Of a stretch of DNA of 64,000 nt, positions 1-64,000 are shown piece after piece. Origin of the DNA: Chondrosia reniformis (taxonomy: Eukaryota; Porifera; Demospongiae; Chondrillida; Chondrillidae). The stretch covers positions 4,836,001 through 4,900,000 of the forward strand of contig OX359191.1 in the NCBI GenBank assembly GCA_947172415.1, given 5' to 3'. The position numbers and the translations under genes were made by a program. Below the pieces are notes generated by a model that saw only the letters and a program-made list of their open reading frames with translations, did no database searches and was not told the origin of the DNA. Within the stretch, counting starts at the first letter, position 1. Every line of letters begins with the position of its first letter.

Positions 1-2
1 TA

Positions 3-239
3 GAGGAAGTTGGCCAGCTTTTGATCACAGCAGGCATTGACCCATCCCCATATTCAGGCCACAGGTTCCGCATTGGGGCAGCTACAACTGCAGGATGCGC
101 AGGTATGGACGCTGCCTTAATACAGACTCTAGGAAGATGGAAGAGCTCAGCATATCAGCTCTACATTAGGATTCCTAGGAGCTCTTTGGCAGCAGTCTCA
201 AAGGCACTTGTGTCCCAACCTAGGACAGCTCAAGAGTAG
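3..239 (+). mobile_element. Tyrosine recombinase, C-terminal part (retroelement or Crypton type), partial
   Basis: The frame is open from the window edge to a stop at 237-239, so only the C-terminal catalytic part is inside. It shows the H-x-x-R box in SGHRFRIGAAT, then LGRWKSSAYQLYIR, where the tyrosine of the YQLYIR segment is the likely nucleophile. This spacing matches the C-terminal half of tyrosine recombinases that cut and join DNA through a 3'-phosphotyrosine. In invertebrate genomes such fragments mostly belong to DIRS, Ngaro or PAT retroelements or to Cryptons. Without the upstream part the class cannot be fixed. It is treated as an element fossil. The repeat-rich DNA that follows could be the element's own 3' end or an unrelated foldback element. 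Confidence 0.7.
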
Positions 240-335
240 CTATGGCTTGTATTCCAACTGCAGCCTATTATTTTAAATTTTAACTGAATATTGTTTGAAC
301 CTCGTATTTCAATTACAAGTTGATGGCTATATATA

Positions 336-831
336 CAGTGCAAGTTACAATATACTAAGGTAATCTAAATAAATAAATATTATAATATAATATAATATAA
401 TATAATATATTTAAATAATTCATATGGCTTCAAGAAAGGATCTAGAAACAAAATGGGCATATCATTATAAAGTATAGGGTATAAAACTCGTTTTAAATTA
501 AGGGATTTCTTATTAAGGCCTCCGTTTGTTAGAAAACGGAGGACAAAGTCTGCATATAAAAGGCCATAGGACTATAGAAAACCTATGGAAAATTTATATT
601 CAAACCATGTGTTATATTAGTAAAAATTTTCAATTTGTCAGATAATTGTGAAACCAACATATATCGTGGTACATGTGCATAGAAAACGTCTGGCGAAGTT
701 TTGCTTAATTAAATGAGCAAAATAATCAAAATATAATAAAGAATTTAAAGTTACGATTGCGCAAGCTGGTGATGTATTGTGATGTTCTTCTAATGTGTCA
801 CCAACACCTCTCGTATGTCGCTCCGTAAACA
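336..831 (-). repeat. Outer inverted arm, left copy (segments A-minus, B-plus)
   Basis: The segment reads inward from the tip CAGTGCAAGTTACAA through an AT pentanucleotide run, a short inverted pair around ACGGAGG (about 520-545) and a block starting CTTAATTAAATGAGCAAAAT. The same order is found inverted at 2985-3476. Confidence 0.7.
379..412. repeat. AT pentanucleotide microsatellite (TATAA)n
   Basis: A run of TATAA units lies just inside the left tip of the foldback element. Degenerate AT-rich counterparts sit at the same place in the other two copies (about 2160-2190 and 3395-3430). Confidence 0.8.
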
Positions 832-925
832 TTTAGTGAATCATGTGACATTGCAGAAACATCACCGGCTCGTTGCTCAAGAAGATCATCCCTTCGAGAA
901 CGGCTATGACAAGTCGACGTTCTCC

Positions 926-1126
926 TATGAGAAGGAGCTACCGAATAAGCGAGTTGTAGCGAAGGTTAGATAAAGCATATTTGTATACGTTCATATTAAG
1001 TTTAAGCCAGAAATGTTGCTATATATATAGCCTGAAGGACAATTCTGTCTCAAACTTAATGGGAACGTATACAAATACGCTTTATCTAATCTTCGCTACA
1101 ACTCGCTTATTCGGTAGCTCCCTTTA
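926..1126. repeat. Long hairpin: about 75-bp stem with 45-bp loop
   Basis: The stretch 926-1002 (GAGCTACCGAATAAGCGAG onward) is nearly the reverse complement of 1049-1126 (ending CTCGCTTATTCGGTAGCTC). The loop lies between, around 1003-1048. It sits only in the left arm of the foldback element, so it looks like a later insertion there. The right arm passes directly across the matching position. Confidence 0.75.
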
Positions 1127-1765
1127 TTAATGCAAAAGAAATTCGTTTAGTCGACCGTCTTAAAGCTTCGGTAATTTAAGCTCTGTCTTCTCTTCTTATG
1201 TCTTTTGTTCATATTTTTACTTGCAATTGTCCATGTTTAGGAATAAAGAGTGTTATATATTATGCATGTTTAAATACAATCAAGTACTACACAGTGCAAG
1301 TTACAAATTTATACACGGATGCAAGTGACTCCCAAGATAATCACACTGAGTTTGATAATATAATACAGATGGAAATGACTCCCAAAATAATCACAATCAG
1401 GTATATAATTAAACGCTACAAGACTTTAGCCACACTGAAATTCTCAAATTCTGCATACAGAGTAGTAGTCTCTACAGATCATATAAGGTTAAACACAGGG
1501 CCTTCCAATTACCTTTTTCACACCTTAGTATAGACTGAAGATGATGCAACTGCATGCAATTATCAGCAAAAATTCCAGTCTCATGTAGGGGGTCTCAGCC
1601 AATAGTCACTACGGATTTGACTTGCCATCAGTGTGAGCTAGGAGTACCGTTGGTTACTTGCATGCATTCACATAAACAACAGGGTTAGAGACAATTTGGT
1701 AACTTGCACACAAGGACATAAAGGCTGGGGCCTTTTATTTCATTATGACCCTTGTGTGCAAGTTA

Positions 1766-2217
1766 CGCTTAATTAAATGAGCAAAATAATCACAATATAA
1801 GGAAGAATTCAAAGTTACGATTGCGCAAGCTGGTGATGTATTGTGATATTCTTCTAATGCGTCACCAACACCTCTCGTATGTCGACGTTTCCTATGCACA
1901 TGTACCACGATATATGTTGGTTTCACAATTATCTGACAAATTGAAAATTTTTATTAATATAATACATGGTTTGAATATAAATTTTCCATAGGTTTTCTAT
2001 AATCCTATGGCCTTTTATATGCAGACTTTGTCCTCCGTTTTCTAACAAACGGAGGCCTAAATAAGAAATCCCTTAATTTAAAACGAGTTTTATACCCTAC
2101 ACTTTATGATGATATGCCCATTTTGTTTCTAGATCCTTTCTTGAAGCCATATGAATTATTTAATTATATTATTTATTTATATATTTAGATTACCTTAGTA
2201 TATTGTAACTTGCCCTG
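1766..2217 (+). repeat. Central copy of the foldback arm with one segment flipped (B-plus, A-plus)
   Basis: Segment B (1766-1885) is in the same orientation as in the left arm, while segment A (1890-2217) matches the right arm. The central copy is therefore a rearranged version of the outer arms and not a simple third repeat. It ends with the tip motif TATTGTAACTTG at 2201-2212. Confidence 0.65.
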
Positions 2218-2825
2218 AATATATAAGGGCCAAGGGCAATAGTAAAATTACAATCAAGTATTAGCTACACATGCAGTGCAAGTTACAAATTGCACTACAA
2301 GGGACATAAAAGGCCAAGGCCTTTATATACATATGTGATCTCCCTTGTGTACAAGTTACAAAAGGGTCTCTAACCCTGTTGATGATGCCAATGCATGCAA
2401 CCAACCATCGGTGTTCTTAGCTCCATCACAAGGCAAATCTAACCTGCTGTGGTTATTAGCTGAGATCCCTTTAATACTGGAGCCTTTGTTGATATATGGA
2501 ATGCAGATTCATCATCTTCAGTCTATACTAAGGTGTGAAAAGGTAATTGGTATGCCATGTGTTCTACCTTGCAATTGGATGATCTGTATCAATTACTACT
2601 CTCTATGCAGTAGTTGAGGATTTCAAAGCCTGCAACAGTACTAGTGTGACTAAAGTCTTGTACTGTTTAAAATACTGATTATCCTAGGGGTCACTTGGAT
2701 CTCTTTAAATTTGTAACTTGCACTGCATGTGTAGCTAGTACTTGATTGTAATTTTAATATTGTATAGTCACTTGGCCCTCTTAAATTTGTAACATGTACT
2801 GCGTAGTACTTGATTGTAATTTTAA

Positions 2826-3170
2826 TATTGCCAGTATATATATATATATTCCTACACATGGACAAGTAAAAATATTAACAGATATCGTAAGAAGAGAAGA
2901 CAGAGCTTAAATTACCAAAGTAATACGGTCGACCAAACGAATTCAGTCTTTCGCATAAATATAGGAACAACTCTGCCTCAAACGGAGCGACATACGAAAG
3001 GTGTTGGTGACGCACCAGAGAAACATCACAATACATCACCAGATTGTGCAATCGTAACCTTGGATTCTTCATTATATCTGGATTATTTTGCTCATTTAAT
3101 TAAGCGAAACTTCACCAGACGTTTGTCATACACATGTACCATGATATATGTCGGTTTCACAGTTATCTGA
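2826..3170 (+). other. Open frame without a start codon across the right foldback arm; function unknown
   Basis: This frame is open for about 114 codons with no ATG until near its end. Its second half, from ERHTKGVGD to a stop at 3168-3170, is matched by minus-strand open frames in the left arm (832-638) and the central copy (1926-1735). These share the stretches RHT(R/K)GVGD, CAIVTL and DYFAHLIK. I recognise no family. The three copies keep the frame without indels in this part. They are also similar DNA repeats, so a preserved frame is weak evidence. It could be a coding remnant of the parent element or chance. Confidence 0.2.
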
Positions 3171-3476
3171 CAAATTGAAAATTTTTACTAATAAAACACT
3201 TGGTTTCAATATAAATTTTTTATAGCTTTTCTATAGTCCTATGGCATTTTATATGCAGACTTTGTCCTCCGTTTTCTACTAAACGGAGACCTAAATAAAA
3301 AATCCCTAAATTAAAACTGAGTTTTTTACCCTAATCTTTATGATACTATGCCTGTTCTATTGATAGTTCCTTTCCTGGAGCCATATGAATTATTAATATT
3401 ATATTATATTATTTATTTATATTATATTACATTAGATTAGATTACCTTTGTATATTGTAACTTGTACTGTATATAC
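2985..3476 (+). repeat. Outer inverted arm, right copy (segments B-minus, A-plus)
   Basis: This is the mirror of the left arm in the same order: segment B inverted, then segment A, the short inverted pair around ACGGAG (3273-3290), the AT run, and the tip TATTGTAACTTGTACTGTATATA. It abuts the hairpin-end element at 3477 without intervening satellite. Confidence 0.7.
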
Positions 3477-4992
3477 AAGTTAATACGCAACTATATATTA
3501 TAACACTTATATTATACGTCGATATAATACGAGTTCATAAGCAACTATTGTAACACCTAATTTATAGGTCAAATACATCGTTTTTGCAAATGGCGGCCGT
3601 CAGGAAGCTGAAGCTTTTCTATCATGTTCAGGACACTTAAGCTTCCAAAATCGTTTGGAATACCAGTAGATAGCCATTTTGAAGCCCAACGAAGTCGCCA
3701 AGTACTTTCAATTAGAAGCGCAATGAAAAATGCAAGTAAGTTTGGTCAATATCTATGAATCCTGGTTTGATTGAAGTAAATATACTGTAATACTCCGTCT
3801 GTATAGGCCTATGTCAGTCTAGAAAGACGTTCTAATGTCTACGATCTGTGTAACATCTGTCAATACTAAGTTGTTATTGTAATTGAAGTTCTACCTGTGC
3901 AGCCGTAGGACTGATTTTGTACAAATTTTCAACAGATACGTTCTATGTGTTTGTAAATTTGTATGTTCTAAATCTGTCTAAAGTTGTTAGAGTGTAATTT
4001 GACAGAGGCCTTCTAAGTCTGTCTAAGGTTGTTCGAGTGTTGCTTAGCAGTGGGGTTCTAAGTCTGTCTAAAATTTTTCGAGTGTAGATTAGCAGAGGGG
4101 TTCTAAGTCCGTCTAAAGTTGTTCGAGTGTATAGCTTAGCAGAGGGGTTCTAAGCGTGTCTAAATTTGTACGATTGTAGCTTAGCAGAGGAGTTCTAAGT
4201 GTGTCTAAAATTGTATAATTGTAGCTTGACAGAAGCGTTCTAAGTCTGTCTAAAGTTGTTTGAGTGTAACTTGACATAGGCGTTTTAAGTCTGTCTAAAG
4301 TTCTTTGATTATAGCTTAGCAGAGGATTTCCAAGCGTGTCTAAAGTTGTACGAGTGTAGCTTAGCAGAGGGGTTCTAAGCATGTCTAAAGTTGTACGAGT
4401 GTAGCTTAGCAGAGGAGTTATAAGTGTGTCTGATGTTGTCTGTAATTATAGCACTACAACTGTAACTTATCTCATTGTACAAATTGTGTAGTCGATCATC
4501 GTCTTTACTCAACCCTTTTTTAATTGCATGTGACATAAAAAGTCCTGCAATGGATTGATCTAATGCTCGTGAAAGAGAGTTGATTAGACATTACACAACC
4601 TTAAAATTAATATTGGTTAATCGTCTTAATTAATTAAATTAATTATCTTTTATTTTCCCGAATCAGGTTAATTAATGAATAATTAATTACATAAACAATG
4701 CATATATATGTTTATAGTTCTACTGAAAGAAAATGTTCCCACCTCCAGAAACATTTATTGAAAGGAAAGTCTAAAGGAAAAAAAGAGAAGAATTATTAAT
4801 TTTTTTATTTTACATATATTATACATTCAAGTGCATAATTGAAAATTGTTCATAGAAGTGTTTAATAGAGTATACCAGTAGGATGAAAATGATTGGTAAT
4901 AATAAGGCCACAGCGACCGAAGGGAGCCAAGTAGTTCGAGTTCATTCGGGGGCGGTAGCCCCATGAGTTTTTTAACTCCAACTACTTGTTAT
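3477..4992 (-). mobile_element. Hairpin-end element, copy 1 (non-autonomous, unclassified)
   Basis: Read on the minus strand it matches 27847-28224. Both contain a 54-bp subrepeat (GCAACT... at 3487 and 3541, matched at 28076 and 28130), the stretch ACATCGTTTTTGCAAATGGC, a segment ACACTTAAGCT, and a terminal hairpin. The hairpin (about 4929-4988) has an outer stem AAGTAGTTCGAGTT with a partner at ACTCCAACTACTT, and an inner GC-rich stem GGGGC/GCCCC. This copy is about 1.1 kb longer because of internal DNA including a 45-bp minisatellite. No coding capacity is seen. The class is unknown. Confidence 0.6.
3955..4440. repeat. 45-bp minisatellite, about 11 units
   Basis: The marker GTCTAA recurs at 3976, 4021, 4066, 4111, 4158, 4203, 4248, 4293, 4338 and 4383, with a variant at 4428. 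The step is 45 bp throughout except one of 47 bp. Units read roughly GTTCTAAGTCTGTCTAAAG followed by TTGTTCGAGTGTAGCTTAGC. Because 45 is a multiple of three, it produces a spurious repetitive minus-strand frame. Confidence 0.9.
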
Positions 4993-7727
4993 TAGTTGTA
5001 GGTAGTAGTTTTATAAACTAATTATTTGGATTAATTTTATGTACTCCTTCTATGTACTAGTTTTATGTACCAATTTCTAGTTGTATGTACTAATTGAATG
5101 TACTAGTTGGGTGTTCTAGTTGTACTAATTGTATGAACTAGTTGAATATTCTAGTTGTATATACTAGTTGTATGTACTAGCTGCATGTACTATATATATA
5201 TAGTTGGATTTACTAGTTGTATATACTAGTGTATGTACTATATAGTTGTATGTACCAGTTGTATGTACTAGTTATATGTACTAATTATATGTACTAGTTA
5301 TATGTACTAGTTATATGTACTAGTTGGATGTACTAGTTATGTACTCGTTCTATGTACTAGTTGCATGTACTAATTGTATGCAATCGTTGAATGTACTAGT
5401 TGTGGGTACGAGTTGTATGAACTAGCAGTATATAATAGTTCTATGTGTTCGTTACTAATTGTATTTACTGTGGGTACTATTTGCCTTACCAGTTGTATGT
5501 AATAGTTGAATGTACTAGTTGTATGTATTAGTTGTATGTACTAATAGTACATACTAGTAGTATGTACTAGTTGTATGTACTAGTACTAGTAATATTTACT
5601 AGTTGTAGGTACTAGTTGTATATACTAGTTATAGGTTTTAGTTCAATGTACACGTTACTAGTTCTATGCATTGGTTGTATGTACTAGTTATATGAACTAG
5701 TTTTATGTTCTTGTACTAGTTATATTTACTCTTTGTAGGAACTAGTTGTATGTACTAATTCTTTGTACTAGTTTTATGTACTAGTTACTAGTTGTATGGT
5801 CTGGTTGAATGGACTAATTGTATGTTCTAGTTGAATGTAGTACTTGTATGTATCAGTTTTATATACTAGATGTATGTGTAATGACTGTAGGTAAGTTTAG
5901 TTACTGTTGTAGTGTCATGTGTGATGTAATATTATAATTAGAAGTTAAGATGGCGACAAAACGTGTTGGGAAGCGCTCTCCATTCTAGTGAACTAGACGT
6001 TTCGTACCAGATTGGGCTACAATTCTTCTTTCATTGCACCTATTGTTACCTGACACATCACACGGTGTTTACATATGTTCTAGTAGTATGCACTAGTTAA
6101 ATGTACTCGATGCACGTACTAGTTATAGGTAGTAGTTTTACGGAATAGTTCTGTGTACTAGTTGTAGTTCTATTTTAATGTACTAGTTGTATCTACTATT
6201 TGTGTGTATTATTTTTATGTACTAGTTATATGTGTATGTTCTAGTCATTTCTGTATATACAATTTGTATGTACTACTTTTAAGTACTAGTTGTATGTTAT
6301 AGTTATATGCATTACATTTTTGTACTTGTTGAATGAACTAGTTGTAAGTACTAGTTGGTTGTTTGTACTAGTTTTATGTACTCGTTTCTAGTTGTATATA
6401 TGTATTAGTTTTATGTACTAGTTGTATGTCCTAGCTGTATGTACTAGTCACTAGTTGTATGATCTAGTGGAATGTACTAGTTGTATGTTCTAGTTAAATG
6501 TCGTAGTTGTATATAGTAGTTATATGTTCTAGTTATATTTACTAGTGGTAGGTACCCGTTGTCTGTACTATATAATTGTATGTACTAGATGTATGTTCTA
6601 GTTGCATGTACTAGTTATTTGTACTATTTGTAGTTACTAGTTGTATGTACTAGTTTTATGTACTAGTTCAATGTAATAGTTGTATGTACTATTTGTATGT
6701 ACTAGTTATATTGACTAGTTGTATGAACTAGTTGTATGTACTAGTTGTATGTACTAGTTGTATCTAGTTATATGTAGTAGTTGAATGTACTAGTTGTAGG
6801 TTCTAGTCCCAGTTATACTAGGTACTAGGTAGGTACTAGTTGTATGTCCTAGTTGTATGTACTAGTTGTTTGTACAACTAACTAGTTGTATGTACTAGTA
6901 ACTAGTTGCATGTACTAGTAACTAGTTGTATGTACTAGTTGTATGAACTAGTATTATGTACTAGTAGCTAGTTGTATGTACTAGTTGTAGGAACTAGTTG
7001 TATGTACTAGTAACTAGTTGTATGTACTAGTTGGGTGTACTAGTTGGGTGTACTAGTTGTAAGTACTAGTTGTATGAATATTTTGTGTATGTGCTAGTTG
7101 CAGGTTCTAGTACTAGTTATACTAGGCACTAGGTAGGTAATAGTTGAATGTAGTAGTTGTCTGTACTTTTTTATGTATTAGTTTTATATACCAGTTGTGA
7201 GTATTAGTTGTATGCACTACCTGTATATACTAATTGTATGTACTAGTTGTAAATACTAGTTGTATGTACTACTTGTATGTACTAGGTATATGTACTAGTT
7301 GAATGTACTAGCTGTATGTACTAGTTGTATGTTCTAGTATTAGTTAGAGTAGGTCCTAGGTAGGTACTAGTTGTATGTACTAGTTGTATGTACTAGTTGC
7401 ATTTACTAGCTGTAATCCTAGTTTAAAGTTCTAGAACTAGTTATAGTAGGTCCTAAGTAGGTATAAGTTGTGCGTACTAGTTGTTTGTATTAGTTGAATG
7501 TGCAAGTTTTATGTAGTAGTTTTATATAGAAGTTGTATGCCCTAGTACTAGGTATAGTGACTAGTTGAATATACTACTTGTATGTACTATTTATATGTAC
7601 TATTTGTATGTACTAGAAATGTACCAGTTGTATGTACTAGTTGTGTAAACTTGTTGAATGTACTTGTTACTTGTTTTATGTACTGGTTATATATACTTGG
7701 TGTATGTATTAGTTATATTTACTTGTA
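4993..7727 (+). repeat. 13-bp satellite, block 1
   Basis: Degenerate tandem units close to TACTAGTTGTATG fill this stretch. Each carries the palindromes ACTAGT and GTAC. Unit length is mostly 13 bp with 11- to 14-bp variants. A composite landmark (TAGGTACTAGGTAGGTACTAG type) recurs at about 6810, 7110, 7345 and 7440. There is one non-satellite island at about 5890-6072. I see no gene. Confidence 0.95.
5890..6072. other. Non-satellite island, possible small MITE
   Basis: About 180 bp of unique sequence breaks the satellite. A 9-bp inverted pair, GTGTGATGT (5919-5927) and ACATCACAC (6055-6063), lies near its ends. The match is short and no target duplication is clear, so a MITE origin is only suggested. 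Confidence 0.35.
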
Positions 7728-9110
7728 CAATTCAGATATGGCCAACATTCAGCCCCATGCTGCGTATGCAGCGTTTGTTCATGGGATCCGCAATCAATGG
7801 TCCTATCTAATGAGAACAACACCTGACCTGGAAGATTTGCTGCATCCCCTTGAGGAAACAATTGTGGAAGATTTCCTGCAGCATTAATAGGAAGAGAAGT
7901 CACAGATGAAATCAGAGAGCTATTGGCCCTACCTGCAAGATTGGGAGGACTTGACATCTCCATTCCCACTCGTAAATCAAGGGATGAGTATGATGCCTCA
8001 ACAACTGTTACTCAACCCTTGGTTGCAGCCATCATCAACAAAGAGTTGAATTATGATGCACGGGTTGAAGCTGAGCAGAAAGAAGCTAAGAACAATCTAA
8101 GACAGCAAAGAAAAGTGAAACGTGCAAGAAGTTGCGGATGTTAGATTGAAGATACCCCAGGAGATGAAGCGAAACGTGGATATGGCACAGGAGAAGGGAG
8201 CATCAGCATGGCTAACAGCAATTCCAAGGGCAGACTATGACTTTGCTCTGCACAAAGGCTATTTCAGGGATGCACTGTGCATTCGATACCAATGGACACC
8301 CCCTAGATTTCCCTCACAATGTGCTTGCGGGCAGGGCTTTAGTGTCTCACACGCCATGGACTGTCCAAGGGGAGGATTCCCAAGTAAGCGCCACAACCTC
8401 ATTCGTGACATAACAGCCAATCTTATGACAGAAGTGTGTGAGGGAGTTCCTATTGAACTGCCATTGCAACCCCTGAGTGGCGAGAGGTTCTCCTCCGCAA
8501 GTGCAATCACTGAGGACAATGCGAGATCAGACATCTGTGTCCAGGGCTTCTGGGGCAACGATAGTCAAAGGGCATTTTTTGACGTAAGGATCTGTAATCC
8601 AACTGCCCAAAGCTATCGCAAATCCTCCCTGGAAGCAGTATACTGATTGCAAGAGCGGGGAAAGCATAGGCAATATAAAGAACGCATCAGAGAGGTAGAG
8701 ATGAGCTCCTTCACTCCCCTTGTCTTCTCGATCTTTGGAGGGATGAGCAAGTCTGCAGCAGTGGCATACAAGCATCTGGCTGACCTGATCTCAGCGAAGC
8801 AAGGCGAACCATATGGTCAGGTGATTTCATGGATTCGCATCAAGATCAACTCTGCCCTCCTCAAATCTTCGATCAATGCAATCAGAGGATACAGATCTCG
8901 TCAAGGGAGACCCGTCAGATTTGACTCATTTACACTTGCCAATAATGACTGCAGGTCATGTGTCCTGCCTTCAATCTAACTATTGTAACTATGCTTGCAT
9001 GGCTTTTATTGACTATACATAAAAACTATTTTTTTTTCTTATATGCATTGTTACGAAGTGTGTAGTTTATGATTATATATATGGTGGTTTCTACATGGAA
9101 AAATTTTTTT
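7728..9110 (+). mobile_element. LINE with restriction-like endonuclease, 5'-truncated copy
   Basis: The copy starts abruptly in satellite and keeps the end of the reverse transcriptase region plus the C-terminal endonuclease. The thumb end (LLALPARLGGLDI) lies at about 7917-7960. The 3' untranslated part runs from 8980 to a T-run at about 9102-9110. The layout (RT end, zinc knuckle, PD-(D/E)xK-like nuclease) fits LINEs of the R2/NeSL/Utopia kind, which nick target DNA for target-primed reverse transcription. It differs clearly from the R4-like LINEs elsewhere in this window. The reading frame shifts twice before 8122 and has one TGA at 8644-8646, so it is dead. Confidence 0.75.
8122..8979 (+). 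pseudogene. Restriction-like endonuclease domain of the 7.7-kb LINE
   Basis: The frame runs 8122-8646, then continues in the same frame after one TGA to 8979. It shows a zinc-knuckle pattern C-x-C-x7-H-x3-C (CACGQGFSVSHAMDC, about 8318-8362), followed by RHNLIRD. It then has an RSDI...FFDVR pair (about 8524-8592) that fits the acidic core of PD-(D/E)xK nucleases. The tail SSFTPLVFSIFGGM and the following helices are typical of the same family in cnidarians and sponges, from memory. A disabled LINE remnant, not a host gene. Confidence 0.75.
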
Positions 9111-9321
9111 TTACTTGTTGTATGTACCAGTTATATTTACTAGTTGTAGGTACTAGTGGTATGTACTCAATATTATATATCTAGTAGTTTTATATTCTAA
9201 TTGTATGTAGTGGTTTTATGTACTAGATGTGTGTAATTGTGGTATGTACTAGTGATATTTACTAGTTGTAGTTTCTAGTTGTAGGGACTAGTTGTATTTA
9301 CTAGTTGTATGTACTGTTGTA
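9111..9321 (+). repeat. 13-bp satellite, block 2
   Basis: A short satellite stretch of ACTAGTTGTA-type units between the 7.7-kb LINE and the 5' end of an R4-like LINE. Confidence 0.9.
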
Positions 9322-9451
9322 GGAATTGGAGGCTGTGGTTCCGAGCTGACAAGAGGATGGGTATTGTCCAGTTTAATCCCCCGACTAAGCAAGGTGCTTA
9401 GCCCTTCATGTGGCATCCTTTGGCTAAATTAGCCTCCCTGCCAGTATGGGC
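9322..9451 (+). mobile_element. R4-like LINE, 5' end fragment
   Basis: The sequence GGAATTGGAGGCTGTGG and the next about 128 bp match 59234-59372, the 5' end of the R4-like LINE near the right of the window. Both begin at the same base after satellite, which marks a true 5' end. At about 9451 it changes directly into a Naiad-type element. The rest of this LINE resumes at 12432. Confidence 0.85.
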
Positions 9452-12431
9452 TTATTACTTGTAAACAATGTGATGTACAGTATGTAGGAGAAACCTCTCA
9501 GATGCTTAGGAGTAGAATGAACAACCATAGGATTAGTACCGAAGGTTTTAAGCCACTGTATCTTTACAATCACTTTAATTCTGATAACCATAGTTTTGAT
9601 GTTGCTTTGATTATGCCCATAGAACAGATACCTGAAACACCTAATTCTACCAGCCTCAGACTACTGAGAGAAGCATTCTGGTACAAGGAACTCTGCTCTA
9701 TTTACCCATATGGACTTAACGATAACATTAAAGCCGTAGGCAATATTTCAAAACTTAAAAAAGAAATCATTGTATAGAACCTTTTTAATCGCTTATCTCA
9801 TAAAAGACGGCATCGGCGCTCCAATCTAAAATCGACAGGCAGTAGTAATAACGCTGCCTACAACCCTGAATGGCTCAAAGAACGACTACCACTTTACAAG
9901 AACATGGGCTTTCTACCCCAGAAACACCTTTTCTGCTTAGACTTATGCTAATGATTAAAGACATTATTAAAGCCCGCGCTTCAGCCAGCCTTCTTAAACA
10001 CCCAACAAAAACGACAAGTCCAGAAGGGTTTCTTAAAATCGTGTTTCATAATAAAGGTATAGAAAAAATAGGCCTCTCAGGTATCTTAAACCAAAAGTTA
10101 GTGTTAGAAACTGTCCCACCCTTTATACAAAACAAAGACCACCATGTGTAGTATATAAGTATACCCAACCAATAGGACCTCAAATCTTTAACCTTTCACA
10201 ATCCTCTAAGTCAGATGTCTTTAGAAAACCAGAACCATGTGAGTGTCACAAGTCCCCCTTCATTTACAAGCCCCTAGGCCATGTTTTAACAGGTGATCTA
10301 CGTGTTGTTAGTAACCCAAAACTTAGAAAACTTCTTAAGAAAGGACCAAAATTTAGAGAACCTAATAACTTTAATTGGGTAACTGCTATAAAAATGTGTA
10401 AGGAAGGTCTTAGAAAATATAAGATTACCTGGGCCCGTAGAGAAAATGTATCTACTTCTGTATTTAGTGAGTGGGAAAATGCTGTACTTAAGAAAATCAA
10501 TGATAGGATCTCTAAGCTGTCTAAATCGTATACCAAATCCTCAGTAGCCAAGAAGACCCTTACTTGCCCTAACATTAAGAAATTCTTAGCAGACCTACAT
10601 GATAAGTATGTTATAGCCCCTGCCGATAAGGCCTCTAATAATATAATTTTTATATGTAAGTCCTACTATAGACAAATTAATAATAAAGAACTGGGCAGTA
10701 CCTCCACTTATGCTAAATGTACAGTACAACCCCAACAGTTAATTAGGAAACACATAGATTTCTTTAAACTAGAGAACTTAGAACCTAAACCAGACTGGTG
10801 TAACCTTCCCTCTTTTTACTGGATGCCTAAGCTACATAAGAACCCTTACAGCTACAGATTCATAGCCGCCTCTCACAAATGTACTACCAAACCCCTTTCT
10901 AGATTTCTAAATTCGGCACTCAGACTAATTCTCAAACATTTTAGAGAATACTGCCTAGGTATATATAGGAATACTGGTGTTAATGCCTTTTGGATAGTAG
11001 AAAACTCACTAGAAGTCTTAGATAGTCTTAGGTCTTTACCCACTAGAAAAGCCCAGCTTTTTCTACATTATATACAGCGATCCCCCATAACCTACTTAAG
11101 GATAAGATTACTAACCTAATTCATAGTGCGTATACCTGCAGGAAGTCCCAATATATAGAAGTCCGTCAGGATAAAGCCTTTTGGTCTAACAATGTCTCCA
11201 ATAAAGCAGTCACAGCTGTTCATTTAGTAGAGCTCTTTAATTACCTTATTGACAACATTTATGTATGTGTAGACGGTTCTGTATTTAAGCAATGTGTTGG
11301 TATCCCTATGAGAACTGACTGTGCCCCTGTAGTTGCTAATCTTTTTCTGTTTGCCTATGAGTATGAGTTTATCAAAGACTACTTAAGGATAACATCACCT
11401 TAGCTATTAAATGTTCCAATACTTAAAAGTATATTGATGACCTTTTATGTATTAACAACAAGGATTTTGAACTGTCAATTAGTGATATTTACCCCAAAGA
11501 ACTTATTCTTAAAAACACAAACACCAGCCCTAAAAAATTCCCCATTTTAGACTTAGATATAACCATTACTAACTATCAATTTATCACTAAAGTATATGAT
11601 AAGCGAGAGGACTTTAAATTTGATATAGTAAATTTCCCCCATTTAGATAGTAATATTACTAAAACCCTAGCCTATGGTGTCTTTATTTCACAACTAATTA
11701 GGTATTCTAGAATATGTAGTGACTTCTCCAGTTTTCAGGCTAAAAGTTTGCACTTATGCAGTAGGCTTATTAAGCAGGGTTACAAATACTTCAAGCTAAA
11801 ATCAACCTTTAAAACCTTCCTATCCCGGCAGCCTCTAGTTAGAATCAAGTATAAGCAAAAAGTAGCTAGTATGCTTAAGGACTGTCTTGTGTTACCCCAT
11901 ATTGTGTTACCCCACCTCCAAAGAAATGTTACTACTAGAAGACCTAAGGGTAGACTTATGTTATATGTGATGTGAATATATGTTACGTAATATTTGTGTC
12001 TATAGTTATGCTGAGTCTGTTTTACCTGTACAAGCAAGATTACTAATAGATTTATAATTAATTCATAAAAGTTAATTGGACCTACATTCCTTTCATAAAA
12101 TTAAATTTCATTATGTGTCTTAGTTTACACCTAATTTAACTTTTGGTGCCAAAATGGTGTATATAAGGCCCCTAGATTTAGCATAGAGAGCCAAGGATTC
12201 ACAGAAGATCAAGATAAAGAAAAAGACAAAGACTCCCAGGATCACTGATGAAGGGTGGAATTCCCAGAAACGGCTGCCTGATCCAGTGGAGAAGAAGATG
12301 AAAGAAGAGAAAAGAAGGAAGAAAAGACTACTGTGTCTTCATCTAAAGCTCTCTTTAGGTTAGTTCCCCTATAGGCTCTTTTACAGAATAGGCATATAGC
12401 ATGTAGGAAAATGGTATCTTAGATTTTTCAT
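9452..12431 (+). mobile_element. Naiad-type Penelope-like element, copy A (5'-truncated)
   Basis: The copy begins inside the endonuclease (from about LITCKQCDVQYVGET) and runs through the CxC linker (TGTGAGTGT at 10238-10246, residues CECH), the RT region and the 3' end with a pseudo-LTR. The RT region holds APADKASNNI, FYWMPKLHKNPYSYRFIAAS and GIYRNTGVNAFWIVENS. The endonuclease precedes the RT, which is the permuted order. It ends at TTTTTCAT, exactly where LINE sequence resumes. Several breaks interrupt the frame. It is about 95% identical by eye to copy B over shared parts. Confidence 0.85.
12233..12291 (+). ncRNA. Hammerhead ribozyme-like fold in copy A pseudo-LTR
   Basis: The core CTGATGA (12245-12251) and GAAAC (12267-12271) are present. 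Stem I pairs GGATCA with TGATCC perfectly, and an outer CTCC/GGAG pair is kept. The cleavage triplet reads GCC where other copies have GTC, so this copy is probably inactive. Confidence 0.55.
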
Positions 12432-14240
12432 GGATGACCTTATGATATATGCTGGAGGGCCTGATAAACTCAGGGAAGCTATGGAATGTGTGGATAATGC
12501 CATTGGCATGAGATTTGCAGTGAGAAAGTGTGAAACAGCTCACATGCAAAAAGGGACGGTTGTGGCTGGCCCAGACACCCTGAACACATAAGGAGCCTTG
12601 AGAAGGGTACTACCTATAAGTACCTAGGGCTGGAACAACTGTTTTAGGTGAATGACAGCAAGGTCAAAGCTTACTTGATCAATGAATTGAGGAGGAGACT
12701 CCACAAAGTGTGGAACTCTCACCTCAATGGTAAGAACGCTGCAGAAGCCTCTAACATGTTGTGTGCCTCTCTATTGAGATACTCTTACCCAGTTTTGAGG
12801 TGGATTCAATGTGAGCTTCAAAAACTAGACAGAATGGTGAGAAAGTACCAGTGTCATCGCTATAACTCTGCCATTGAGAGAGTGAACTTGACTCGCTCTT
12901 AAGGTGCTAGAGGGCTCTGTAGTTTTCCTTTGGACCACGACAGGGCTGTTGTGAATCTGGCAAGATACTTCCATACTGCCAATGATCAACATCCACTCAC
13001 AGCTGTTGTGGTTAAACACCAAAAGTGGCTGGAGTGCTCAAAGCAGAGGAGGACTGTCCTGAATGAAGCCAGATTGATACTGGGAAGCCAAGGAATAAAA
13101 CTAGAACCGAAAATGTGGCTAAAGACAGATCCCTCACAAAATAGTGTAAGAGAATGGAGGAGAGTGGCATGTGAGCTCCGGGAGGCTCAGACTGAAATGT
13201 TAAGAGTAACCTAGCCGAAAGTTCTCACCAGGGCTCATACCACAGACAAGTCACAAATAGGGAGTCTTATGTGTGGCTTTCTGAGGGGAGACTGAGAGCT
13301 AAAACTGAGGCTCTGATTCTTGCAGCCCAAGATGATGTGCTGCAAACTATGTGGTAAAAAATAGGATTCTGAGGAATTCTAGCCTCCTAATGTGCAGAGA
13401 ATGTGGCAAAGCTCTGGAAACGGTCAAACACATACTAAACATGTGTGAGCCCAAGGGATTTTCTCTCTACAAAGAGAGGCATGACCGGGCAATACTGATA
13501 GTGTTGTGGAGATTGTTGAAAGAATGTGGATTCAAGCAGGAAGAGCCCTGGAACAAACTAGAAGCAAAACCAGTCTATGAGAATAGGTCTGTAAATATCT
13601 TGTAGGATCCTAGTATCCCTACAGATAAAGAAATGACAGAAAGAAGGCCAGACTTGGTGGTTGAGGATCGGCTATGTAAGTCCATCTTCATTATTGAGAT
13701 TTCAGTTCCTAACTGACAGCAATCTTAATGGAAGATGGCAAGAGACATTCCAAAAGAACCAGGAGCTGGCGTCTGATATGAGGAAACAATTTAGGTGCTA
13801 CTGAATTAAGGTAGTCTCGATGATAATTGGTGCTTTGGGGACAGTGGATACGCTCCTGGGAGACCTTGGAGGAATTCCAAAGCTGTCAAAAGGTGCAGTA
13901 GAAGTGATGAGGGCCCTGCTGAGAACTGTTCTCTGTTCAACTATAAGGATATTGAGGCGACATTTATCTGTTAAGGGATTGGGGCCTGGACGATAAGTAG
14001 TCCTGTCCCAGTCCTTGCCATTTGACCTCTGTAAAGCAGCCGTGGATTGGTGTATGGAGGTACTCCCGGCCCAATGTGAACCTGTCTGCTGCTGCCGGAA
14101 GGAGGCAAAAACGAGGCTTCTGGCTAAAAACCCAAAGAAGGGAAAACATAACTGACTGAGGGTTGTCAAAACCAGATGCTCCTTGCCTTAGTAAACAGAG
14201 GCAAAAAGTAACAAGGTTCTCTGTTAAGGCTTTTGTTTCT
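12432..14240 (+). mobile_element. R4-like LINE, 3' half
   Basis: It picks up at the RT catalytic motif (GGATGACCTTATGATATATG, residues MDDLMIYA) and continues through thumb, zinc knuckle and endonuclease to the LINE 3' end (AAGGCTTTTGTTT, about 14238). It is colinear with 31662-33519. Several stops and shifts break it, for example around 12590, 13213 and 13603. With the 5' piece at 9322-9451 it forms one LINE whose middle (about 2.3 kb by comparison with 59233-62107) is replaced by Naiad copy A. Confidence 0.85.
13351..14000 (+). pseudogene. Zinc knuckle and restriction-like endonuclease of R4-like LINE (first copy)
   Basis: CRECGKALETVKHILNMC (about 13390-13443) gives the C-x2-C-x8-H-x4-C knuckle. 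ERRPDLVV (about 13638-13661) is the nuclease PD box, followed by the acidic residue in SIFIIEIS. The frame is interrupted after about 13603 and again near 13710. The domain would cut target DNA in an active LINE. This copy is dead. Confidence 0.75.
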
Positions 14241-14284
14241 AAAGTATGCACTAGTTGTATCTACACGAAGCTAGTTGTATATAT
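14241..14284 (+). repeat. Short satellite spacer
   Basis: About 44 bp of satellite units (CTAGTTGTATCTAC, CTAGTTGTATATAT) separates the R4-like LINE 3' end from Naiad copy B. The two insertions are therefore distinct events in the satellite. Confidence 0.75.
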
Positions 14285-14472
14285 GGGTGGAATTCCCAGA
14301 AACGGCTGTCTGACCCATTGGAGAAGAAGATGAAAGAAGGGATAAGAAGGAAGAAGGAAGAAAAGACTCCTGTATCTTCATCTAAAGCTCTCTTTAGGTT
14401 TAGTTCCCCTGTAGGCTCTTTTTACAGAATAGGCATATAGCATGTAGGAAAATGGTATTTTGGATTTTTCAT
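14285..14472 (+). repeat. Left pseudo-LTR of copy B (partial)
   Basis: GGGTGGAATTCCCAGAAAC onward matches 17513-17700 base for base apart from a few changes. It begins at the stem II part of the hammerhead-like fold and ends at the same TTTTTCAT that ends every Naiad copy in the window. Confidence 0.85.
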
Positions 14473-14687
14473 GTGTTTACTTAGCCTCATGTTATTCCCT
14501 GGTGGCTGTTGAGCCATTGTTGCCTTTTAATTGCCCCGGCTACATATAATAGGTTAAGTCTCTGTGGACTAGCTTGTCTAGTCCTTGACCCATTTCCAAA
14601 CATGACAAGTACAAAGTATAGAGATATAGAATACCGGCTGGGAGGTCGCCCGGGTTAACAAGCTCCCCGTCATTAGGTAAAGGTAGG

Positions 14688-15305
14688 GTGCCTGGTGATG
14701 AAGAGTTAGCTAACTCTCCCTCATCTATAGGTAGAGGGGTGCCTATTGGTGGGCAAGCTAGCCCCTCACTAGTTAAGAAGTGTAGCAATAAGCGGTGTAA
14801 AACATGTCCCACTTTAGTTACGGGCCCTACTTTTAAGAGTTCAGTTACAGGCAGGACCTATCAAGTCCGTAGCCCTTGTGGTCCCCTAGAATGTCAGAGT
14901 AGGAATGTTGTGTATCTTATTACTTGTAAACAATGTGATGTGCAGTATGTAGGAGAAACCTCTCAAATGCTTAGGAGTAGAATGAACAACCATAGGACTA
15001 GTACCAAAGGTTTTAAGCCACTGTATCTTTACAATCACTTTAATTCTGATAACCATAGTTTTGATGTTGCTCTGATTATGCCCAAAGAACAGATACTTGA
15101 GACACCTAATTCTACTAGCCTTAGACTACTGAGAGAAGCGTTCTGGTACAAAGAAATCTGCTCCATTTACCCATATGGACTTAACGATAACATTAAAGCC
15201 GTAGGCAATATTTCAAGAAATAGAAATCATCGTATGGAACCTTTTCAATCGCTTATCTCATTAAAGACGGCATCGGCGCTCCAATCTAAAATCGACAGGC
15301 AGTAG
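14688..15305 (+). CDS. GIY-YIG endonuclease with N-terminal zinc finger (Naiad ORF, N-terminal part)
   Basis: The frame is 205 residues. After a weak N-terminus come CSNKRCKTCPTL (cysteines of the CCHH-type finger, residues about 32-43), a TGRTYQVRSP strand and the GIY-YIG core VVYLITCKQCDVQYVGET (about 77-94). The helix LRSRMNNHR follows (arginine about 99), then LRLLREAFWYKEICSIYPYGLND with the likely catalytic glutamate. In Penelope-like elements this domain nicks DNA to prime reverse transcription. Canonical elements carry it at the C-terminus, whereas here it precedes the RT. The start at 14688 is the first plausible one in the track; a start further upstream cannot be excluded. Confidence 0.8.
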   Translation: MPGDEELANSPSSIGRGVPIGGQASPSLVKKCSNKRCKTCPTLVTGPTFKSSVTGRTYQVRSPCGPLECQSRNVVYLITCKQCDVQYVGETSQMLRSRMNNHRTSTKGFKPLYLYNHFNSDNHSFDVALIMPKEQILETPNSTSLRLLREAFWYKEICSIYPYGLNDNIKAVGNISRNRNHRMEPFQSLISLKTASALQSKIDRQ

Positions 15306-15363
15306 TAATAACTCCACCTTCGACCCTGAATGGCTCAAAGAACGACTACCACTTTACAAGAAC

Positions 15364-17243
15364 GTGGGCTTTCTAGCCAAACTTAAACGCGATACTTTTG
15401 CATTACAAGCTCGACACCTTCATCGTTTGTTAAACTCGGTACAATGTCTCATCGATACCCCAGAAACACCTTTTCTGCTTAGACTTATGCTAATGATTAA
15501 AGACATTATTAAAGCCCGCGCTTCAGCCAGCCTTCTTAAACACCCAACAAAAACGACAAGTCCAGAAGGGTTTCTTAAAATCGTGTTTCATAATGAAGGT
15601 ATAGAAAAAATAGGCCTCTCAGGTATCTTAAACCAAAAGTTAGTGTTAGAAACTGTCCCACCCTTTATACAAAACAAAGACCACCATGTGTAGTATATAA
15701 GTATACCCAACCAATAGGACCTCAAATCTTTAACCTTTCACAATCCTCTAAGTCAGATGTCTTTAGAAAACCAGAACCATGTGAGTGTCACAAGTCCCCC
15801 TTCATTTACAAGCCCCTAGGCCATGTTTTAACAGGTGATCTACGTGTTGTTAGTAACCCAAAACTTAGAAAACTTCTTAAGAAAGGACCAAAATTTAGAG
15901 AACCTAATAACTTTAATTGGGTAACTGCTATAAAAATGTGTAAGGAAGGTCTTAGAAAATATAAGATTACCTGGGCCCGTAGAGAAAATGTATCTACTTC
16001 TGTATTTAGTGAGTGGGAAAATGCTGTACTTAAGAAAATCAATGATAGGATCTCTAAGCTGTCTAAATCGTATACCAAAACCTCAGTTGCCAAGAAGACC
16101 CTTACTTGTCCTAAAATTAAGAAATTCTTAGCAGACCTACATGATAAGTATGTTATAGCCCCTGCCGATAAGGCCTCTAATAATATAATATTCATATGTA
16201 ATTCCTACTATAGACAAATTATTAATGAAGAACTAGGCAGTACCTCCACTTATGCTAAATGTACAGTAGAACCCCAACAGTTAATTAGGAAACACATAGA
16301 TTTCTTAAAACTAGAGAACTTAGAACCTAAATCAGACTGGTGTAACCTTCCCTCTTTTTACTGGATGCCTAAGCTACATAAGAACCCTTACAGCTACAGA
16401 TTCATAGTGCCTATACCTGTAGGAAGTCCCAAAATATAAAGGTCTGTCAGGCTAAACCTTTTGGTCTAACAATGTCTCCAATAAAGCAGTCACAGCTGTT
16501 CATTTAGTAGAGCTCTTTAATTACCTTATTGACAACATTTATGTTTGTGTAGACGGTTTTGTATTTAAGCAATGTGTTGGTATCCCTATGGGTACTGACT
16601 GTGCCCTTGTAGTTGCTAATCTTTTTCTGTTTGCCTATGAGTATGAGTTTATGAAAGGACTACTTAAGGATAACATCACCTTAGCTATTAAATTTTCCAA
16701 TACTTAAAAGTATATTGATGACCATTTATGTATTAACATCAAGGATTTTGAACTGTCAATTAGTGATATTTACCCCAAAGAACTTATTCTTAAAAAGACA
16801 AACACGAGCCCTAAAAATCCCCCTTTTTAGACTTAGATATAACCATTACTAACTATCAATTTATAACTAAAGTATATGATAAGCGAGAGGACTTTAAATT
16901 TGATATAGTAAATTTTCCCCATTTAGATGATTATATTCCTAATACCCTAGCCTATGGTGTCTTTATTTCACAACTAATTAGGTATTCCAGAATATGTAGT
17001 GACTTCTCCAGTTTTCAGGCTAAAAATTTGCAGTTATGCAGTAGGTTTATTAAGAAGGGTTACAAATACTTTAAGCTAAAATCAACCTTTAAAACCTTCC
17101 TATCCCGGCAGCCTCTAGTTAGAATCAAGTATAAGCAAAAAGTAGCTAGTATGCTTAAGGACTGTCTTGTGTTACCCCATATTGTGTTACCCCACCTCCA
17201 AAGAAATGTTACTCCTAGAAGATTTAAGGGTAGACTTGCGTAA
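15364..17243 (+). pseudogene. Linker, CxC motif and Penelope-type reverse transcriptase of copy B
   Basis: The stretch carries helical linker sequence (15364-15693), CECHKSPFIYKPLGHVLTGD (CxC motif at 15780-15788) and KGPKFREPNNFNWV. RT N-terminal motifs follow (APADKASNNIIF at about 16158; FYWMPKLHKNPYSYRFI at about 16355). Further on are VGIPMGTDCA (about 16578) and the YIDD region (about 16711). The RT is the telomerase-related Penelope type. Compared with copies A and E the middle of the RT is shorter, and the frame is broken several times. Confidence 0.75.
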
Positions 17244-17492
17244 TATGTCCTACTTGTATCTACAGTTATGCTGAGTCTGTTTTACCTGTACAAGCAAGAT
17301 TACTAATAGATTTATAATTAATTCATAAAAGTTAATTGGACCTACATTCCTTTCATAAAATTAAATTGCATCATGTGTCTTAGTTAACACCTTATTTAAA
17401 TTTTTGCGCCAAAATAGTGTATATAAGGCCCCTAGATTTAGCATAGAGAGCCAAGAATTCACAGAAGATCAAGATAAAGAAAAAGACAAAGA

Positions 17493-17551
17493 CTCCCAGG
17501 ATCACTGATGAAGGGTAGAATTCCCAGAAACGGCTGTCTGACCCAGTGGAG
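17493..17551 (+). ncRNA. Hammerhead ribozyme-like fold, copy B right pseudo-LTR
   Basis: Core: CTGATGA (17505-17511), GAAA (17527-17530) and the cleavage triplet GTC (17536-17538). Stem II is GGG/CCC with a 7-nt loop. Stem III is two base pairs with loop GGCT. Stem I is GGATCA (17499-17504) with TGACCC (17539-17544), one A-C mismatch, then an internal loop CA/AGT and an outer CTCC/GGAG pair. One flaw is an A opposite A at the base of stem II, where hammerheads usually have G-C. The type would be type I, as in pseudo-LTRs of canonical Penelope elements. Confidence 0.65.
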
Positions 17552-17700
17552 AAGAAGATGAAAGAAGGGAAAAGAAGGAAGGAGGAAGAAAAGACTCCTG
17601 TATTTTCATCTAAAGCTCTCTTTAGGTTTAGTTCCTCTATAGGCTCTTTTTACAGAATAGGCATATAGCATGTAGGAAAATGGTATCTTAGATTTTTCAT

Positions 17701-18231
17701 ATGAACTAGTTGTGTGCACTGGTTAAATGTACTAGTTGTATGTACTATATTCAAATACTAGTTATATGTTTATGTAGTAGTTATATGTGGTAGTTGTGTG
17801 TTCTAGTTATATGTATATACTAGTTGTGTGTACTAGTTGTATGTACTAGTTGTATGTACTAGTTGTATATTCTAGTTGCATGTACTAGATGTACTTTCTA
17901 GTTGTATGTACCATTTATATGTACTAGTTGTAGTAATAGATTTATGTACTAGTTGTACAAACTAGTACTGTTTACATTTACTAGTTGTAGGTACTAGTTG
18001 CATGTAGTAGTTGTATATAGTAGTTGTATGTACTAGTTGTATGAACTAGTTTCTAATTGTATGTGCTAGTTTTACAAACAATTTATATGTACTAGTTATA
18101 TATGTATGTACTGGTTATGTGTTCTAGTTGTTTGTAAAAGTTTTATGTACTAGTTGTATGCAATAGTTTTATTTACTACTTGTATGTACTAGTTGTATGT
18201 ACTAGTCATATGAACTAGTTTTTGTAGTGGT
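17701..18231 (+). repeat. 13-bp satellite, block 3
   Basis: Satellite units between Naiad copies B and C. A second composite landmark, ATTTATATGTACTAGTTATAT, appears near 18080. No gene seen. Confidence 0.95.
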
Positions 18232-19295
18232 TGTAGTTGCTAATCTTTTTCTGTTTGCCTATGAGTATGAGTTTATGAAAGGACTACTTAAGGATAACAT
18301 CACCTTAGCTATTAAATTTTCCAATACTTATAGGTATATTGATGACCTTTTATGTATTAACAACAAGGATTTTGAACTGTCAATTAGTGATATTTACCCC
18401 AAAGAACTTATTCTTAAAAAGACAAATACCACCCCTAAAAAATCCCCCTTTTTATACTTAGATATAACCATTACTAACAATCAATTTATCACTAAAGTAT
18501 ATGATAAGCGAGAGGACTTTAAATTTGATATAGTAAATTTCTCCCATTTAGATAGTAATATTACTAATACCCTAGCCTATGGTGTCTTTATTTCACAACT
18601 AATTAGGTATTCCAGAATATGTAGTGACTTCTCCAGTTTTCTGGCCAAAAGTTTGCAGTTATGCAGTAGGCTTATTAAGCAGGGTTAAAAAGACTTTAAG
18701 CTAAAATCAACCTTTAAAACCTTCCTATCCCGGCAGCCTCTAGTTAGAATCAAGCATAAGGAAAAGTAGCTAGTATGCTTAAGGACTGTCTTGTGTTACC
18801 CCATATTGTGTTACCCCACCTCCAAAGAAATGTTACTACTAGAAGATCTAAGGGTAGACTTGCGTAATATGTCCTACTTGTATCTACAGTTATGCTGAGT
18901 CTGTTTTACCTGTACAAGCAAGATTACTAATAGATTTATAATTAATTCATAAAAGTTAATTGGACCTACATTCCTTTCATAAAATTAAATTGCATCATGT
19001 GTCTTAGTTAACACCTTATTTAACTTTTTGCGCCAAAATAGTGTATATAAGGCCCCTAGATTTAGCATAGAGAGCCAAGAATTCACAAAGACAAAGACTC
19101 CCAGGATCACTGATGAAGGGTGGAATTCCCAGAAATGGCCCAGTGGAGAAGAAGATGAAAGAAGGAAAAGAAGGAAGAAGAAAGAAAGACTCCTGTGTCT
19201 TCATCTAAAGCTCTCTTTAGGTTTAGTTCCCCTATAGGCTCTTTTTACAGAATAGGCATATAGCATGTAGGAAAATGGTATCTTAGATTTTTCAT
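18232..19295 (+). mobile_element. Naiad-type element, copy C (5'-truncated)
   Basis: It starts within the RT at about TGTAGTTGCTAATC and runs to the shared end TTTTTCAT. The open stretch 18232-18687 holds YRYIDDLLCINNKDFELS (YIDD catalytic motif) and IYPKELILKKTN. Then come LYLDITITNNQFITKVYDKR and FISQLIRYSRICSDF, all typical of the Penelope-type RT palm and thumb. This is the best-preserved RT palm in the window. The hammerhead-like region (about 19098-19147) has lost its cleavage triplet. Confidence 0.85.
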
Positions 19296-20101
19296 CAGTT
19301 TTTTCTTGTATGTACTAGTTATGTACTAGTTGTATGAACTAGTTCTATGTACTAGTTCTATGTGTATGTACTAGTTGTAGTAATAGATTTATATATTAGT
19401 TGTATAAATTAGAACTATATAGTGACATTTACTAGTTGTAAATACTAGTTGTATGTAGTTGTTGTATGTACTAGTTTCTATTTGTATGTACTAGTTTTAT
19501 GAACTATTTATAAGTTTTAGTTTTATGTGAATGTACAGGCTATATTTATTAGTTGTGTGAAAACGTTGTATGCACTAGTTGTATGTACTAGTTGTATTTA
19601 CTAGTTGTATATAAGTACTAGATTTATGTTCAAGTTCTATGTACTAGTTGCAGTACTAATTGTATGTACTAGTTGTATGTACTAGTTGTATTTACTAGTT
19701 GTAAGTACTAGATGTATGTATTAGATGTATGTACTAGTTGTAGAACTAGTTGTATATACTAGTTTTATGTTCTAGTTGTATTTACTAGTTGTAAGTACTA
19801 GTTATATGTAATAGTTATATGTAATAGTTCTATGTACTAGTTGTAGTACTAGTTGTATATACTAGTTGTATGTACTAATTATAGGTACTAGGTCTTTGTA
19901 CTAGTTGTTATACGAGTATTAGTACTAGTTGTATGTACTATTTATATGTACTAGTTGTTAGTACTAGTTGTACAAACTTGTTCTATATACTCGTTACTAG
20001 TTGTATGTAATAGTTGTATGTAATAGTTGTATGTACTAGTTGTGAGTACTATTTACACGTACTAGTTATATGTGTATATACTAGGAATATGTACTACTTG
20101 C
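19296..20101 (+). repeat. 13-bp satellite, block 4
   Basis: Satellite with frequent variants TAGTACTAGTTGTATG (missing one half-unit). Flanked by Naiad copies C (plus) and D (minus), so the two copies face each other across it. Confidence 0.95.
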
Positions 20102-20462
20102 ATGAAAAATCTAAGATACCATTTTCCTACATGCTATATGCCTATTCTGTAAAAAGAGCCTATAGGGGAACTAAACCTAAAGAGAGCTTTAGATGAAGAT
20201 ACAGGAGTCTTTTCTTCCTTCTTTTCCCTTCTTTCATCTTCTTCTCCACTGGGTCAGACAGCCGTTTCTGGGAATTCCACCCTTCATCAGTGATCCAAGG
20301 AGTCTTTGTCTTTTTCTTTATCTTGACCTTCTGTGAATCCTTGGCTCTCTATGCTAAATCTAGGGGCCTTATATACACTATTTTGGCGGCAAAAGTTAAA
20401 TAAGGTGTTAACTAAGACACATGATGATATTTAATTTTATGAAAGGAATGTAGGTCCAATTA
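20102..20462 (-). mobile_element. Naiad-type element, copy D (3' end only)
   Basis: A minus-strand fragment: its 3' tip (ATGAAAAATCTAAGATACC on the plus strand) is at 20102, and it is cut off at about 20462 within the 3' leader. It keeps the pseudo-LTR and the hammerhead-like fold and carries no coding part. Confidence 0.9.
20244..20302 (-). ncRNA. Hammerhead ribozyme-like fold, copy D
   Basis: Read on the minus strand: CTCC, GGATCA, CTGATGA, GGG/CCC stem II, GAAAC, GGCT, GTC, TGACCC, GGAG. All core elements and the cleavage triplet match copy B, in a copy with no coding sequence. Confidence 0.65.
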
Positions 20463-22535
20463 CCTAGCATGTACTAGTTATATGTACTAGGTGCATTAAC
20501 TAGCTGTATATCCTAATTTTAGGTTCTAGAATTAGTTATAATAGGCCCTAGGTAGGTATACGTTGTATGTACTAGTTGTTTGTACTAGTTGTATGAACAA
20601 GTTTAATCTAGTACTTCTATACAACTAGTAAATACAACTAGTACATACAATTATGTACTATTTGTATGTATACACAAGTTATATGTACTAGTTGTATGTA
20701 CTAGCACTAGTTATATTTACTAGTTGTATGTACTAGTTGTATGTACTAGTTATATGTACTAGTTATATGTACTAGTTGTATGTATTAGAAATGTACCAGT
20801 TGTGTGTATTAGAAATGTACCAAGTTTATGCATTAGAAATGTACCAGTTGTATGTATTAGTTGCATGTACTAGTTGTACGAACTTGTTGTATGTACTATT
20901 TATATGTAATGGTTATATGTAGCAGTTGTGTGTTCTAGTTCTATGTACTAGTTGTAGTACTATATGTATGTACTACTTCTATGTACTAGTTGTAGTGCTA
21001 GGTGTATGTACTAGGTGTATGTACTAGTTGTATGCACTAGTTATAGGTACTAGGTCTTTGTACTAGTTGTTATACGAGTATTATGTACTAGTTGTATGTA
21101 CCATTTATATTTTCTAGTTGTATATTCTAGTTGTACAATCTTGTTGGGTGTAATTGTGACTAGTTGTATATAATAGTTGTATTTACTAGTTGTAAGTTCT
21201 AGTGGTATGTACTCAATTTTATGTAGTAGTTGTATGTTCTAATTGAATGTAAAATTTATATGTACTAGTTGTGTGTTATTGTTGTATGTACAAGGTATAC
21301 TTCCTAGTTGTAGTTATTAGTTGTATGTACTAATTATATTTACTAGTTGTAGTTACTAGTTGAAGGGACTAGTTGTATGGAGTAGTTGCATGTACTACTT
21401 GAATGTACTAGTTATATGTACAAGTTGCATTAACTAACTGTATATCCAAGTTTTAGGTTTAAGTACCAGTTATAGTAGGTCCCAGGTAGATATAAGTTGT
21501 ATGTACTAGTTGTTTGTACTAGTTGAATGTACAGGTTGTATGTACTAGTTGTATGTACAAGTTTTATATGCCAGTTGTATGTACTAGTACTAGTTATATT
21601 TACTAGGTGTATGTACAAGTTGTATGTACTAGTTATATGTACTAGTTGTATGTACTAGAAATGTACCAGTTGTATGTCCTAGTTAGATGCACCAGTTGTA
21701 AGCACTTGTTGTATGTGCTCGTTACTATTTTTATGTACCAGTTATATTTACAAGATGTAGTTGTAGGGACTAGTTGTATATACCAGTTGTATGTACTATT
21801 TATATGTTCTGGTTATATGTAGCAGTTGTGTGTTCTAGTTGTATGTACTAGTTGTGTGTCCCATTTGTATGTACTAGTTGTAGGTTCTAGTACTAGTTTT
21901 ATTAGGTACTAGGTAAGTACTAGTTGTATGTACTATTTGTTTGGACTAGTTGTGTGTACTAGTTCTATGTACTAGTTGTGGGACTAGTTGTATGGACTAG
22001 TTGTATGTGCTATTTATAGGTACTAGTTATCTGTCCATGTACTAGGCATATGGATTTGTTTTATGTACTATTTATATGTACTAGTTGTTAGTACTAGTTG
22101 TACAAACTTGTTCTATGTACTCATTACTAGTTGTATGTAATATTGTATTTACTTGTTGTAAGTTCTAGCGGTATGTACTCAATTGTATGTAATAGTTTAA
22201 TGTACTAGTTGTGTGTAATTGTCGTATATACTAGGTATATTTACTAGTTATAGTTACTAGTTGAAGGGACTAGTTGTATGGACTAGTTATAGGTACTAGT
22301 TATATGTACTAGTTGTATGTGCTATTTATAGGTACTAGTTATATGTATATGTCCTCGGTGTATGTACTAGTTGTATGCACTAGTTATATGTACTAGTTCT
22401 ACGTGGTGGTTGTATGTTGTAGATATGTACCAGTTGTATGCACTAGTTGTATGTTCTAGTTGTTTATACTCTTTCTATGTATTAGTTATAAGTTCTAGTT
22501 GTATGTGACAGGTTCTTACCAGTTGTATGTACTAG
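20463..22535 (+). repeat. 13-bp satellite, block 5
   Basis: Satellite with the TAGGTACTAGGTAGG-type landmark at about 20545, 21475 and 21905, and the ATTTATATGTACTAG landmark several times. It includes a short inverted stretch at 20617-20650. No gene seen. Confidence 0.95.
20617..20650 (-). repeat. Inverted satellite units
   Basis: ACAACTAGTAAATACAACTA and the bases after it are satellite units in reverse orientation within an otherwise plus-oriented block. Confidence 0.7.
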
Positions 22536-22936
22536 TTTTTGGGGCGCCACAGGCGCCCCTATATTCTTTTCAGAAATTATATTAACGTATGGCTTCCTGT
22601 TCGTAGTCTTGTATATATATATATATATATATATATCTGTCAAAAAATGGCGGACGTGCGGCTAGCTTTCGTTTTCTAGCTTAAAATTGGCTTTCTCTTC
22701 TTTAGCGTAGAACATTAAACGAACGAAATGGACTTAAAAACCACCCTTGCTGATACTATGTAACGTAAAGCTTGCGCAAAAACGTTTTCTACGAGATATG
22801 GCCTTGAAAAATTGACGGCCAACAAGATTCAATCGGAAATCGGTTAACCGGATATCTATAAGAACCAGCCAAGTAGTTTGAGTTTACTTAGGGGCGCCTG
22901 GCGCCCCACGAGTTTTTTACACTCGAACTCCTTGTT
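22536..22936 (+). mobile_element. Hairpin-end element, copy 2
   Basis: The left end has the perfect hairpin GGGGCGCC-ACA-GGCGCCCC (22541-22559). The right end has GGGGCGCC-T-GGCGCCCC (22891-22907) inside the outer pair AAGTAGTTTGAGTT and AACTCCTTGTT-type end. The two ends are inverted copies of each other. The middle shares TGGCTTCCTGTT and AAAATGGCGG with the other copies and includes a (TA)n run. No coding capacity. Confidence 0.65.
22612..22636. repeat. (TA)n microsatellite
   Basis: About 12 TA units inside the hairpin-end element. Confidence 0.95.
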
Positions 22937-23579
22937 TGTACTAGTTGCATGTACTAATTGTACGAACTTGTTGTATGTACTCGTTGCTAGATGTATGTAC
23001 TAGTTATATTTACTAATTGTAGTTACTAGTTGTAGGGACTAGTTTTATATACTAGTTGAATGAACTAGTTGTATGTACTAGCTTTTTGTACTATTAATAT
23101 GTAACAATTATATGAAGTAGTTATGTGTACTAGTTGTATATATATACTAGTTGTATGTACTAGTTGTATGTACTAGTTGTAGGTTCTAGTACTAGTTATA
23201 TTAGGTACTAGGTAGGTACTAGTTGTATGTACTAGTTGTTTGTATATACTAGTTGTATATACTAGTTCTATGTATTAGTTGTGTGTACTAGTTGTATGTA
23301 CTAGTTGTTTATACTATTTATATGTTCTAGTTATTTGTAGAAGTGGTGTGTACTAGTTATATGTATGTACTAGTTGTATGTCCTAGTTGCATGTACTAAT
23401 TGTATGTACAATTTCCATGTATTTATTATACGTTCTAAATGGATTTACTAGCTCTATATCCTATTTTTAGATTCTAGTATTAGTCATAGTTGGTCCTAGG
23501 TAGGTACTAGTTGTATGGACTAGTTGTTTGTACTAGTTGAATGATACAAGTTGTTTTTACTATATGTATGTATAAGTTA
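22937..23579 (+). repeat. 13-bp satellite, block 6
   Basis: Satellite with the TAGGTACTAGGTAGG landmark near 23205 and 23490. It ends in the left copy of the target duplication of the RTE-like LINE. Confidence 0.95.
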
Positions 23580-24348
23580 GTAAGTTTTAGGCGAGGAAGA
23601 GGTTGTGTAGATCAGATCTTTACAATTAGGCAGCTAAGTGAGAAAGTGTTGGAGAAGAACAAGCAGATGGTAATAGCATGCATAGATTTGGAGAAGGCAT
23701 ATGATAAGGTCAGTAGAGATAGGTTATGGCAGGTGCTGGAAAGTTATGGAATTCAGGGAGGCCTATTGAGAGCCATTCAGTCCATGTACCTAGGGAGCCA
23801 AACATGTGTGTGTACTAGTGGGAAAGTGTCTGGGTGGTTCCCCATTACCCAAGGAGTGAGGCAGGGGTGTGTGATGTCGCCATGGCTGTTTAATGTGTTT
23901 ATGGATGGAATAATGAGAGAAACAATGGAGAAGTTACAGGGTGGGGTTCAGCTAACAACTACCAACGTGCAGCTGATACTCTTTGCGGATGATATAGTGA
24001 TGGTGACGGAGAAGAGGGAAGATATGCAGACAAACTTGGGTGAGATGAAGAAAGTGATGGATAAGTGGGAAATGAAGATGCACTTGGGGAAGACAAAGGT
24101 GATGATGGTGAGCAGGACAGAAGAGCATTGTAACCTGAACATGGAAGGTAAAGACATTGAAACTGTCAAGAAGCTGAAGTACCTAGGAGCAATGGTCAGT
24201 TCAGATGGGTTATGTGGTGAAGAAATTGAACAGCATATTTTGACTAAGGAACATGAATGCTTCAGACACGCAATGCCATAACTCTATGTATATCAGGCTA
24301 CCTCCTGCATAGGAGATTTTGCCATTATTGAATGATGATGATGATGAT
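23580..24348 (+). mobile_element. RTE-like LINE, 5'-truncated, with target-site duplication
   Basis: The insert lies between two copies of GTATAAGTTA (23570-23579 and 24349-24358) and ends in a (ATG)n trinucleotide tail (about 24332-24348), a usual 3' end for RTE-type LINEs. It encodes RT motifs A (CIDLEKAYDKVSRDRLW), B (GVRQGCVMSPWLFNVFMDG) and C (LILFADDIVMVTE), then KYLGAMVSSDG. After about 24235 the usual C-terminal part is missing and the 3' tail follows. Non-autonomous as it stands. The clade could be RTE, RTE-X or Proto2. Confidence 0.85.
23583..24281 (+). pseudogene. RTE-like reverse transcriptase fragment
   Basis: The frame runs without a stop from the truncated 5' end to 24279. It holds the RT fingers and palm: GRGCVDQIFTIRQLSEKVLE, the three catalytic motif regions and the thumb start. 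The track's methionine upstream at 23541 is in satellite and not native. Endonuclease and C-terminus are absent. The intact frame and the clear target duplication suggest a fairly recent insertion. Confidence 0.8.
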
Positions 24349-27300
24349 GTATAAGTTATATATTCTAGTTGTGTGTACTAGTTGTATGTCCTACTTGTAT
24401 GTACTAGTTGTATGTACTAGTTGTACGCACTTGTTGTATGTACTTGTTGTACGCACTTGTTGTATGTACTAGTGACTAGTTTTATATACTAGTTATATTT
24501 ACTAGTTGTATTTACTAGTTGTATGTACTATTTATATGTACTGGTTATATGTAGTAGTTGTGTGTAAGAGTTGTATGTAGTAGTTGTATGTACTAGTTGT
24601 ATATACTAGTTTGTAGTTGTATCTACTAGTTTTATGGACTATTTATGTGTACTAGTTATATGTGTATGTACTTGTTATATGTACTAGTTGTGTGTAAAAG
24701 TTGTATCTACTAGTTTTCTGTACTAGTTGTTTGTACTAGTTGTATGTACTAGTTGTATGTTCTAGTTTTATGTACTCGTTCTATGTACTACTTCTATGTA
24801 CAATATATTTTTAGTAACAGTTGTATGTACTAGTTGAGTGTATTAGTTGTATGGATATGTACTAGCTATATGTGTATCTACTAGTTACCTGTGGTAGTTG
24901 TGTGTTCTAGTTATAGGTAGTAATTATGTGGAATAGTTATGTGTACTAGTTTTATGTACTAGTTGTGTGTACTAGTTTTATGTACTACTTGTATGTACTT
25001 GTTGAATGTACTTGTTGTATGTAGTAGTTGTATGTATTTTTTATAGGTACTAGTTTTATATCTATATACTAGGCACATGTACAAGTTGTATGTACCAGTT
25101 GTATGTACTAGTTGTTTATATTATTTATATGTACTAGTTATATGTAGTAGTTGTGTGTAGAAGTTATAGGTATATACTAGTTGTATGTTCTAGATGCATG
25201 TACTAGTTGTATATCCTAGTTGTATGTACTAGTAGTATGTACTATTTACATGTACTATTTATATGTTTATGTACTAGGTATATGTACTACTTTAATGTAC
25301 TACTTATATACATTAGTTGCATTTCCTAGCCATATATCCTAGTTTTAAATTTTAGTACTAGTTTTAGCAGGTCCTAGGTAGTTATAAGTTGTATGTACTA
25401 GTTCTTTGTACTAGTTGTACGAACCTGTTGTATGTACTCGTTACTAGTTGTATGTACTAGTAATATTTTCTATTTGTAGGTACTAATGGTATGTACATAT
25501 TATTATTTATGCAGTAGTTTTATTTTCTAATTGTATGTAGTAGTTGTATATACTAATTGTGTGTAATTGTTGTGTGTACTAGTTATATTTACCAGTTGCA
25601 GTTAGTAGTTGTATATACTAGTTGAATAAACTTGTTGTTTGTACTAGTTGTGTGTACTAGTTCTAAGTACTAGTTGTGTGTACTAGTTGTATGGACTACT
25701 TGTATTTACTATTTACATGATCTAGTTATATGTGTATGTATTAGTTATATGTAGTAGGTGTGTGTTCTAGTTAGTATATGTATATGCTAGTATATGTACT
25801 ATATGTATATACTAGTTGTATGTACTAGTATTAAGTACTAGTTATGAACTAGTTGTATGGACTAGTTGGGTGTACTACTTGTGTATATGGTATAGTTTTA
25901 TGTACTAGTTGTATATACTATTTAAATGTACTAGTTATATGTCATTGTACTAGTGATATGTGGTAGTTGGGTGTTCCAGTTATATGTACTATTTGTGTGC
26001 ACAAGTTGGATGTACTAGTTGTATGCACTAGTTGTAAATATGAACTAGTCGTATGTACTAGTTGTGTGTAAATGTTATATATTAGTTATATTTACTAGTT
26101 TAGTGACTAGTTGTATGTATTAGTTATTTGTACTAGTACTAGTTATATTTACTAGTTGTAGATACTAGTTGTACATGCTAATTGTAAGTACTAGGTGTAT
26201 ATACTAGTTGTATGTACTATTGATATGGACTAGTTATATGTGTATGGACTAGTTATATGTGGTAGTTGTGTGTTCTAGTTAAATGTTCTAGTTGTGTGTA
26301 CTAGTTGTATGAACTAGTTGTATGTACTAGTTGTATGAACTAGTTGTATGTATTAGTGGTGTGTAATTGTTATGTGTATTAGTTATATCTGCCAGTTTTA
26401 GTTACTAGTTGAATGTATTTGTTGTTTGTACTAATACTAGTTATATTTACTTGTTGTAGGTTCTAGTTACCAGTTGTATGTACTTGTTGTGTGTTCTAGT
26501 TATATATACTAGTTGTATGTTCTAGTGTTTGCTATAAGTGGTCCAAGGTGGGAACTAGTTGTATGTACTAGTTGTGTGTTCTAGTTGAATGTATTACTTG
26601 TAGGTACTGGTTGTGTGTAACAGTTGTATGTACTAGTTGTTTGTATGTACTAGTTGTATGTACTAGTTGTAGGTAGTAGTTGTATGTATATAGTAGTTGT
26701 ATGAACTAGATATGTACCAGTTGTTTGTTCTAGTTGTATTAACAAGGTATGAACTAGGTTCATGTACTAGTTGTATGTACTAGTGTTATGTACTCGTTCT
26801 ATGTACTAGTTCCATGTACTAGTTGTAGAACTATTTGTATGTTCTAGTTGTATATACTAGTAATTAGTTTTATGTACTGATTGTATGAACTAGTTGTATG
26901 AACTAGTTGTATGTACTAGAAAGTATTTATATGTACTAGTTGTATGTACTAGTTGTATGAATATTAGTTGTATGTTCTAGTTGTATGTTCTAGTACTAGT
27001 TATACAAGATACTAGGTAGGTACAATTTGTATATACTAGTTTATTGTCCTCGTTGTATGTAATTGTTTTATGTATTAGTTGTGTGTACTAATTGTATGCA
27101 CTATGTGCATGTAAAGGTTCTATGTACTAGTTGATTGTACTATATATATGTACTAGTTATAAGTGTATGTACTATTTACATGTACTTTTGTGTTTACTAT
27201 CTGTATGTACCAGTTGTATGTTCTAGTGTTAGTTATAGTAGGTCTGAGGTAGGAACTAGTTGTATGTACTAGTTGTATGAAGTAATTGTAAGTCCTAATT

Positions 27301-27846
27301 GTATTTCCTAGTTGGGTGTACTAGTTGTATGCAATAGTTGGATGCAATAGTTATTTGTATGAACTAGTTGTATGTACTAGAAAGTATTTATATGTACTAG
27401 TTGTATGTACTAGTTGTATGAATATTAGTTGTATGTTCTAGTTGTATGTTCTAGTACTAGTTATACAAGATACTAGGTAGGTACAATTTGTATATACTAG
27501 TTGATTGTTCTCGTTGTATGTAATTGTTTTATGTATTAGTTGTGTGTACTAATTGTATGCACTATGTGCATGTAAAGGTTCTATGTACTAGTTGATTGTA
27601 CTATATATATGTACTATTTATAAGTGTATGTACTAGTTACATGTACTTTTGTGTTTACTATCTGTATGTACCAGTTGTATGTTCTAGTGTTAGTTATAGT
27701 AGGTCTGAGGTAGGAACTAGTTGTATGTACTAGTTGTATGAAGTAATTGTAAGTCCTAATTGTATTTCCTAGTTGGGTGTACTAGTTGTATGTAATAGTT
27801 GGATGCACTAGTTATTTGTGTGTACTAGATGTATGTACTAGACTAT
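24349..27846 (+). repeat. 13-bp satellite, block 7
   Basis: A long satellite stretch with landmarks at about 25355, 26540, 27005, 27235, 27460 and 27695. It contains a 461-bp tandem duplication. No gene seen. Confidence 0.95.
26897..27820 (+). repeat. 461-bp tandem duplication within satellite
   Basis: AGAAAGTATTTATATGTACT occurs at 26918 and 27379, and everything after it matches closely, including the landmark and TTCTATGTACTAGTTGATTG. Only a few bases differ, so this duplication is much younger than the satellite around it. Confidence 0.9.
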
Positions 27847-28224
27847 AACAGGTAGTTCGAGTTTAAAAACTCGTGGGGCTGCCGCCCCACGAATTTACCC
27901 AAACTACTTGGCCGCATCGTTGGGCTTTGACATACTATTCTTAATCCTAACGATTGAGGAGCTTAAGTGTCCTGAAAATTATAAATAGCAACAGAAAAGC
28001 TTCATTGACTAAAGCTTCCTGAACGCTGCCATTTGCAAAAACGATGTATTGACGTATAAATTAAGTGTTACAATAGTTGCGTATGAACCCGTATTATACA
28101 TATATCGACGTATAAAATGCATTATAAAAGTTGCGTATGAACTCGTATTATATATATCCGTAACATGAAGCCATACATAAATCGCGTTATGAAAACAATA
28201 GAGAGACAGGCAGCCCCTAAAAAT
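27847..28224 (+). mobile_element. Hairpin-end element, copy 3
   Basis: The left end is the hairpin GTAGTTCGAGTTTAAAAACT... with GGGGCTGCCGCCCC (about 27874-27888) and partner AAACTACTTGG. The right end is GGCAGCCCCTAAAAAT. Inside is a 54-bp subrepeat (GTTGCGTATGAAC at 28076 and 28130) and CATTTGCAAAAACGATGTAT, shared inverted with copy 1. No coding capacity. The compact size suggests this is close to the basic form of the family. Confidence 0.65.
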
Positions 28225-29756
28225 ACTAGTTATATTTAATACTTGTAGGTACCAGTTGTATGCCCTAATTGTATGGAGTAATTGTAAGAACTAGCTATGA
28301 ACTAGTTTCATGTACTAGTTGTATGTATTAGTTTTATATACTCATTCCAAATACTAGTTCTATGTACTAGTTGTAGTACTAGTTGTATGTACTATTTGCA
28401 TGTACTAGTTGTATGTACTAGTTGCATGTACTAGTTGTATGTACTAGTAACTAGTTGTTTGTACTAGTTGAATGTACTATATAATTGTCTGAATACCAAT
28501 TGTATGTTCTAGTTGTATGTTCTAGTACTAGTTATACTATTTACTAGGTATGTACTAGTTGTATGAATTAGTTGATTGTTCTAATTGTGTGTACTAGTTG
28601 TGCACACTACTTGTATATACAAGTTGTATGTACTATTTCTAAGAAGTAGTTATATCATTTACTAGGTAGGTACTAGTTGTATGTACTAGTCGTATGCACT
28701 AGTTGTAGGTAATAACATTAGTTATATTTACTAGTTTTAGGTACTAGTTGTATGTACTATTTGTATGTATAAGTTGTATGCTGTAACTGAATGTAGTAGT
28801 TATATGTACTTGTTGTATGTACTCGTTACTAGTTATATTTACTAGTTGTAGGTACTAGATGTATGTACTAGTTATATGTAGTAGTTGTATGAAGTAGTTT
28901 TATGTACTAGTTGTATATACTAATTGTATGTACTAGTTATAAGTACTTGTTGTTTGTATTCGTTACTAGTTGTATGTACAAGTTGTGTGTACTAGTATTA
29001 GTTATATTTACTAGTTGTATATCTAGTTATATTTACTAGTTCTATGTATTAGTACAAGTTATATTTACTAGTTGTTAGGTACTAGTTGTATGTACTTCTT
29101 GTATGCACTAGTTGTATAAACCAGTTACTAGATGTATGTACTTGTTATATTTACTAGTTGAATGTACTTGTTTTATGTACTGATTATGTGTGCTCGTTAC
29201 TAATTGTATGTACTAGTTGTAGGTAATAGTTGTATATACTAATACCAGTTGTATTTACTAGTTGTAGGTACTAGTTGAATTTGCTAGATATATGTAATAG
29301 TTGTAATTAAAAGGTACTATTTGTATGTTCTAGTTGGATGTACTAGTTGTATGTACTAGTACTATGTACTAGTTGTATATACTAGTTGTATGTACTACTT
29401 GTATGTACTAGTTGTATGAACTAGTTACTACTTGTATGTCCTAGTTGTATATTCTAGTAGTGTGTACTAGTTGTATTTAGTACTTTTATGTACTTGTTGT
29501 ATGATCTATATACTAGTTGAATGTCCTAGTCACCAGTTGTATTTACTTGTTGTATGTTCTAGTGGTATATACTAGTTGTATGTACTAGTTATATGTACTA
29601 GTTGTATGTACTAGTTGTGGTACTTGTTGTAAGTATTAGTTGTATGTGACAGTTGTATGTATTTGTTGTATGTATTAGTTCCATATACTAGTTGTAAAAC
29701 TAGTCTAAAGTACTAGTTGTATGTGCAAGTTGTATGTACTAGTTGTATGTTCTAAT
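28225..29756 (+). repeat. 13-bp satellite, block 8
   Basis: Satellite, with many TACTAGTTATATTTACTAGTT variants. No gene seen. Confidence 0.95.
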
Positions 29757-30236
29757 TGTTCACGCTGTAGCAATATGTTCAATACGGGCGTTTTGAAAAC
29801 GTCATGGCAATATAATCAAATATGCAATTTTCTTTTAATATCATTAAATATTCATTACTCTAACCTTTTCCAATGTCGCCATCGTAATTTCGGTCTCCTT
29901 TATGTGATAAATTTGATCTTAATAAATAGAAGCTGCCGGAAATATGACAGTTTGTTCTATATACGGAACGGTGAATATCATTATCGTTCAATAGTTTTGA
30001 ATAGATTTGCTTGAGATTGTGCAATCAATGATGTTATAATTTTATTAACTGAAATGAAGTAAAACTGTTTTACATATTGCGTTTGGCAACGGTTCTGTTT
30101 CAAAGTGTCATAACTTCGGATCCGTAACAGATAGGACACTTCCAATTGCACCATTCGCTAGTACTATGGAAACCCTTTCAAATGATATCAAAAACGCCTA
30201 CAGGAAAATGCCCCTTTTCGCATGGACAGTCACATA
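29757..30236. other. Unique island of unknown nature
   Basis: About 480 bp free of satellite, with normal-looking base order (for example AATACGGGCGTTTTGAAAAC and TTCGGATCCGTAACAGATAG). I find no terminal inverted repeats, no convincing coding frame and no match to other parts of the window. A frame of 97 codons starting in the satellite at 29721 runs into it and is probably chance. Confidence 0.5.
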
Positions 30237-31575
30237 TACTAACAACTAGCTGTATGTACTAGTTGTATGAATACTAATTGTATTTACTAGGTACTAGGTA
30301 GGTACTAGTTGTATGTACAACTTGTATGTACTATCTATATGTACTAGTTATTTGTGTATGTACTCGGTATATGTACCAGTTGTGTTTACTAGCTGTATGT
30401 ACTAGTTGTATCTTCTAGTGTTAGTTATGGTTTGTCCTAGGTAGGAACTAGTTGTATGTACTAGTTGTATATACAGGTTGTGTGTACTAGTTGAATGTAC
30501 TACTTGTAGGTACAAGTTGTATGTAATAGTTGTATGTACTAGTTGTTTGTATGTACTAGTTGTATGTACTAGTTGTATGTACTCGTTCCAAGTACTAGTT
30601 CAACGTACTAGCTGTAGTACTTGTTGTATATACTTGTTGTATGTACTAGTTGTATGTACTAGTTGCATGAATACTAATTGTATGTTCTAGTTGTATGTTC
30701 TAGTACTAGTTATACTATTCACTAGGTATGTACTAATTGTATGTATTAGTTGATTATACTAATTGTGTGTACTAGTGGTATGCACTACCTGTATGTACAA
30801 GTTGTATGTACTATTTATAAGTACTAGTTATATGTGTATGTACTAATTAAAGGTACTAGTTGTATTTACTAGCTGTATGTACTAGTTTTATTTTCTGGTA
30901 TTATAAAAAATAGGTCCTAGGGAGGTAAACTTGTATGTACTAGTTGTTTGTACTAGTTGTATGTACTAATTGTATGTACTAGTTGTGTGTATTAGTTGTA
31001 TGTACTACTTGTAGGTACTAGTTGCTTCTACTTCTTGGAGGTACTAGTTGCTTGTACTATTTATATGTACAAGGTATATAAACTAGTTGATTGTACTAGT
31101 TATATGTGCTAATTGTGTTTACTAGCTGTATGTACTAGTTGCATGTTCTAGTACTAGTTATACTAGATACCAGGTAGGTACCATTTGTACGCACTAGTTG
31201 TTTGTTCAAGTTGTATGTTATAGTTCTATGTAATAGTTGTGTGTATTAGTCGGATGCACTAGGTGTATGTACTTGTTTTATGTGCTAGTTGTATGTACTA
31301 GTTGTTTGAACCAGTTGAATGTATTAGTTTTATGCACTAGAAGTATGTACTAGTTGCATATACTGGTTGCATGCACCAGTCTTATGTACAGGTTGTATGT
31401 TAAAGTTGTATGTACTAGGTTTATGTACTATTTATATGTATTAGTTATATGTGTTTGTACTAGTTATATATATGTACTAGTTGTATGTACTAGTTGTATG
31501 TACTAGGTTTATGTACTATTTATATGTATTAGTTATATGTGTTTGTACTAGTTATATATATGTACTAGTTGTCTC
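30237..31575 (+). repeat. 13-bp satellite, block 9
   Basis: Satellite ending with an 88-bp tandem duplication (TACTAGGTTTATGTACTATT at 31413 and 31501) directly at the 5' edge of the next LINE. Landmarks occur near 30305, 30430, 30705, 30910 and 31165. Confidence 0.95.
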
Positions 31576-33254
31576 CCATATCCCAAGTTCTTAACAGAAC
31601 CAAGGGATATACCCTCTGGCATAATGGGGAAAGGAACACCATGTCACACTTGCTGTACATGGATGACCTTAAGATATATGCTGGAGGGCCTGATAAACTC
31701 AGGGAAGCCATGGAATGTGTGGAGAAAACCTCAAATGCCATTGGCATGAGGTTTGGAGTGAGAAAGTGTGGAACAGCTCACATGCAAAAGGGGAAAGTTC
31801 TGGCTGGCCCAGACAACCCTGAACGCAGTGAAGAATCCATAAGGAGCCTTGAAAAAGGTACTACCTATAAGTACCTAGGGCTAGAACAACTGTTTGAGGT
31901 AAATGACAGCAAGGTCAAAGCTTGCTTGATCAACGAATTGAGGAGGAGACTCCACAAAGTGTGGGGCTCTCACCTCAATGGTAAGAATGCTGCAGAAGCC
32001 TCTAACATGTTGTGTGCCTCTCTATTGAGATACTCTTACCCAGTTTTGAAGTGGACTCAAAGTGAGCTTCCAAAACTGGACCGAATGGTGAGAAAGATCA
32101 TGAGAAAGTACCAGTGTCATCACTATAACTCTGCCATTGAAAGAGTGAATTTGCCTCGCTCTCAAGGTGGTAGAGGGCTCTGTAGTTTTCCTTTGGATCA
32201 CGACAGGGCTGTTGTGAATCTGGCAAGATACTTCCATACTGCCAATGATCCACTCATAGCTGTTGTGGTTAAACACCAAAAGTGGCTGGAGTGCTCAAAG
32301 CAGAGGAGGACTGTCTTGAAAGAAGCCTGATTGATAATGAGAAGCCACGGAATAGAACTAGAAGCGGAAATGTGGCTGAAGACAGATCCCTCACAAAATA
32401 GTGTAAGAGAATGGAGGAGAGTGGCACATGAGCTCCGGGAGGCTCAGACTGAAAGGTTAAAAAGTAACCTAGCCGAAAAGTCTCACCAGGGCTCATACCA
32501 CAGACAAGTCACAAATAGGGAGTCTTATGTGTGGCTTTCTGAGGGGAGACTCAGACCTCAAACTGAGGCTCTGATTCTCGCAGCCCAAGATGATGTGCTG
32601 CACACTAGGTGGTACCAAAATAGGATTCTGAAGAATTCTAGCCTCCTAATGTGCAGAGAATGTGGCAAGGCTATGGAAACAGTCTAACACATACTAAACA
32701 CGTGTGAGCCCAAGGGATTTTCTCTCTACAAAGAGAGACATGACCGGGCAATACTGATAGTGTTGTGGAGACTGTTGAAAGAATATGGATTCAAGCAGGA
32801 AGAGCCCTGGTACAAACTAGAAGCAAAACCAGTCTATGAGAATAGGGCGGTCAAAATCTTGTGGGATCCTAGTATCCCTACAGATGATGAAATGACAGAA
32901 AGAAGGCCAGACTTAGTGGTTGACAATCGGCTATGTAAGTCCATCTTCATTATTGAGATGTCAGTTCCTACTGACAGTAATATTAATGGAAGATGGCAAG
33001 AGAAGTTCCAAAAGTACCAGAAGCTGGCGGCTGATACGAGGAAACAATTTAGGGGCTACCGAATTAAGGTAGTCCCGATGATAATTGGTGCTTTGGGGAC
33101 AGTGGACACGCTCCTGGAAGACCTTAGGGGAATTCCAAAGCTGTCAAAAAGTGCAGTAGAAGTGATGAGAGCCATGCAGAGAACTGTTCTCTGTTCGGCT
33201 GTGAGGATATTGAGGCGACATCTATCTGTTGAGGGATTGGGGCCTGGACGATAA
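31576..33254 (+). pseudogene. R4-like RT (C-terminal part), zinc knuckle and restriction-like endonuclease
   Basis: One frame spans this stretch with only two in-frame stops: TGA at 32328-32330, where the 13-kb copy has AGA, and TAA at 32685-32687, where it has AAA. Visible: SHLLYMDDLKIYAGGP (motif C), RRLHKVWGSHLNGKNAAEA (thumb) and CRECGKAMETV...HILNTC (C-x2-C-x8-H-x4-C, about 32652-32705). Then come ERRPDLVV with the acidic residue 14 positions on in IFIIEMSVP, and a basic C-terminal helix ending at SAVRILRRHLS. The two stops suggest recent inactivation. Confidence 0.85.
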
Positions 33255-33519
33255 GTAGTCCTGTCCCAGTCCTTGCCTGTCGACCTCTGGAAAGCAGTGG
33301 TGGATTGGTGTATGGAGGTACTCCCTCCTATTATGACGGTCAACTTTGGCCCGACGTGCACCCGTCTGCTGCTGTCGGAAGGAGGAAAAGCCGAGGCTTC
33401 TGGCTAAAAACCCAAAGAAAGGAAAAGATAACTGACTGAGGGTTGTCCAAGCCAGATACTCCTTGCCTTAGTACACTAAGGCAAGAAGTAACAAGGTTCT
33501 CCGTTAAGGCTTTTGTTTT
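31576..33519 (+). mobile_element. R4-like LINE, 5'-truncated, best-preserved copy
   Basis: It starts at CCATATCCCAAG, matching 61644 in the right-hand copy, and runs to the 3' end TTAAGGCTTTTGTTTT at about 33519. It covers the RT from just before motif C, the thumb, the zinc knuckle and the endonuclease, plus a 3' untranslated region (33255-33519) with no poly-A. R4-type assignment rests on LLYMDDLKIYA followed by the restriction-like endonuclease, as in R4, Dong and Rex6. It is flanked on both sides by GTACTAGTTGT, which could be a target duplication but is also the satellite unit. Confidence 0.85.
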
Positions 33520-34848
33520 CACGTACTAGTTGTATGTACTAGTTACCAGTTTTATGTACCAGTTGCATGTACTAGTTGTATGTACTAGTTGTATGTACTA
33601 GTTATGTACTAGTTGTATGTTCTAGTTGTATGTACTAGTGGAATGTACCAATTATATGTACTAGGTCTATGTACTAGTTGTAGTACTAGTTGTATGTACA
33701 AGTTGCATGCACTAGTTCTATGTAGTAATTTTATGTACTTTACTAGTATTATTTACTAGTACCCAGTTTTGTTTTCTAGTTGTAGGTACTAATTGTATCC
33801 ACTAGTTGTATGTACTTGTTGCATGTATTAGTCATATGCACCAATTCTATGTACTAGTTGTAGTACTAGTTGTTTGTACTGGTTGTATGTACTAGTTGTT
33901 TGTACTAGTTCTATGTACTAGTTGTAATACTAGTTGTATGTACTAGTTGTAATACTAGTTGTATGTACTAGTTGTATGTAGTAAATGTATGTACTAGTTG
34001 TATGTACTAGTTGTATGCATCAGTTGTATGCACCAGTTGTATGTACTAGTTGTATGTACTATTTAGATGTACTAGTTATATGTCTTTGTATTAGTTATAT
34101 GTAGTAATTGTGTGTACTAGTAATAGGTACTAGTTGAATGTACTACTTTTATGTACCAGTTGCATGTACTAGTTGTATGTACTAGTTGTATGTACTAGTT
34201 TTAATTACCAGTTGTATGAACTTGATGTATGTACTTTTAGTAGTTATATTTACAAGTTGTAGGTATTAGAAACACGTACACCTAATTTAGGACGCACATA
34301 CAACTGGAAAAGTACATACTACTAGTCCCTACAACTAGTAGATATAAGCAGTCCATACCACTAATACCTATAACTAGTACACACAACTACTATTTTTAAT
34401 AAGTAGATACACATATAACAATTAAATATAAATAGTATCTAGTACTTATAACTAGTACCTACCTAGTACCTAGTTTAACCAGCTGTATGGACTAGTTGTG
34501 TACTAGTTGTATGTACTAGTTGTATGTACTAATTGAATATGCTAGTTGTGTGTACTATTTGTATGTACTAGTTATGTGCTAGTTGTATGTACTAGTTCTT
34601 AGTACTCGTTAGTAGTTGAATGTACTCATGGTGTGTATTAGTTGTATGTACTAATTGTATGTACTAATTATGTAATGGTTGTATTTACTATAGGTATATG
34701 AACTACTTAAATGTACTAGTTGTATGTACTAGTAGTATGCACTATTTTTATGTAATAGTTAAGTTCTAGTTGTATGTACTACTTTTATGTACTTGTTTTA
34801 TGTATTCGTTGTAAGTACAAGTTGTATGTACTAGTAAACGTTTTGGTT
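33520..34848 (+). repeat. 13-bp satellite, block 10
   Basis: Satellite with an inverted stretch at 34268-34480. No gene seen. Confidence 0.95.
34268..34480 (-). repeat. Inverted satellite segment, about 210 bp
   Basis: Here the units read CTAGT on the opposite strand (ACATACAACT, CCTACAACTAGTAG), and the composite landmark appears reversed as AGTACCTACCTAGTACCTAG at 34450-34470. The flanks on both sides are plus oriented. Confidence 0.85.
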
Positions 34849-35285
34849 ATGGATAGTAATTGAGCGTAATCGCAGCGACTGGACTACACAATGAACAATT
34901 CAATTAATATCCAGGAAGTTTCAATCCGAGGACCTTTCTCAACTGGTATAAAAACAAACTGAAACGACTGAAAGAAACACTTCCTAAATTAGGTGTGGGT
35001 GATATGAAGAACGGAAGAGCAGTGCATGCATGTAATACAGAGCACAGGGTGGACTGGGAAGTGCCCACAGTGAAACAGGTGGAGACACACTACACCAGGA
35101 GGAGGATTATTGAAGCCATTCACATCAAGAAGCAGAAGGTCACCTCCAACTTGACTGTTGTTGATCCCTCAATTCAGTATGGCACCCCCTCATCTAATAC
35201 CCTGTCATTTAATTTAATTTATTCACTAATTATCACTTTTTATCATTTTTATCATTTAACTTTTTCTGACATCACACAACACAAC
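34849..35285 (+). mobile_element. Canonical Penelope-like element, 3' fragment
   Basis: The stretch 34995-35180 encodes VGDMKNGRAVHACNTEHRVD, then EVPTVKQVETHYTRRRIIEA and NLTVVDPS. This is the C-terminal part of the GIY-YIG domain of canonical, C-terminal-endonuclease Penelope elements. AT-rich 3' sequence follows to about 35285. It belongs to a different Penelope lineage from the Naiad copies and resembles the fragment at 51455-52091. Short remnant, non-functional alone. Confidence 0.7.
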
Positions 35286-35755
35286 TAATTGTTTGTACCA
35301 GTTGTATGTACTAGTTGTGTGTTCTTGTTGTATGTACTAGTTGTTTGCACTAGTACTTGTTATATTTACTAGTTGTAGGTACTAGTTTTATGTATTAAAT
35401 TTATGTACTAATTGTATGTACTAGTTACTAGTTGTCGGAACTAGTTGTATGTTCTAGTTGTGTGTACTAGTTGTATGTACTAGTTATATGTACTAGTTCT
35501 ATGTACTAGGTTTATGTACTAGTTAAAGGTACTTGTTGACACTACTAGTTGAACGTACCAGTTTAATGTACTAGTTGTATGTATTATATACTTGTACACA
35601 CTAGTTGACGTACTAGTTAAATGAACTAGTTATACTTACTTGTTGTATGTTCTAGTTATGTACTAGTTGTATTTACTAGTTGTATGAACTAGTTGTAGAT
35701 TCTAGAACTAGTTATAGCTAGAGAAAAATAAAAAATTTTTACAAAAATAGTGAAA
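35286..35755 (+). repeat. 13-bp satellite, block 11
   Basis: Satellite to about 35716, then a short A-rich transition before the MITE at 35756. Confidence 0.9.
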
Positions 35756-36335
35756 ATGTAGGGATGGCACAAAAAGCACAGAAACAAGAAAGGGATGTTA
35801 CACAGTGAAGGATTAGCTATATATGCGTGAATCATACAACACCCTTGCTAGTTTCTCTACTTTTTATAGAGAATAAGCTAGGAAATCGTTATATTTTAAA
35901 CCACTTTGGTTTTGCAATCTTTGACTAAATATGACGTCATTAAAATTGCGAATTTATTGAAGCCTTCACTCCAGGGCGACGAAAACCGTCATGCCCCATA
36001 ATAAAATAATCGCTCTCGCTTCTACAAAAGAATACAGTGCGGGAAATATTTAGGATTATTTTCGCTTGAGAAGTAGTCTGAAAGCTTGTTTCCTATTTCA
36101 GCTATAGCGAGCGAAGAAGATGAAGATGAAGAAGATGAAGACAAAATTGGAATTATTAAAGTTTATTATTTCGCCAGGAGCACATATTTGCTTCCCTTCT
36201 ATTTAGGTCTATTTAGAGTATGTATATGGTATATTTAGCTATACATAGCCTTGTTTTGTCGATTTTCGCCTTATTTCCGGATTTTCCTCCTAAACCAAGG
36301 CATTGGCAAAATGAAAAAACGTGTCATCCCTACAT
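35756..36335. mobile_element. MITE-like element, 580 bp, with terminal inverted repeats
   Basis: The left end ATGTAGGGATGGCAC (35756-35770) pairs with the right end GTGTCATCCCTACAT (36321-36335), 14 of 15 bases. The interior is non-repetitive and non-coding. It has an ATG/GAA-rich purine run at 36113-36142 and a stretch with TGACGTCA (35930-35937, a CRE-like palindrome). No transposase is present. The superfamily is not determined. Confidence 0.75.
36113..36142 (+). repeat. GAAGAT-type simple repeat
   Basis: A purine-rich run of GAAGATGAAGATGAAGAAGA type inside the MITE. Confidence 0.9.
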
Positions 36336-37139
36336 GATTGGTACTAATTAGGTACTAGTAGTATGTACTAGTTGCTTGTTCTAGTTTTATGTATTAGTTG
36401 TATGTACTAGTCGTGTGTACTAGTTGGATGTACTACTTGTATGTACTAGTTGTATGAAATAGTTGTATTTACTAGTTTTATGTACTCGTTGTATGTTCTC
36501 AGTTATGCTAGGTACTAGGTAGATACTTGTTGTATGTACTGGTTGTGTGTTATAGTTGTATGTACTAGTTGTATGTACTAGTTGTATGTACTAGTTTTGT
36601 GTTCTAATTGTACGTACTACATGTATGTACTAGTTGTGTGTACTAGTTGTATGTACTACTTGCATGTAGTAGTTTTATGTACTACTTGTGTGCAATAGTT
36701 GTATGTACTAGTAGAATGTAGTAGTTGTAGGTTCTAGCACTAGTTATACAAAGTACTCGGTAGGTGCTAGTTTTTTGTGTACTAGTTGTATGCAGTTGTT
36801 TTATGAACTACTTGTATGTACTAGTTAAATTAACTTGTGGTATGTACTAGTTGTATGTTCTAGTTGTATATGCTAGTTGTATGTACTAGTAATATGTGCC
36901 AATTGTATGTACTAGTTGTCTCTTCTAGTTGAATATAATAGTATTATGTGCATGTTCAAATTGTATGTACTAGATGTATAGAGTAGTTGTATTTACTAGT
37001 TGTAGGTACTAATTGTACGTACTAAGTGTAGGAACTATTTATATGTACTAGGTATCTGTGTCTGTACTAGTTATACGTAGTAGTTTTGTGTACTAATTTT
37101 AGGTACTAGTTGTATGTACCACTTGTATGTACTACTTGT
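36336..37139 (+). repeat. 13-bp satellite, block 12
   Basis: Satellite; landmark near 36500 and 36750. No gene seen. Confidence 0.95.
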
Positions 37140-38871
37140 ATGAAAAATCTAAGATACCATTTTCCTACATGCTATATGCCTATTCTGTATAAAGAGCCTA
37201 TAGGGGAACTAAATCTAAAGAGAGCTTTCGATGAAGATACAGGAGTCTTTCTTTCTTCTTCCTTCTTTTCCCTTTTTCCATCTTCTTCTCCATTGGGTCA
37301 GACAGCCGTTTCTGGGAATTCCACCCTTCATCAGTGATCCAGGGAGTTTTTGTCTTTTTCTTTATCTTGATCTTCTGTGAATCCTTATCTCTCTATGCTA
37401 AATCTAGGGGCCTTATATACACCATTTTGGTGCCAAAAGTTAAATAAGGTGTTAACTAAGACACATGATGAAATTTAAATTTATGAAAGGAATGTAGGTC
37501 CAATTAACTTTTATGAATTAATTATAAATCTATTAGTAATCTTGCTTTTACAAGTAAAACAGACTCAGCATAACTATAGACACAAGTAGGACATATTACG
37601 CAAGTCTACCCTTAGATCTTCTAGTAGTAACATTTCTTTGGAGGTGGGGTAACACAATATGGGGTAACACAAGACAGTCCTTAAGCATACTATCTACTTT
37701 TTGCTTATACTTGATTATAACTAGAGGCTGCCGGGATAGGAAGGTTTTAAAGGTTGATTTTAGCTTAAAGTATTTGTAACCCTTCTTAATAAGCCTACTG
37801 CATAACTGCAAACTTTTAGCCTGAAAACTGGAGAAGTCACTACATATTCTAGAATACCTAATTAGTTGTGAAATAAAGACACCATAGGCTGGGGTTTTAG
37901 GGATATTACTATCTAAATGGGAGAAATTTACTATATCAAATTTAAAGTCCTCTCGCTTATCATATACTTTAGTGATAAATTGATTGTTAGTAATGGTTAT
38001 ATCTAAGTCTAAAAAGGGGATTTTTAGGGATGGTATTTGTCTTTTGAAGAATAAGTTCTTTGGGGTAAATATCACTAATTGACAGTTCAAAATCCTTGAT
38101 GTTAATACATAAAAGGTCATCAATATACCTATAAGTATTGGAAAATTTAATAGCTAAGGTGATGTTATCCTTAAGTAGTCCTTTCATAAACTCAACTCAT
38201 AGGCAAACAAAAAATGATAAGCAATTACAGGGGCACAGTCAGTACCCATAGGGACACCTACACATTGCTTAAATACAGAACCGTCTACACATACATAAAT
38301 GTTTTCAATAAGGTAATTAAAGAGCTCTATTAAATGAACAGCTGTGACTGCTTTATTGGAGACATTGTTAGACCAAATGGCTTTATCCTGACAGACTTCT
38401 ATATATTGGGACTTCCTACAGGTATAGGCACTATGAATTAGGTTAGTAATCTTATCTTTAAGTAGGTTATGGGGGATTGCTGTATATAATATAGAAAAAT
38501 CAAAACTAGCTACCTGGGCTTTTCTAGTGGGTATAGACCTAAGACTATCTAAGACTTCTAGTGAGTTTTCTACTATCCAAAAGGCATTAACACCAGTTTT
38601 CTATATATACCTAGGCAGTATTCTCTAAAATGTTTGAGAATATGCTGAGTGCCGAATTTAGAAATCTAGAAAGGGGTTTGGTAGTACATTTGTGAGAGGC
38701 GGCTATGAATCTGTAGCTGTAAGGGTTCTTATGTAGCTTAGGCATCCAGTAAAAAGAGGGAAGGTTACACCAGTCTAGTTTAGGTTCTAAGTTCTCTAGT
38801 TTTAAGAAATCTTTGTGTTTCCTAATTAACTGTTGGGGTTCTACTGTACATTTAGCATAAGTGGAGGTACT
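37140..38871 (-). mobile_element. Naiad-type element, copy E (5'-truncated)
   Basis: On the minus strand it runs from about the CxC-distal RT region (TSTYAKCTVEPQQLIRKH) at 38871 to the shared 3' tip at 37140. It contains DWCNLPSFYWMPKLHKNPYS, the RT middle region missing from copy B, YRYIDDLLCINIKDF, the thumb, and a pseudo-LTR with a hammerhead-like fold. Minus-strand orientation, opposite to copies A-C. Several breaks. Confidence 0.88.
37288..37346 (-). ncRNA. Hammerhead ribozyme-like fold, copy E
   Basis: The minus strand gives CTCC, GGATCA, CTGATGA, GGG/CCC, GAAAC, GGCT, GTC, TGACCC, GGAG, the same arrangement as copies B and D. The internal loop varies (CT/AAT), but both halves of stem I are kept. 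Confidence 0.65.
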
Positions 38872-41570
38872 AGTTGTAGGTACTTGTTGTACATACAAGT
38901 TGTAGGTCCTAGTTCTAGTTAAATTAGCAACTTGGTAGATACTAGTTACACGTACTAGATACTAGTTGTATTTACTATTGTATGTACTAGTTATATAAAC
39001 TAGATGTAGGTACTAGTTGTATGAACTATTAGTATGTACTAGTTACTAGTTGTATGCACTAGTTGTATGTTCTAGTTGAACGTACCAGTTATATGTACTA
39101 GTTATATTTACTAGTTGTAGGTACTAATTGCATGTATTACGTCTATGTACTATTTATATATACCAGTTATATTTGTTTGTACTAGTTATATGTAGTAGTT
39201 GTGTATACTAGTTCTAGGTACTAGTTGTATGTACTACTTGTGTGTACTGGTTGTATGTACTAGTTGTAAGTACTAGTTATAGGTCCTAGTACTAGTTAAA
39301 CTAGTTACTAGGTAAGTACTAGTAATAGGTACTAGATACTTGCTTAATTTACTAGTTGTATGTACAAGTTATATGAACTAGATGTAGGTACTAGTTGTAT
39401 GAACTATTTGTATGTACTAGTTACTAGTTGTATACACTAGTTGTATGTTCTAGTTGTATGTAGTAGTTATATGTACTAGTTATATGTAGTAATTCTTTGT
39501 ACTAGTTGTAGTAATAGTTGTATTTACTGGTTGTATGTACTAGTTGTTTGTCTTGTTCTAGGTACTAGTTGTAGTTCTAGTTGTATGGAGCAGTTGAATG
39601 CACTAGATGTATGTACTACTTGCATGTACTAGTTCTATGTACTAGTTGTAGTACTAGTTGTATGTTCTAGTTGTATGTGTGTACTAGTTTTAGGTTCAAG
39701 TTGTATGTACTAATAGTATATACTAGTAGTATGTACTAGTTGTAGGTACTAGTTGTAGGTACTTTACCAGTTCTATCTACTAGTACTAGTTATATTTACT
39801 AGTTGTATGTATTAATTGTATGTACTAGTTTTATGTTCTAGTTGTAGGTAGTTAACCTAGGTACTAGGTAGGTACTAGTTATAATTTCTAGATACTAGTT
39901 GTATTAATTGTATGTACTAGTTTTATGTTCTAGTTGTAGGTAGTTAACCTAGGTACTAGGTAGGTACTAGTTATAATTTCTAGATACTAGTTGTATTTAA
40001 TAGTTGTATGTACTAGTTATATGAACTAGATGTAGGCACTAGTTTTATGTACTAGTTGAATGTACTAGTTATATGTACTACTTATATAGATTTACTAGTT
40101 GTAGGTACTAATTGTAAGTAGTTGTTGTATATACCATTTGTATGTTCAAGTTGAATGCAATAGTTGTATGTACTAATTGTATGTCCTTTACTAGTTTTAT
40201 GCACTAGTACTACTTTTGCTTACTAGTTGTAGGTGCTATTTGTATCCACTAGGTGTATGTACTATTTATATATTCTAGTTATATGTGTATGTACTAGTTT
40301 TACGCACTAGTTATAGGGCCTAGGACTAATTAAACTAGGGACTAGGTAGGTACTAGTTATATGAACTAGATGTAGGTACTTGTTGTATGAACTATTTGTA
40401 TGTACTAGTTACTAGTTGTATGTTCTAGATTTATGTAGTAGTTATATATACTAGTTATATGTACTCGTTGTGTGTACTAGTTGGGTGTACTGGTTATATG
40501 TAAAAGTCGTATGTACTAGTTGTATGAACTACTAATTCTATGTACTAGTTGTAGTACTAGTTGTATGTACTAGTTGTATCTACTAGTTCTATGTACTAGT
40601 TCTATGTACTGGTTGTAGTACTAGTTGTATGGAGTAGTTGTACATACTAGATGTAAGTACTAGTTGCATGTATTCGTTCTACTAATAAATGTGTACTAAT
40701 TAATTGTGTATGTTCTAGTCATATGTACTAGTTTTATGTAGAAGTGGTTTGTACTAGGTGTAAGTACTAGTTGTATGTAGTAGTTGTATGTACTAGTAGT
40801 ATCTGGTAGATGTGTGAACTGGTTAGAGGTACTAGTTGTATGTACTATTTGTATGTACTAGTTGTATGTACTTTACAAGTTGTATGTACTAGTACTAGTA
40901 ATATTTAATAATTGTAGGTACTAATTGTATGTTCTACTTGTATTTTCTAGTTGTATGTACTAGCTGTGTTTAGTAGTTGTATGTTCTAGTTGTATTACTA
41001 ATTGTAGGTACTAATTGTATGTACTAGCTGCATGTACTAGTTCTATGTATCAGTTGTATTACTAATTGTATTTACTAGATGTACGTACTAGTTACATGTA
41101 CTAGTTCTCTGTACTAGTTGAAGTACTAGTTGTATGTACTAGATATATGTACTTGTTGTATGTACTAGGAGTATGTACTATTTTTATGTTCTAGTTATAT
41201 GTGTTTGTGCTAGTTTTATGTAATAGTTTTCTGTACTAGTTATAGGTACTAGTTGTATGTACAACTTTTATATGCTAATTGTATGTACTAGTTGTGTGTC
41301 CTAGTTGTATGTACTTTACCAGTTTTATGTACTTGTACTAGTTATATTTATTAGTTGTAGGTACTACTTGTATGGACTAGTTGTATGTACCAGTTGTATG
41401 TGCTAGTACTAGTTATATTTAGTACTTGTAGGTACTAATTGGATGTGCTATTTGTATGTTCTAGTTGAATGTACTAGTTGTGTTTACTAGTTGTATGTAC
41501 TTTACCAGTTGAATGTATTTTACCAATTGTATGTACTAGTGTTAATTATATTTACTAGTTGTAAGTACTA
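38872..41570 (+). repeat. 13-bp satellite, block 13
   Basis: Satellite including a 92-bp tandem duplication (ATTAATTGTATGTACTAG at 39811 and 39903, with TAGTTAACCTAGGTACTAGG). It ends in the TA target dinucleotide of the next MITE. No gene seen. Confidence 0.95.
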
Positions 41571-41886
41571 CCGTAGTTCGGGAAATTCTCGTTGTAAAAA
41601 TATATTTAACAACGAATAATAACACGTTGTACAATCTACGTATATATGTAAACGCAACACAGCTGAGTGCGGCCAAAATGACTCTACTGTGATACCTGCA
41701 GCGCAAGGATGGTTTACCGGACCCACCGGGCTCACTTTCGTAAAAGCCGCGGACACAGAGATCCCTTTCGTAATCCTCTATTTCTCAACGTAATTACGTA
41801 ACGTGTAAAAATGTTCGTGGTAGCCCCCAGACCACGAAAATATTTTAACTCGAAAAATTTTTCCACGAAAATTTCACGAACTACGG
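41571..41886. mobile_element. MITE, 316 bp, TA target duplication
   Basis: The ends CCGTAGTTCGGGAAATTCTC and its inverse (AATTTCACGAACTACGG) are flanked on both sides by TA (41569-41570 and 41887-41888). TA duplication plus short inverted ends fits a Tc1/mariner-like non-autonomous element. A subterminal CACGAA motif repeats near the right end (about 41827-41880). No coding capacity; the plus and minus frames through it are chance. Confidence 0.85.
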
Positions 41887-41888
41887 TA

Positions 41889-44800
41889 ATTGTAAGTACT
41901 AGCTGTATGTACTACTAGTATGTGCTACTTGTAAGCACTAGTTATATGTTCCACTTGTTTGTACTTATTGTATATTAAAGTTGAATGTAGTAGTTTTGTG
42001 AATTTGGTGTATGTACTACTAGTATGTGCTAGCTGTATGTACTAATTGTATGTACAAGTGTTTTGTTGTAGTTGAATGTATTAGTTGTATATCGTTTTTA
42101 TATGTACTAGTTATATGTGAATTTACAAGTTATATGTAGTAGTTGTGGGTTCTAGGTTTAGGTACTAGTTGTATGTACTTTCCTAGTTGCATGTACTAGT
42201 ACTAGTTATATTAACTAGTTGGAGGTACTAATTTTATGTACTATATGTACTAGTGCTATGAATTAGTTTGTATTTCTATTTTTTTGTACTAGTTGTACGT
42301 ACTAGTTGTATATACTAGTTATATGTACTAGTTATATGTACACGTTGTGTGTACTAGGTATATGTGTTAGTTAAATGTACTAATTCTATGTATATACTAG
42401 TTGTATGTACTATTTGTATGTACTAGTTATGTACTAGTTATGTGCTAGTTGTAAGTGCTAGTTTTATGTACTAGTTTTATGTACTCGTTCTAAGTACTAG
42501 TTCCATGTGCTGGTTGTAGAACTAGTTGTATATACTAGTTGAATGTACTAGTTGTGTGTACTAGTTGTACGTACCAGTTGTGGGTACTAGTTGTATGTAT
42601 TGTATGCTTGTATGGACTAATTGATGTACTAGTCATATGAGGTAGGAATATGTACTAGTTGCATATACTAGTTATGTAGTAGTTCTACGTTCCAGTTGTA
42701 TGTACTAATTGTATGTACCAGTTCCATTTACTAGTTGTATGTACTAGTTATATGACCTAGATGGAGTTCCTAGTTGTATATACTATTTGTATATACTAGT
42801 TACTAGTTGTCTTAACTAGTTGTATGTTCTAGTGCTGTGTACTAGTTATATGCACTAGTTATATGTACTAGCTGTGGGCACTAATTGTGTGTACTACTTG
42901 TATGTACTAGTTCTGTGTACTAATTCTATGTACTAGTTGTAGTACTAGTTTTATATACTAGTTGCATGTACTAGTTGTATGTACAAGTTGTATATACTAG
43001 TTGTATGTACTAGTTGTATGCACTAGTTACATGTTCCACTTGTTTGTACTTGTTGTATGAACTACATGTATGTACCAGTTGTATGTACTAGTTGTAGGTA
43101 CTAATTGCATGTACAACTTGTACGTACTAGTTGTGTGTACTAGTTGTGTTTACTAGTTGTATTTACTAGTACTTGTTATAATTACTAGTAGTAGGTACTA
43201 GTTTTATGTATTAGATGTATGAACTAATTGTATGTACTACTTACTAGTATAGGTACTTGTTTTATGTTCTAGTGGTGTGTACTAGTGCTATGTACTAGTT
43301 GTAGTTCCAATTTAGTGTACTAGTTCTAAGAACTAGTTGTACATACTAGTTATATGTGCTAGTTAAATGTTACTTGTTCTAGGTACTAGTTGTATGTACT
43401 ATTTGTATGTATTAGTTCTGTACTAGTTGTATGTACAAATTTAATGTACTCTTTCTATGTATTAGTTCTAGGTACTAGTTGTGATACTAGTTGTATTTTC
43501 TAGTTGTATGTACTAGTTGTATATACTCATTTTATGTACTAGATGTTTTTACTAGTTATTTACTAGTTTTATGTACTACCTGAATGTTCTAATTGTATGT
43601 ATTAGTTCTATGTACTAGTTGTGTGTACTAGTTGTGTGTACTAGTTGTATGTACTAGTTGTATATACTAGTGCTAGTTGTAATTACAAGTTGTAGGTAGT
43701 AGTTTTATGTACAAGTTGTATGTACTAATTGTATGTGCAAGTTACTAGTTATAGGTACAAGATGTGTGTTCTAGTTCTATGTACTAGTTCTAGTTCTAGT
43801 TGAGTGTATTAGTTGTATGTTCTATTTATATATAATAGTTTTATCTATTAGTTATATGTACTAGTTGTATTTAGTAGCTATATACACTAGTTTAAGGTAC
43901 TAGTTGGTGTACTAGTTATGTACTAGTTGTATGTACTTGTTGTAAGTACTAGTTGTGTGTACTAGTTGTATGTATTATATACATGTACGTACTAGTTGGT
44001 GGACTAGTTATATGGAACTAGTTATACGTACTAGTTCTATGTACTAGTTATGTACTAGTTCTATATACTACTTAAATGTACTAATTGTATGTTTTAGTTC
44101 TATTTACTAGTTGTGTGTACTATTTGTGGGTACTAGTTGTATGTACTAGTTGTATGTACTAGTGCTAGTTGTAATTACTAGTTGTAGGTAGTAGTTTTAT
44201 GTACTAGTTATATGTACTAATTGTATGGGCAAGTTACTAGTTGTAGGTACAAAATGTGTGGTCTAGTTCTTTGTACTAGTTCTAGTTCTAGTTGTGTGTA
44301 TTAGGTGTATATATATAAAAGTTATTTCTATTAGTTATATGTACTAGTGGTATTTAATAGGTATATACACTAGTTTAAGATGCTAGTTGGTGTACTAGTT
44401 ATGTACTACTTGTATGAACTTGTTGTAAGTACTAGTTGTATGTACTAGTTGTATGTATTAGTTGTATGTACTAGTATTGGTAATATGTACTAGTTGTAGG
44501 TTGTAGTTGTATATAGTTGTTGTATGTGGTATATTTACCAGTTGTATGTACTAGTTGTTTTTACTAGCTATGTGTACTAGCACCAGTTATGTTTACTAGT
44601 TTTATGTACTAGTTCTAGTTATATGTACTAGTTGTAGGTACTAGTTGTACGTACTAGTTCTATGTACAAGTTGAATGTACTAGTACTAGTTTTGTTTACT
44701 AGTTGTAGGTACTAATTGTATCCATTGATTGTAGGTACTAGTTGAATGTACTAGTTGTATGTACTAGTTGTTTGTACTATTTGTATGTATTAGAATTGGT

Positions 44801-46643
44801 AATATTTATGTTGTAGTTGTATATACCTTTTGTATGTACTAGTAGAAGTTATATTTACTAGTTGTATGTACTAGTTGTATTTACTAGTTCTAGTTATATG
44901 TACTAGTTGTAGGTACTAGTTGGACGTACTAGTTGTATGTACAAGTTGTATATACAAGTTGTTTGTACTAATTGTGTGTACTTAGTAGTTTTATGTTTTA
45001 GTACTAATTTTGTTAACTAGTTGTAGGTACTAATTGTATCCATTGGTTGTATGTACTAGTTGTATGTACTACTTTTATGTACTAAAGCTAGTTCTAATAA
45101 CTCGTTGTAGGTAGTAGTTTTACGTACTAGTTATATGTACTAATTGTATGTGCAAGTTACAAATTGTAGGTACTAGATATGTGTTCTAGTTCTGTGTACT
45201 AGTTCTATGTACTACTTGTAGTTCTAGTTGTGTGTACTAGTTATATGTACTAGTTATATATATTAGTTATATCTACTAGTTATATGTATTAGGTGCAATT
45301 AATAGGTTTTTGCAATAGTTAAATGTACTAGTTAGATATACGACTTTTGTACTTGTTGTATGTACTAGTTGTAAGTAGTAGTTGTATGTACTAGTTATAT
45401 GTACAAGTTGTATGTACTAGGACTGGTAATATTTACTAATTTTAGGTAGTACTTGTAGACACAAGTTATATTTACTAGTTGTATGTACTAGATGTATGTA
45501 CTAGTTTTAGCTATATGTACTAGTTGTAAGAACTAGTTGCACGTACTAGATGTATGAACTTGGTGTATGTACTATATATATGTACTAGTTTTCTTTGTTT
45601 GTACTAGTCCTATGTACTAGTTGTATGTACTATGTGTATGTACTATATATGTACTAGTTTTCTTTGTTTGTACTAGACCTATGTACTAGTTGTAATACTA
45701 GTTGCATGACCTAGTTGTATGTACTAGTTGTATGTACTAGTTATATGTACAAGTTGTACGTACCATTTATATGTAACAGTTTTTTATATTATATACATGT
45801 ACGAGCTAGGTGATGGACTAGTTATATGGAACTAGTATATGTACTAGTTGTATGTACTAGTTATGTACTAGTTCTACATATATACTAGTTCTACAACTAG
45901 TTGAATGTTCCCATTGTATGTATTAGTTCTATGTACTAGTTGTGTGTACTTGTTGCGTGTACTAGTGGTGTGTACCAGTTTTATGCACTAGTGCTAGTTT
46001 TAATTACTAGTTGTAGATAGTAGTATTATGTACTAGTTGTATGTACTAATTGTATGTGCAAGTTACCAGTTGTTGGTACTAGATGTCTGTTCTAGTTCTG
46101 TGTACTAGTCCTATGTACTAGTTGTAGTGCTAGTTGTGTGTACTAGTTATGTGTACTAGTTATATATACTAGTTATATCTACTAGTTTTATGTACTAGTT
46201 GTATTGAATAGGTATATGCACTAGTTTAATGTACTAGTTGGATGTACTAGTTATGTACAAGTTGAATGTACTAGTTGTATGTACTAGTACTGGTAATATT
46301 TACCAATTGTAGGTAGTAGTTGTATACACTAATTGTATGTACTAGATGTATGTACTAGTTCTAGTTATATGTATTAGTTGTAAGTACTAGTTGTACGTAC
46401 TAGTTGTAAGGACAAGTTGTATGTACCAGATGCATATACTAATTGTGTACTTTCCTGGTTTTATGTACTAGTACTAGTTTTGTTTACTAGTTGTAGGTAC
46501 TAGTTCTAGTTATTTCTTCTAGTTATAGGTACTAGTGGTACGTACTAGTTGTCTGTACAAGTTGTATGTTCTCGTTGTATGTACTAGTTGTATGTACTAG
46601 TTGTATGTACTAATTGCATGTATTAGTTGTATGTACTATTTCT
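41889..46643 (+). repeat. 13-bp satellite, block 14
   Basis: Satellite with emerging higher-order structure from about 43.4 kb. No gene seen in this 4.7-kb stretch. Confidence 0.95.
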
Positions 46644-49600
46644 ATGAAAAATCTAAGATACCATTTTCCTACATGCTATATGCCTATTCTGTAAAAAGAA
46701 CCTAAGGGGAACTAAACCTAAAGACCTATGTACTAATTGTATGTACTATCTACTAGTTGATTAGTCTAGTTGAATGTACTTGGTCTATGTACTAGTTGTA
46801 TGTACTAGCTGTATGTAAAAGTTGTATGTACTAGTTGTAACTTCTAGTTGTATGTACTAATTGAATGTACCAGTTATATGTACTAGTTGTATGAACTAGT
46901 TTAATGTACTAGCACTAGTTATATTTACTAGGTGTAGGTAATAATTGTGTGTACTAGGAGTATGTAGTAGTTGTATCTATATAGTAGTTGTATATTACTA
47001 GTTGTATGCACCGGTAGTATGTACTAGTTCTATGTACTAGGTGAATGTACTAGTTCTATGTACTAGTTTTATCTTCTAGTTGTATGTACTAGTTGTATGT
47101 ACTATTTATATGTACAAGTTATTCGAGTAAGCACTAGGTATATGTACTAGGTGAATTTACTAGTTATATGTACTAGTTGTATTCAATATTTGTATTTACT
47201 AGTTGTGTGTACTAGTTGTTTATACTAATTTATAGTACTATTTATATGTAGTAGTTGTATGTAATAATTGTATGTACTAGTTGTAGGTTCTAGTACTAGT
47301 TATACCAGGTACTAGGTAGGTACAAGTTGTATATAGTAGTTGTATGTACTAGTTGTATGTACCAGTTGAATGAACTAGTTATATGTACTAGTTGTGTTTT
47401 CTAGCTGTGTTTACTAGTTGTGTGTTCTAGTTATTACCAGTTGTACGTATTGGTTGTATGTACTAGTTTTATGTTCTACCTTTGTATTAGTTGTATGTAC
47501 TAGTTGTATGCACTAGTTTTATGCACTCGTTCTATGCACTCGTTCCAGTTGTATGTAGTAGTTGTATGTACTAGTTGTGTGAACTTGTTGTATGTACTGC
47601 TTGTATGTACTAGCTGTATGTACTAGTTGTAAGTTCTAGAACTACTTATACAAAGTACTAGGAAGGTACAAGTTGTATGTACTAGATGTATGTACTAGTT
47701 GCATGTACTAGTTGCAGCTTCTACAACTAGTTATTATACCAGTTAGTAGGTAGGTCCTAGTTCCATGTACTAATTGTATGTACTGAGGCAAGTTTCATTT
47801 ACTATTTGTAGGTACTAGTTGTCTGTTCTAGTAACTAATTTTATGTACTAGTTTTAGGTTTATGTAGTAGGTATATGTACTAGTTGAATGCACTAGTTAT
47901 ATGTACTAGTTGTGTTTTCTAGATGTGTTTACTAATTATCTGTTCTAGTTATTTACCAGTTGTATGGACTAGTTGTATGCACTAATTTTATGTACTCGTT
48001 CTATGTACTAGTTGTATGTATAAGTTTCTATTTGTATGTAGTAGTTGTATGTACTAGTTGTGTGTACTAGTTGTATGTACTACTTGTATGTACTAGTTGT
48101 ATGTACTAGTTGTATTTACTAGTTATATGTACTAGCTGTATGTACTAGTTGTAGGTTCTAGTACTAGTTATACAAACTACTAGGTAGATACAAGTTGTAT
48201 GTCCTATGTGTGTGTACTAGTTGCATATACTAGTTCTGTACTAGTTGCATGTACAAGTTTAATGTACTCGTTCTATGTACTAGTTGTATGTACTAATTGT
48301 ATGTACTCATTGTATGTACTAGATGTTTGTACTAGTTATTTACTAGTTTCATGTACTAGTTGTATTAATTAGCTGTATGTACTAGTTTTGTTTTAATATT
48401 ATGTACTAGTTTTAGTGTTAAGTACTCATTCTAACAACTAGTCTTAAGTACTAGTTGGAATAGTAGTTGCATGACCTAGTAATTTGTACTAGTTGTATGT
48501 ACTAGTAATATGTCCTAGTTGTACGTACCATTTGTATGTACCAGTTGTTAGAATTATATACATATAGGTACTAGCTGGTGGACTAGTTATATGGAACTAG
48601 TTATACCTACTAGTTCTATGTACTAGTTTTGTACTAGTTCTATATATAACTTGAATGTATATACTAATTGTATGTATTAGTTCTATGTACTAGTTGCGTG
48701 TACTAGTTATGTGTACTAGTTGTATGTACAAGTTGTATGTATTAGTGCTAGTTGTAATTACTAGTTGTAGGTAGTAGTTTTATGTACTAGGTGTATGTAC
48801 TAATTGTATGTGCAAGTTACTAGTTATAGGTACAAGATGTGTGTTCTAGTTCTATGTACTAGTTCTAGTTCTAGTTGTGTGTATTAGTTGCATGCACTAT
48901 TTATATATAATAGTTATATCTATTAGTTATATATACTAGTATTTAATAGGTATATACACTAGTTTAAGGTACTAGTTGGCGTACTAGTTATGTACTAGTT
49001 GTGTGTACTAGTTGTATGTACTAGTTGTATGTACTAGTTGTATGTACTAGTTGTATGTACTAGTATTGGTAATAATCACTAGTTGTAGGTTGTAGTTGTA
49101 TGTACTAGTTGTGTGTACTAGTTGTATGTACTACTTGTATGTACTAGTTGTATGTACTATTTGTAGGTTCTAGTACTAGTTATACAAACTACTAGGTAGG
49201 TACAAGTTGTATGTCCTATGTGTATGTACTAGTTGCATGTACTAGTTCTGTACTAGTTGCATGTACAAGTTTAATGTACTCGTTCTATGTACTAGTTGTA
49301 TGTACTAGTTGTATGTACTTGTTGTATGTACTAGATGTTTGTACTAGTTATTTACTAGTTTTATGTACTAGTTGTATTAATTAGCTGTATGTACTAGTTT
49401 TGTTTTAATATTATGTACTAGTTTTATGTACTAGTGTTAAGTACTCATTCTAACAACTAGTTCTAAGCACTAGTTGGAATAGTAGTTGCATGACCAATTA
49501 TTTGTACTAGTTGTATGTACTAGTAATATGTCCTAGTTGTACGTACCATTTGTATGTACCAGTTGTATGTATTATATACATGTACGCACTAGCTGGTGGA

Positions 49601-51140
49601 CTAGTTATGTACTAGTTCTATATATAACTTCCATGTACTTGTTGTGTGTACTAGTTGTATGTACTAGTGCTAGTTGTAATTACTAGTTGTAGGTAGTAGT
49701 TTTATGTACTAGTTGTATGTACCAATTGTATGTGCAAGTTACTAGTTGTAGGTACAAGATGTGTGTTCTACTTCTATGTACTAGTTCTACTTCTAGTTGT
49801 GTGTATTAGTTGCATGTACTATTTATATATTATAGTTATATCTATTAGTTATATGTACTAGTTGTATTTAATAGGTATATACACTAGTTTAAGGTACTAG
49901 TTGGTGTACTAGTTATGTACTAGTTGTAGGTACTAGTTGTAAGTATTAGTTGTATGTACTAGTTGTATGTACTAGTTGTATGTACTAGTACTGGTAATAT
50001 TCACTAGTTGTAGGTTGTAGTTGTATATAGTTGTTGTATGTAGTAGTATAAGTTATATTAACTAGTTGTATGTACTAGTTGTATTTACTAGTTCTAGTTA
50101 TATGTACTAGTTGTATGTACTAGTTGGACGTACTAGTTGTATGAACAAGTTGAATGTACTAATTGTGTGTACTTTACTAGTTTTTTGTACTAGTTCTAAT
50201 TTTGTTTACAAGTTGTAGGTACTAATTGTATCCATTGATTGTATATACTAGTTGTATGTACTAGTTGTTTGTACTATTTGTATGTACTGGAGCTGGTAAT
50301 ATTTAGGTTGTAGTTGTGTATACGTTTTGAATGTACAAGTAGAAGTTATCTTTACAAGTTGTATGTAGTAGTTATTTGTTCTAGCTATATGTACTAGTTC
50401 CAATAATTTTTTTACTAGTTGTATGTACTAGTTGTATGTACTAGTTCTAGTTGTATGCGCTAGTTGTAGGTACTAGTTGTATGTACTAGTTCCACACACT
50501 AGTTGAATGTACTAGTTGTATGTATTAGTTCTATGTACTAGTTGTGTGTACTAGTTGTGTGTACTAGTTGTATGTACTACTTTTATGTACTAAGGCTAGT
50601 TCTAATTACTAGTTGTAGGTGGTAGTTTTATGTACTAGTTGTATGTACTAATTGTATGTGCAAGTTACAAGTTGTAGGTACTAGATGTGTGTTCTAGTTC
50701 TGTGTACTAGCTCTACGTACTAGTTGTAGTTCTAGTTGTGTCTACTAGTTATATGTACTAGTCATATATACTAGTTATGTCTACTAGTTATATGTACTAG
50801 TTGTAAATAATAGGTATTTGCACTAGTTAAATATACTAGTTGTATGTACTAGTTATGTACTAGTTGTATGTACTAGTTGTATGTATTAGTTGTATGTACT
50901 AATTGTATGTGCAAGTTACAAGTTGTAGGTACTAGATGTGTGTTCTAGTTCTGTGTACTAGCTCTACGTACTAGTTGTAGTTCTAGTTGTGTCTACTAGT
51001 TATATGTACTAGTCATATATACTAGTTATGTCTACTAGTTATATGTACTAGTTGTAAATAATAGGTATTTGCACTAGTTAAATATACTAGTTGTATGTAC
51101 TAGTTATGTACTAGTTGTATGTACTAGTTGTATGTACTAG
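43420..51140 (+). repeat. Higher-order repeats inside the satellite
   Basis: The block GCTAGTTGTAATTACTAGTT followed by GTAGTTTTATGTAC and GTATGTGCAAGTTAC recurs at about 43672, 44166, 45990, 48748, 49669 and 50590, with variants elsewhere. A larger unit near 1,012 bp is seen from GTAGGTTCTAGTACTAGTTA at 48151 and 49163. A 251-bp tandem copy lies at 50651 and 50902. These are homogenised multimers on top of the 13-bp unit. Confidence 0.8.
46644..46724 (-). mobile_element. Naiad-type element, copy F (81-bp 3' tip)
   Basis: Only the last 81 bases remain (ATGAAAAATCTAAGATACCA on the plus strand to AACCTAAAGA). They are bounded by satellite on both sides. This is an extreme 5' truncation. Confidence 0.9.
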
Positions 51141-51454
51141 AACTGGTAATATTTACTAATTGTAGGTAGTACTTGTAGACACTAGCTGTATGTACTAGAT
51201 GTATGAACTAGTTTTAGTTATATGTACTAGTTACAAGTTATTTGAGTAAGCACTAGGTATATGTACCAGGTGAATGTACTAGTTATATGTACTAGTTGTA
51301 TTTAATATTTTTATTTACTAGTTGTGTGTACTAGTTGTTTATACTAATTTTATGTACTATTTATATGTAGTAGTTGTATGTAATAATTGTATGTACTAGT
51401 TGTAGGTTCCAGTACTAATGGAATAAGGAATTCTTCTAACTGTGTCGAACTTAT
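46725..51454 (+). repeat. 13-bp satellite, block 15
   Basis: Satellite, largely in the higher-order form. Landmarks near 47300, 47645, 47730, 48165 and 49180. No gene seen. Confidence 0.95.
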
Positions 51455-51525
51455 CTTTGTAACGGTTCATCTTTCGACTTTGGGAGCGTCTAGAGACGCA
51501 TTTTTTCAATTCTTCTATCTGCCAA

Positions 51526-51560
51526 ACGTTTCGACCCTGGGGTCTTCTTCAGTGACTGAT
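51526..51560 (-). ncRNA. Hammerhead-like core in left arm
   Basis: Inverse of the right-arm core: on the minus strand CTGAAGA (51552-51546), a GACCC/GGGTC-type stem with one change, and GAAAC. A remnant as in the right arm. Confidence 0.45.
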
Positions 51561-51612
51561 GTTGGTCTTCAAGGTGTCTTCATTTATAGGCATCTTTTCC
51601 CGCCATTTTCAA

Positions 51613-51931
51613 TTACCTCATCAGTGATGTCATCGGTTACATCATTTCCGGAGGAAGGAGAGATGAAGGGAGTATTCATAAAAAAGGGTTTCCAACCACT
51701 TCTTAGTACAATTCCTTGATCTAAGTTCATTCTCACCTGACATTGTTGGATCTTCAGGGCTTCTTTAATCCTTCTTCTGTACCAGTTCTCTTCCCTCTCC
51801 ACCATTCTGGCTTGGCTCCACTCAATTGGATGGCCAGTTTTTAGGGTGTGAACAGCTAAGCCATTGTTCACATCCCCCATCCTGACAGCACGTTTGTGCT
51901 TCGCCATCCTGACTTTCAACGTTCTTCCTGT
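51613..51931 (-). pseudogene. GIY-YIG endonuclease C-terminal part (canonical Penelope type)
   Basis: The minus-strand frame covers TGRTLKVRMAKHKRAVRMGD onward, with the conserved NNGLAVH, GHPIEW and YRRRIKEALKI stretches and the NLDQG tail. The methionine and first 18 residues called upstream lie in the inverted arm and are not native. The N-terminal GIY-YIG strand and the RT are absent. Confidence 0.7.
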
Positions 51932-51984
51932 TTGAAAATGGCGGGAAAAGATGCCTATAAATGAAGACACCTTGAAGACCAACA

Positions 51985-52030
51985 TCAGTCACTGAAGAAG
52001 ACCCCCAGGGTCGAAACGTTTGGCAGAGAG
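51985..52030 (+). ncRNA. Hammerhead-like core in right arm
   Basis: CTGAAGA (51992-51998, allowed at the variable core position), stem II GACCC-CCA-GGGTC, then GAAAC (52013-52017). The GTC cleavage triplet is not in place, so it is a remnant. The left arm holds its inverse at about 51526-51560. Confidence 0.5.
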
Positions 52031-52091
52031 AAGAATTGAAAAAACTGCGTCTCTAGACGCTCCCAAAGTCGAAAGATGAACCGTTACAAAG

Positions 52092-55000
52092 TTCTAATAC
52101 TAGTTATACAAGGTACTAGGTAGGTACAAGTTGTATGTACTAGTTGTAATTACTAGTTGAATGTACAAGTTTTAAGTAATAGTTGTATGTACTCGATACT
52201 CTTTGTATGTTCTATTTGTATATACTAGTTGTGTGTAATTGCTGTATGTACTAATTATATTTATTAGATTTAGGTTTTAGTTGTATGTACTAGTTGTATG
52301 TACTAGTATTAGTCATGAGTACTAGTTGTATGTCCTAGTTTTATGTCCAAGTTGTGTGTACTAGTGGTTTGTAATAGTTGCAAGTACTAGTTGTAGCTTC
52401 TACCACTAGTTATACCAGGTACTAGGTAGGTACTAGTTCTTGTACTAATTTTATGTACTGGTGCAAGTTTAATTTCCTTTTTGTAGGTACTAGTTGTCTG
52501 TACTAGTAACTAATCGTATGTACCAGTTATATGTACTAGTTGTATGTACTATTTATTTGCACTAGTTTTAGGTGTATATAGTAGGTATATATACTAGTTG
52601 AATGAACTAGTTATATGTACTAGTTGTGTTTACTAGCTTTGTTTACTGGTTGTGTGTTCTAGTTAATTACCAGTTGTATGTACTAGTTGTATGAACTAGT
52701 TGTATGTTCTACCTATGTATTAGTTGTATGTACTAGTTGTATGCACTAGTTTTATGTACTCGTTCTATGTACTGGTTGTGTGTACTAGTTTCTAGTTTTA
52801 TGTACTAGTTGTATGTACTATTTATATGCACTAGTTTTAGGTGTATGTAGTAGGTATATGTACTAGTTGCTTTTTCTAGTTTTATGTACTAGTTGTATGT
52901 GCATGTTTTGTGTACCTGTTGCATGTACTTCTTGTATGTATTAGTTGTATGTACTAGCTGTATGTACTAATTTTATAGACTAGTTTTAAGTTCTCGTTGT
53001 TTGTACTAGTTGTATGGACTAGGTTTATGTACTCGTTATATGTACTAGTTATAGGAACTAATTGCATTTCCTAGGTTTATGTACTAATTATGTGTACTAG
53101 TTGTATGTACTACTTGTATGTACTAGTTTTAGGTATTAGTTGTATGTTCTAGTTGTGTGTATTAATTGTATGTACCAATTTTATGTGGATGTACTAGTTG
53201 TATGTACTAGTTGTATGTACTAGTTGTGTGTACTGATTACATTTACTAGTTATGTAAGCGTGTACTAGGTATATGTACTAATTGTGTACTTTAATAGTTT
53301 TATGTATTAGGACTAGTTTTGTTTACTAGTTGTAGGTACTAATTGTATCGACTAATTGTATGTACTAGTTGTATGTACTATTTGTATGTACTGTTTATGT
53401 GTACTAGTTGGAGGTTCTTGTACTGCTTAAACTAGGTACCAGGTGGTTACTAGTTGAATATACTAGTTATATGTACTAGTTGAATGTGCTAGTTGTATGT
53501 ACGCGATACTGTTTGGATGCACTAGTTGTATGTACTAGATATTTTTAACTGTTGTATGTATATACTAGTTAATTTTTACCAGTTATAGGTTCTAGTTCTA
53601 TGTACTAGTTGTACGTACTAGTCTTATGTTCTAGTAACTGGTTGAATGTACTAGTTGTATATACAAGTTGTTGTTCTATTACTATTTATACTAAGTGCTA
53701 GGTACATACTAGTTATATGAACTAGTTATTTGTACAAATTGTATGTACCAGTTATACAGACTAGTTGTATGTACTAGTTGTATTTACTAGTTGTATGTTC
53801 TAGTTGTATGTACTAGTTGTGGGTAATATTTATATGTACTAGTTATTTGTGATTTAACTAGGTATAAGTTGTAGTTAAATGTACTAGTAATATGTACGAG
53901 TTGTTTTTCCTACCTGTGTGTACTAGTTGTGTGCACTAGGTGTATGTTCTTCTAGTATATACTAGTTGTATGTACTACAGCATGTACCAGTTGTATGTAC
54001 TAGTTATAAGTACCAGTTGTAAGTTCTAGAACTAGTTACACTAGGTACTAGGTCGGTACTAGTTGTATGCACTAGTTGTTTGTACTTGTTGTATGTACTA
54101 GTTGTATTTACTAGATATATGTACTAATTCTATGTACAAGTTGAACGTACAAGTTGTGTGTACTAGATATGTAACAGTTGTATGTGCTATTTGTATGTAC
54201 TAGTTGTATGTACTAGCCATGTACTAGTTGTATGTACTAGATGTATGTACTAATTTATGTACTGGTTCTTTGTACAAGTTCTATGTACTTGTTGTAGCAC
54301 TAGTTGTATGTATTAGTTGTATGTATTAGTTGTATGTACTATATATATGTACTAGTTATATGTATATGTACCTGTTACTTGTAAAAGTTGTGTGTACTAG
54401 TTTTATGTGGTAGTTGTACCTACTAGTTGTACGTACTAGTCCCAGTTATATTTACTAGTTGTATGTACTAGTTGCATGTAGTACTTGTATGTCCTAATTG
54501 TATGTACTAGATGTGCGTACTAGTTGTATGTACTAGATATGTACTGGTTTATGTACTAGTTGTATGTACTAGTTTTAAGTACTCATTTTATATACCAGTT
54601 GTATGTAATACTTTGTAATTGTATGTACTAGTTGTATGTGCTAGTTGTATGTACTAGTTGTATTTTCTACTTGTAGGTTCTAGTACTAGTTAAACTAGGT
54701 ACTAGGTTAGTATTAGATGTATGGACTACCTGTTTGTTCTAGTTGTGTGTACCAGTTGTATTTACAAGTTGTGTGTACTAGTTGTATGTACTAATTGTTC
54801 GTACTAGTTCCATGTACTAGTTGTAGTACCAGTTGCATGTAGTAGTTGGATGTACTAGATATATGTACTAGTTGCATGTAATAGTTCTATGTACTAGTTT
54901 TAGTACTAGTTGTATATCGTAGTTGTAGGTACTATTTATATTTACTAATTATATGTGTATGTTTTAGTCACATGTACAAGGTTTATGTACAAGTGGTATG

Positions 55001-56620
55001 TACTAATATTGAGTACTGGTTGTATATACTAGTTATATCTACTGGTTATATGTACTAGTTGTAATACTAGTTGTATGTACAAGTTTTAAATACTAGTTGT
55101 AATACTAGTTGGATGTACTAGTTGGTGTCCAAGTTGGTGTACACGTAGTATGTACTAGTGGTATGTACTAGTTATACGTACTAGTTGTGTGTACTAATTA
55201 TGCATACCAGTTGTGTATACTAATTGCATATACTAGTTGCTTGTGCTAGTTATATGCACTAGTTGTACCTAGAAGTTGTATGTACTAGATATATATACTA
55301 GATGTATGTACTAGTTGTATGTACTAGTTGTATGTATTAGTTGTATATACTAGCTATATTTACTAGTTGTGGGTTTTATATAGTCATATGCACTAATTGT
55401 ATGAACTAATTCTATGTACTTTACTAGTTGTATGGACTAGTACTTGTTATATTTACTAGTTAAAGGTCTTTATTGTATGTACTAGTTGTATGTACTAGTT
55501 GTATGTTCTAGTTATACGTACTAATTGTATGGTCTAGTTGTAAATACTAGTTGAATGTACTATTTATATGTACTAGTCATATGTGTATTACCTAGTTATA
55601 TTCAGTAGTTGTGTTTTCTAGTAATATGTACTCGTTGTGTTTACTAGCTGTTTGTACTGTATGTAACAGTTGCAGTACTAGTTGTAGTACTAGATGAATG
55701 TACCAGTTATTTGTACTACTTTTATGTACTAGTTGGATGGACTAATTGGATGTACTAGTTGTATGTACTTGTTATGATGAACTCGTTCTATATACTAGTT
55801 CTATGGACTAGTTCTAATACTAGTTGTATGTACTAGTTGTAAGTATTATTTTTACGTACTTGTTGTATGAACTAGCTGTATTTACTAGTTGTAGTTTCTA
55901 GAACTAGTTATAATAGGTACTGTGTAGGTACTAGTTGTATGTACTAGTTGTTTGTACTATATGCATATACTATTTGTATGCAATAGTTGTATGTACTAGT
56001 AGTATGTACTAGGTGTATTTACTAGTTGAATGTACTAGTTGTATGAACTAATTGTATTTACTAGTTCTATGTACCAATACTAGTTATATGTAATAGTTGT
56101 ATGTACTAGTTGTATGTAATAGTTGTATGGACTAGTTATAATGCTCTCGTTCTTTGTCCTAGTTGTATGTACTAGTTGGAGTACTAGGTGTATGTACTAA
56201 GTTTATGAACTAATTGTATGTACTAGTCCTAGGTACTAATCCTATGTACCTGTTTTATGTACTAGCTGTATGTACTAGTTATGTACCAGTTGTATGTAGT
56301 ATTTGTATGTACTAGCTGTATGGACTAGTTATGATGCACTCGTTCTATGTACTAATTGTATGTACTAGTTGTATGTACTACTTTTAATACAAGTTGTACG
56401 TCCTAGTTGTATATACTAGTTGTATGTACTAATTGAAGTAATAGCTGTATGTACTACTTGTATGTACTTGTTGTATGTACTATTTGTGTGTCCTAGCTAT
56501 GCGTACTCGTTGAGTTTACTAATTGTATGAACTAGTTGTTTGTACTAGTTGTATGTACTTGTTGTATGTACTAGTTGTAAGTAGAAGTTGTATGTACTAG
56601 ATGTATTTATAGTTGTTTGT
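52092..56620 (+). repeat. 13-bp satellite, block 16
   Basis: Satellite with many TAGGTACTAGGTAGG-type landmarks (about 52115, 52415, 53435, 54045, 54695, 55915). No gene seen in 4.5 kb. Confidence 0.95.
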
Positions 56621-57208
56621 ACTAGTCTGATGAAATCAGACCTTATCGACTGCGTGATAAGTTCTGACGACTCTCGACCAGATTTCTGTTGCACTAGGGG
56701 CGGGGCTTATTCACCCTCAATTAAACTTCCACCTTACGTTGCAAAGGTGTCAATAGATACATTTTGCAATTGCTCAGCAAGGGGAGAAACCATTTGTAGG
56801 AGGAATCGATTTTGCGCTAACGCAACCTTATGTTACAATGGAACTAAAGGATAAACAAAGAGAGGCTTTAGTTTTAGCTTTTCAAAAGAGGGATATCTTT
56901 ATTTGTCCTCCAACAACATAATCAAAGGACTATGCACTTGATGCCCTGACCGTTCAAGAGAACGAAATAACCAACGGCTTTGGAAGACCGCATTGCATGC
57001 TAAAAGCCTACTAGAATACAAAGCTTATGAATAGCTCATTAGCTGACTGAGCATACCTTTCTCTAAATATGGAAGGTGATGACCACTAATTGACCGCAAA
57101 ATTTCTCCAGGAATGTCAAGAACTTCAACAGAAAATCGGCCAAGGGTCTTCAGACCCTTACTGAAGCGGTGATTGTGCAATGAAAGGGTCTGATTTTATC
57201 AGACTAGT
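56621..57208. mobile_element. Terminal-inverted-repeat element with a helicase fragment, 588 bp
   Basis: Ends: AGTCTGATGAAATCAGACC (from 56624) and GGGTCTGATTTTATCAGACT (to 57206) are inverted copies. Each end is also a small palindrome (TCTGAT/ATCAGA). CTAG flanks both sides, which may be a 4-bp target duplication or just satellite. The interior carries a short RecQ-like helicase remnant. It is likely a deletion derivative of a larger DNA transposon. Academ-type elements are one known group with helicase domains, but that link is only a guess. Confidence 0.65.
56838..56990 (+). pseudogene. RecQ-like helicase N-terminal fragment
   Basis: The frame reads MELKDKQREALVLAFQKRD, then IFICPPTT followed by a stop at the place where the Walker A GxGKS loop would come, then SKDYALDALTVQ. 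The pattern L-K-x-x-Q-x-x-A-L plus D-I-F-(I/V)-x-x-P-T is that of the RecQ family (Q motif and motif I). Only about 50 residues survive, with one stop in place of the glycine-rich loop start. It sits inside the terminal-inverted-repeat element and is not a host gene. Confidence 0.55.
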
Positions 57209-59232
57209 ATGTACTAGTTGTATGTGTGTCCCAGTTATATTTGCATGTACTAGTTGTATGTACTAGTTTTTTGTACTAGTTGTATGTACTTGTTGTTTGT
57301 ACTGGTTGTATGTACTAGGTGTATGTACTAATTGTATGTACTAGTTTTTGTAATAGTTGTATGGACTAGTCCTAGTTATATTTACTAGTTGTAGGTTCTA
57401 GTTGTATGTACTAGTTGCATGTAGTAGTTTTATGTACTAATAGTGGGTTCTAGTTGTAACTACTGGTTGTATGTACTAGTTATGTACCAGTTGTAAGTAC
57501 AAATTGTATGTACTAGTTGTAATACTAGTTGTATGTACTAGTTGTTCCTACTAGATGTTTGTACTAGTTGTGTGTCATAGTTATACATGCTAGTTAAATG
57601 TACTAATTGTGTGTACTAGTTGTTTGTACTAGTTGTATGTACTAGTTGTATGTACTTGTTCTAAGTAGAAGTTGTATGTACTAGATGTATGTGCTAATTG
57701 AATGTACTAGTTGTACGTACTACTTTTATGTACTAGTTGTATGAACTAGCTGTATGTACTAGTTGTAGTTTCTAGTACTAGTTATAATAGGTAATATGTA
57801 GTTGTATGTACTAGTTGTTTGTCCTAGTTATATTTACTAGTTGAAGATTTTAGTTCTAAGTACTCGTTGTATGTACAAATTGTATGTACTTTACTGGTTG
57901 CATGCACTAGTACTTGTTATATTTACTAGTTGTAGGTACTACTTGTATGTTCTAGTTCTTTGTTCTCGTTGTATGGACTGCTTATGATGTTATCGTTCTA
58001 TGTATTAGGTGTTTGTACTAGTTGTTTGTACTAGTTGTATGTTCTAGTTGTATGTATTTGCTTTGTACCAGTTTTATGTACCAGTTGTAGTACTAGTTTT
58101 AGTACTAGTTGTGTGTACCAGTTATTTGTACTACTCATATGTACTAGTTGTAAGACCTGGTTGAATGTAAAAGTTGTTTGAAGATGTTGTATGTACTAAT
58201 TTTATGTAATTTACTACTTGCATGTACTGGTACAAGTTATATTTTGTAGTTGAAGGAACTAATTGTATGTTCTAGTTTTATGTACTAGTTGTATGTACTT
58301 GTTAAGATGTATTCTTTCTATAGACTAGTTCTAGTACTAGTTGTATGTACTAGTTGTAAGTATTAGTTTTATGTACTAGTTGTATGTACTAGGTGTATGT
58401 ACTAATTGTATGTACTAGTTTTTGTAATAGTTGTATGGACTAGTCCTAGTTATATTTACTAGTTGTAGGTTCTAGTTGTATATACTAGTTGCATGTAGTA
58501 GTTTTATGTACTAATAGTGGGTACTAGTTGTAACTATTGGTTGTATGTACTAGTTATGTACCAGTTGTAAGTACAAATTGTATGTACTAGTTGTAAGTAT
58601 TAGTTTTATGTACTATTTGTATGAACTAGTTGTATGTACTAGTTGTGGTTTCTAGTATTAGTTATAATAGGTACAATGTAGGTACTAGTTGTATATTCTA
58701 GTTGTTTCTATTATTTGTATGTACTATTTGTATGTACTAGTTGTATGTACTAGTTGTATTTACTAGGTGTATGTACTAGTTTAATATAGGAACTAACTGT
58801 GTTTACTATTTTTATGAACCAATACTACTTATATGTATTAGTTGTAGGTACTAGTTGTATGCATTAGTTGTATGTAATGGTTGTATGGACTAGTTATGAT
58901 GCATTCGTTCTATGTACTAGGTGTATGTACTAGTTGGATGTACTGGGTGTAATACTAGTTGTAGGTTTTAGTTGCATGTACTACTTGTATGTACTAGTTG
59001 TATGTAATAGTTGTATGGACTGGTAATGATGCATTCGTTCCATTTACAAGTTGTATGTACTAGTTGTATGTACTAATTGTAAAACTGGTTGTAGGTTTTA
59101 GTTGCAAGTACTAGTTGTATGTACTATTTTTAAATACTAGTTATATGTGTATGTTCTAGGTATATGTACTAGTTTCATGTACTAATTTTATGTACTAGTT
59201 GTATGAACTAGCTGTATTTACTAGTTGTAGGT
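57209..59232 (+). repeat. 13-bp satellite, block 17
   Basis: Satellite including a dispersed duplication of about 205 bp (57307-57515 and 58381-58589, sharing TACTAATTGTATGTACTAG and TAATAGTGGGT). It ends at the 5' end of the R4-like LINE. Confidence 0.95.
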
Positions 59233-59572
59233 TCTAGGTCGTGGGAATTGGAGGTTGTGGTTCCGAGCTGACAAGAGGATGGGTATTGTCCAGTTCAACC
59301 CCCCCGATGGAGCAGGGTGCTTAGCCCTTCATGTGGCATCCTGTGGCTAACTCAGCCTCCCTGCCAGTATGGGCTAACGCCCCGTCTGGCAGTTTCACTG
59401 GGTTACGTCATGTCACGATAATGAAAATTTTCAAGACAGGCTGTGGCCTAGGTGCACCAGTGGTGAAGGAAACCCTGGGTCAACCAGAATAGGTGATTCC
59501 ACTGGTGCCTCGCAGGTAGATGTACCTGAATGTAATAGCCTTTCTTCGGTCCCCATGAAGGGCCAACCATCC

Positions 59573-60465
59573 CAATGGACCAAGGAAATGGTTAGGGCAC
59601 TAATTGATTGCTATGAGCGATCTGAACCCAAAAGAGGTGGCTATCAGAAGCGTTTAGAGCAGGAATGGCTGAGCAAGTACCCTCATTTGCCTCAGACCGG
59701 TTGAACCCTTGCCTTCCAAGCCAAAAGAAACTTGGTAGGAGACAGAGTACTGCAAGTGACAGGTAGCCGAGATTTAGATTTGGGTAATGATGCACCGCAA
59801 GGTGCCTCTAGAAGGAAAGTATCCATGGGATGATCTGGAACCTTCCGAGGGATAATATCCTCATGGAGCTCTACCGAGAAAGTAAGCCCATGGAAAAGGG
59901 GTATGCTGAGCGATTGTACCAGGCTTGGAATGCTGCAATGCCAGACCATAAAACCACAAAGGTAGCGCTAACTACGAGAATTAGTAGAATCCGAAGAGGT
60001 CAAGTTCTCTCGAGACTAAACCTTGTGGAACCTGACTCTCGTGGTTTAGCCACCCTAACTGAGACTGTTGAGGAAGGTTTTGGAGCCCAGGGAGAGAGGG
60101 AGTTTAACCAAGTTCAGGCTGTGACTGAACAAAATGGTGAGCTGCCTGCAGCCCCTGCTGAAACTCCTACAAATGATCATCCTATTCCCAGGACAAGTGG
60201 CAATGATCAACTGATGCAACTTTTAGGCAAAGCAAAAGATGCCGGTCTCCGAAAGCAACCTGGAGATTTCTCTGATAGAACACCCTGTGGGGCGGTGCGG
60301 TTCAACCATGTTGATACGGCACTGCTTCAGGAGGCCAATGATTGGGTGGAGAAAGAGTGGCAGGAAGGCCCTAGGTCGGCCTGGCACCTTAACTGCCTGG
60401 TCTACTCTGTTGCTATGGCTGTGAGGGGAAAAACAACCTACGAATCGCAGCCATGCAACCACTGA
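59573..60465 (+). pseudogene. R4-like LINE N-terminal region with two helical repeat modules
   Basis: Two related modules appear in tandem in different frames. The first (from 59576) is WTKEMVRALIDCYERSEPKR followed by GGYQKRLEQEW. The second (from about 59836) is DNILMELYRESKPMEKGYAE followed by RLYQAWNAAMP. Shared pattern: L-x-x-x-Y-x-x-S-x-P-x-x-x-G-Y-x-x-R-L-x-x-x-W. This looks like a duplicated helix-turn-helix or Myb-like DNA-binding unit that may position the LINE on its target. A region ending in HLNCLVYSVAMAVRG follows. The first module ends in TGA (59702-59704), and a frameshift separates the two. Confidence 0.6.
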
Positions 60466-60879
60466 AGAAAATAAGATAATCAGAAGGGAAGTAAGAGACA
60501 GGAAAGTCATAAAAGTGATAGGAAGGCCAAGGGCCTTAGGTTTAGAAGACTGCTTGCCTGGTTGGATGTGGAAATAGCATGTCAACAGAATAATATTCCT
60601 ATGACCAAACGCCAGAAAGTATTCCAAAGAAAGCTTAGGCGGGAGTTCCATTCATTAAAATGTGCTGATCAGAACTCGAGAACAGACACTGGGGTAACTC
60701 AGGGTCTGGACTCCACAAGAGTGGAGATCGACTGAACCCAGGAAATCCAGGAACAAAACCACCTTTGGGATACCCAAAGGAAGTTCTGGAAGAATGGCAA
60801 TGTTCCAACCTCCAATGAAGGTCCCTCAATTGAGGTAGTAAGAGACTTTTGGCCAAAGATTGTAGGTACTGTTGGTAAG

Positions 60880-62107
60880 GTCAACAAAGACGACCCAGGG
60901 GTGAAAGAATGGCTAAAGGAAACCAAAAAGAGGGTGGGTAGAACCTCCTCTGAAGGTCCTGATAGCATTGATGAGACCAAACTGAGGAAAGCCTTGAAAA
61001 AGGCAAAAAGCTGGTCAGCCCCTGGGCCTGATGGAATTCACACTTTTTGGTGGAAAGCACTCCCCTCTGCACAGTCTGCCTTGGCAGATGTACTACGGAG
61101 GGTGGTGAGCGGAGATCTGTCAGTCCCAGACTGGCTTACAAGGGGTCGCACCCTACTCATTCCCAAAAAGGGTGACCCGAAAAGTGCCGCCAACTAGCGA
61201 CCTATTGCATGTCTTAACACTAGGTACAAGGCTGTCACAGCATACATTGGGTCAGAACTACTCACTTACCCTACACTAATGATCTGTTGCCTATGGCCCA
61301 AAGGGCCATAAGAAAAGGGAGGTGGGGCTTTGTGGATTGTCTACTGCTGGATCAATTAATCGGTCTGGATGCCAAAGTTACTGGTAAGCCACTTAGTGTG
61401 GCATGGATCGATTATGAGAAGGCATATGACAGAGTCTCTCACAAGTGGGTGATAAAGGTGCTAAAAACCATCAAGTGCCCAGGTTCGATCTGGAAGTCTA
61501 TAGAGCTCTTCTCCAAACACTGGGCTACTGTCCTTGAGTTGAGGACTGCGGGGAAGGTGGTTAGGAGTACCCCGGTTAAGTATAACAGGGGACTTTTACA
61601 AGGACACTCCTTATCTCCACTCCTCTTTTGTCTGGCCATAGCTACCATATCCCAAGTTCTTAACAGAACCAAGGGATATACCCTCTGGCATAATGGGGAA
61701 AGGAACACCATGTCACACTTGTTGTACATGGATGACCTTAAGATATATGCTGGAGGGCCTGATAAACTCAGGGAAGCCATGGAATGTGTGGAGAAAACCT
61801 CAAAAACCATTGGCATGAGGTTTGGAGTGAGAAAGTGTGGAACAGCTCACATGCAAAAGGGGAAAGTTCTAGCTGGCCCAGACAACCCTGAATGCAGTGA
61901 AGAAGCCATAAGGAGCCTTGAAAAAGGTACAACCTATAAGTACCTAGGGCTAGAACAACTGTTTGAGGTAGATGACAATAAGGTCAAAGCTTGCTTGATC
62001 AACGAATTGAGGAGGAGACTCCACAAAGTGTGGCACTCTCACCTCAATGGTAAGAATGCTGCAGAAGCCTCTAACATGTTGTGTGCCTCTCTTTTGAGAT
62101 ACTCTTT
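60880..62107 (+). pseudogene. R4-like reverse transcriptase, fingers and palm
   Basis: The part 60880-61197 carries the pre-RT helices and SAPGPDGIHTFWWKALPSA plus RGRTLLIPKKGDP (RT motifs 0-1), ending in a TAG. After a frame change, 61287-62107 carries AWIDYEKAYDRVSHKWV (motif A), NRGLLQGHSLSPLLFCLAIA (motif B) and SHLLYMDDLKIYAGGPDKL (motif C). KYLGLEQLF and the start of the thumb follow. All catalytic aspartates are present. Disabled by the frame change, stops and loss of the 3' third. Confidence 0.85.
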
Positions 62108-62290
62108 ATACTATTATTCGACGATAGTCCGCAATACAGACAGTTCACACAAGTCTCAATTAATTATCTCTACAATGACCTTACAATAAAAAGATAAAAA
62201 CTATTGTTCTCTCAGGAAGTTATGTCATCCCAATATTTAACTATCACTAAATAATAAACAGCTAGCTAAGCAGTTCTAGATCACGCCACA
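62107..62290 (-). repeat. Ty3/Gypsy LTR (3' LTR of the minus-strand element)
   Basis: On the minus strand the LTR begins TGTGGCGTGATC at 62290, directly after a polypurine tract (62291-62303, plus-strand TCTCCCTTTCTCC), as expected for a 3' LTR. It ends at the junction with the LINE, near 62107. The other LTR lies outside the window, so the assignment rests on the polypurine tract and position. Confidence 0.6.
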
Positions 62291-62621
62291 TCTCCCTTTC
62301 TCCAGTAATTGAGGCGATCAGGAGGGCCAACAAAAGTTCCTGTGCGAGAACGGGTATTGTGGCTTTGTGTTTCTTGAGTTTGTGGGCCATCATCATTTTG
62401 TGTGTTGACTTCTGCTCTCGCGTTTAAATGAAAGCAGTTTCTTCTTACTTGTCCAGTAGGGGTTTCGACCAGGTAAAACCCAGGAGCAATATCTCACTGT
62501 ATCACACGTCCTGGCACCTGTTCATCATTGGTGCGCACCCATACCGCCTGTTCATCAGACAACGGGTCTGAGGATCTTGTGCAATGTCGAACATCATAGT
62601 TGTCTTTTTGTTTTTCTTAAA

Positions 62622-63551
62622 TTAGATATCTTTAAACTTGAAAGAATTGAGATATGACCACTGAGGCACTAGATTGAGTGTAGGTTGAGGAATGTCAGTG
62701 CGCAACTTCCTTCCCATGAGCAATTCCGCTGGACTAAGTCCACACCAGGGGAAAGGTGTTGTCCTATAGCTAAGTAGAGCTATGTAAGGGTCAGCTGACT
62801 TATCTAACAGGGATTTGACTGTCTTCACTGATTTCTCGGCTAACCCATTGCTTTGAGGGTAATGTGGGCTGCTTGTGTTGTGCTGAAATCTATATTGATC
62901 TGCAAATTTTTGCATTTCTTTAGAACTGTATTGTGGACCATTGTCTGAAACAAGGGCAGCAGGGATTCCATGTCGTGAAAATAAAGTCTTGAGACTAGCA
63001 ATGACCTCCTTGGATGTAGTCCCGTTCATCTTTTGAACTTCAATGTATCTTGAAAAGTAATCTACAACAAGCAGGTAAACTTTTCCGTGAAGCTCAAAGA
63101 GATCTGTGCCTATTTTCTCCCATGGAAATTTAGGTAATGGGGACAAAATCATGGGTTCCCTATGAGGTGTAGCAGCTGCCATACAAGTAGGACAAGCTTT
63201 GATATAATCTTCCACCTGCCGAGATACCCCTGGCCACCAAACTGATGAATTAACACGAAGGCGACGTTTTTGAATGCCTTGGTGACCACAATGAATCTTC
63301 TCTAAGATCTGTTTTTGCATGATTTTGGGAATCACTATGTGTCCCTCATAAAGAAGAAGATTGTCAGAAAGGGTAAGGGCATTTCGCTCTGGCCAAAACC
63401 TGAGAGTTTTCCCCTTTAATCTATCACGACTAGGCCATCCATTTTTGCAAAAGGTGATCAGTTGAGAACAGGTTTCATCTGCATGTTGGGCCTCCTTGTA
63501 TGTCTCCAATGTAGACCTTTTTGCTGGTAGGAAAGATGTCATTGACTCCAT
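62622..63551 (-). CDS. Ty3/Gypsy integrase region (fossil element)
   Basis: A 309-residue frame. In order: an HHCC zinc-binding part (HCGHQGIQKRRLRVNSSVWW followed by CPTCMA, residues about 87-125); the catalytic core with the first Asp in GTDLFELHG, the second in SDNGPQYSS and the Glu region in NGLAEKSVKT; then SYRTTPFPWCGLSPAELLMG, a typical Gypsy integrase stretch. In a live element it inserts the DNA copy into the host genome. Confidence 0.9.
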   Translation of the reverse strand: MESMTSFLPAKRSTLETYKEAQHADETCSQLITFCKNGWPSRDRLKGKTLRFWPERNALTLSDNLLLYEGHIVIPKIMQKQILEKIHCGHQGIQKRRLRVNSSVWWPGVSRQVEDYIKACPTCMAAATPHREPMILSPLPKFPWEKIGTDLFELHGKVYLLVVDYFSRYIEVQKMNGTTSKEVIASLKTLFSRHGIPAALVSDNGPQYSSKEMQKFADQYRFQHNTSSPHYPQSNGLAEKSVKTVKSLLDKSADPYIALLSYRTTPFPWCGLSPAELLMGRKLRTDIPQPTLNLVPQWSYLNSFKFKDI

Positions 63552-63587
63552 AAAAGAATCTGTTTTTATGGCTTCTCCATTGTCCTT

Positions 63588-64000
63588 TTAATCTGCTGCT
63601 GACACAGGAGCCAGTGATAGAGTGTCTGCTGTGTATAAATGTTTTCCAGGTACATGACTAACCGTGTAGGCAAATCTAGCTAGCCTCAGTCTGAAGCGAA
63701 GAACTCTAGGTGGTAATGTATCCAGGTCCTTCTTGTTCAAAATTGCCACCAAGGGCTTGTGGTCTGTCTCCAGTTGGATATGTTTTCCTAAGATGTAGGT
63801 TGCAAATTTCTCACAGGCCCAGGTGACAGCTAAAGCTTCCTTTTTGATCTGTGCATATTGCCTCTCCACTTCCAATAAAGATCTGGAAGCATAAGAAATT
63901 GGCTTCCATTCATTCTGCTTTGATTGCTGCATCAATACAGCTCCAATACCATATGCAGAGGCATCTGCACTTATCTTAGTTGGTGCCTCTGGATTGTATA
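63588..64000 (-). CDS. Ty3/Gypsy RNase H region, partial (fossil element)
   Basis: The frame is open from the window edge: KISADASAYGIGAV (first catalytic Asp), PISYASRSLLEVERQYAQIK with its EKEAL-like KKEALAV helix, LETDHKPLVAI (TDHKPL box), then RLARFAYTVSHVPGKH and ADTLS. This is the standard Gypsy RNase H between RT and integrase, which degrades template RNA. The N-terminal side continues outside the window. Confidence 0.9.
   Translation of the reverse strand, partial: YNPEAPTKISADASAYGIGAVLMQQSKQNEWKPISYASRSLLEVERQYAQIKKEALAVTWACEKFATYILGKHIQLETDHKPLVAILNKKDLDTLPPRVLRFRLRLARFAYTVSHVPGKHLYTADTLSLAPVSAAD

Follow-up and report, generated by a model that had tools for sequence, protein, structure and literature searches.

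The locus raises the question whether a hammerhead-like motif in the pseudo-LTR of a Penelope-like element with an N-terminal endonuclease is a self-cleaving ribozyme, and what its cleavage would do to the RNA of the element. That hammerheads occur in Penelope-like pseudo-LTRs is known already; Cervera and de la Pena in 2014 and Lunse et al. in 2017 are said to have described minimal type I hammerheads in elements with a C-terminal endonuclease. Penelope-like elements with an N-terminal endonuclease were reportedly described by Craig et al. in 2021 as lacking canonical hammerheads. The motif was read in the window, i.e., the whole stretch of 64,000 nucleotides that was analysed, and was followed through the 117.4-Mb assembly of 15 contigs to which the window belongs. 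The features of the window are collected in Table 1.

Table 1. Coordinates of the Naiad-type element, its hammerhead-like motif and further motif copies in the window.
Feature	Position	Strand	Remarks
Frame with GIY-YIG endonuclease domain	14622-15305	+	PF01541, 24.3 bits (cut-off 22.6); upstream of RT
Linker with CxC (PCECHKSPF) and RT start	15597-16439	+	RT continues to 17243 in broken frames
TATA box-like TATATAAG of pseudo-LTR promoter	17420-17427	+	putative role, from position
Insertion 5'-end cluster, likely transcription start	17448-17457	+	28-37 nt below TATA box start
Hammerhead motif, copy B, type I layout	17493-17551	+	sequence layout, descriptor, model R2 match
Outer stem I	17493-17496 with 17548-17551	+	copy B
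Inner stem I, 5' half GGATCA	17499-17504	+	partner TGACCC at 17539-17544; 5/6 pairs, A.C mismatch
Core box CTGATGA	17505-17511	+	copy B
Stem II	17512-17526	+	A10.1, GGG/CCC, 7-nt loop, A11.1; A.A at base
GAAA box, 2-bp stem III (AC/GT), GGCT loop, triplet GTC	17527-17538	+	
Predicted cut	17538/17539	+	after GTC (GUC/UGACCC)
First post-cut base through common 3' end TTTTTCAT	17539-17700	+	some insertions start at 17539
Copy A	12233-12291 (CTGATGA box 12245)	+	perfect inner stem I; GCC replaces GTC, dead
Copy C	19098-19148 (CTGATGA 19110)	+	stem III and triplet deleted
Copy D	20244-20302 (box at 20290)	-	intact layout
Copy E	37288-37346 (box at 37334)	-	intact layout
Copy F, left pseudo-LTR piece of copy-B element	14285-14472	+	begins at stem II GGG
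Piece G	46724-46644		3' part only

The order of the parts, with the RT assigned by its motifs only, is that of an N-terminal-endonuclease Penelope-like element (Naiad). The GIY-YIG domain lies N-terminal to the RT frames on the same strand, and the linker contains the CxC motif that Craig et al. reportedly found in Naiads. The RT was named by eye from the motifs YIDDL and GTDCAP, which were read in other window copies; a Pfam search of the window frames gave no RT match. In the pseudo-LTR arrangement the ORF is flanked by piece F upstream and copy B downstream, both on the same strand and with the same 3' end. The motif layout, the GIY-YIG domain and this pseudo-LTR order support an earlier sequence-only reading, which had placed a hammerhead-type motif in the pseudo-LTR of a Penelope-like element with an N-terminal GIY-YIG domain. 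All seven window copies run to TTTTTCAT and diverge thereafter; this common 3' end is a property of the seven window copies, the other junction loci having been picked by their tail, and the 3' ends in a sample of 80 hits coincide with the query end and were not counted as evidence. A diverged 13-bp satellite (TACTAGTTGTATG) forms long arrays at 5077-7723, 20562-22537, 38960-59237 and elsewhere in the window and adjoins the ends of several of the Naiad-type window copies.

The layout of the motif is real, as confirmed in the window sequence. In copy B its parts follow each other in the order CTCC-CA-GGATCA / CTGATGA / A-GGG-TAGAATT-CCC-A / GAAA-C-GGCT-GTC / TGACCC-AGT-GGAG, with the CUGANGA and GAAA boxes and the NUH triplet in the correct order for a type I hammerhead. 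Three stems surround the core, of which stem I is open, stem II has 3 bp and stem III has 2 bp; the inner part of stem I has five of its six pairs in young copies and all six in the old copies L041 (GGGTCA/TGGCCC) and L040 (GGGCCA/TGGCCC). A descriptor demanding at least five of six inner stem I pairs, CTGANGA, a stem II of 3 bp or more in which the first position may be mismatched, GAAA, a 2-bp stem III and NUH matches copies B, D and E and no other place in the window, which bears out the claim that these three share the full layout; it gave no match on either strand of 300 simulated 64-kb windows (first-order Markov). The remaining copies have lost parts of the motif. The C to T change noticed earlier in copy A does complete the inner stem I (GGATCA/TGATCC, all pairs), but the same copy carries a change of GTC to GCC, overlooked at the time, which removes the cleavage triplet and the U of stem III. 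The deletion in copy C has its 3' edge exactly at the predicted cut, between CCCAGAAA and TGGCCC.

In hammerheads stem II begins, almost without known exception, with the pair G10.1-C11.1. This pair is absent from the Naiad motif, which has A.A in all 32 aligned rows (rows fetched by core match), and a search for the G-C form found a base other than A at position 10.1 in only eight genome places with an exact GGG stem. The earlier warning about an A-A opposition was thus correct and applies to nearly the whole family, and by its sequence the motif is to be classed as a hammerhead variant with A.A in place of G10.1-C11.1, not as a canonical hammerhead. The Rfam hammerhead model (RF00163), proposed earlier as a check, gave no match to the Naiad motif up to an E value of 10, whether in the window, in a slice of 161 nt or at five old-copy loci, while two retrozyme hammerheads of the same genome were detected in the same test with 34.6 and 37.1 bits. 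This permissive search covered, in all, the window, the slice and eight loci without detecting a Naiad hammerhead, and the route was abandoned.

The second check proposed, covariation among genome copies, gave a weak signal. The alignment holds 32 of 39 distinct motif rows, seven being omitted for broken spacing; 89.6% of its cells pair, and two-sided changes occur in 3 of 15 pairs (5 of 480 cells), with a score reached by 5 of 500 shuffles among these close relatives. The inner stem I pair 9-50 is unpaired in 21 of the 32 rows. The covariation of the stems in these closely related sequences thus appears to give modest, weak support, and on the Rfam and covariation criteria alone the hammerhead claim would look doubtful. 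One explanation in keeping with this is that the motif descends from a working ribozyme and that activity was lost throughout the present family when A.A took the place of G-C, the layout being kept by close relatedness; the near-universal A.A, the blindness of Rfam to the motif, the loss of one stem I pair in young copies and the death of copies A and C would all fit such decay.

The motif was also compared with hammerheads of the same genome. The canonical pattern CTGATGAG..CGAAAC..GTC occurs at 246 genome sites (control, 3), some of them in retrozyme-like tandem at 359 bp (C4:3837454-3838531), and the two sites tested are the Rfam hammerheads mentioned above. Most of 100 canonical-pattern matches listed end in the same ACAGCTGTC. 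Old Naiad copies share GAAACAGCTGTC with canonical-pattern sites, stem III and the cleavage triplet being identical. A model built from eight retrozyme hammerheads of this genome (model R2) detects Naiad sites in every one of the ten loci to which it was applied, the highest score being that of L040 (27.8 bits) and the lowest that of L032 (12.4); L041 and a second site in L050 both reach 25.9 bits, and the weaker Naiad copies lie at 12.4-14.4 bits. In the window it gives 18.8-18.9 bits for copies B, D and E (B, 18.9 at 17499-17544) and 15.4 for copy A; as a probable chance match in an integrase gene (63236-63283) also scores 18.9 bits, the same as copy B, the window scores are not decisive by themselves. 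Conversely, the Naiad model R1 finds 13 of the 19 retrozyme-pattern sites given, with E values of about 0.0006 to 0.3.

These likenesses bear on the explanation that a purine-rich 5' leader resembles a hammerhead by chance and was amplified with the transposon. The motif does represent a single sequence lineage, with weak covariation across its 32 close copies, as this explanation would have it. Against it stand the empty result of the descriptor in the simulated windows, the identity of stem III and triplet in old copies with those of the canonical hammerheads of the same genome, and the peak of insertion 5' ends at the predicted bond that is described below; we regard a chance likeness as most improbable. 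The common stem III and triplet suggest, moreover, that the ribozyme may have been exchanged between Naiad and retrozyme-like hammerheads. Shared sequence, which would point to direct kinship or mobilisation, was looked for by comparing the Naiad pseudo-LTR with 30 retrozyme-pattern loci; the idea was dropped, as the comparison gave only a neighbouring Naiad copy in L087 and, in L064, a weak match of 70 bases. In five of the canonical-pattern matches listed, positions 10.1 and 11.1 form a compensated A-U pair. Another hammerhead form, seen at L070, L074 and C4:4239418, has a long stem III (CTGATGAGCCCTGGCATTGGGCGAAACAGGTAGAACCTGTC); the best Rfam match of L070 is the type III model, with 25.2 bits, below threshold.

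Folded as a hammerhead, L041 has a calculated energy of -11.5 kcal/mol; the corresponding values are -11.3 for the retrozyme L064 and -7.4 for young copies. The MFE of the monomer lies below that of the hammerhead fold in each of the four sequences tested, and no hammerhead fold was predicted for the monomer of copy B (MFE -13.6 versus -7.4 kcal/mol, z +0.55); monomer folding therefore fails as support for a hammerhead in copy B, its MFE structure being a different one. Two L041 strands, folded together without constraint, give a double hammerhead as their MFE structure, in which stem III (8 bp) and both stems I are formed between the strands and both stems II are intact. Two young strands prefer a different pairing in the unconstrained two-strand fold. 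In the natural axolotl hammerhead HHR_Amex2 (PMC7229834), helix II has a U.U mismatch at its base and helix III has 2 bp; this ribozyme cleaves weakly alone and better as a dimer. Penelope-like pseudo-LTR hammerheads have likewise been proposed to act as dimers (PMC7761336).

The retrotransposon carrying the motif is very abundant in the genome. A 26-nt core (CTGATGAAGGGTGGAATTCCCAGAAA), searched with up to two mismatches, has 1520 + 1478 = 2998 genome matches (reversed control, 0), which represent pseudo-LTR copies and not complete elements, and the 3' tail, with up to three mismatches, has 2389. Abundance on this scale allows the 5' ends of insertions to be compared. In a sample of 80 distinct hits, 15 begin at 17448-17457 and 26 reach the query start; in a second sample, 6 of 32 start at -91 to -87 relative to the cut. 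The region 17448-17457 is likely to be the transcription start, which places the hammerhead about 40-100 nt inside the transcript.

Another class of insertions begins at the predicted cut and supplies the strongest evidence for the ribozyme. Satellite followed within 30 nt by CCCAGTGGAGAAGAAG was found at four places, three of which start at TGACCC, the first post-cut base, two of these three showing identical flank. A genome-wide filter, in which each of the three bases before TGRCCCAGTGGAGAAGAAG must differ from GTC, returned 86 places; it misses flanks with a base in common with GTC, for example that of L134, which starts at the cut, and also catches internal changes. Thirty-eight of the 86 were identified, comprising 36 fetched loci, chosen for variety and not randomly, window copy C and L018. 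In 28 of the 38 the cut site joins unrelated host DNA, with 26 distinct flanks, and ten were not counted because of internal changes or element-derived flanks (L018, L097, L104, which is ambiguous, L105, L108, L110, L172, L176, L178 and copy C). Eight of the 86 places are one repeat array, and about ten places on C2 resemble duplicates of one insertion, to judge from three sampled flanks (L163-L165). The host junctions divide into 13 that start with TGACCC and 15 that start with TGGCCC; an inactive motif would not yield them in both kinds of copies, and the decay of the whole family considered above is for this reason unlikely.

By the same kind of filter, neighbouring TGs behave differently. 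The TG four bases upstream (-4) gave nine places, six of them host junctions, and the TG of CTGATGA gave 17, of which 13, including L054 and L139, were read and four are host junctions (L152 is ambiguous). Most frequent are starts flanked by ACA, of which there are 34 at the cut (about 25 if the C2 group is counted once), two at -4 and four at the core TG. The Poisson probability of at least 26 junctions is about 1e-9 if about six are expected and 3e-6 if nine are, values that assume independence and comparable anchors and serve as a guide only. Two further controls were set aside. The total for the TG at +8 (83 places, three ACA-flanked) stems from a 12-nt anchor swamped by unrelated matches, its reversed control giving 24 with a 12-member repeat group, and speaks neither for nor against a peak at the cut; at -7 (eight places) the filter shuts out CAT flanks, and the count was not used.

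The flanks at cut-site junctions are often TACA or CAT, which suggests that microhomology with TG takes part in the 5' joint; where flank and element share a T, the first base of the insertion is uncertain by one. This observation, together with the further 5' ends at -7 and -4 and the unreadable control at +8, could be taken to mean that the peak is produced without a ribozyme, by RT stops at RNA structure, by TG microhomology with an ACATG-like target or by a host nuclease. Microhomology alone, however, cannot account for the preference of the cut-site TG over the two neighbouring TGs tested, which yield nine and 17 places as opposed to 86 and two and four ACA-flanked starts as opposed to 34 (about 25 when the ten C2 places are taken as a single event). 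A structural stop would be expected at the 3' base of stem I, and not after stem I has been copied. A peak of non-ribozyme origin is accordingly judged quite unlikely. The 5' ends of insertions, a genomic observation, thus peak at the bond predicted for cleavage after NUH, and their distribution, which had no part in the earlier reading, supports the hammerhead independently and at near single-nucleotide resolution. The insertions that begin at the predicted cut are likely a fossil trace of the ribozyme working in living cells.

The size of this class was estimated from a sample that is independent of the 5' end, consisting of the 79 exact-tail places listed on contig C1 below 9.16 Mb, of which the 32 without a nearby exact core were read. 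Among these 32, a cut-site start is found in L134 only, or in two loci if the ambiguous L136 (the same place as L104) is included; two start at -4, two at -7 and six at the transcription start. Cut-site starts thus make up a few per cent of copies, a minority. Some shortened Naiad copies have a telomere-like upstream flank, namely L132 (TTAGGG repeats) and L111 (TTTAGG), and the first post-cut bases (AATTGGCCCAGTGGAGAAGAAG) also occur in a local array, partly with 25-bp spacing, at C2:756961-757401.

Taken together, the motif is probably a weak and likely dimeric type I hammerhead in the Naiad transcript, which cuts a minority of the RNA in vivo, the cut RNA still being copied into the genome. 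According to this reading, the transcript of the Naiad-type Penelope-like element would bear a weakened type I hammerhead in its 5' part, and the pseudo-LTR RNA would cut itself behind GUC. It would probably do so best as a pair of hammerheads joined via their near-palindromic stem III (ACAGCUGU/ACGGCUGU). The 3' product, starting with UGACCC or UGGCCC, would keep its 3' signals and could still serve as template for target-primed reverse transcription, in which the reverse transcriptase runs off the new 5' end and leaves an insertion that starts at the cut site. Most insertions would come from uncut or otherwise shortened RNA, the uncut transcripts giving rise to the start-site class. Internal deletions with a 3' edge at the cut (copy C, L108, L110) might have arisen when the reverse transcriptase jumped from this same RNA end. 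The more far-reaching statement, that Naiad elements have a working A.A hammerhead and that a small, sharp class of insertions owes its 5' end to cleavage by it in vivo, with the ribozyme perhaps exchanged with retrozyme-like hammerheads, has in our estimate an even chance of being right.

The Naiad motif resembles the hammerheads of C-terminal-endonuclease Penelope-like elements in its pseudo-LTR location, type I layout, short stem III and proposed dimers. It differs from them in its N-terminal-endonuclease host, in having an A.A opposition instead of a lone A, and in its two-part stem I. Its stem III consists of 2 bp and a tetraloop (8 bp in a predicted dimer), whereas that of minimal Penelope-like hammerheads is ACGU. 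In PAc, the Poseidon element of Anolis carolinensis, a hammerhead lies at the border of pseudo-LTR and ORF; according to its report (PMC11167929), it did not cleave without added protein, its mutation left in vitro insertion unchanged, and the authors saw no RNA reads with either end at the cut. The Naiad hammerhead occupies the same element border, and the one of PAc is weak by itself. PAc has, however, a C-terminal endonuclease, and the Naiad cut is marked by genomic 5' ends.

Among metazoan retrozyme type I hammerheads (PMC7229834), HHR_Amex2, with its U.U, resembles the Naiad motif in having a mismatch at the base of helix II, and many of the canonical-pattern sites listed in the Naiad-bearing genome have the GAAACAGCUGUC of old Naiad copies. 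Retrozymes are unlike Naiads in being small, non-coding and tandem, with G10.1-C11.1 and, in the two tested, a positive Rfam match, and the 30 loci compared share no flanks beyond core and stem III, except for the weak match in L064. LINE-type elements such as R2 have ribozymes at their 5' ends. A comparable outcome, self-cleavage that defines the 5' end of inserted copies, is proposed for Naiad, although the folds are unrelated and only a minority of Naiad copies start at the cut. For the ribozymes of LINE-type elements a role in 5'-end processing is given in a 2020 review (PMC7761336), which calls the in vivo activity and role of Penelope-like hammerheads a mystery.

A literature search, which did not include the key Naiad and Penelope-hammerhead papers, found no paper joining Naiad, Penelope-like elements and hammerheads. 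Within this limited search, the occurrence of a hammerhead in an element with an N-terminal endonuclease, an A.A variant shared throughout the family and a footprint of cleavage in the genome appear to be new. Through insertions that start at the predicted scissile bond, genomic copies would act as a record of RNA ends at the time of copying. If the preferred reading is true, hammerheads extend to the N-terminal-endonuclease branch, a mismatch is tolerated at a sensitive pair, and a cheap, genome-only test of ribozyme activity is at hand for any retroelement; for one element, it would also answer what Penelope hammerheads do to RNA.

Hammerhead-like relics of another Penelope type were observed at 51992 (+) and 51552 (-) in the window, near a GIY-YIG-like frame at 51584-51988 (-) that was named by eye and is without a Pfam match, and also at L026, L027, L053 and L056. 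They read, for example, CTGAAGA/CTGAGGA-AGACCC..GGGTC-GAAAC, and likewise carry an extra A before stem II (CTGAAGA-A-GACCC for the two in the window).
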